DNA from: Bacteroidota bacterium
GTDB taxonomy: Bacteria > Bacteroidota > Bacteroidia > Chitinophagales > UBA10324
DNA: 33,834 bases
Direction of reading: 5' to 3'
NCBI GenBank assembly: GCA_014190575.1
Contig: BJGQ01000037.1
Location: 1 to 33,834, forward strand
Position numbers and translations under genes: made by a program. The notes below the pieces were generated by a model. It did not search any database. It saw only the letters and a program-made list of their open reading frames with translations, and was not told the DNA's origin. Positions 1 through 33,834 of the stretch are shown here, one piece after another (the stretch's first letter is position 1; the number at the start of each line of letters is the position of its first letter).

Positions 1-2
1 AG

Positions 3-73
3 AGGTCGGAAGCGGATTCGAACCGCTGTAGAAGCTTTTGCAGAGCTTTGCCTAGCCGCTCGGCCATCCGACC
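3..73 (-). tRNA. tRNA-Cys (anticodon GCA)
   Basis: Read on the minus strand, the segment folds as a full cloverleaf. The acceptor arms GGTCGGA/TCCGACC pair over 7 bp. The anticodon stem AAGCT/AGCTT closes the loop CTGCAAA with anticodon GCA. The T arm is AGCGG-TTCGAAT-CCGCT. The discriminator base is U73, which is characteristic of cysteine tRNAs. No CCA is encoded. It lies 40 bp downstream of the peptide transporter gene on the same strand. Confidence 0.96.
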
Positions 74-113
74 TGATGTCGGCAAATGTAAATGATAAAC
101 CTGTTTATGCAAA

Positions 114-1673
114 TCACTTTACTTCCTGCATTAATTTTCTTATCAATGGTGAAATGACTATAAGTATAACACCAGCAATTATAGCGTAAAGCGCAAACTC
201 TTTATATCCATTTGTGTAGGAAACTAACTTGTCCATTGCTGATGCATTTTCAACATCCGAAACAATGCTTGCACCAAATAAACCTGCTACATATTGGCCG
301 TATGCGCTTGCCAAAAACCACATGCCCATCATAACACCTTGCAATCGTGCCGGCGATAATTTGGTCATGATTGATAAGCCAATAGGTGATAAACATAACT
401 CTCCAAGTGTAACTATGAAGTAAGCAATCGTAAATACATCAAGCGATGCAATACCTTGCAAATTTGCAAATAATCGGGTTGCATAAAATGTATAAAAGGC
501 AAAACCTAAAAACAAAAATCCCAATCCAAATTTTATTACAGTATTAGGTTCAATTTTTTTCTTTGCCATTGCAATCCAAATCAACCCAATGATTGGAGCA
601 AATATTATAACGAATAAAGAATTAGCTGCATTGTTAACTCCATTCGGGTCTAAGGTAAATGCGCCAAATAATTTATTATTCAAATTATTAGCTGCAAAAA
701 TGCTTAGCGAACCTCCTGCCTGTTCATAGATTGCCCAGAACACAACTGAAAATAAAATAAACATAAATGCGGCAACTAATTTTTTTACCTCAGCTTTAGA
801 ATGCTTTGTCATTTCATAACCAAGATAGAGTAAACTGAACGGGCCAATTGTGTACATAAACCAATCAGTGTATTCTGTATTAGCAACCATTTTCATAATA
901 AGTGGAATAGAAAGTAAACCTCCTATATAGACTGCATACTCATACCACTTTCTGCTTTTTCCATCATTCGAATTTGCAAATGGTGATAATCCGATTGGGC
1001 CTAAAGTGCGACGGGTAAAAACAAATGTGATTAAACTAATTGTCATAACAATTGCCGCTAATCCAAAAGCAACATTCCATCTTAAATTTTCAGGAACATA
1101 GCTACTAAGAAATGCACCCTTGCCAATAGAGATACATGCATAGCCGCCAAATAAGGCGCCGATATTTATTCCTGAATAGAAAACTGAAAAACCTGCATCT
1201 CTTCTGATATCGCCGGATTTATACAACGAACCAACCATGGTTGAAATATTCGGTTTAAAAAATCCGGTTCCGATTATGTTAAAACTAATTCCTAAAAAGA
1301 AAAACTCCTTTGGGTCGAATGCTAAAATGCAACTACCTGTTATCATTAATATTCCACCCCAGAATAATGATTTCCGGAAACCTAAAATTTTATCAGCGAA
1401 CAAACCTCCAATAAATGTGAATGCATAAACAAATGCTTGTGTAGCTCCATATTGTAGGTTGGCAACTTTTTCATCCATAAACAATTGGTTAATCATAAAA
1501 AATGTGAGCATACCCCGCATACCGTAAAAACAAAAGCGCTCCCACATTTCACTGAAAAATAAATACCACAATTGCTTTGGGTACTTACCGGTGAAGTTTT
1601 GAATTTTTTCTAAAGCCGAATCCATTTCCTGATTCCCTTTATTAATTATTATTTCATCAATTGGTTCTCCCAT
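114..1673 (-). CDS. POT/PTR family proton-dependent oligopeptide transporter
   Basis: This 519-residue polytopic inner-membrane protein belongs to the POT (PTR2) branch of the major facilitator superfamily, which imports di- and tripeptides with protons. Near the N-terminus is the ExxERFxxYG signature (EMWERFCFYGMRG, about residues 42-54), needed for proton coupling in the family. The second PTR2 signature, FYSGINIGALFG, follows at about residue 165, and GTGFFKPNIS lies just before it. About twelve to fourteen hydrophobic segments are visible. Length is normal for bacterial POTs. It starts at an ATG and ends TGA shortly before tRNA-Cys. It diverges from hmgA across a spacer of about 185 bp. 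The substrate is inferred from the family only. Confidence 0.93.
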   Translation of the reverse strand: MGEPIDEIIINKGNQEMDSALEKIQNFTGKYPKQLWYLFFSEMWERFCFYGMRGMLTFFMINQLFMDEKVANLQYGATQAFVYAFTFIGGLFADKILGFRKSLFWGGILMITGSCILAFDPKEFFFLGISFNIIGTGFFKPNISTMVGSLYKSGDIRRDAGFSVFYSGINIGALFGGYACISIGKGAFLSSYVPENLRWNVAFGLAAIVMTISLITFVFTRRTLGPIGLSPFANSNDGKSRKWYEYAVYIGGLLSIPLIMKMVANTEYTDWFMYTIGPFSLLYLGYEMTKHSKAEVKKLVAAFMFILFSVVFWAIYEQAGGSLSIFAANNLNNKLFGAFTLDPNGVNNAANSLFVIIFAPIIGLIWIAMAKKKIEPNTVIKFGLGFLFLGFAFYTFYATRLFANLQGIASLDVFTIAYFIVTLGELCLSPIGLSIMTKLSPARLQGVMMGMWFLASAYGQYVAGLFGASIVSDVENASAMDKLVSYTNGYKEFALYAIIAGVILIVISPLIRKLMQEVK

Positions 1674-1858
1674 GATTTTATTTTTAGATTCGGAAAAGAT
1701 AACTCAGCATTTTAAATTTCAAAGTTGCTTTCATTCACATTTCATATTGTCTTGCTGAAAATGTCGAAGCATACAATAAGCAACTGAAAATTTCTTCACT
1801 GACAAAAATCATTTCAAAAAACATTTTTCATTCTGTCCTTTGAGAAAAATTATTGCTC

Positions 1859-3031
1859 ATGCCTGTTTACCAAAGCGCCGGAAAAATTCCAACCAAGCGA
1901 CACATTGTTTTCAGAAATGAAAACGGAAATCTTTATCACGAAGAGCTATTCGGCACCGAAGGTTTCTCCGGACTTTCTTCATTGGTCTATCACTTGCATC
2001 CGCCAACAAAAGTTTTATCAATTGGAAAACCTGTTTCAGTAAAACCCGAAATAGCACTTGAAGAAAATATGCATGCCATGAGTTTTCTTTCATTCAATGT
2101 AAAACCGCAAACTGATTTTCTTGATAGTCGTAAAACTTTTTTTGTCAATAACGATTTGCAATGCGGAGTTGCTGCACCAAAGAAATCAATGACCGATTAT
2201 TTTTATAAAAATGCGCAGTGCGACGAATTGCTTTTCATTCACAAAGGTTCGGGCACTTTGCAAACCATGTTTGGTTCACTCGCCTTCAGCTATGGTGATT
2301 ATTTAATTATCCCTCGTGGAATTGTTTACCAGATTCATTTTGACACAGAAGACAATCACATTTTATTTTTAGAATCAAACAGTCCGATTGAAACTCCTGA
2401 CCGTTACAGAAATAACTACGGACAGTTTTTAGAAACCTCTCCGTTCTGCGAGCGTGATTTTCGTGCACCTGTAAATCTGGAAACGCACGATGAAACAGGC
2501 GAGTTTTTAGTGAAAATAAAAAAGCGCGGAATGATGTGGGATTATGTTTACGAAACTCATCCGTTTGATGTGGTGGGTTGGGATGGCATGAGTTATCCGT
2601 ATGCTTTTTCCATTTTTAATTTCGAACCTATCACCGGTCGCATACACATGCCGCCACCAATTCATCAGACTTTTCAGGCGAAGAATTTTGTAATTTGTTC
2701 ATTCGTTCCGCGCATGTATGATTATCATCCTGATGCCATTCCCGCTCCATATCATCACAGCAACATTGACTCCGATGAAATTCTTTATTATGTAGATGGA
2801 GATTTCATGAGCCGGAATAATATTCAGAAAGGACAAATCACTTTGCATCCAGGTGGAGTGCCGCATGGTCCGCATCCCGGTGCGATTGAAAGAAGCATTG
2901 GTAAAAAAGAAACCAAGGAAATGGCAGTGATGATTGATCCCTTCAATCCGGTGATGATTACAAAAGATGCAATGAAAATGGAAGTAAAAAATTATTACCG
3001 CTCGTGGATTGAAGAAGAAATTTTAAGTTGA
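1859..3031 (+). CDS. hmgA: Homogentisate 1,2-dioxygenase
   Basis: This is the non-haem iron cupin dioxygenase that opens the ring of homogentisate to maleylacetoacetate in tyrosine/phenylalanine catabolism; it is cytoplasmic. The start chosen is ATG at 1859, giving 390 residues beginning MPVYQSAGK; an in-frame TTG two codons upstream is less likely. The C-terminal cupin carries the expected iron-ligand region: HHSNIDSDEILYYVDGD contributes a His and Glu, and HPGGVPHGPHPG contributes the distal His. The protein is shorter than animal HGD (about 445) but typical of Bacteroidota homologues. It is followed on the same strand by hppD, the preceding enzyme of the pathway. The fumarylacetoacetase gene is not in this window. 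Confidence 0.93.
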   Translation: MPVYQSAGKIPTKRHIVFRNENGNLYHEELFGTEGFSGLSSLVYHLHPPTKVLSIGKPVSVKPEIALEENMHAMSFLSFNVKPQTDFLDSRKTFFVNNDLQCGVAAPKKSMTDYFYKNAQCDELLFIHKGSGTLQTMFGSLAFSYGDYLIIPRGIVYQIHFDTEDNHILFLESNSPIETPDRYRNNYGQFLETSPFCERDFRAPVNLETHDETGEFLVKIKKRGMMWDYVYETHPFDVVGWDGMSYPYAFSIFNFEPITGRIHMPPPIHQTFQAKNFVICSFVPRMYDYHPDAIPAPYHHSNIDSDEILYYVDGDFMSRNNIQKGQITLHPGGVPHGPHPGAIERSIGKKETKEMAVMIDPFNPVMITKDAMKMEVKNYYRSWIEEEILS

Positions 3032-3035
3032 ATAA

Positions 3036-3065
3036 AGTGAATGGTGAATAGTCAATAGTGAATTA
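3036..3065. repeat. Short degenerate tandem repeat in the hmgA-hppD spacer
   Basis: The units GTGAATG, GTGAATAG, TCAATAGT and GTGAATT follow one another just after the hmgA stop codon. This is a simple AT-rich repeat of about 7-8 bp period with no coding logic. A similar octamer-like repeat occurs in the spacer before the cysteine desulfurase gene near 29993-30031. Confidence 0.5.
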
Positions 3066-3068
3066 CCA

Positions 3069-3101
3069 GACCGATGCGGTTTTCAAAACCGAGTCGGTCT
3101 T
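3069..3101. repeat. Strong imperfect palindrome (hairpin) between hmgA and hppD
   Basis: AGACCGA at 3069-3075 pairs exactly with TCGGTCT at 3095-3101. Inside it CGGTTTT at 3078-3084 pairs with AAAACCG at 3086-3092, leaving a 2x2 internal mismatch. No T-run follows, so it is not a typical intrinsic terminator. It is G+C-rich compared with the surrounding spacer and lies 23 bp upstream of the hppD ATG. It could be a regulator site, an RNA hairpin affecting hppD translation, or a member of a dispersed palindrome family. Confidence 0.7.
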
Positions 3102-3123
3102 CGAACCAAAAAATATAATTCAA

Positions 3124-4275
3124 ATGGAAAATTTAACAACAGTAAAAAATTACAATTACTCCGGTGAAAAGGTTTTTGAAAAAGCAAAAGACTTTTTACC
3201 AATCAACGGAACTGATTATGTGGAACTTTATGTAGGTAATGCAAAGCAGGCGGCACATTATTATAAAACTGCTTTCGGATTTCAATCGCTTGCTTATGCA
3301 GGTTTAGAAACAGGAGTGCGCGACCGCACATCATATGTGTTGCAACAGGATAAAATCAGATTGATACTTACTACTCCGTTTGATCCTGAGAGTGAAATCT
3401 CCAATCACATTCGCAAGCATGGTGATGGAGTAAAAGTGATTGCGCTTTGGGTTGATGATGCTAAAGATGCATTCGAACAAACCGTGAAGCGCGGAGCAAA
3501 ACAATACTTTGAACCCTACGAACAAAAAGATGAAAACGGAAGTGTAACACTTTCAGGCATTCACACTTATGGTGATACGGTTCACATTTTTGTGGAGCGA
3601 AAAAATTACAAGGGAATTTTTCTACCCGGATTCGTTGAATGGAAATCGGATTACAATCCTACTCCAATTGGGTTGAAATACATTGACCACATGGTTGGCA
3701 ATGTTGAACTCGGACACATGAATGAGTGGGCGAAATTTTACGAAGAGGTAATGGGCTTCGCGAACCTTGTGACCTTCGATGATAAAGATATTTCTACTGA
3801 ATACACCGCACTTATGAGCAAGGTAATGACTAACGGAAATGGAAGAATAAAATTTCCAATAAACGAACCGGCTCACGGAAAAAAGAAATCGCAGATTGAA
3901 GAGTACATTGAATTTTACAAGGGGGCAGGTTGCCAGCACATTGCAGTAGCAACAGATGACATTGTGTTCACAGTTTCAGAATTTAAAAAACGAGGAGTGG
4001 AATTTTTGCATGTGCCCGGAACTTATTACGATACAGTTGCTGACCGTGTAGGAATCATTGAAGAAGATTTATCAGTGCTGAAAAAATTCGGAATCATGGT
4101 TGACCGCGATGAAGAAGGATACCTGTTACAAATATTTACCAAGCCGGTCGAGGACCGCCCCACTTTATTTTTTGAAATCATTCAACGCAAGGGAGCAAAA
4201 TCATTTGGCAAAGGAAATTTCAAAGCGCTGTTTGAATCTATAGAAGCTGAGCAGGAAAGAAGAGGAACATTATAA
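3124..4275 (+). CDS. hppD: 4-hydroxyphenylpyruvate dioxygenase
   Basis: The enzyme converts 4-hydroxyphenylpyruvate to homogentisate using a non-haem iron, the step before HmgA in tyrosine breakdown. The start chosen is ATG at 3124 (MENLTTVKNYNYSG), giving 383 residues. An upstream in-frame GTG at 3058 would translate a hairpin repeat and is rejected. The protein has two vicinal-oxygen-chelate (glyoxalase-fold) halves: an N-terminal one beginning NGTDYVELYVGNAKQAAHYY, and a catalytic C-terminal one. Iron ligands are visible as YIDHMVGNV (His), CQHIAVATDD (His) and the Glu in PTLFFEIIQRKG near the C-terminus. The family end motif FGKGNFKALFESIE is present. It lies 92 bp after hmgA and is probably co-transcribed with it. 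Confidence 0.95.
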   Translation: MENLTTVKNYNYSGEKVFEKAKDFLPINGTDYVELYVGNAKQAAHYYKTAFGFQSLAYAGLETGVRDRTSYVLQQDKIRLILTTPFDPESEISNHIRKHGDGVKVIALWVDDAKDAFEQTVKRGAKQYFEPYEQKDENGSVTLSGIHTYGDTVHIFVERKNYKGIFLPGFVEWKSDYNPTPIGLKYIDHMVGNVELGHMNEWAKFYEEVMGFANLVTFDDKDISTEYTALMSKVMTNGNGRIKFPINEPAHGKKKSQIEEYIEFYKGAGCQHIAVATDDIVFTVSEFKKRGVEFLHVPGTYYDTVADRVGIIEEDLSVLKKFGIMVDRDEEGYLLQIFTKPVEDRPTLFFEIIQRKGAKSFGKGNFKALFESIEAEQERRGTL

Positions 4276-4342
4276 ATCTGTAGAAAGATTCTTTCATAAA
4301 ATCACGAACGGAAAATTTATCTTCCGCTTCTAAAATTATTTT

Positions 4343-5029
4343 ATGTCAGAAAATTTCATCCGCATTCTTATTTACACACATGCAACATTCGGTGGCATTT
4401 CATTGCTTGTTGGGTTAATTGCACTCATTGTAACAAAAGGAAATAATCTGCATCGCATAGCAGGAAAAATATTTTACTACTGTATGCTCACAGGTGCTTC
4501 TCTTGCGATTATTATTTCTCTTCTACCGAAACATGAAAATCCATTTTTGTTCTCCATTGGCATTTTCAGTTGCTACATGATTCTCTCCGGCAGAAGAATT
4601 CTTCATTTGAAAAAATTATTCAAAGGGCAACAACCTGCAATGAAAGAATTTTTTCTTCCTGGATTAATGCTCATAACCGGAATAGGAATGCTTGCTTATG
4701 GAATTAACTTGAATAGCAATAGCAACAACAACGGAATTGTTTTAATTGTATTTGCGTGCATTGGTAGTTCAATGGCACTGCGTGATATTCATATGCTCCG
4801 CACAAAACCAACTGATAAAAAATTCTGGCTCTACCAACACATTTCAAAAATGACCGGGGGATACATTGCGGCTGTTACAGCATTCGTGGTGGTGAATGAA
4901 TTTATTCCAGGAATTTATGGGTGGCTTTCTCCAACCGTTATTGGCACCATCTACATTGTGTATCATCAAATGCTTTTCAGGAAAAAAGGAGAAAATATTT
5001 TAGCAGAAAGAAAAATTGAAAATGGTTAG
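4343..5029 (+). CDS. Small integral membrane protein, DUF2306-like
   Basis: This 228-residue protein has about seven hydrophobic segments and no signal peptide. Near the N-terminus are a conserved-looking first helix with a His (LIYTHATFGG) and the motif NLHRIAGKIFYY. Both resemble the DUF2306 type of predicted membrane protein, where a His-Arg pair follows the second helix. There is no catalytic motif I can recognise and its function is unknown. The gene starts at an ATG 67 bp after hppD. Its last 8 bases overlap the start of the next gene, so the two are probably translationally coupled. The family assignment is tentative. Confidence 0.65.
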   Translation: MSENFIRILIYTHATFGGISLLVGLIALIVTKGNNLHRIAGKIFYYCMLTGASLAIIISLLPKHENPFLFSIGIFSCYMILSGRRILHLKKLFKGQQPAMKEFFLPGLMLITGIGMLAYGINLNSNSNNNGIVLIVFACIGSSMALRDIHMLRTKPTDKKFWLYQHISKMTGGYIAAVTAFVVVNEFIPGIYGWLSPTVIGTIYIVYHQMLFRKKGENILAERKIENG

Positions 5030-5360
5030 CCAGAAATCATTTCGTGAAATAGCTCTCTCATTTACTGAAGTTATTGAAGTACCTCATTTCGAAATTCCAT
5101 CTTTCCGTGTGAACAAAAAAATATTTACTACGCTTTGGGAGAAAGAAAACAAAGTGATGATAAAACTTCCGGTGAATGACCAATCTGTTTTCTGCTCATT
5201 CGATTCTAAAATAATTTATCCTGTACAAGGTGGTTGGGGAAAACAAGGCGCCACCTTTTTTGAATTATCGAAAGTGAAAAAATCAATGCTGAAGGATGCA
5301 TTGACAATTGCCTATTGCAATGTTGCTCCGAAAAGATTGTCTGAGAAATTCAGCAAGTGA
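5022..5360 (+). CDS. YjbR/MmcQ-family protein
   Basis: The start chosen is ATG at 5022 (MVSQKSFREIALSFTEV), giving 112 residues; an in-frame TTG two codons upstream is the alternative. The sequence matches the YjbR/MmcQ (DUF419) pattern: an N-terminal helix, then PSFRVNKKIFTTLW, a basic beta strand NKVMIKLPVND, and a Trp-Gly region GGWGKQGATFFEL. YjbR-type proteins have a CyaY-like or DNA-binding fold and are poorly understood. Nothing here points to a specific role. It overlaps the upstream membrane-protein gene by 8 bp and lies 58 bp before rsmI. Confidence 0.8.
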   Translation: MVSQKSFREIALSFTEVIEVPHFEIPSFRVNKKIFTTLWEKENKVMIKLPVNDQSVFCSFDSKIIYPVQGGWGKQGATFFELSKVKKSMLKDALTIAYCNVAPKRLSEKFSK

Positions 5361-5418
5361 ATCTTCGATTCTCTTTGCAAAAAATTTCTTCTCTACATTT
5401 CGGCTTTAATTATTTCTC

Positions 5419-6093
5419 TTGTCAAAACTTTTCATCGTTCCAACTCCTATCGGCAATCTCGAAGACATCACGCTTCGTGCAATAAAAGTTTTGAAAGAAG
5501 TGAATCTGATTTTGTGTGAAGACACACGCACAAGTAATTTTTTATTGAAGCATTTTGAAATTACCACTTCCACTTTCGGATTTCATCAGCACAACGAACA
5601 CACACTCACTCCGCAATTGGTGAAGCGAATGAAGCTGGGCGAAACAATGGCACTCATCAGCGATGCAGGCACTCCCGGAATTTCAGATGCAGCATTTTTA
5701 TTGGTGCGTGAATGCGTGAAAGAAAGTGTAACAGTTGAGTGCTTGCCTGGAGCAGTTGCATTCATTCCTGCATTGGTTGAATCAGGATTTCCGTTGAATC
5801 GTTTTTGCTTCGAAGGATTTCTGCCCCACAAAAAAGGAAGACAAACAAGATTGAAAGCACTGGCAGAAGAAACACGCACAATAGTTTTTTACGAATCGCC
5901 AACACGATTGGTGAAACTGATGGAGGAGTTAAAAGAAATAATGGGAGCAGAACGACAGGCAAGTGTTTCGCGAGAACTCACAAAAGTTTATGCTGAAACC
6001 GTGAGAGGAACTTTAGCAGAATTGATTCAGCATTTCACTGTTACACCTGCACGAGGAGAAATTGTTTTTGTTTTAGCAGGAATGGAAGAATAA
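5419..6093 (+). CDS. rsmI: 16S rRNA (cytidine1402-2'-O)-methyltransferase
   Basis: RsmI uses S-adenosylmethionine to methylate the ribose of C1402 in the decoding centre of 16S rRNA. The 224-residue protein shows the tetrapyrrole-methylase fold: N-terminal LFIVPTPIGNLEDITLRAI, then LCEDTRTSNFLL, the SAM-binding GTPGISDAAF, and FEGFLPHKKGRQTRL in the C-terminal half. It begins at a TTG codon, since no ATG lies close enough to keep the conserved IVPTPIGN start. It lacks the C-terminal helical extension of longer homologues (about 280 residues), as is common in this phylum. Confidence 0.93.
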   Translation: MSKLFIVPTPIGNLEDITLRAIKVLKEVNLILCEDTRTSNFLLKHFEITTSTFGFHQHNEHTLTPQLVKRMKLGETMALISDAGTPGISDAAFLLVRECVKESVTVECLPGAVAFIPALVESGFPLNRFCFEGFLPHKKGRQTRLKALAEETRTIVFYESPTRLVKLMEELKEIMGAERQASVSRELTKVYAETVRGTLAELIQHFTVTPARGEIVFVLAGMEE

Positions 6094-6106
6094 TTAAAAA
6101 GTAAAT

Positions 6107-6164
6107 TGCTACAAAGACACGAAGACACAAAGAAAAAACTTAGAGTCTTAGTGCCTTTGTGGCT
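6107..6164. repeat. Imperfect inverted repeat in the rsmI-lnt spacer
   Basis: The left arm TGCTACAAAGACACGAAG (6107-6124) pairs with the right arm CTTAGTGCCTTTGTGGCT (6147-6164) with four mismatches. The left half also contains a near-tandem AAAGACACgAAGACACAAAG. The arms flank about 22 bp and are not followed by a T-run. In composition it resembles the ACAAAGACAC-type intergenic repeats seen in many Bacteroidota genomes, but I could not count copies here. Confidence 0.65.
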
Positions 6165-6173
6165 AAACTAAAA

Positions 6174-7793
6174 ATGCAGCATTTAAAATATTTCACTTAC
6201 TCATTACTTTTCGCAGCACTCATGTGGCTGGGATGGACACCTCGCCCATTCTTCTTTACATTACTGATTGCATTTGTTCCGCTGTTGATTTTGGAAGATG
6301 AACTGCGTAGAAAAAATAAATCAGCATGGTGGATTTTATTTTACAACTACCTCGCTTTTCTGTTCTGGAATTTATTCTGTACCTGGTGGGTGGGAAATAC
6401 TTACTACGGCACCCAGGATATTTCAAGTGTGATTGCCGGATTGTTCGCCAACATTGCAAATCCATTGCTCATGAGCATTCCAATATTTCTTTACCTGCGA
6501 ACAAAAAGAAAATTGGGATGGAAGATGGGATTGATTTCGCTTCCGCTTTATTGGATGTGTTTAGAGTGGCTGCATCTGAATTGGGATCTCGCATGGCCGT
6601 GGCTCAATCTCGGAAATGGGTTAGCGCAATATCCGCAAGTGATTCAGTGGTATGAATACACCGGAACATTCGGCGGATCGCTTTGGATATGGTTGTGCAA
6701 CATCTTGATTTATTATTTCTTTTTCAATACAAATTGCGAAACAAAAAAAATTCGGAAATGGATTTATACTTCGTGCATCATTTTTATTCCGATGGTAATT
6801 TCTTTTGTGATAAGTGTTTTTTATACAGAATATAAAGATTCAGATTCTCCGGGTAAAAACATAGTTGTAGTTCAACCGAACATTGACCCTTACAATACCA
6901 AGTTTGATTTCAGCACACTCGGCGACCAACTTGATGAATTATTAAAACTCAGTGCAGAAAAAGCAGATGCGAATACTGATTACATCGTTTGGCCCGAAAC
7001 TGCCATTCCGCAAGGCATCTGGCTGAATGAGATTGACAGCAACAAAATAATTTTAAAAATCAGGAATTTTCTTCGGGCGTATCCGAATGCAAAACTCATT
7101 ACCGGAATTTCTGCTTTTAAATATTATGAAGCACAACCGACAGTTACAGCGCGCCGATTCAGTGATGGTTCAGGTTATTACGATGCATTTAATTCCGCCA
7201 TTCAATTAGATTCAACAAGTAAGTACCAACTCTATCACAAATCGAAATTAGTTGTGGGGGTTGAGAGTGTTCCGTATCCTGCAATCTTTCATTACCTCGA
7301 ACCCATACTTGTAAAGTTCGGCGGCATTTCTGTTTCGCTCGGCTCACAAAAGAACCGTTCAGTTTTTTTTGCTGATGATTCAACCGGTATTGCTCCTGTT
7401 ATTTGTTTTGAAAGTGTATTCGGTGAATATTGTAACGAGTATGTGCAGCGTGGTGCAAATTTTATTTTCATCATGACCAATGATGGTTGGTGGGGAAACA
7501 GTGCAGGACACATTCAGCATGAACATTATGCTTCGTTGCGCGCCATTGAAACACGCCGGTGCATTGCGCGCTCAGCAAACACAGGCACCAGTTGCTTCAT
7601 TAATTCACGCGGAGATATTTCTGATGAAATAACATACTGGAAACCTGCTGTGATTAAAAAATGGCTTCCTGTTTTAACCGAAGAAACTTTTTATGTGAAG
7701 CATGGTGATTACATCGCACACATTGCTTTAATACTTTCTGCTTTGATTTATATCTCTACTTTTTTCTTTAAAAAAAAACCTGAAGCAGAATAA
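6174..7793 (+). CDS. lnt: Apolipoprotein N-acyltransferase
   Basis: Lnt adds the third acyl chain to the N-terminal cysteine of lipoproteins in the inner membrane. The start chosen is ATG at 6174 (MQHLKYFTYSLL), giving 539 residues. An upstream GTG at 6159 lies inside an inverted repeat and is less credible. The N-terminal part has about six membrane helices, and a C-terminal helix ends the protein. The periplasmic nitrilase-fold domain has the expected triad: Glu in WPETAIPQG, Lys in YHKSKLVVGVE and Cys in PVICFESVFGE. NDGWWGNSAG and the basic stretch RAIETRRCIARSANTG are also family hallmarks. It probably acts on this strain's lipoproteins, including the haloperoxidase homologue at 26199-27740. 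Confidence 0.95.
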   Translation: MQHLKYFTYSLLFAALMWLGWTPRPFFFTLLIAFVPLLILEDELRRKNKSAWWILFYNYLAFLFWNLFCTWWVGNTYYGTQDISSVIAGLFANIANPLLMSIPIFLYLRTKRKLGWKMGLISLPLYWMCLEWLHLNWDLAWPWLNLGNGLAQYPQVIQWYEYTGTFGGSLWIWLCNILIYYFFFNTNCETKKIRKWIYTSCIIFIPMVISFVISVFYTEYKDSDSPGKNIVVVQPNIDPYNTKFDFSTLGDQLDELLKLSAEKADANTDYIVWPETAIPQGIWLNEIDSNKIILKIRNFLRAYPNAKLITGISAFKYYEAQPTVTARRFSDGSGYYDAFNSAIQLDSTSKYQLYHKSKLVVGVESVPYPAIFHYLEPILVKFGGISVSLGSQKNRSVFFADDSTGIAPVICFESVFGEYCNEYVQRGANFIFIMTNDGWWGNSAGHIQHEHYASLRAIETRRCIARSANTGTSCFINSRGDISDEITYWKPAVIKKWLPVLTEETFYVKHGDYIAHIALILSALIYISTFFFKKKPEAE

Positions 7794-8309
7794 ATATTTA
7801 TTGAAGTACCGGAAGAAAGTTGATCCGTATTTAAATTTATTGAAACGACTATCCATCAATTTAAAATTGGAGGCTACTGTAATTTTTGCAATGCATTAAT
7901 TCAACTCTCTACAAAATGTTGGTAAGAGTCGGCTTCATTTTTACAACTCCTTTATACACCTTTTAAAATAACAATCTAATTTCAGTTGCTTTATAAAAAG
8001 ACATCTTTTGCTTATTTGGAAACACATTGTCATATGGAATTGCATTGATAACAATTGAAACTATAAAATGTAAATTGCTCTGACTTTCAATCGCGCCATG
8101 CAACAAAGTAATCATCGCTTTATAAAAACGACATTTAATTGGGTCAGGCTATTCTTATAAAAATATTTTGCGCTCCTTCAGAAAATAACTTTAACAATTT
8201 CTGTAAATGATTAACGCATTAAAATTTCATCATCTATAACTCATACATGGTATTACAACTACCTCGGATACCTATTTGCAAAGCTGCTTGATTAATTACT
8301 GCCCGGTAT
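7794..8309. other. AT-rich spacer between convergent lnt and the giant T9SS protein
   Basis: No open frame with protein-like composition is visible on either strand. It contains a pair of near-identical short direct copies, GCTTTATAAAAAGACAT at 7988-8004 and GCTTTATAAAAACGACAT at 8117-8134, 129 bp apart, and an inexact third echo (TTCTTATAAAAATA) near 8153. I see no RNA gene. The left end should hold the lnt terminator, but I found no convincing stem there. Confidence 0.5.
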
Positions 8310-8348
8310 AAAAACAAAAATCCCCCTCCGGCGAGCCGAAGGGGGATT
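8310..8348 (-). terminator. Rho-independent terminator of the giant T9SS protein operon
   Basis: AATCCCCC at 8319-8326 pairs with GGGGGATT at 8341-8348, with further CCGGC/GCCG-like pairing inside. On the minus strand the stem is followed by a T-rich tract (complement of 8310-8320). It lies 24 bp after the stop codon of the 1972-residue gene. Confidence 0.9.
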
Positions 8349-8372
8349 GATGTTAATTAATTACCGACTAAA

Positions 8373-11300
8373 CTACTTACTGATGTTTACGCGGCTGGTA
8401 AAGGTGGTTTTTTCGCCTACCATTACTCGTACCATGTAATTTCCTGAAGTAATGCTGCTTGGCATTCCTACATTCTCAGTTAAGTGTCCGCCACTGATTG
8501 AAGTGATTTGTGTTTGAACTATTTGTCCTAACATGTTCATCACTTCTATCCGTACATCCTGTGTGCTTACATCACCCATTTGAAGGTCAATGTTAAACTC
8601 ACCGGCGTTTGGATTCGGGAACAAGCTTAATGTTCCGTTCTCGGTGGTTATTCCGGTGTTGTTCAGGCTTTCTTCTGTTTGCTGATCTTCTTCGCGGCAA
8701 CCAACACTTAAGGTGGTAACAGATTGTATATCCGATGCCGGTCCGAATGACCCGTTACATGAGTTAGCTCTTACATATACCTGAATCACGGTGCCTGATG
8801 CGAATATGTTTGCCGATTTTACATTGGTCGTACTTGGGTATCCGCTCCATTGTGATGTGCCTGGTTTTACCCATACTGTGTAACCCACCAAGTTTGTTGA
8901 TGGTATTCCACAATCTCCTACATTCCAGGTGGCTGTTAAGCTATGACAGGTTGCGTGACTCAATACTAAGTTCTGTATCTTGTTACAGCCGCCTTTCACT
9001 TGTACCTGAACTACCTGGGTCATTATTGAATATGGAATTCCGTATGATGGTCCACAGGTCGATACTGCATATACTTCCCATACTTGTGGTAATGGTGTAT
9101 TCAATACAGTAAAGTTCATTGATGTTCCGGTTACATTGTAGGTAATTGGTGCCGATACGGTTGGTAACACTCTGCGGAAGGTTACACGGTAGGTGTTAGA
9201 TGTGTTACCACCTAATGCTACTGTGATGCGGTTCGGACAGGTTGATGTTACTTCGTTCGTTGTGAATGGTGTTGGTGTTGGGCATGTGCTGGTTCCAGGT
9301 AATAAGTATTGTACTACTGCTGGTCCTGCTTGTCCGTATTGTCCTACTGATGGACAGTTACATGCCTGTAAGTAAACTGATACTGCTGCTCCGGGGTAAG
9401 TGGTTGATGTAATAGTGTAAGTACTTCCGCCTGCTAAACATGCACTTGGTGGTCCGTAACTATTAGAGATCTGCAACAATTTGTAGTACACTACATAGGA
9501 TGTAGCTCCTGCAGGTATGTTCACGATTGCTGATGTAGCTGTGATGGTACCAAAAGTTGGTGCCGGTGGTGCCGCACACAATGTTTTAGCAGTAGCTGTT
9601 CCTACGCTTACACCTGCACATGCTGCCGGGTTAGTTAAGGTAACGGTTACTGACAAGTTTGTGTTTGGTGTTAATCCGATTAAGGTTACAGGTGGAGTTG
9701 CATTGGCTGTACTTCCTGATCCTGCGCCTGTCCATGATATACTGTAGCTTCCGCCGCCTGCTGGTGTCCAGTTTACAACTGCTGATGTTGCAGTTAAAGT
9801 TGCTGCCGGAATAGTTACCAAAGGAGTAGATGCAATATCAACGATTGCTGTGTTGGATGAAATATCATAGCAAATTGCTGATTTTGACAGTAAGCGATAG
9901 TACTTTTTGGTTGTTCCGTTTGCACCTGTAGTGGTATAACTTAAACCGCTTGTTGCTCCCGAAATATCAGCCCATGTAATGTTATCACTTGAAATCTGCC
10001 ACTGGTAGGCTCCTGCTGCTCCGGTTACTGTTAACAATTTAACACCACCTGAACAAATGATTGAACTGGTTGGAGTTACTGTTCCTGCTAATGGAGTAGT
10101 TGCTACCGGTACCACATTGTATGAGGTACAACCACTTGCTAAAGTACCTGTTACTGTAAAGAACACATTACTTGGTGTTGATGTAGATACAGTTACAGTA
10201 GCTGCTGTTCCATTTGTAGGATTCATTACAACACCGTTAACACCATTGGTTGGGTTCCACTGCCAGCCGGTTACTACACCGGGGCCTGTGCCGTTCAACA
10301 CTGCTGTTTGTCCGGTACATACTGCTGCTGCAGGGTTAACATCCAGGAATGGATTCTCATCAATGTACAAAGTGTACTCTTCAATCTCTCCCCAGGTACG
10401 GGCACCGGTGATGGCACCAAAACAAGGATCAACATTCGGTGTGCCTGCAAAAGTATTCATCACGCGCATAACGGCCGGGCCGACATACGATGTTCCGCAT
10501 GGAATGGTGATGATTCCTGCAGGATGTAAACCGGTAGATCCAGCATCAGAATAAACTGATTCAGCTGCTGTTAATATTCCGTCGCCATCCATGTCAATCC
10601 AAACACGAACTCCTTCTGTATAGAGAGTAGAAACTCCTACCTGGAATGCGTATGGTACTTGTCTTGATACATGGTATGGTCCGTTTGCAAGGTAATTCTG
10701 GTAACCATCCAATGTAGCATCGTGTGTAGCAGGCCAAACTCCCTGGTTATTATCCAGAATGGTTGTAACGAACCCTGCTGTACCTAAACGAACACGGGCG
10801 ATATCATCGTTATCGTTCGTATTGTTAATACATGATTGTGCACAATTTAATTTAACAAAATCAGAATTTGAGTACGCTACAGGGCAACCGCCGTTCTGGT
10901 ACTTACCACGAACATACACATAACCTGTTGGAACTGCAGGATTAACATTCGCAATGAAGGTTCCCAAATAGTTAGCTAAGGTATTATTCGGTGGCAAGAA
11001 ATCATAAGGTGCTGTCCAGTCAATTTCGTAACCGGTTAAAGTACCGGTTGCTGCAGTATTGTCCATGTTAATGTCAATGAAATCATTGGCAACAGTTAAC
11101 TGCGGAGTAATACCGGCAAGGAAACCGGCCTGTGTTGCACCGATACAAGCATTTGCTATGATGTTCATTGCATAGTCTTCAGACTCGCCCTGAACATAGT
11201 TAGGTGCGGTTCCCAAACATGGGTCGAGCACTGTAGATACATTACTGATACGAACACGCATGCGCGTGGTTCCGATTGTAGCTGCAACCGGTACATTCAC

Positions 11301-14291
11301 AAAGTGATAGGTGAAGGCTCCTGCGGAGTTCGTTACAATACTTGTTTGTGCTTCACCAGCATCTACAAAGTCTCCATCGGAGTTAAAGTCAAACCATACA
11401 GTTACTGTTTTAGTTACAGCGGCTGTTCCGGTTTTTACAACTACCCAGTATGGTGCACCGGCCATCATAACACCGGCTGCTACTGTTGATGTGAAATCAC
11501 TATAATATGGCGATACCGCATTTGCACCTGATTGGTGGGCGATACCTCCGTTTTCAACCGACACACTATCAATAAATACACCTGATGATGTACCTACTGT
11601 ATGTGATGGCGCGCAATAACAAAGTACTGCTGATAATGACAGGCAAGTTGAATACGCTGAATCACCATAAGGCAGGTTAGACAAAGTACATTTCATTTTA
11701 CGACGGAAAACAGTTGTTGCTGCTCCCGGGAAAATGTAGGTTTGACTTGGTGATGTTCCAAGGTTGGTCCAAGGACCGGCACATGAAGCAGCTTTTTCCC
11801 ACCGGTAAGTCATACCTCCCAATCCGGTGGTTGCACCTGAAACTGAAAGTGTGATAGGCAATCCTGAACATGGTGTTGGATCTGATGTGTTGGTGGTTCC
11901 TGGTGTAGGAACTCCGGCACAATCAGGCAATGTATTAATGGTTACCTGGTAATCTTCAGTTTCACCGTAAGTGTAAGTAGCGCATGAGCTCATGTTTGTG
12001 GTGAAATAAGAACAACGGAATCGAACGCGAGTAACAAAGGTAGCAGGCATGCCCGGGAAGGTAACATTGGTAGGGCAGGTAAATGCTGCTGTACCTGTTG
12101 CTCCTCCATTTATTAACCATGTTCCCCCAGGATAGGCCTGATCACTTAAACATTCACTGGCATTGAAAATACCATCCTGATCAAAATCAACCCATACACG
12201 GAAGTTTTCCGCATAGATCGGATTGTTGTTCAAAGTAATGTTGTAAGCTGATCCCTTATCTAAAGTGGTAATTGAACCAGGAGTGTAGTAGTACCAAGGC
12301 TGCACATTCGGTGGGTTTGCCCCTGTAACAGGACCGGTGTAACCGGCGAAGTCAACGATTTGATTTAAGTAGTCACCACCACCGTTCACATTACCTGTGC
12401 TGTATGATGGAGTGCAATAACAGTTACCAGGAATATCTCCTGCTACCGTTACGGCTGCTGAGTTGGTTGTTTGTGAACTGAAACCGCAAACAACGCGTAA
12501 ACGGAAATCACATGTACTGCTGTATGGCAAACCGAATACTGTAGTAATTATGTTATTGGGAGTTGCAGCGATAACTCCACTATTCACACCAATGTTTGTC
12601 CATCCTAATGAATTGTAATTTTCTTCCCACTGGTAAGTAACGGTAGTACCATTGGTTGGTGCTGTAGTTGTTCCCAATGTAAAGTAGTTCAAATAGCAAA
12701 CAGGTGTTGCACTTGTTGTTGCAGTTGTTCCTGCTGATGGTACTCCTAAGCAGCTTGTTGTTGCAATGATTTGTGCAGCATAATCTTCAGTTTCTCCCCA
12801 AGTGAAGTTAGTACAAGCAGAAAGAGCAGGGTATGATGCTGGTGTGCTTTCAATACATCTAACACGCAAACGGGTAAATCCAGGGGTGGCAGTTAAAGGT
12901 ACAATGAATGATCCGGTTTCAATATGAGGTCCAACTGTATTTGCTAAAGGTTGGTAAACCTGTTCGCCTGGATCGTTAAAGTCACCATCAATGTTGTAAT
13001 CAATGTACATCTGCATGAAGTTACCGAAGTTTCCGCCGCAGGTGATTGAAGTTAACGAGAAAGTAGCTGTAGTTGTTTGTTCCAACTGAACAGCTGCAAG
13101 GTTAGTGTAGTTTGAATACAAAAATGCAACAGAGTTAGGCGAAGTACCTAAACCTCCAGCACCGCAAATAGATGTGTTATTAAGTGTGGTATTGTTTGCA
13201 ATGGTTACATTTCCAAGGTCTTCATCCGCTGTTGAAGTAGCAGCTCCGGCACCTACTGTTGGCGCCTGAAGGCCTCCGCAATAACAGTTAGCCGATACAT
13301 TCATGTTTACTGTAACAGTATTTGAAATACTGCTTAAGCCCGACGCATTACAAATGGTGTAAAGACGGTAGCAGCACTGAGCAGCTTGTGTAAATGAGCC
13401 TGATGCAGGTGTTGTTTGACCGGCAACATTGCCCCATGTGCCTAAGCAGCCCGGGTCTGATTGCCATTGGTAAACTATGTTACTAACACCAGATGTATAA
13501 CCGGTTGCAGTGATTGTAAATGCGGCTGCAGGACATGCTGCTGCAGGACCAGTGGCTACAGGAGTATTTGGTGTTCCTGAGCATGGCGTTGGTGGTGTCC
13601 AGGTAAATGTTTGACCCAGAGCCGGCTTAATGGCTGCACTGATTGAACAGGTAGCAGTATTTACTGCACCTGCTGTTGTTGCTGCCCAGTTTGTAGTGGT
13701 TGTACGGATATTAAAATCAGTAGCCAAAGTTCCACGCAAACCAGCACGGCGGGTACTGGTGATGGAAGGGGTGAATGTTCCATAAACTATTTGAACAACA
13801 TTTGTTGTTTCAAATAATTGTAATTGGAAATTGTATTCATTCAATCCACCGGAGAAGGTTCCCCAGTTTTTATATTGAACTGTAAAAATACGGCTACCAA
13901 CAGCACCTGTGGTTTGGTATTCAATATCATGACCAACAGCATTACCATAAAGATCGGCATTCAATAACGCAATGTTATTGGCTGGTCCTGAAGATATAGA
14001 GGTATAAGAAATGGTTGAAACCGCTCCCATTCTAACATACCCATTGGCGCTACAACCCACTTGAGTATAAGCAACACCATTGTAAGTAAATGTAAAACCA
14101 ATTGGTATCAACGCAAAGTTGTTATCATCAGCTGCACCAGTTGAACCGGCTACTACTGTTCCAACAATAGGCGTGTATGTACCGGCAGAAGAAGCAAAAC
14201 CATAAGCACTCACCTGAGCGCTCGATCTTGTTGTTGCGAATACCGTGAGCATCAGCAGCACGGCTAAGCATTTTGTGTATATTCTATTCAT
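8373..14291 (-). CDS. Giant secreted GEVED/Ig-like modular protein with T9SS type A sorting domain
   Basis: This 1972-residue secreted protein has a Sec signal peptide (about residues 1-25, cut before QVSAYG). An N-terminal beta-rich domain spans about 27-235. Then Ig-like units (starting C-x-G-x-P, e.g. CLGVPSAGTT) alternate with GEVED modules. Four GEVED units end near residues 503, 780, 1038 and 1302 at WGETEDY, YGETEDY, GESEDY and WGEIEEY. Each carries a D-x-[DN]-x-D-G calcium-loop-like motif (YNIDGDFND, FDQDGIFN, FNSDGDFVD, MDGDGIL). Several modules open with a CYC motif. Ig- and fibronectin III-like repeats fill about 1308-1870. A T9SS type A domain (SLFPNPNAGEF to the C-terminal SRVNISK) ends the protein. 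It is probably anchored on or released from the surface; adhesion is a guess. It is the second gene of an operon. Confidence 0.93.
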   Translation of the reverse strand: MNRIYTKCLAVLLMLTVFATTRSSAQVSAYGFASSAGTYTPIVGTVVAGSTGAADDNNFALIPIGFTFTYNGVAYTQVGCSANGYVRMGAVSTISYTSISSGPANNIALLNADLYGNAVGHDIEYQTTGAVGSRIFTVQYKNWGTFSGGLNEYNFQLQLFETTNVVQIVYGTFTPSITSTRRAGLRGTLATDFNIRTTTTNWAATTAGAVNTATCSISAAIKPALGQTFTWTPPTPCSGTPNTPVATGPAAACPAAAFTITATGYTSGVSNIVYQWQSDPGCLGTWGNVAGQTTPASGSFTQAAQCCYRLYTICNASGLSSISNTVTVNMNVSANCYCGGLQAPTVGAGAATSTADEDLGNVTIANNTTLNNTSICGAGGLGTSPNSVAFLYSNYTNLAAVQLEQTTTATFSLTSITCGGNFGNFMQMYIDYNIDGDFNDPGEQVYQPLANTVGPHIETGSFIVPLTATPGFTRLRVRCIESTPASYPALSACTNFTWGETEDYAAQIIATTSCLGVPSAGTTATTSATPVCYLNYFTLGTTTAPTNGTTVTYQWEENYNSLGWTNIGVNSGVIAATPNNIITTVFGLPYSSTCDFRLRVVCGFSSQTTNSAAVTVAGDIPGNCYCTPSYSTGNVNGGGDYLNQIVDFAGYTGPVTGANPPNVQPWYYYTPGSITTLDKGSAYNITLNNNPIYAENFRVWVDFDQDGIFNASECLSDQAYPGGTWLINGGATGTAAFTCPTNVTFPGMPATFVTRVRFRCSYFTTNMSSCATYTYGETEDYQVTINTLPDCAGVPTPGTTNTSDPTPCSGLPITLSVSGATTGLGGMTYRWEKAASCAGPWTNLGTSPSQTYIFPGAATTVFRRKMKCTLSNLPYGDSAYSTCLSLSAVLCYCAPSHTVGTSSGVFIDSVSVENGGIAHQSGANAVSPYYSDFTSTVAAGVMMAGAPYWVVVKTGTAAVTKTVTVWFDFNSDGDFVDAGEAQTSIVTNSAGAFTYHFVNVPVAATIGTTRMRVRISNVSTVLDPCLGTAPNYVQGESEDYAMNIIANACIGATQAGFLAGITPQLTVANDFIDINMDNTAATGTLTGYEIDWTAPYDFLPPNNTLANYLGTFIANVNPAVPTGYVYVRGKYQNGGCPVAYSNSDFVKLNCAQSCINNTNDNDDIARVRLGTAGFVTTILDNNQGVWPATHDATLDGYQNYLANGPYHVSRQVPYAFQVGVSTLYTEGVRVWIDMDGDGILTAAESVYSDAGSTGLHPAGIITIPCGTSYVGPAVMRVMNTFAGTPNVDPCFGAITGARTWGEIEEYTLYIDENPFLDVNPAAAVCTGQTAVLNGTGPGVVTGWQWNPTNGVNGVVMNPTNGTAATVTVSTSTPSNVFFTVTGTLASGCTSYNVVPVATTPLAGTVTPTSSIICSGGVKLLTVTGAAGAYQWQISSDNITWADISGATSGLSYTTTGANGTTKKYYRLLSKSAICYDISSNTAIVDIASTPLVTIPAATLTATSAVVNWTPAGGGSYSISWTGAGSGSTANATPPVTLIGLTPNTNLSVTVTLTNPAACAGVSVGTATAKTLCAAPPAPTFGTITATSAIVNIPAGATSYVVYYKLLQISNSYGPPSACLAGGSTYTITSTTYPGAAVSVYLQACNCPSVGQYGQAGPAVVQYLLPGTSTCPTPTPFTTNEVTSTCPNRITVALGGNTSNTYRVTFRRVLPTVSAPITYNVTGTSMNFTVLNTPLPQVWEVYAVSTCGPSYGIPYSIMTQVVQVQVKGGCNKIQNLVLSHATCHSLTATWNVGDCGIPSTNLVGYTVWVKPGTSQWSGYPSTTNVKSANIFASGTVIQVYVRANSCNGSFGPASDIQSVTTLSVGCREEDQQTEESLNNTGITTENGTLSLFPNPNAGEFNIDLQMGDVSTQDVRIEVMNMLGQIVQTQITSISGGHLTENVGMPSSITSGNYMVRVMVGEKTTFTSRVNISK

Positions 14292-14302
14292 GATGGTTTG
14301 GT

Positions 14303-14791
14303 TTATTTGTTATCCAACGATTGGCGGATTGCCTTTTGTTGAGCGTTATAATAATTGGTTTTATACGCTGCTTCGTAATTACCTTCATTTGCATAAGCGA
14401 GTTCATCGGCGGTCATGAATTTTTCAAAAACCGGATTTACTTTCATCCACTTAACATAGTTGGTAATGTACTGGTCCATGTCGGTTCCTATTTCAACCGA
14501 AGTATTAATTACCGGTTTAATAACAACACTTACAACTGATTCTTGTCCCGGTACGATGGTCGTAACCGTTACATTTCCATTTTCATCAACCACTGACTGG
14601 CCGCTTTCAGTTTTGAAAGCACCGCCATTGCCACCGGCTGGTGTTTGCATGAATTGGTACTTGGTACCATCTGTTGTCTGCGTCTGTTTGTTCGTGTTTT
14701 CTGATGATTGAGCAGATACCTGATTGCTCATAGAAAAGCTCAACAACAGAATAACTAAAACAGCAGCAGCTTTAAAAAACTTTTGTTTCAT
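14303..14791 (-). CDS. Small secreted protein of unknown function upstream of the giant T9SS protein
   Basis: This 162-residue protein has a clear signal peptide (MKQKFFKAAAVLVILLLSFS, cut after SAQ-like VSAQ near residue 28). The mature part starts with a Gln/Thr/Asn-rich low-complexity stretch. It then has a beta-like segment with VVDENGNVTVTTIV, and ends in a charged helical tail. It has no lipobox, no cysteine in the mature part and no T9SS sorting domain, so it should be periplasmic unless another route is used. I recognise no family. It ends 11 bp before the giant protein start codon, so it is probably the first gene of that operon and may be an accessory or chaperone-like partner; this is inference from position only. 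Confidence 0.85.
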   Translation of the reverse strand: MKQKFFKAAAVLVILLLSFSMSNQVSAQSSENTNKQTQTTDGTKYQFMQTPAGGNGGAFKTESGQSVVDENGNVTVTTIVPGQESVVSVVIKPVINTSVEIGTDMDQYITNYVKWMKVNPVFEKFMTADELAYANEGNYEAAYKTNYYNAQQKAIRQSLDNK

Positions 14792-15026
14792 AAGCTTTGT
14801 TTTTGTTTTGAAATTTGGTTTGATTGGTTTTAAAAAAAATGAATTAGTGAGAAGGACAATTAAATAACCAATAGAATTGATTGGTTAAATTTTTCGTGGT
14901 AGAGGTAACTGTTGTCCCGGCAGTTGACCCTTAGTTATTGCTTTGTAAATGGTTTTTTCATAGGCGTTTTTTTATTTGCGGATTTAAAAAAACCAATATA
15001 AAACCTGTTCTAAAAGAAATATTTGG

Positions 15027-15057
15027 CAAGCGGTAATGTTATTTGACGAGTGGAAAT
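15027..15057 (-). promoter_or_regulatory. Candidate LytTR operator copy A, upstream of the giant-protein operon
   Basis: The 31-bp segment begins CAAGCGGTA and ends GGAAAT. It matches the segment at 17678-17708 over most of its length: nine identical bases at the left, a shared TTATT core, a shared CGA-x-T and a shared GAAAT end, allowing small gaps. It lies 236 bp upstream of the start of the small secreted protein gene, in the same orientation relative to that gene as copy B is to the LytTR gene. Binding by a LytTR protein is inference. Confidence 0.45.
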
Positions 15058-15162
15058 ACTTCACTCATTTTTTTTACAGCTCAGGCAACGATACAGTTTT
15101 TCATTGGGAAAACAAAAATTTACACTGCGAAAAACAATTTTACATTTTAATTCAAGATACTC

Positions 15163-15201
15163 TCGAACAAAAAAAACAGCAGTAAATTATTCTGCTTTTT
15201 T
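15163..15201 (-). terminator. Small terminator-like stem downstream of a gene remnant
   Basis: AGCAG at 15178-15182 pairs with CTGCT at 15192-15196, flanked by an A-rich run on the left and TTTTTT on the right. It could work on either strand. On the minus strand it follows the stop codon of the decayed frame ending at 15237, as expected for the terminator of a lost gene. Confidence 0.45.
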
Positions 15202-15236
15202 GCGAACAACCAATTACATCAAGTGCTAAAAACTAA

Positions 15237-15430
15237 TTACCGTGGCACACACTCCGCTACATTACCTAGAATGCTTTCACCTGCTGTGCTAACTATAGTG
15301 ATGCGAATGGGTTCTTGAATCCTGTCACCAACCCTGCAAAAAATATATTTACGCTTACCAGAGAATACGATGAGGTGTAAGAAACATCAGAGCCGGCAAC
15401 CGCTGTCATGTAAACATTGTAAAAAATCAG
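15237..15430 (-). pseudogene. Possible decayed remnant of a minus-strand gene
   Basis: In this AT-rich spacer one G+C-richer stretch reads like protein on the minus strand in two overlapping frames. One frame gives TAVAGSDVSYTSSYS and continues to a stop at 15293. Another gives KYIFCRVGDRIQEPIR and RITIVSTAGESILGNVAE and stops with TAA at 15237. A single frameshift around 15335-15375 would join the two. There is no usable start codon. A terminator-like stem lies just downstream. I recognise no family; it may be the C-terminal end of a secreted or surface protein. Chance open frames remain possible. Confidence 0.4.
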
Positions 15431-15655
15431 ATGGACAAAATAAAGCAATAAGAAAAAATATGACTGCGAATATTGCCTAACAATTCAAGCGGCTATTCTG
15501 AAAAAATTAAACCACATAATCGGGCACATTTTTTTTCTATAAAAACCGTTTGTCAAAAAAATAAACCTTTACAAACTATTTTAAATTTATTTATACCATC
15601 AACGGTGCATTTTAAACCTTCTATTAATGCTTAACCTCCTGATAAAAAAAATAAT

Positions 15656-17110
15656 TTGACTCAGAAAAATTCTTCTTCAACCTACTTTCCAAATGTAAAA
15701 ATCGGCATTGCATTGAGCCTGATTTTTATTGCGCTCACTGTTATATCCATTCTGTTATTTGAAACTATAACCGGTACAAAAAAATACAACACCAAAATAA
15801 AATACATTCTTGAAAAAAAACTGGCGATTCAGGAAATAAAAACCGGATCCATTGAATTGGAAACTGATTCACGCGGTTTTGCCATTACAGGCGATGAACA
15901 TTTACTTGCGCATTACAATACTTTAATCAGTATAATTAATAATGATTTTACTTACCTGAAAACAGGGAAAGCAAATAACGACAGCATAAGCGATAAATTA
16001 AAAGAACTTGAAAACCTGTTTCAAAAAAAAACAGTGCAAACAGCAAAAACAATTGAACTGCGCCGTTCAAAAGGTTTGGATGCAGACCTGATGAGTATTT
16101 CAACCGACGAAGAAAAAAAGATTGCAGAAAAAATTGTATTCGTTATTGACAAAATTATGGAGTACCAGAATAATTTATTAAAAAACACAAAAAACAAACA
16201 GCAAAAATTATTAAATCAATATCAAACAATACTGGTTATTTTTATTATCATACTTATAATTTCTATCGTTTCAGTCTATTTTATACTCCGTATTAATTTT
16301 AAGAGGCTCCGGGACATGAATGATGAATTATTTAATTCAACTCTTTTCCTGACTTCAGTTTTAGATAATATACCAAACATGGTTTTTATAAAAGATGCAA
16401 AAGAACTGCGCTTTGTAAGACTTAATAAAGCAGGTGAAAAACTATTGGGCTATTCGAGCGATGCGATGATTGGAAAAAATGATTATGATTTTTTTCCGAA
16501 AGCACAAGCCGATTTCTTTATTACGAAAGACCTTGAAGTGTTGAGTTCAAAAGAAGCGATTGACATTAAAGAAGAACAGATTGAAACAGTAACTGGCAAA
16601 CGCTGGCTTCATACAAAAAAAATTAGCCTTACAGACGAACAAGGAAGGCCAGCCTACCTGCTCGGCATTTCGGAAGACATTACCGAACAAAAAATACACG
16701 AGGAAAAAGAAAAACAACGAGGGATAGAAATTTATGAACTGTTTAACAATGCACCCTGTGGTTATATCACCACAAACAAAGCAGGAATTATCACAGAGAT
16801 TAATAACACTTTATTAAAGTGGTTAGGCTACTCACGCCACGAAGTAGTTAACAGTTTGTTGGGCAGTCAAATAATTACAGATGATAGTTATGAAATATTC
16901 TCCTATTATTTCATCGGCTTCAGAACAGGCGAATTAAAATCAATACGCGATTTCGAAATGAGATTTAAACGAAAAGATGGCAGTTCTTTTCCCGTACAAA
17001 TCAGCGGACAGCCTGAATTTGATAAAGATGGAAATTATTTCAGAACAAAATTAACCGTGGTAGATATAACAGAACAGAAAAAAGATAAAATGAACATAAT
17101 AAAAAACTAA
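15656..17110 (+). CDS. CHASE3-PAS-PAS membrane sensor protein lacking an output domain
   Basis: The 484-residue protein begins with a TTG, the only start between an in-frame upstream stop and the first membrane helix. Helix 1 is at about residues 15-36. An extracytoplasmic helical CHASE3-like region follows at about 37-180, with the typical TDSRGFAITGDEHLLAHY. Helix 2 is at about 190-212. Two PAS domains with PAC tails follow: about 232-345 (ending GISEDITEQK) and about 360-478 (ending VVDITEQK). The protein then stops. Sensor kinases of this layout normally continue into HisKA and HATPase domains, which are absent here. It faces two LytTR genes. It could sense a ligand and signal by protein contact, or be a truncated kinase. 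Confidence 0.88.
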   Translation: MTQKNSSSTYFPNVKIGIALSLIFIALTVISILLFETITGTKKYNTKIKYILEKKLAIQEIKTGSIELETDSRGFAITGDEHLLAHYNTLISIINNDFTYLKTGKANNDSISDKLKELENLFQKKTVQTAKTIELRRSKGLDADLMSISTDEEKKIAEKIVFVIDKIMEYQNNLLKNTKNKQQKLLNQYQTILVIFIIILIISIVSVYFILRINFKRLRDMNDELFNSTLFLTSVLDNIPNMVFIKDAKELRFVRLNKAGEKLLGYSSDAMIGKNDYDFFPKAQADFFITKDLEVLSSKEAIDIKEEQIETVTGKRWLHTKKISLTDEQGRPAYLLGISEDITEQKIHEEKEKQRGIEIYELFNNAPCGYITTNKAGIITEINNTLLKWLGYSRHEVVNSLLGSQIITDDSYEIFSYYFIGFRTGELKSIRDFEMRFKRKDGSSFPVQISGQPEFDKDGNYFRTKLTVVDITEQKKDKMNIIKN

Positions 17111-17143
17111 AAGAAAGTGACTTCAGGAATAATATTTCAATAA

Positions 17144-17593
17144 TTATTTATCCAGCAGATGATGCAGTTTGGATTTGACTTCTGCCATATTTCTTCGTGA
17201 AAATTCCAGTACAACATTACCTTTCATTAGCAGTTTGCGCTCATGCAGATTAATTATTTTTTCAACCTGAAAAATATTAATAAGCTGTGAACGATGCGCA
17301 CGCATAAACATATTTTTATCCATTTGCTTCTGATGATAGTTCAGGTTTCGTGAACTCACAATCTGTCGGCCGTTTTCTAAATGAAAAATACTGTATGCTT
17401 TCTGCGCTTCTACCCGCACCACCTGATTTTCCGGAATAATAACTTCGCCCGTTTTAAAAGTACGAAGCATAATTGTTTTGTTGCCTCTTAGTTCATCGCG
17501 TAACTCCTTTAAAACTTCTACATCAATATCTGATGAATTCAACACATACTCTGTAATTTTATTTTTAATGACATCCGTTTTCATAAAAAACAT
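17144..17593 (-). CDS. LytTR-domain DNA-binding regulator without receiver domain (1)
   Basis: The 149-residue protein has an N-terminal extension of about 40 residues, predicted helical, and a C-terminal LytTR domain at about 42-147. The domain shows the typical core with QKAYSIFHLENGRQIV, MFMRAHRSQLINI and the final basic strand. There is no response-regulator receiver domain with phospho-acceptor Asp, so control must come from another input such as ligand, partner or expression level. The start is ATG at 17593; ATG three codons later is an alternative. The gene converges with the PAS sensor, whose stop codon lies 33 bp away, and is preceded by a motif also found upstream of the giant secreted protein operon. 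Confidence 0.9.
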   Translation of the reverse strand: MFFMKTDVIKNKITEYVLNSSDIDVEVLKELRDELRGNKTIMLRTFKTGEVIIPENQVVRVEAQKAYSIFHLENGRQIVSSRNLNYHQKQMDKNMFMRAHRSQLINIFQVEKIINLHERKLLMKGNVVLEFSRRNMAEVKSKLHHLLDK

Positions 17594-17677
17594 TTAATTC
17601 CAATGCGATATTATGCTATTTTCTCCATACAAAAATGACAAATGCCACAAACAACCTTTGTTATCAACAAAACTTTA

Positions 17678-17708
17678 CAAGCGGTATTTTTATTGCCGAA
17701 TATGAAAT
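17678..17708 (-). promoter_or_regulatory. Candidate LytTR operator copy B, upstream of LytTR gene 1
   Basis: The 31-bp segment begins CAAGCGGTATTTTTATTGCC and ends GAAAT. It is centred about 100 bp upstream of the ATG of the LytTR gene at 17144-17593, and its left part is also an imperfect palindrome (CGGTA...TTGCCG). It closely resembles copy A at 15027-15057. A role in autoregulation is inferred. Confidence 0.45.
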
Positions 17709-17751
17709 TCATATAATCGTTTCTAAACAATCAGTGCAGGTAAATAAATAA

Positions 17752-18204
17752 TTAATTGGAAGAATGAATTGTTGATTTCAATTTTTCAGAAATCAATTTT
17801 TCATATCGTTTCAGGATTGGAATTTTTTCATTGTTCCTGAGCACTACCCAACTAAGGAAATCTGAATCAATTTTTTCAATGTATAATTGATTAACAAGAT
17901 AACTCTGATGAACCCGAATGAATACTTTATTCTTTAGTAATTTTTGATAAAAGGAAATACCTCTTCGGTGCATTTTTACAGTACCATTAATCAGGTGAAT
18001 GAAACAATTACTTTTAATGGAATGTATATAAATAATGTCGTTCAGTTTTATTTCTGAACCGCCCTCACGCCATGAATGAATTATTATGGTTTGATCTCCC
18101 TTTTTGTTAAACAATGAAATCATATCAATTGCAGCTTCGGTTTCCTTAGCGGCAAATTCTTTCAACTCGTTACATAAAATTAATTTATCATTAATTTTTA
18201 GCAT
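17752..18204 (-). CDS. LytTR-domain DNA-binding regulator without receiver domain (2)
   Basis: The start chosen is ATG at 18204 (MLKINDKLILCNELKEF), giving 150 residues; TTG and GTG codons seven and six codons upstream are less likely. After a helical N-terminal part of about 40 residues comes a LytTR domain with IIYIHSIKSNCFIHLINGTV, KVFIRVHQSYLVNQLYIEKI and a basic C-terminal end. Like its neighbour it has no receiver domain. The two proteins share layout but differ clearly in sequence, so they are old paralogues rather than a recent duplication. It lies 158 bp upstream of LytTR gene 1 on the same strand. It diverges from the TPR membrane protein gene over a spacer of 188 bp. Confidence 0.88.
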   Translation of the reverse strand: MLKINDKLILCNELKEFAAKETEAAIDMISLFNKKGDQTIIIHSWREGGSEIKLNDIIYIHSIKSNCFIHLINGTVKMHRRGISFYQKLLKNKVFIRVHQSYLVNQLYIEKIDSDFLSWVVLRNNEKIPILKRYEKLISEKLKSTIHSSN

Positions 18205-18392
18205 CGGTAATTTTATTAGCACCAAACCTATAACAAATATTTATTATTCAAATTTTGTGGCAAAATATATTTTCAACACCTTTATTTTTATTTAATATTC
18301 TGAATTTATTTTTTTAACGATAAAAGGTTTTAAAATTTCAATAATAGAATTGGTTTTTACATTTATCCGTTGAAAATAAATTTTAAAAAAAG

Positions 18393-20255
18393 GTGAGTAA
18401 AAAAAAGATAGTTGAGAAAATATTTTCGATTAGTCGTGCTCATCAGCTCATTCTTTTTCTCATTCCTTTCTTTTTGTTTTTACAAACCTGCTGGTTCAAT
18501 TTTACCAATCACGATGATGATACCATTGTGCTGAACAATGGTCAGGTATTTCAGCATTTTAATTTGAAAAAAATATTTTTTACTGATGCGTGGCTGATGG
18601 ATAAAAAAATAGAACTGTATCGTCCGTTTCAATCATTCACTTACGCCATTGATTATTTTTTTTCGGGAACAAATGCATTCGGCTATCACCTGCACAATGT
18701 TTTAATTTTTTGTTTGAGCATTCAGTTGCTTTATCTTTTTCTGCTGAGTTTAAAACTGACCGAGCATGCTTCATTTTTTCTTTCGCTTATTTTTTCTGTT
18801 CATTTTTTATTTGCACACACCGTAAGTTGGATTCCTGCACGAGGTGATTTGTATTTGTTTGCGTTTAGTGTAACAGTGCTGTTGTTATTCTTTCTGTTTC
18901 TGAAAAAACAAAATATCATCTACAGCATTGGTGTTGCTGCATTTTATTTTCTGGCTATGCTATCCAAGGAAAGCGCCATTGTGTTATTACCCGTAATTTA
19001 TTTTACAGCCTATTTATTCTGGCAACCTGATTTTAAAAAATTAAATGTGTGGCTGCCTGCTATGTTTTCTATTCCATTCATACTAATTTATTTATGGATG
19101 AGGCAACAATCTATCAGTCCGATAGTTAATGTTTTTACTGTTGACGGATTTATATATAACCTGCCCATCATCCCTGAATCTGTATTTAAATTTTTTGTAC
19201 CGATTGGTTTTTCAGTAATGCCTGCTTTCAGTTTAACTGCCACGATTGGTGGTGCTGTTATAATCGTTTTGCTTTCGATTGCAGTTTTTATTTACAGAGA
19301 AAAAATAAACCGCCAATTGGTTTTTGCGGGTGTCGTGTTTTTTCTTTTGCCTGTGTTACCCTCCGTAATTTATAAACCTGCGTTTACAGGTTTTGCTTAT
19401 GATTATTTAGATCACCGGCTATTTTTTCCGGGTATCGGATTGTTGCTGATTGGTTATGCAATTTTTAATGTGGTTGTAAAAAAACAATTTACTGTAACAG
19501 TTTTTTATGCTGTTGTTTTAGTGCTGTCAGTTATAACATTTGTTAATGCAACGAATTATAAAAACTACGAGTCGTATTATGAAAATGCAATTGCCACCAA
19601 TCCCAAATCGGGATTGGCTCATTCCAATTACGGAGCTTCGTTAGCGAGAGAAAATAAGTATGATCGAGCGCTGATACAATTTAATGAAGCTGTAACACTT
19701 TCGCCCGATAACATCGAAGTGCGAATGAAACTGGCTGATTCTTATCTGTACTTAAAAAATTATCCGAAGATGATTGAGCAATGCAATGCGGTAATAAAAA
19801 TCAATCCTAAGTTTGCAAAGTCCTATTTTAACATTGCGCTTTATTATGCTGATAAAAAGAAATTCAGTGAAGCGGAAATGTCTGTTTCAAAAGCAATAGA
19901 AGCAGATAGCGCTGATGCTGATGCATTCTTGTATCAAGGATTATTATTTGAAACAGAAAATAAAACTGACACTGCTTTGCTTTCATTTAAAAAATCAATC
20001 CGTTTAAATCCTCTGCTTGCACTTTCTTATTTCAGAATGGGAATAATCAATGGAAACAAAAGTTTATTTAAAGAAGCACTCGACAATTTTGATCAATATG
20101 TTAAACTGAATCCGAATGATGGCAATGGATATTTTTATCGCGGTCAGGCATATTGCATGACCGGAAATATCGGAACGGGATGTGCAGATTTACACATTGC
20201 TGATAAAATGGGTGTTTCTGAAGCTAGAGGGAAAATTTCTTACTGGTGTAAGTAA
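18393..20255 (+). CDS. TMTC-like GT-C family membrane protein with TPR domain
   Basis: The 620-residue protein starts at GTG. It has about ten to twelve membrane helices in residues 20-395, then six tetratricopeptide repeats of 34 residues at about 401-604. The first extracytoplasmic loop has FTNHDDDTIVLNN, then LYRPFQSFTYAIDYFFSG, GYHLHNVLIF and VSWIPARGDLYLFAFS. These are hallmarks of the GT-C glycosyltransferases related to O-mannosyltransferases (TMTC/DUF1736 type), where the acidic pair binds the metal/lipid-linked donor. It probably transfers a sugar from a polyprenyl carrier to a protein or glycan on the periplasmic side; the substrate is unknown. Its neighbours are mostly secreted or envelope proteins. 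Confidence 0.85.
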   Translation: MSKKKIVEKIFSISRAHQLILFLIPFFLFLQTCWFNFTNHDDDTIVLNNGQVFQHFNLKKIFFTDAWLMDKKIELYRPFQSFTYAIDYFFSGTNAFGYHLHNVLIFCLSIQLLYLFLLSLKLTEHASFFLSLIFSVHFLFAHTVSWIPARGDLYLFAFSVTVLLLFFLFLKKQNIIYSIGVAAFYFLAMLSKESAIVLLPVIYFTAYLFWQPDFKKLNVWLPAMFSIPFILIYLWMRQQSISPIVNVFTVDGFIYNLPIIPESVFKFFVPIGFSVMPAFSLTATIGGAVIIVLLSIAVFIYREKINRQLVFAGVVFFLLPVLPSVIYKPAFTGFAYDYLDHRLFFPGIGLLLIGYAIFNVVVKKQFTVTVFYAVVLVLSVITFVNATNYKNYESYYENAIATNPKSGLAHSNYGASLARENKYDRALIQFNEAVTLSPDNIEVRMKLADSYLYLKNYPKMIEQCNAVIKINPKFAKSYFNIALYYADKKKFSEAEMSVSKAIEADSADADAFLYQGLLFETENKTDTALLSFKKSIRLNPLLALSYFRMGIINGNKSLFKEALDNFDQYVKLNPNDGNGYFYRGQAYCMTGNIGTGCADLHIADKMGVSEARGKISYWCK

Positions 20256-20344
20256 TTTTTTTCCGTTTAAATTTTGTTTTAAGTAAAACTTAAAATCTTC
20301 CGTTCGTTTTTTCAAAAACAATTATACCTTTCGTAAAAATATTT

Positions 20345-21484
20345 ATGAAAGCATTTTTCTTTTTTGGAATCGCTGGTCTCATTATATTTGAGATAATAAA
20401 AGTGTACTTCATTATGCCGTTCCCCGGCAGTCAGCACGATGAAGTGATTGCCCTCTCCTATTTTTTATTTTCGTACCGATGGATTTTCAGAATTGTTTTT
20501 TTCATTTTGATTGTTGTCGGATTTTCTACTGCGTGGAAGAAAAGCTGGAAGTGGTTACTGATTTTAGTAATGCTGATTGCCATTGCAGTCTGCTGGTTTT
20601 TTAACTTCAAAGCACTTGCCGATAAAATGTTTTTACAGCCTGTTCATCTGGTTTTGAAAAACAAAACAGAAAATAAAGTGAATGAAAATCAACAGGTGAT
20701 TGCCATAGAAATAAATGGCGAAGCGAAAGCATATCCCATTGAATTTTTAACTTTCCATCATCAGGTGCAGGATAGTATTGGCGGGAAAAAATTTATTGCA
20801 ACTTACTGCAGTGTTTGTCGAAGCGGACGGTTTTTTGAGCCGGTTGTAAATGGGAAAGAAGAAAAATTCAGATTAGTCGGCATGGATCATTTCAACGCCA
20901 TGTTTGAAGATGCAACAACAAAAAGCTGGTGGCGACAAGAAAATGGTAAAGCCATTGCCGGTTCATTGAAAGGAACATTTTTGCCTGAGTTACCCTGCAT
21001 GCAACTATCCATTAAAAAATATTTTGAATTATTTCCGGATGGATTAGTAATGCAACCCGACTCTGCTTTCAAAGATGAATTTGATGCGGAAGCAAAATAT
21101 GAGCAAGGAAAATATTCCGGTGGTTTAACAGGAACTGATTCTTCTTCGTGGCAAAAAAAATCGTGGGTGGTGGGTGTAACAGCAGGTAAAGAATCAAAAG
21201 TTTATGATTGGTCTGAATTGAAAAAAGTGCGTGTGATAAATGATGTCATCGGAAATAAAAACATTGTGCTCGCTCTTTCTTCAGATGATAAAAGTTTCAT
21301 TGCTTTTGAACGACCAACCTCCGAAAATTTTCATATCAGCAACGACACCCTTTTTACAACAACTGATAAATATGATTTCGCCGGAAGAAATTATTCTGCA
21401 CCAAATGAACATTTGAAAATGATAAATGCTTACCAGGAATTCTGGCATAGCTGGAATTACTTTCATCCTGAATCTAAAAAATAA
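20345..21484 (+). CDS. Membrane-anchored DUF3179 protein
   Basis: The 379-residue protein has three hydrophobic segments in the first 100 residues (about 3-24, 38-60, 67-88). A large soluble DUF3179 domain follows at about 115-370. It shows AYPIEFLTFHHQVQDSIGG, ATYCSVCRSGRFFEP with a C-x-x-C pair, LVGMDHFNAMFEDATTKSWW and AIAGSLKGTFLPEL, all typical of that family. The biochemical function of DUF3179 is not established; the Cys pair and conserved His may bind metal or be redox active. It starts at ATG 89 bp after the TPR membrane protein and ends 40 bp before the haloperoxidase homologue. All are on the same strand, so it may belong to a longer envelope operon. Confidence 0.9.
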   Translation: MKAFFFFGIAGLIIFEIIKVYFIMPFPGSQHDEVIALSYFLFSYRWIFRIVFFILIVVGFSTAWKKSWKWLLILVMLIAIAVCWFFNFKALADKMFLQPVHLVLKNKTENKVNENQQVIAIEINGEAKAYPIEFLTFHHQVQDSIGGKKFIATYCSVCRSGRFFEPVVNGKEEKFRLVGMDHFNAMFEDATTKSWWRQENGKAIAGSLKGTFLPELPCMQLSIKKYFELFPDGLVMQPDSAFKDEFDAEAKYEQGKYSGGLTGTDSSSWQKKSWVVGVTAGKESKVYDWSELKKVRVINDVIGNKNIVLALSSDDKSFIAFERPTSENFHISNDTLFTTTDKYDFAGRNYSAPNEHLKMINAYQEFWHSWNYFHPESKK

Positions 21485-21524
21485 AATCTCAATCAAATTA
21501 ATTCAACGATAAAAATTTACACAG

Positions 21525-22823
21525 ATGAATAAACTTTTACTTCTGATTGTTTCCATTTTCATTTTCCAAAGTAATTCTTGGGCACAAAACAGCACCGGAA
21601 ATTATTTATATCGCTGCAACGAAAAATTAGTGCAGGTGGTAATGGAAGATTTGTTTACACCACCGGTTGCTACGCGCGTGCATGTATATCCGAACATTGC
21701 TGCTTACGAAGTATTGTGCAAGAAAAATAAAAACATGACTTCGCTTGCCGGGCAGCTGAAACAGTTTACTGAAATTCCGGATGCAACTGTTACAGTTGAT
21801 TATTCATTGTCGGCTTGCGTGGCATTTACTACTGTAGCAAAAAAATTAGTGTACAGCGAATTTTTAATTAATGATTTTGAAAATTCAGAATGCACTGCGT
21901 GGTTAAAAATAAACAACAAAGACAGTGCATTGTTAAAAGCATCCATTGCATATGGCAGATTAGCCGGGCAACAGGTCATTACTTATTTGTTAAAAGATAA
22001 TTATGGTTACACGCGAACACTTGAGCGATATGTACTTTCTGATAGTTTAGGGGCATGGCAACCCACCGGACCCAATTATGCCAATGCATTGGAACCCAAC
22101 TGGCCAATCATTCGCTCCATGGTTTTCGACAGCACGAACAGAATAAAATCAATTCCGAAATGTGCGTATAGTGAAGATAAAAATTCGGAGTGTTATAAAC
22201 TGGCTATGGAAGTTTACAATCAATCACAACATTTAGATTCAACTAAAAAATTAATAGCTTCATTCTGGGATTGTAATCCGAATATTCTTCGGGCATCCGG
22301 TCACTTCACTTATTTCGAACACCGTATTTCACCGGCAGGTCACTGGATTGGAATTGCATGCGAAGCTGTAAAAAATTTAAACCTGGATGAATACAAAACC
22401 GCACAAGTCTTTACACTCACCACACTTGCTGAATTTGAAGCCATTTTATTTTGTTGGACTGAGAAGTATGCTTACAATTCCATTCGCCCCGAAACTTATA
22501 TCAATCGGTTAATAGCTCCGACCTGGACACCTTTTATTGAAACTCCGCCGTTTCCTGAATACACCAGCGGACACAGTTCTATTTCCGGTGCAGCATCCAC
22601 TGTTTTAATGTTGTTAATTCCACAACCTTATTCGTTTACTGATTCAACAGAAATGTATATTGATTTACCAGCACGGACTTTTAATAGTTTTAAGGAAGCA
22701 GCAGACGAAGCATCCATCAGTCGCTTTTACGGAGGCATACATTTTATGCCTGCATTAAACAATGGATTAAAGCAAGGCAGAGAACTCGGTTCTTATCTCG
22801 TTGCTCATTTGAAAACACTTTAG
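21525..22823 (+). CDS. Vanadium-dependent haloperoxidase / PAP2-superfamily secreted protein (1)
   Basis: This 432-residue exported protein has a signal peptide MNKLLLLIVSIFIFQSNSWA cut before QNSTG. The C-terminal part has the three vanadate/phosphate-pocket motifs with correct spacing: K-x6-RP (KYAYNSIRP), SGH (EYTSGHSSISG) and R-x5-H (SRFYGGIH). This supports the vanadium haloperoxidase/type 2 acid phosphatase fold. Two points differ from common forms: the usual PSGH is TSGH here, and the first 200 residues are a helical extension. Halide preference, or phosphatase activity, cannot be read from sequence. It has no T9SS domain and no lipobox, so it is probably periplasmic. The FG-GAP protein follows after 5 bp. 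Confidence 0.88.
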   Translation: MNKLLLLIVSIFIFQSNSWAQNSTGNYLYRCNEKLVQVVMEDLFTPPVATRVHVYPNIAAYEVLCKKNKNMTSLAGQLKQFTEIPDATVTVDYSLSACVAFTTVAKKLVYSEFLINDFENSECTAWLKINNKDSALLKASIAYGRLAGQQVITYLLKDNYGYTRTLERYVLSDSLGAWQPTGPNYANALEPNWPIIRSMVFDSTNRIKSIPKCAYSEDKNSECYKLAMEVYNQSQHLDSTKKLIASFWDCNPNILRASGHFTYFEHRISPAGHWIGIACEAVKNLNLDEYKTAQVFTLTTLAEFEAILFCWTEKYAYNSIRPETYINRLIAPTWTPFIETPPFPEYTSGHSSISGAASTVLMLLIPQPYSFTDSTEMYIDLPARTFNSFKEAADEASISRFYGGIHFMPALNNGLKQGRELGSYLVAHLKTL

Positions 22824-22828
22824 TTTTT

Positions 22829-25800
22829 ATGCAATCAAAAAGATTTTATCTATCCATTTTGTTTGTGTTACAGTTTTTACATGTGAATGCACAAACAACT
22901 TTGTTTTCGTTGCTACCTCCCGATTCTACAGGAGTAAACTTTGTAAACATTATAAAAGACACCAAGGATTTAAATGTAATTAAGTACGAGTATTATTATA
23001 ATGGTGGCGGTGTAGCAATCGGTGATGTAAACAATGATGGCTTGCCTGATTTATATTTTTCTTCAAATGTAAATGAGTGCCGTTTGTATTTGAACGAGGG
23101 GAATTTAAAATTCAAAGATGTAACAAAGGAAGCCGGAGTTGGTGCAGCCGGTGGTTATCACACCGGTGTAACATTCGTTGATATTAATAACGATGGCTGG
23201 ATGGATATTTATGTTTGTCAATCAGTAGCTGCTGATACGAATGCACGAAAAAACATTTTATTTGAAAATAATAAAGACGGAACCTTTACCAATAAAGCAG
23301 CGCAATATGGAATTGCTGATGCAGGTATTTCAGTAGCCGGATATTTTAATGATTTAGATGGTGATGGTGATTTGGATTTATTTGTCATCAACGATCCATA
23401 CAATATTGATTTTGCAAAAACAATTCATCTGGCATACAATAGTCAAAATGTTTTGGCTGCCGTTCAGGATACCATCACTTATTATGAATCGGATCATTAT
23501 TATGAAAATGTAAATGGAAAATACATTGAGAAAACTGCAGCAGCAGGATTGCGCACTCATTCATTTGGATTGAGTGCTATTCTTCAGGATTTTAATGGCG
23601 ATGGGTTAACAGATATTTATCAAGCCAATGATTATCTGAAACCCGATTATCTTTTTATCAATCAGGGAAATAGAAAATTTATAAACGAGTTTGAAAAATT
23701 TTTTAATCATAGTTCGTATTCATCAATGGGTAGTGATTATGCAGATTTGAATAACGATGGCTTCAGCGATTTGATGACTGATGATATGTTGCCGGAAGGA
23801 AACGAACGGCAAAAACAATTGCGTGGCGGAAATAATTATGATGAATTTGATAAAGTGGTGAAGTATGGTTACGGTTATCAGTATGTAAAAAATGTTTTGC
23901 AACTCAATAACGGAAACAACACTTATTCCGACATCAGTTATTTCACAGGTATGGCTTACAGCGAATGGAGTTGGGCAATATTGATGGCCGACTTTGATAA
24001 TGATGCCTGGAAGGATGTATATATCGCCAACGGATATATGCGCGATATTACCGACATGGATTATGTAAAATTCAAAATGGATTCGATTAAAAAAGTAATT
24101 ATAAAAGTGAAAAGCAATGAAGATGTTTCAAATCTTTTATCCGCTATTCCACAGGTGAAAGTGCTGAAATGTTATTTTAAAAATTACGGTGGTTTAAATT
24201 TTAAACGGGAAATAACAAGCACCGGATTAACACAAGCTGCATTAAGTTTTGGTGCTGCATATGGCGACCTCGATAATGATGGCGATTTGGATTTGGTTGT
24301 AAACAACACCAATGATTTTGCTTTTGTTTATCGCAACAATACGATGGAAAATAAAACTGCAAATTCCATTCGCATTCAATTGAACGGACCAGAAAAAAAC
24401 AGAACGGGTATCGGAACAAAAATAGAAACTGTTACACCCGACCACATTAAACAAGTGCTGATTTATAATCCTGAAAAAGGGTATCTCTCCTGCAACGACA
24501 AAACAAATATTGTGGGCATTGGACAAAATACTTCATGCAACATTCATGTCACCTGGCCCGATGGAAAACAGCAACTGTTAAATGATGTGAAGGCAAATCA
24601 ACTACTGATTTTAAATTATGCAGATGCAAAAGACACAACTGTAACAGTTCTGAAAAACAAAACGCTTTTCGCTGATATTACCACGCAAACAAAAGTGGAT
24701 TACAGCTACACCGAAAACCAACATATTGATTTTAAGCTGGAGCCGTTGCTGCCGCATAAATTTTCGCAAATGGGTCCATGTGTAACAGTTGCTGATTTTA
24801 CAGGAGATAAGCTCGATGATTTTTTTGTTGGCGGAGCAAAAGATCATGCTGCCATTTTATTTTCTCAGAATGCAGATGGCACTTTTACAAAAACGAGTGA
24901 GCCGGTTTTTGATGCTGATAAATTATATGAAGATGGTGCTGCTGCTTCATTTGATTTTGATGGCGATGGCGATAACGATTTAATTGTTTCTTCAGGTGGA
25001 AACGATTATCCGAATGATAATTCAAAATATCCTGTGCGCGTTTATTTGAATGATGGCAAAGGAAATTTTTCGAAGAGCAAAGCATCCAATAAATATTTTA
25101 CAAGTGCAAACTCTATTGCTGTTTCTGATTTCAATAAAGATGGAAGCCCCGATATTTTCATTGGTGGAAGAACTGTTCCCGGTCATTATGGATTAATTCC
25201 TAAAAGTTTTTTACTCACTGTTTCAGGTGATACTTTAAAAGACATTACTTCCACCACCGTGCTCGGAAATATTGGAATGGTCTCTACTGTTCAATGGAGC
25301 GATATTAATAATGACGGTTGGAAGGATTTGGTTTTAGCAGGCGAATGGTTGCCCATAACTTATGTGCTCAACACAAATGGTTTGCTGAATGGTGTTCCGG
25401 AAATAATTGATAACACTTACGGATGGTGGAATAAAATTTCAATCATTGATATTGATAATGATGGCGACATGGATATTGTTGGTGGTAATCTTGGAATGAA
25501 TACCCGTTACAAAGGAACCACTGACCGACCTGTTACAATGGTGGCAAGCGACTTCGATAACAATGGCAGCACCGATTGCCTGATCAGCACTTATGTAAAA
25601 GGAAAAAGTTATCCCATTGCCATTCGCGATTACACACTGGACCAAATGCCGTATCTGCGAAAAAAATATTTGCGCTATGCACCCTACTCGCTCGCAACAG
25701 TGAATGATATTTTTACACCCGAACAAATTGAAAAAGCAAATAAGTTTGTGGCGAACGATATGTACAGTACTGTTTTTATCAATGACGGAAAAGGAATATT

Positions 25801-26128
25801 TGCCAAAGTAAACCTGCCAACTGAAGCACAATTTTTTCCGGTAAATGGAATTCAGTTTGCCGATGTAAACCATGATAACCTGCCTGATTTAATAATGGTA
25901 GGAAACGATTACAGCACCGAAGTAGAAACCGGACGGAATGATGCGGGCATCGGATTGGTTCTACTAAATCTGGGTGGTGGTGCTTTTAAAACAATGCCTG
26001 TAACACAATCAGGTTTTTTTATTCCGGGCGATGTAAAGTGTTTGGAAAAAATTATAGTTGGTGATAAAACAATTTTCATCGCCGGAAAAAATAAAGACCA
26101 ATTGCAATTGGTTGAATTGGAGAAATAA
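22829..26128 (+). CDS. Large FG-GAP/VCBS repeat protein with ASPIC/UnbV domain (CRTAC1-like)
   Basis: This 1099-residue exported protein has a signal peptide (MQSKRFYLSILFVLQFLHVN, cut before QTTLF). I count about fourteen FG-GAP calcium loops of the form D-x-[DN]-x-D-G-x-x-D-[LI], such as DVNNDGLPDLYF, DLDGDGDLDLFV, DFNGDGLTDIYQ and DIDNDGDMDIVG. They form two beta-propeller-like blocks, about residues 50-500 and 640-1090. Between them, about 510-596, sits an ASPIC/UnbV domain with IRIQLNGPEKNRTGIGTKIE and VTWPDGKQQLLNDV. This layout is that of CRTAC1-like proteins, thought to mediate binding. It is 5 bp downstream of the haloperoxidase homologue and surely co-transcribed. No T9SS sorting domain is present. 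Confidence 0.93.
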   Translation: MQSKRFYLSILFVLQFLHVNAQTTLFSLLPPDSTGVNFVNIIKDTKDLNVIKYEYYYNGGGVAIGDVNNDGLPDLYFSSNVNECRLYLNEGNLKFKDVTKEAGVGAAGGYHTGVTFVDINNDGWMDIYVCQSVAADTNARKNILFENNKDGTFTNKAAQYGIADAGISVAGYFNDLDGDGDLDLFVINDPYNIDFAKTIHLAYNSQNVLAAVQDTITYYESDHYYENVNGKYIEKTAAAGLRTHSFGLSAILQDFNGDGLTDIYQANDYLKPDYLFINQGNRKFINEFEKFFNHSSYSSMGSDYADLNNDGFSDLMTDDMLPEGNERQKQLRGGNNYDEFDKVVKYGYGYQYVKNVLQLNNGNNTYSDISYFTGMAYSEWSWAILMADFDNDAWKDVYIANGYMRDITDMDYVKFKMDSIKKVIIKVKSNEDVSNLLSAIPQVKVLKCYFKNYGGLNFKREITSTGLTQAALSFGAAYGDLDNDGDLDLVVNNTNDFAFVYRNNTMENKTANSIRIQLNGPEKNRTGIGTKIETVTPDHIKQVLIYNPEKGYLSCNDKTNIVGIGQNTSCNIHVTWPDGKQQLLNDVKANQLLILNYADAKDTTVTVLKNKTLFADITTQTKVDYSYTENQHIDFKLEPLLPHKFSQMGPCVTVADFTGDKLDDFFVGGAKDHAAILFSQNADGTFTKTSEPVFDADKLYEDGAAASFDFDGDGDNDLIVSSGGNDYPNDNSKYPVRVYLNDGKGNFSKSKASNKYFTSANSIAVSDFNKDGSPDIFIGGRTVPGHYGLIPKSFLLTVSGDTLKDITSTTVLGNIGMVSTVQWSDINNDGWKDLVLAGEWLPITYVLNTNGLLNGVPEIIDNTYGWWNKISIIDIDNDGDMDIVGGNLGMNTRYKGTTDRPVTMVASDFDNNGSTDCLISTYVKGKSYPIAIRDYTLDQMPYLRKKYLRYAPYSLATVNDIFTPEQIEKANKFVANDMYSTVFINDGKGIFAKVNLPTEAQFFPVNGIQFADVNHDNLPDLIMVGNDYSTEVETGRNDAGIGLVLLNLGGGAFKTMPVTQSGFFIPGDVKCLEKIIVGDKTIFIAGKNKDQLQLVELEK

Positions 26129-26136
26129 TTTTCTTC

Positions 26137-26175
26137 AAAAAAAAAAGATGCTTCGAAATCCCGAAGCATCTTTTT
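26137..26175. terminator. Bidirectional terminator between convergent FG-GAP and haloperoxidase genes
   Basis: GATGCTTCG at 26147-26155 pairs exactly with CGAAGCATC at 26162-26170 around a six-base loop. A run of ten A on the left and five T on the right make it a terminator on both strands. It serves the plus-strand FG-GAP gene and the minus-strand lipoprotein gene, whose stop codons lie on either side. Confidence 0.93.
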
Positions 26176-26198
26176 CAATAAACAGTTATTCAAATTAA

Positions 26199-27740
26199 TT
26201 ATTCACCACCATCAACAATTGCATGATTGATTGCTGCTAGTCCAACTTGATTTCCGAGTGTTACACCTGCATCGCAATCGAAGCGATAATGTATGCAACC
26301 ATACAACCGCGACATAGCAGCCTCATTTGCAAGAGTTGTAAATGTGCCTGCATAACTTGGAAAGAAATGAGCAAGTACTGTAGCTGCGGCTCCCGAAAAT
26401 CCGGAATGCCCCGATGGATACGATGGAAAATTCGGTACACCCATTAATGTTTTTATATCAGCATTCACATTGGTTGGTCGGGGGAAGAAGTAATGAAATT
26501 TATTATCCCAAACACAAATACCTGCATCTTCTATTGCCATGTTCATGTAAGCAAGAACCCTTGCTGCCCGCAATGGACTGTATTGTGCATTGGTAATGTA
26601 GGGTTCAGCAATCCAGTTCCAATGGCCCGGAGGCCCGTAAGTTCTTGTGCCATCGTCCCACTTAAATGCAATTTGTTGTTCATCGCGATTGGCATGCTTG
26701 CAGTAATCCATAACTTCATCCAATGCTGTTTGAAATTCAGCGCTTCCAACTTCAGGTGGCGCGGGTAAACGATAGGTTGTTGTTACATCACTTGTTGTAA
26801 AACTCCATGGTTTTACTAAACCAAATTTTGGGGCGAGCATTTGACGGCCCGGTGCTTCTAAACTTTTCCAGATTGCTTTTCCGGTTGCTTCCCACACATG
26901 ATTAATGGAATCCCAAACGGCTTGATTGCCCAAAGTATTTTTCATTCCATCACCTTTTCCTCTGGTGATAAACAGTTTTGCAATTTTTGCTCCGAGCGAA
27001 TCACCAGCTGATAAATCACTTTGCACATTGGTGCCTGCCCACAATCGGCTACTCTCCTGCTCACCCGCTAATGTGGTGAGGTACGATTCTTCCAATGGAA
27101 ATAAAAAAGTCAGCAGTGTTCGTGAAAATCCTGCAAGCACTGCATCTTCTGATGGATACGCCGGTAAATCCTGAATCGGTAAATGTGTAACGATTGAGGC
27201 ATCATAAGTAGATGGAGCATTTCTGTTGTATTGAAACTTATAATACCAGGTTGCAATCATGGCATCAAAATTTCCTGCACTTAAATAAGCGTATGTTCGA
27301 CTTGCATAAGGTGGTGATGAGAACGGATACAACGGATAAGTTGATGGGTCGGTTGAACTTGGCCAACTGTAACTGCCATCTTCGTTAGGTTGCGGTAATG
27401 TAAAATATTTTGCAACCAGTTCGCGCGCTATTTCATTCCATCTGATTACTCCGTTGGTTCCCCAGTACTTTACTTTTTTTTCCTGATCGGAAGAAAGACT
27501 TGCTGATAAAGATTTTAATGCGGCTAACTCACTCAGGTATTCGGAAGATGTTGGATCAGTTGGAGCGGCGACAGCAACTTGTGAAGCAGATGTTAAATAA
27601 ATCGAAGTCCATGTTCCGGCATCCTGATCTTTAGATGAGTAGGTGAATGAATTGTATTCGAGCACCGGACTAATTTCCTTTTTGCAGGAAATTGCAATTC
27701 CTGTTAAGCACAATGCTATGAGTATGATTTTATTTTTCAT
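26199..27740 (-). CDS. Vanadium-dependent haloperoxidase / PAP2-superfamily lipoprotein (2)
   Basis: This 513-residue lipoprotein has a signal sequence with lipobox (LTGIAISCKKE, Cys at residue 19), so it should be lipidated and held in a membrane, probably the outer one. The C-terminal domain has the full pocket: K-x6-RP (KFHYFFPRP), PSGH (NFPSYPSGHSGFSG) and R-x5-H (SRLYGCIH), which matches vanadium haloperoxidases with canonical PSGH. The long N-terminal part is rich in Tyr, Pro and Ser. It is not a recent duplicate of the homologue at 21525-22823; similarity appears limited to the catalytic motifs. A beta-barrel gene lies 21 bp upstream in the same operon. Halide oxidation is inferred from family; phosphatase is possible. 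Confidence 0.9.
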   Translation of the reverse strand: MKNKIILIALCLTGIAISCKKEISPVLEYNSFTYSSKDQDAGTWTSIYLTSASQVAVAAPTDPTSSEYLSELAALKSLSASLSSDQEKKVKYWGTNGVIRWNEIARELVAKYFTLPQPNEDGSYSWPSSTDPSTYPLYPFSSPPYASRTYAYLSAGNFDAMIATWYYKFQYNRNAPSTYDASIVTHLPIQDLPAYPSEDAVLAGFSRTLLTFLFPLEESYLTTLAGEQESSRLWAGTNVQSDLSAGDSLGAKIAKLFITRGKGDGMKNTLGNQAVWDSINHVWEATGKAIWKSLEAPGRQMLAPKFGLVKPWSFTTSDVTTTYRLPAPPEVGSAEFQTALDEVMDYCKHANRDEQQIAFKWDDGTRTYGPPGHWNWIAEPYITNAQYSPLRAARVLAYMNMAIEDAGICVWDNKFHYFFPRPTNVNADIKTLMGVPNFPSYPSGHSGFSGAAATVLAHFFPSYAGTFTTLANEAAMSRLYGCIHYRFDCDAGVTLGNQVGLAAINHAIVDGGE

Positions 27741-27761
27741 TTAGAATTTTTTTAGTTGTAA

Positions 27762-28718
27762 TTAATTAACCGCTTCTTTCTTGTGCCACAAGGCGAACAA
27801 ATAATTTACTCCAACGCTTGCAAACATGGATTGCCCTGCATTGCGCCCTGAAAGCGTGTAGCCGGCAGTTGCAATAATGTTTAAGCCATCGGGTTTGTTG
27901 AAGAAATAATCGAAGCGACCACTGATGTTTGTGTAATCAACATTGTTAGTTGAAAAGCCGGGTTCCCAGGTATAAATATCAGTTCCGCCTAAAGTATTTG
28001 CACTCATGTAATCGAGTTCGGCGAGCAGGTGGTCGTTTGCAAAACCTACTGTTCCAATCCAGTCAAAAACATTCGGAACAAAAACTTCATCAGAATAATA
28101 TCCAGAACCATTGTCGTAATAAAAATCGCGATGAATGTTCGGTATGTTGGAGCGATAAGTGTAATTCGCTTTCGCACCAAAATAAAATCCTTTTTCAAAA
28201 TGGTAATGCACAATCTGACGGAAAGAAAGATTAGTAGTTCCATTGCCGCAATTGAGAGGTGCAAAGTCAACTAAGTAGTGTGCAAGCGGAGTACTGAAAC
28301 CTAAATCGCCGGCAAGTTTCAATTTGCCTTTTCCAATTTTTGGTTCGCAGTATTTTGCTTTAACATGCAGGTATAAATCTTCTAAATCTGTTTGTCCATT
28401 CAGTGTACCACCACTCGCTGATGTGATTGCATATGGCACTTTCACCATCACATTCAGGTAATCGGTAATGCCAAGTGCAAAGCCCGCTGAGTATTTTTGA
28501 GTGGTTACAGTTCCAATGTTCTGGTTACTGATTAGTCGTGTTCCTTCCCAATATTTGCTCCACGAGTTATAGGAATATCCTACTCCAGCACAAACATTTC
28601 CGGCAGCGACAAATTGCATGTCGGTTGGTGTTTGCGCATTGGAAGAAATAAAAATTAAAGTAGAAAGGAAAAGAGGAAGAAAACTTTTAATGAAAAAGGT
28701 TTGTAAATTTTTATTCAT
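27762..28718 (-). CDS. Outer-membrane beta-barrel protein of unknown function
   Basis: The start chosen is ATG at 28718, giving 318 residues; a TTG two codons upstream is ignored. A signal peptide (MNKNLQTFFIKSFLPLFLST onward, cut after SSNA) is followed by alternating hydrophobic/polar strands rich in Tyr, Gly and Phe, e.g. GKLKLAGDLGFSTPL, KGFYFGAKANYTYR and GVNYLFALWHKK. This is the pattern of a 12-14 strand outer-membrane barrel. It resembles proteins loosely annotated as transporter or phenol-degradation MetA-like. It is the first gene of an operon with the lipoprotein haloperoxidase homologue, so it may supply substrate passage or anchor the enzyme; that is inference from position. Confidence 0.8.
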   Translation of the reverse strand: MNKNLQTFFIKSFLPLFLSTLIFISSNAQTPTDMQFVAAGNVCAGVGYSYNSWSKYWEGTRLISNQNIGTVTTQKYSAGFALGITDYLNVMVKVPYAITSASGGTLNGQTDLEDLYLHVKAKYCEPKIGKGKLKLAGDLGFSTPLAHYLVDFAPLNCGNGTTNLSFRQIVHYHFEKGFYFGAKANYTYRSNIPNIHRDFYYDNGSGYYSDEVFVPNVFDWIGTVGFANDHLLAELDYMSANTLGGTDIYTWEPGFSTNNVDYTNISGRFDYFFNKPDGLNIIATAGYTLSGRNAGQSMFASVGVNYLFALWHKKEAVN

Positions 28719-28842
28719 AAGCAATTGTTTTATTGCGAATAAAAATAACTTGAATATTTTATTATCGGCTTCTCACAATTCTTTTCAAAAAGAACTTACA
28801 GCAAGAAACAGCAGAAAATTATTGCCGCTCTAAATAATTTTT

Positions 28843-29988
28843 TCAGGCAGTAACAACTGTTACACTCAATAATTCTTTCAGCTTACTGATTGCATAATCC
28901 ACTTCATCAATGGTATTGTAATCAGAAAAAGAAAAACGGATACAGACTTTATCATCACCGCAACCGATGGCGTTCAACACATGCGAGCCAACATCGCTGC
29001 CGCTACTGCATGCACTTCCGCTGCTGGCTGCAATGCCCGCAACATCTAAGTTGAACAAAAGCAATTCTGATTTATCGTTGTGCGGGAATGCAACATTTAA
29101 TACAGTGAATAAATATCTACCGTCGTAATCGCCATTGAATGTTACACCTGCAAAATTTTCTTTCAATTGTTCAATGAAGTATTTGCGAAGCGATTCAATC
29201 TTGTTCTTGTTTTCATCAAAATGTTCGTAGGCGAGATCCATTGCTCTTGCCAAACCAATTATTCCATATAGGTTCTCGGTTCCGGCACGCATATTTCTTT
29301 CCTGACCGCCTCCGAAAAGCAACGGATTTAATTTTATCCGACTACTGATATATATAAACCCAACTCCCTTGGGTCCGTGAAATTTATGACCACTTCCCTG
29401 CAGCATACTCACTTTTGTTTTCTGTAAATCAAACCGATGGTGACACATACTTTGCACTGTATCGGTGTGGAGTACTGCATTGTAACGATTGCAGATTTCA
29501 GCAACTGCATCAATGTCCATCATGGTTCCAATCTCGTTGTTGGCGTGCATGAGCGAAACAAACACCGGTGCTTCTAATGTCTTTAACATTTCTTCCAAGT
29601 GATTCAAATCGAATCTTCCTTTCGAATCCACCTTTACATAGTGCGCTTTTATTTTTCCGCTCTTCTCCAATTCTTCAACCGTATGCAACACACAATGATG
29701 TTCAATGGGTGAAGTGATAATGTGTTTTGCTCCCGATGCTTCCACGCCTCTTCTGATAGCAAAATTGCTGCTCTCTGTTCCGCCTGAGGTGAAGAAGATT
29801 TCGCCGGGCGAACAGTTTAAATGTTTCGCAATGGTCTTTCGTGCTTTCTCTATTGCCGAGCGTGTTTCCCTTCCGAAAGAATGAATGGCACTAGGATTTC
29901 CGAAATGCGTTTGCATGAATGGAAGCATGGCTTCAATCACTTCAGGAGCGAGTGGTGTGGTGGCAGCGTTGTCGAAATAAACTCTCAT
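28843..29988 (-). CDS. Cysteine desulfurase, IscS/NifS type
   Basis: The 381-residue PLP enzyme takes sulfur from cysteine for iron-sulfur cluster or thiolation pathways. It begins MRVYFDNAATTPLAPEV, typical of the IscS/NifS group. It shows FTSGGTESSNFAI, IEHHCVLHTVEEL, the PLP lysine in SGHKFHGPKG and the catalytic Cys in ASSGSACSSGS on the longer mobile loop of group I enzymes. This differs from the group II SufS encoded 0.9 kb upstream. Length is normal, slightly shorter than IscS (404). No iscU gene is adjacent. It follows sufT after a 104-bp spacer with a simple repeat, so it may be the last gene of the suf operon or a separate unit. Its role could be tRNA thiolation. Confidence 0.94.
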   Translation of the reverse strand: MRVYFDNAATTPLAPEVIEAMLPFMQTHFGNPSAIHSFGRETRSAIEKARKTIAKHLNCSPGEIFFTSGGTESSNFAIRRGVEASGAKHIITSPIEHHCVLHTVEELEKSGKIKAHYVKVDSKGRFDLNHLEEMLKTLEAPVFVSLMHANNEIGTMMDIDAVAEICNRYNAVLHTDTVQSMCHHRFDLQKTKVSMLQGSGHKFHGPKGVGFIYISSRIKLNPLLFGGGQERNMRAGTENLYGIIGLARAMDLAYEHFDENKNKIESLRKYFIEQLKENFAGVTFNGDYDGRYLFTVLNVAFPHNDKSELLLFNLDVAGIAASSGSACSSGSDVGSHVLNAIGCGDDKVCIRFSFSDYNTIDEVDYAISKLKELLSVTVVTA

Positions 29989-29992
29989 CTTT

Positions 29993-30031
29993 TTGATTTA
30001 ATGATTTGAGGATTTGAAAATTTGAAGATGA
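29993..30031. repeat. Simple octamer-like repeat before the cysteine desulfurase gene
   Basis: Units TGATTTA, ATGATTTG, AGGATTTG, AAAATTTG and AAGATGAA follow each other with an 8-bp period. The repeat sits directly upstream of the start codon, so it occupies the 5' leader. Similar simple repeats are common in AT-rich Bacteroidota spacers. Confidence 0.6.
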
Positions 30032-30092
30032 ATTTCAGTGATTGCAAATGTGAGAAATATTTTTCTTGGTTTTCATCAGTGATAAAAAGTAT

Positions 30093-30443
30093 TTACATGA
30101 ATCCAAGTTCCAACTTCGCTTCCTCACTCATCATTGAAGTTTGATACGGCGGGTCCCACACTAACTCGACTGTTACATCTTTTACTCCCGGAATATTTTT
30201 GATTTTGGTTTCAACATCAGCGGGAATGGTTCCAGCGGCGGGGCAACTTGGTGAGGTGAGTGTCATTCGCACATACACATTATTCATCACAATGGAGAGT
30301 TCGTAAATCAATCCGAGTTCCCATACATCAACCGGTATCTCCGGGTCGTAGCAGGTTTTAATGGCTGCTATTACATCTTCTCTTTTTATTTCAGAGAAAG
30401 CAGCGGGTGTAATAGTTGGTTCTATATTTTTTTCTTCGGTCAT
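30093..30443 (-). CDS. sufT: SufT-like iron-sulfur assembly protein (MIP18/DUF59 family)
   Basis: The start chosen is ATG at 30443, giving 116 residues; a GTG one codon upstream is the alternative. The MIP18/DUF59 domain fills the protein after a short acidic N-terminus. It shows CYDPEIPVDVWELGLIYE, VRMTLTSPSCPAAGTIP with the conserved Cys, and VELVWDPPYQTSMMSEEAK. SufT/SufT-like proteins help mature or transfer iron-sulfur clusters when demand is high. The gene lies 3 bp after the sufE stop codon, so it is clearly part of the suf operon. PaaD-like proteins share the fold, but the context favours SufT. Confidence 0.92.
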   Translation of the reverse strand: MTEEKNIEPTITPAAFSEIKREDVIAAIKTCYDPEIPVDVWELGLIYELSIVMNNVYVRMTLTSPSCPAAGTIPADVETKIKNIPGVKDVTVELVWDPPYQTSMMSEEAKLELGFM

Positions 30444-30446
30444 CAC

Positions 30447-30881
30447 TCAGATTTTATTTCCTGAAAATGCAAGCGCATAAGTTTTTATTTTACTCAGCAT
30501 ACTTACCAATCCGTTTGCCCGCGTCGGTGTCAGGTGTTCTTTCAGATTTATTTTGTCAATGAATTCCAGTTTCGCGTTGATGATTTCTTCGGGAGTTCTG
30601 TCGTTCAGCACCCGAAGCAAAACTGCAATCATTCCCTTTGTAATTATAGCATCGCTGTCGCAGGTGAAATGAATTTTTCCATCCGAATAATCTCCTTTCA
30701 GCCACACCTGGCTCTGACAACCCTTCACGATGTAATCATCATTCTTGAATTGCGAATCAATGAGCGGCAATGATTTTCCCATATCAATCAGGTGCTGGTA
30801 CTTATCCATCCAGTCATCGAATAACTCAAACTCTTCGACAATGTCTTCTTCAACTGCTTCTATGGATTTCACTTCACTCAT
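30447..30881 (-). CDS. sufE: Sulfur acceptor protein SufE
   Basis: SufE accepts the persulfide from SufS and hands the sulfur to the SufBCD scaffold. The 144-residue protein has the family layout: the N-terminal helix with DDWMDKYQHLIDMGKSLP, then the active-site Cys in IVKGCQSQVWLKG, and the later TPTRANGLVSMLSKIKTYA. It starts with ATG directly after the TAA of sufS, with no gap, and ends 3 bp before sufT. Length is normal (E. coli SufE 138). Confidence 0.95.
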   Translation of the reverse strand: MSEVKSIEAVEEDIVEEFELFDDWMDKYQHLIDMGKSLPLIDSQFKNDDYIVKGCQSQVWLKGDYSDGKIHFTCDSDAIITKGMIAVLLRVLNDRTPEEIINAKLEFIDKINLKEHLTPTRANGLVSMLSKIKTYALAFSGNKI

Positions 30882-32129
30882 TTAACTCAACATTTTTTTT
30901 GCCTGCTTCACTCCTGCTATCAGTTTGTCAACTTCTTCCATTGTATTGTAAACCGCAAACGATGCGCGAACAGTTCCGGGAATATTAAAGTGCTTCATTA
31001 ATGGTTGATTGCAATGATGTCCTGTGCGAACTGCGATTCCTAATTTATCTAATATCACTCCCACATCGTAAGGATGAATGTTGCCGATGAGAAATGAAAC
31101 CGCACTTGCATGATGTTTTGCTTCACCGATTATTCTGATGCCATCAATGGTTTTCAATTGCTGTATCGCATACTGTAAGAGTTCATTTTCGTGCGCGGAA
31201 ATATTTTTCATCCCGATATTTTTCATCCACTCCACTGCTGCACCTAAAACAATTCCACCTTCGATGTTCGGAGTTCCTGCTTCGAATTTGTAAGGAAGAG
31301 TGGTGAAAGTTGTTTGCTCAAATGAAACTTCTTTAATCATTCCACCACCGGATTGATATGGTGGAAATTCATTGAGGAATTTTTCCTTTCCATATAAAAT
31401 TCCAATGCCGGTTGGTCCATACATTTTGTGTCCGCTGAAGCAATAGAAATCACAATCCAAATCCTGCACATCAACTTCCGTATGTGCAATTGCCTGCGCG
31501 CCATCAACTAAAACTGCTGTTCCGTTTTTGTGCGCTAGCGAACTGATCTCTTTCACATCATTCACCGTTCCGAGCGTGTTGGATACATGAGTGAGTGCAA
31601 GCAGTTTTGTTTTTGAAGTCAGCAGATTTTTCAATTCTGATAAAATCAATTCACCGTTATCATCCACCGGAATCACTTTCAGTTTTGCGCCGCGCTCTTC
31701 GCACATCAACTGCCATGGAACAATGTTGCTGTGATGTTCCATTTCAGTCACGAGAATTTCATCTCCTGCATTCACAAATTTTTTTCCGAAACAACTTGCA
31801 ACGAGATTGATGGATTCAGTTGTGCCGCGAGTGAAAATAATTTCGTGTGCATGTTCTGCATTTATAAAATCAGCAATAGTTTTTCGAGAATGTTCGTAAG
31901 CATCTGTTGCTTCCTGACTCAGTGTGTGAACACCGCGATGAATGTTCGCATTGATTTCAGAATAGTATTTCTGAATCGCATCAAGAACTGATTTTGGTTT
32001 TTGTGTGGTGGCTCCGTTATCAAAATAAACCAACGACTGATTGTTCACCTTCCGACTGAGAATCGGAAACTGCGAACGAATCTGTTCGATAGCAATCATT
32101 GATTTTTCTTGGTGTAACACTTCACTCAT
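30882..32129 (-). CDS. sufS: Cysteine desulfurase SufS
   Basis: SufS is the group II PLP cysteine desulfurase that supplies sulfur to SufE for cluster assembly. The 415-residue protein shows LVYFDNGATTQKPKSVLDAI, ANIHRGVHTLSQEAT, the PLP lysine in CFSGHKMYGPTG, and the short catalytic loop RTGHHCNQP with the active Cys. These are SufS hallmarks that separate it from the IscS-type enzyme at 28843-29988. The start is ATG 3 bp after the sufD stop; the gene ends where sufE begins. Confidence 0.97.
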   Translation of the reverse strand: MSEVLHQEKSMIAIEQIRSQFPILSRKVNNQSLVYFDNGATTQKPKSVLDAIQKYYSEINANIHRGVHTLSQEATDAYEHSRKTIADFINAEHAHEIIFTRGTTESINLVASCFGKKFVNAGDEILVTEMEHHSNIVPWQLMCEERGAKLKVIPVDDNGELILSELKNLLTSKTKLLALTHVSNTLGTVNDVKEISSLAHKNGTAVLVDGAQAIAHTEVDVQDLDCDFYCFSGHKMYGPTGIGILYGKEKFLNEFPPYQSGGGMIKEVSFEQTTFTTLPYKFEAGTPNIEGGIVLGAAVEWMKNIGMKNISAHENELLQYAIQQLKTIDGIRIIGEAKHHASAVSFLIGNIHPYDVGVILDKLGIAVRTGHHCNQPLMKHFNIPGTVRASFAVYNTMEEVDKLIAGVKQAKKMLS

Positions 32130-32132
32130 TTT

Positions 32133-33419
32133 TCAGAACGACAATTTTTTCTCAATCCATTTATCAATCTGATTGTGCAAGCCCTCGTGTTTTGTTTGCA
32201 CCAACACATCTTCGGCGAACGCGAGCGTTAGTAATTTTTTTGCTTCCATCTCTCCTATGCCACGCGCGCGCAGGTAGAACATTGCATCTTCATCCAATTG
32301 CCCTGAAGTAGCACCGTGACTGCATTTCACATCATCAGCAAAAATTTCCAATTGTGGTTTTGCGTTCAGCCCTGCATCATCGCTCAGTAAAAGATTGCGG
32401 TTGTTCTGATATGCATTTGTTTTCTGCGCATCTTTTCGCACCATTATTTTTCCATTGAAAACTCCCTTGCCGTTTTCGGTCATGATGCCTTTGTAAAATT
32501 CATTGCTGAAACAATTCGGCATCGCGTGGTCAACGAGCGAATGATTATCCATCAACTCATTTTTCGAAGGGAGATACAATCCATACAAGTGTCCTTCACC
32601 ATTCTGCGCATTGAAAAGCATGTGCAGATTATTGCGGATGAGTGCGCCGCTCATACTCACGGTTGTGAAATTGCAGAAGCTATCTTTCTCCAATACAACC
32701 TGACGGGAATCAATGACACTTGCTTCGCTTTTTCCCAACAGAGAAAAATGTTGAATGAGGTGGTACTCGATTCGAGCATTTTGTTTTACAATGATTTCTG
32801 CTCCGAGATTTTGCAGTGAAAATTTTTCTGCTGTTGAAATGTGTGTTTCAACGATGTGCGCTTTCGCTCCTTCTTCTGCAACAATTAAAATTCTTGAAGT
32901 AGAATAAATTCCTTCTTCGCGATTATCGTGAACAGAAATAATGTGAATGGGTTTTTCTGTCTGCGAATTTTTTTTCAGGTGAATGAACACGCCATCATTT
33001 GTGAGCGCTGTGTTCAGTGCATTGAAAGTTTCCTTTTCTGTGGTTAGATATTTTCCGAAAAGCCCCATCCTTATTCCTTCCCCAAAGGGGAAGGAAACTG
33101 TCCCGTCAATTTCTGCGGAAACAGAAACCGGCTTTCCATTCACTACAATTATTTTATACGCATCAATGGGTTCGAGGGAAGCAATTATTTTTTCTGCTTC
33201 GGCTGGAAGAGAAACAGAATCTGCTGAAGAAATTTTTTGAATTTTCTTTAATGAATTCTCCAACGGAGTGAATCTCCACTCTTCGTGTTTCACTGAAGGG
33301 AAACCGGATTGAAGAAAATTATTCCATGAAGAATCACGCAAATAACTTTTATCAAGCGATTGCAATTCAGCAAACAACTTTTCATTTAAAACAGGAATTT
33401 CTAAAACTTGCTTACTCAT
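32133..33419 (-). CDS. sufD: Fe-S cluster assembly protein SufD
   Basis: SufD forms the SufBC2D scaffold on which iron-sulfur clusters are built. The start chosen is ATG at 33419 ([16 protein letters not shown]), giving 428 residues. It overlaps the sufC TGA by 4 bp as ATGA, a common coupling; a longer frame upstream is rejected because it would run into sufC. The N-terminus is a helical region, the core is a beta-helix, and the C-terminal part has the SufB/SufD signature [16 protein letters not shown] with FYLRARGIG. No Walker motifs are expected. The gene order sufC-sufD-sufS-sufE-sufT supports the call. Confidence 0.95.
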
Positions 33420-33834
33420 GAATTTGCAGTTTCTTCTTTCACCCAATCATATCCTTTCTCTTCCAGTTCAAATGCTAATTCCTTGGTGCCTGACTTCACA
33501 ATTTTTCCGGCGCTGAGCACATGCACAAAATCGGGAACGATGTAATCGAGCAATCGCTGGTAGTGCGTGATGACAATGAATGCATTGTTTTTATTGCGAA
33601 GGGTGTTGACTCCGTGCGCCACAATGCGCAGGGCATCAATATCCAACCCGCTGTCGGTTTCGTCGAGTATGGCGAGTTTGGGTTCGAGCATCGCCATCTG
33701 AAAAACTTCGTTGCGTTTTTTTTCGCCGCCGCTGAATCCTTCGTTGAGTGCGCGCGAAGTGAGTTTGGAATCCATCTCGACGAGTTTCATTTTCTCACGC
33801 ATGGTGGCGAGGAAATCTTTTGCTTCGATGGGTG
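33416..33834 (-). CDS. sufC: Fe-S assembly ATPase SufC (5' end outside window)
   Basis: This is the ABC-type ATPase that powers the SufBCD scaffold. Only the C-terminal 138 codons are in the window, and the frame stays open to the window edge, so the N-terminal Walker A part lies beyond position 33834. Visible are the ABC signature [20 protein letters not shown], Walker B with catalytic Glu in [12 protein letters not shown] (the SufC form), and the H-loop [11 protein letters not shown]. The C-terminal half ends KEETANS. It overlaps sufD by 4 bp. sufB is probably further upstream. Confidence 0.96.

What the first reader, a model, noticed from the sequence alone, without database searches (positions are those of the whole stretch)
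15027..17708. A shared ~31-bp motif links the giant T9SS operon promoter and the LytTR gene promoter
The segments 15027-15057 and 17678-17708 share CAAGCGGTA, a TTATT core, CGA-x-T and GAAAT in the same order, separated by 2.6 kb. Both lie upstream of minus-strand genes in the same orientation: one before the small-protein/giant-protein operon, the other before LytTR gene 1. LytTR proteins bind paired short sites, so this may be an operator by which a lone LytTR controls its own gene and the giant surface protein. No other gene start in the window shows an obvious copy.
Basis: partly seen in the sequence, partly recalled or inferred. Interest (0 to 1): 0.62.

Follow-up and report, generated by a model that had tools for sequence, protein, structure and literature searches.

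The report
Paired LytTR-type operator before giant operon
The shared motif is best read as a pair of direct repeats, shaped like known LytTR-regulator binding sites, in front of a giant secreted-protein operon and preserved in a related species; the copy in front of the LytTR gene is only a probable half site.

Summary
Both segments exist as described, apart from CGA, which is one base out of register. Read along transcription, the giant-operon copy is a direct repeat, TCCACTCGTCAAATA-N5-ACCGCTTGCCAAATA (15054-15020, minus strand, period 20). A relative (G001) keeps it at 29 of 35 positions before the orthologous operon, at the same 73 nt from an upstream ORF. The layout fits published LytTR sites and the half sites resemble those of E. 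coli BtsR/YehT. The copy before LytTR gene 1 is weaker: one half site (17685-17671), no clear partner. A model trained only on giant-operon sites gives two hits in its own 3.19-Mb genome, the training site and this spacer, the latter at E 0.5. LytTR1 orthologues keep ACC-C--GTA-A-T-TTGT there, without a pair. So the operator is likely real, control by LytTR1 plausible, autoregulation unproven. G004 has a related site before its equivalent operon but no LytTR1, which counts against a strict one-regulator model. More novel is a leader (upstream ORF plus hairpin) between operator and gene, found at E <= 1 in 16 genomes only before this operon type.

The parts
15020..15054 (-). paired direct-repeat operator (left half 15054-15040 TCCACTCGTCAAATA, right half 15034-15020 ACCGCTTGCCAAATA, period 20)
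   Evidence: conserved in G001:C330:2162-2196; 11 of 15 identities between halves in both species; joint repeat reached by 2 of 1000 column shuffles
17671..17705 (-). probable single half site before LytTR1 (17685-17671 ACCGCTTGTAAAGTT); the left part 17705-17691 is degenerate
   Evidence: E 0.5, only other hit in genome; diverged context shared by the 3 spacers aligned
17144..17584 (-). LytTR gene 1 (LytTR1): LytTR domain only, no receiver found; start taken at the MKT shared with orthologues, ORF open to 17593
   Evidence: Pfam LytTR 48.4 bits over cut-off 22.6; orthologues 77% and 75% in G001, G003
17752..18225 (-). LytTR gene 2 (LytTR2); true start uncertain
   Evidence: Pfam LytTR 53.8 bits; 47% identical to the G003 neighbour L044:4311-4760
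15656..17110 (+). CHASE3-PAS-PAS protein with no kinase domain found, convergent with LytTR1
   Evidence: a similar ORF is the neighbour in G001 and G003 (by reading)
14303..14791 (-). small 162-aa protein with a signal-peptide-like start (by eye), first gene of the operon
   Evidence: no Pfam or NCBIfam family over cut-off
8373..14291 (-). giant 1972-aa GEVED protein with T9SS type A sorting domain
   Evidence: GEVED 3.4e-52, Por_Secre_tail over cut-off
14886..14965 (-). conserved leader: 8-codon upstream ORF MKKPFTKQ (14961-14935) and hairpin (14929-14904)

Best explanation
The element at 15054-15020 is a two-half-site operator for a LytTR-type regulator, placed upstream of the promoter of the small/giant secreted-protein operon. 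Two regulator molecules would bind the two direct repeats on one face of the helix, about two turns apart, and activate transcription. The most likely regulator is LytTR1 (17144-17584), and a single half site in LytTR1's own spacer probably lets it adjust its own expression. Shown: the repeat, its conservation and spacing in G001, its rarity, and the LytTR genes next to it. Inferred: that a LytTR protein binds, which one, where the promoter lies, that the effect is activation, and autoregulation.
For: Published LytTR sites are two direct or inverse repeats of 9-11 nt with 11-13 nt between them, and the YehT (BtsR) oligo from the yjiY promoter holds ACCGCTTA-N13-ACCACTCA (PMC4847170, passages). 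The window pair matches those two half sites at 13 of 16 positions; 6 of 270452 placements in the window (both strands, periods 19-22, the site itself included) do as well. The halves agree at 11 of 15 in G000 and in G001, and the joint repeat is reached by 2 of 1000 column shuffles. Site identity to G001 is 29 of 35; of ten 25-column blocks upstream of it seven are at 0.28-0.48, one at 0.68 and two gapped ones at 0-0.2, and the block just downstream is at 0.36. The right half starts 73 nt before the leader ORF in both. A second G001 small/giant operon (C63) carries a period-20 pair, ACCGTTTG and TGCGCTTG. Model R1, built from those three, finds in G000 only the training site and the LytTR1 spacer; in G004 its only hit (E 0.68) is before a small/giant operon that, as in the window, lies beside a TPR gene (71% identical). 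LytTR1 is rare: at E <= 1e-30 4 of 396 sampled genomes of the order match, namely G000, G001, G003 and a 48% relative with a stop in G007. Both genomes with the well-formed pair have LytTR1.
Against: Taken alone, the repeat is not unusual: in the G000 spacer the best repeat (12 of 15, reached by 127 of 1000 shuffles) is not even the site (11 of 15), and in G001 11 of 15 is reached by 539 of 1000. The leader downstream is mostly more conserved than the site (blocks 0.64-1.0). The LytTR1 spacer hit has E 0.5; seven other R1 hits lie elsewhere, most of similar score. R1 has no hit in G003, which has LytTR1, and the LytTR1 spacers of G001 and G003 score no better than their surroundings with the half-site matrix. 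G004 has a related site but no LytTR1 orthologue. Three of seven small/giant operons (G001:C105, G005:C19, G006:C5) show no paired site, though G006 has one half site (ACCACTCGTCGGTTA, 13.2). LytTR1 is 18% identical to BtsR. The comparison with BtsR was chosen after seeing the site.
Confidence: 0.5

Rival explanations
1. The giant-operon site is a real operator, but the resemblance in the LytTR1 spacer is chance, so the two promoters are not co-regulated through this motif.
For: Only one half site there; E 0.5; 21 of 31 identity is reached by 197 of 500 shuffled pairs; orthologous spacers lack a scoring half site.
Against: It is the only non-training hit of R1 in a 3.19-Mb genome and falls in a LytTR spacer 2.6 kb away; a diverged half-site context ACC-C--GTA-A-T-TTGT is shared by the 3 LytTR1 spacers aligned.
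Confidence: 0.3
2. The operator belongs to another regulator: LytTR2, a LytTR paralogue elsewhere in the genome, or a non-LytTR protein.
For: 11 LytTR matches in G000; G004 has a related site but no LytTR1 orthologue; in G003 LytTR1 is last in a LytTR2 - OmpR-type regulator - histidine kinase - LytTR1 row.
Against: Repeat length, spacing and half-site letters fit LytTR sites; both genomes with the well-formed pair have LytTR1 at the locus.
Confidence: 0.2
3. The block is part of the core promoter or another generally conserved upstream stretch, not an operator.
For: It lies 73 nt upstream of the leader ORF in both species; CTTG could serve as a -33 TTG, though G001 has CTCG there.
Against: By eye no TAnnTTTG follows at the usual distance (the consensus and distance are recalled, one search shows only that papers hold the string); the block is rare in the genome, unlike a core promoter.
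Confidence: 0.1

Closest known systems
YehT/BtsR site in the E. coli yjiY promoter
   Same: Two direct half sites ACCGCTTA and ACCACTCA about two helix turns apart; LytTR regulator (oligo in PMC4847170, passages)
   Different: Period 20 here against 21; last base G here against A; the half sites extend into CAAATA; both candidate regulators lack a receiver domain; no binding shown
LytTR operators in general (YpdB; VirR and AgrA named in the same paper)
   Same: Two repeats of 9-11 nt with 11-13 nt spacer, as PMC4847170 states (passages)
   Different: Target is a T9SS-sorted giant GEVED operon; sequence differs, and the paper says LytTR sites share no common consensus
Leader-peptide / attenuator leaders (recalled)
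   Same: Short upstream ORF followed by an RNA hairpin before the first gene
   Different: No terminator-antiterminator pair looked for or identified; no Rfam match up to E 5 in 14200-18500

Membership tests
LytTR-type operator (giant-operon site) | two direct or inverse repeats of 9-11 nt separated by 11-13 nt | tested here: met
   period 20 in G000 and G001, i.e. 11 nt apart if counted as 9-nt repeats; definition from PMC4847170 passages
LytTR-type operator (LytTR1 spacer copy) | second repeat at the proper distance | tested here: not met
   only 17685-17671 scores as a half; left part is degenerate; no pair in the two orthologous spacers
LytTR-type operator | bound by a LytTR protein | not testable with these tools
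   needs gel shift or footprint
YehT/BtsR binding site | ACC(G/A)CT(C/T)A twice, N13 between | tested here: not met
   13 of 16 core positions, final A is G in both halves, first half starts TCC, spacer one base shorter; the degenerate string is recalled, the oligo seen
LytTR protein family (LytTR1, LytTR2) | LytTR domain over Pfam cut-off | tested here: met
   48.4 and 53.8 bits against 22.6
LytTR response regulators | N-terminal receiver domain | tested here: not met
   no receiver family at E 0.001 in either protein (149 and 157 aa)
Known RNA families (leader) | Rfam match | tested here: not met
   0 matches up to E 5 in 14200-18500

The most novel reading that the evidence does not exclude
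Giant T9SS-sorted operons of this genus are controlled in two layers: a LytTR-type paired operator sets initiation, and a new leader made of a short ORF (MKKxxTxx-stop in four operons) plus hairpin adjusts expression afterwards, a leader tied to this operon type alone.
Probability: 0.3. Interest if true: 0.55.

Novelty: new member of a known kind. Interest (0 to 1): 0.4.

Why it matters
LytTR-like genes match in 6 of 6 genomes of this genus, but in the held library I found no paper on LytTR binding sites in Bacteroidota (0 papers with 'LytTR', 'Bacteroidetes', 'direct repeat' and 'binding site'; 23 papers, 15 listed, titles and abstract starts seen) or linking LytTR to T9SS cargo control (4 papers, titles and abstract starts only). 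A predicted operator with a named candidate regulator makes control of giant secreted proteins directly testable, and the leader offers a second handle.

Tried and rejected
A third site before the PAS/CHASE3 gene (15545): not supported, not seen by eye in G001 or in the short stretch held of G003. The same motif before other LytTR genes: not seen by eye in the spacers printed; one LytTR group (L026-L030) has its own upstream string instead. Motif before every small/giant operon: rejected, 3 of 7 lack the pair, one of these (G006) with a single half site; an eighth small-protein match (G011:C41, E 0.07) was left out of the seven because no giant ORF follows it in the stretch held and it looks like a different protein. 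Solved-structure search with the LytTR1 profile: 0 hits at E 0.01. Wider orthologues: the genome-contig scan gave the G001 and G003 contigs and a weak Flavobacterium hit; 396 sampled order genomes gave none beyond G000, G001, G003 and G007 at E <= 1e-30, at most 10 candidates scored per genome in the rows shown. RNA folding of the whole leader is not stronger than shuffles (z 0.33). A background list still held duplicates of the training loci; it was replaced and not used. A distance printed for LytTR1 used a wrong start base and is not used.

Full report
The window is contig C37 of an unnamed 3.19-Mb genome (G000). On the minus strand lie a 162-aa small protein and a 1972-aa GEVED protein with a T9SS sorting tail. 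Further on come a plus-strand CHASE3-PAS-PAS gene and two minus-strand genes with a LytTR domain and no receiver, LytTR1 and LytTR2.

Observation. Both 31-base strings are there and agree at 21 of 31. Pattern counts in window and genome are low, but the pattern was made from the two copies. An unbiased comparison of the spacers is modest: best ungapped score reached by 6 of 500 shuffled pairs, 21 of 31 identity by 197 of 500. The best segment is 83 bases long on the same diagonal and holds only the first 17 bases of the motif. The link therefore needs outside evidence.

Giant-operon site. Aligned with the orthologous spacer in G001:C330, the segment reads TCCACTyGTCAAATA-N5-ACCGCTyGCCAAATA, period 20, 29 of 35 identical. 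Of ten 25-column blocks upstream seven are at 0.28-0.48, one at 0.68 and two gapped ones at 0-0.2; the block just downstream is at 0.36; the leader beyond is at 0.64-1.0, mostly more conserved than the site. Within each genome the repeat alone is not rare: the G000 spacer's best repeat is 12 of 15 at another place (127 of 1000 shuffles), and 11 of 15 in G001 is reached by 539 of 1000; the same repeat in both aligned sequences is rare (2 of 1000 column shuffles). The right half starts 73 nt before the leader ORF in both. A pattern made from the two, at up to 3 mismatches, occurs once in G000, once in G001 and in none of the other four genomes of the genus held. A second G001 operon (C63) has a period-20 pair whose right half starts 195 nt before its leader ORF; G004 has the right half at 193 nt with a poor left half.

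What kind of site. PMC4847170 (passages) states that LytTR sites are two direct or inverse repeats of 9-11 nt with 11-13 nt between; the site fits. Its YehT (BtsR) oligo holds ACCGCTTA-N13-ACCACTCA; the window pair matches at 13 of 16 core positions, as do 6 of 270452 placements in the window, the site included (the comparison was chosen after seeing the site). It is not a BtsR site: the last base and the spacer differ.

LytTR1 spacer. R1, built from the three giant-operon sites, was run on six genomes and gave 13 matches at E up to 10; 150 of 360-558 first-look candidates were scored per genome, so the scan is not exhaustive. Three are the training sites. Of the other ten, one is the LytTR1 spacer (E 0.5, the only other hit in G000), one lies before the G004 small/giant operon (E 0.68, that genome's only hit), one is in the intergenic part of the G001 locus (E 2), and seven lie elsewhere (E 0.285-6.8). 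All seven overlap a mechanically listed ORF of 80 aa or more; so does the G004 hit, an 89-aa ORF on the other strand. A matrix from the two G001 sites alone ranks the operator first (29.9) and the LytTR1 spacer second (13.4; next 11.9) in the window. Orthologous LytTR1 spacers keep ACC-C--GTA-A-T-TTGT but score no better than surroundings. I rate this half site as probable, not shown.

Which regulator. LytTR1 orthologues occur in G001 and G003 (77%, 75%). Among 396 sampled genomes of the order only G000, G001, G003 and a 48% relative with a stop in G007 match at E <= 1e-30. In G003 LytTR2 (47% identical to the window's), a receiver/Trans_reg_C regulator, a histidine kinase and LytTR1 lie in one row on one strand. 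G000 has no close copy of that kinase (best 32%), so the row has shrunk there or grown in the others. G004 carries a small/giant operon beside the same TPR gene (71% identical) and a related site with no LytTR1, so a paralogue may serve there.

Small/giant operons. Seven were compared: G000, three in G001, G004, G005, G006 (an eighth match, G011, was left out). The giant ORF is complete, and was tested for GEVED and sorting tail, only in G000 and G004; in the others a long ORF follows and runs off the stretch or contig. The pair is in three (the training set), a weaker form in G004, none in three, of which G006 has one half site.

Leader. Between operator and small gene lies a block conserved in three loci, with an 8-codon ORF MKKxxTxx-stop at -167 to -170 in four of seven operons. 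In the three it is followed by a hairpin: of nine predicted pairs two show changes on both sides and two are broken in one sequence each; the covariation term for the whole fold is +0.22, so it gives no net support. Model R2, built from those three, finds at E <= 1 in 16 genomes only them plus two held-out loci, G004 (E 0.03) and G005 (E 0.22), both before small/giant operons (up to 150 candidates scored per genome). The G004 match does not form the model's stem at four pairs, and G005 lacks the early stop. Whole-leader folding is no better than shuffles. What is firmly conserved is thus GCCTATGAAAAAA and its surroundings; ORF and hairpin are the likely meaning.

Verdict. A LytTR-type operator before the giant operon is the best reading (about 0.5 for the full statement with LytTR1). 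It is a new member of a known kind.

Noticed in passing
window 14886-14965 minus; L043 2027-2107; L061 1330-1408; L085 15321-15397; L091 1197-1274: Conserved leader before small/giant operons: GCCTATGAAAAAA, an 8-codon ORF in 4 of 7 operons, then a hairpin in three; R2 finds it at E <= 1 in 16 genomes only before this operon type.
   Followed up: partly
L026-L030, upstream of LytTR paralogues: A different string, about ACCGATAATAAAAATTGTTTATTAAA, precedes one LytTR group in five genomes (by eye); possibly its own operator.
   Followed up: no
L044 1660-4760 against window 17144-18225: G003 has LytTR2 - OmpR-type regulator - histidine kinase - LytTR1 in a row; in the window the two middle genes are missing and no close kinase copy is found.
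   Followed up: partly
L043 4103-4143: ACCGCTTGTCAAATG half site in an intergenic stretch of the G001 locus before a polyketide-cyclase-like gene (below Pfam cut-off), opposite orientation.
   Followed up: no
L087 239-1251 (G007): Two tandem LytTR genes; the second is the only match to the LytTR1 profile outside the genus at E <= 1e-30 and carries a stop.
   Followed up: no
L090 2245-2259 (G006): Single half site ACCACTCGTCGGTTA on the coding strand upstream of the small/giant operon of another genus.
   Followed up: no
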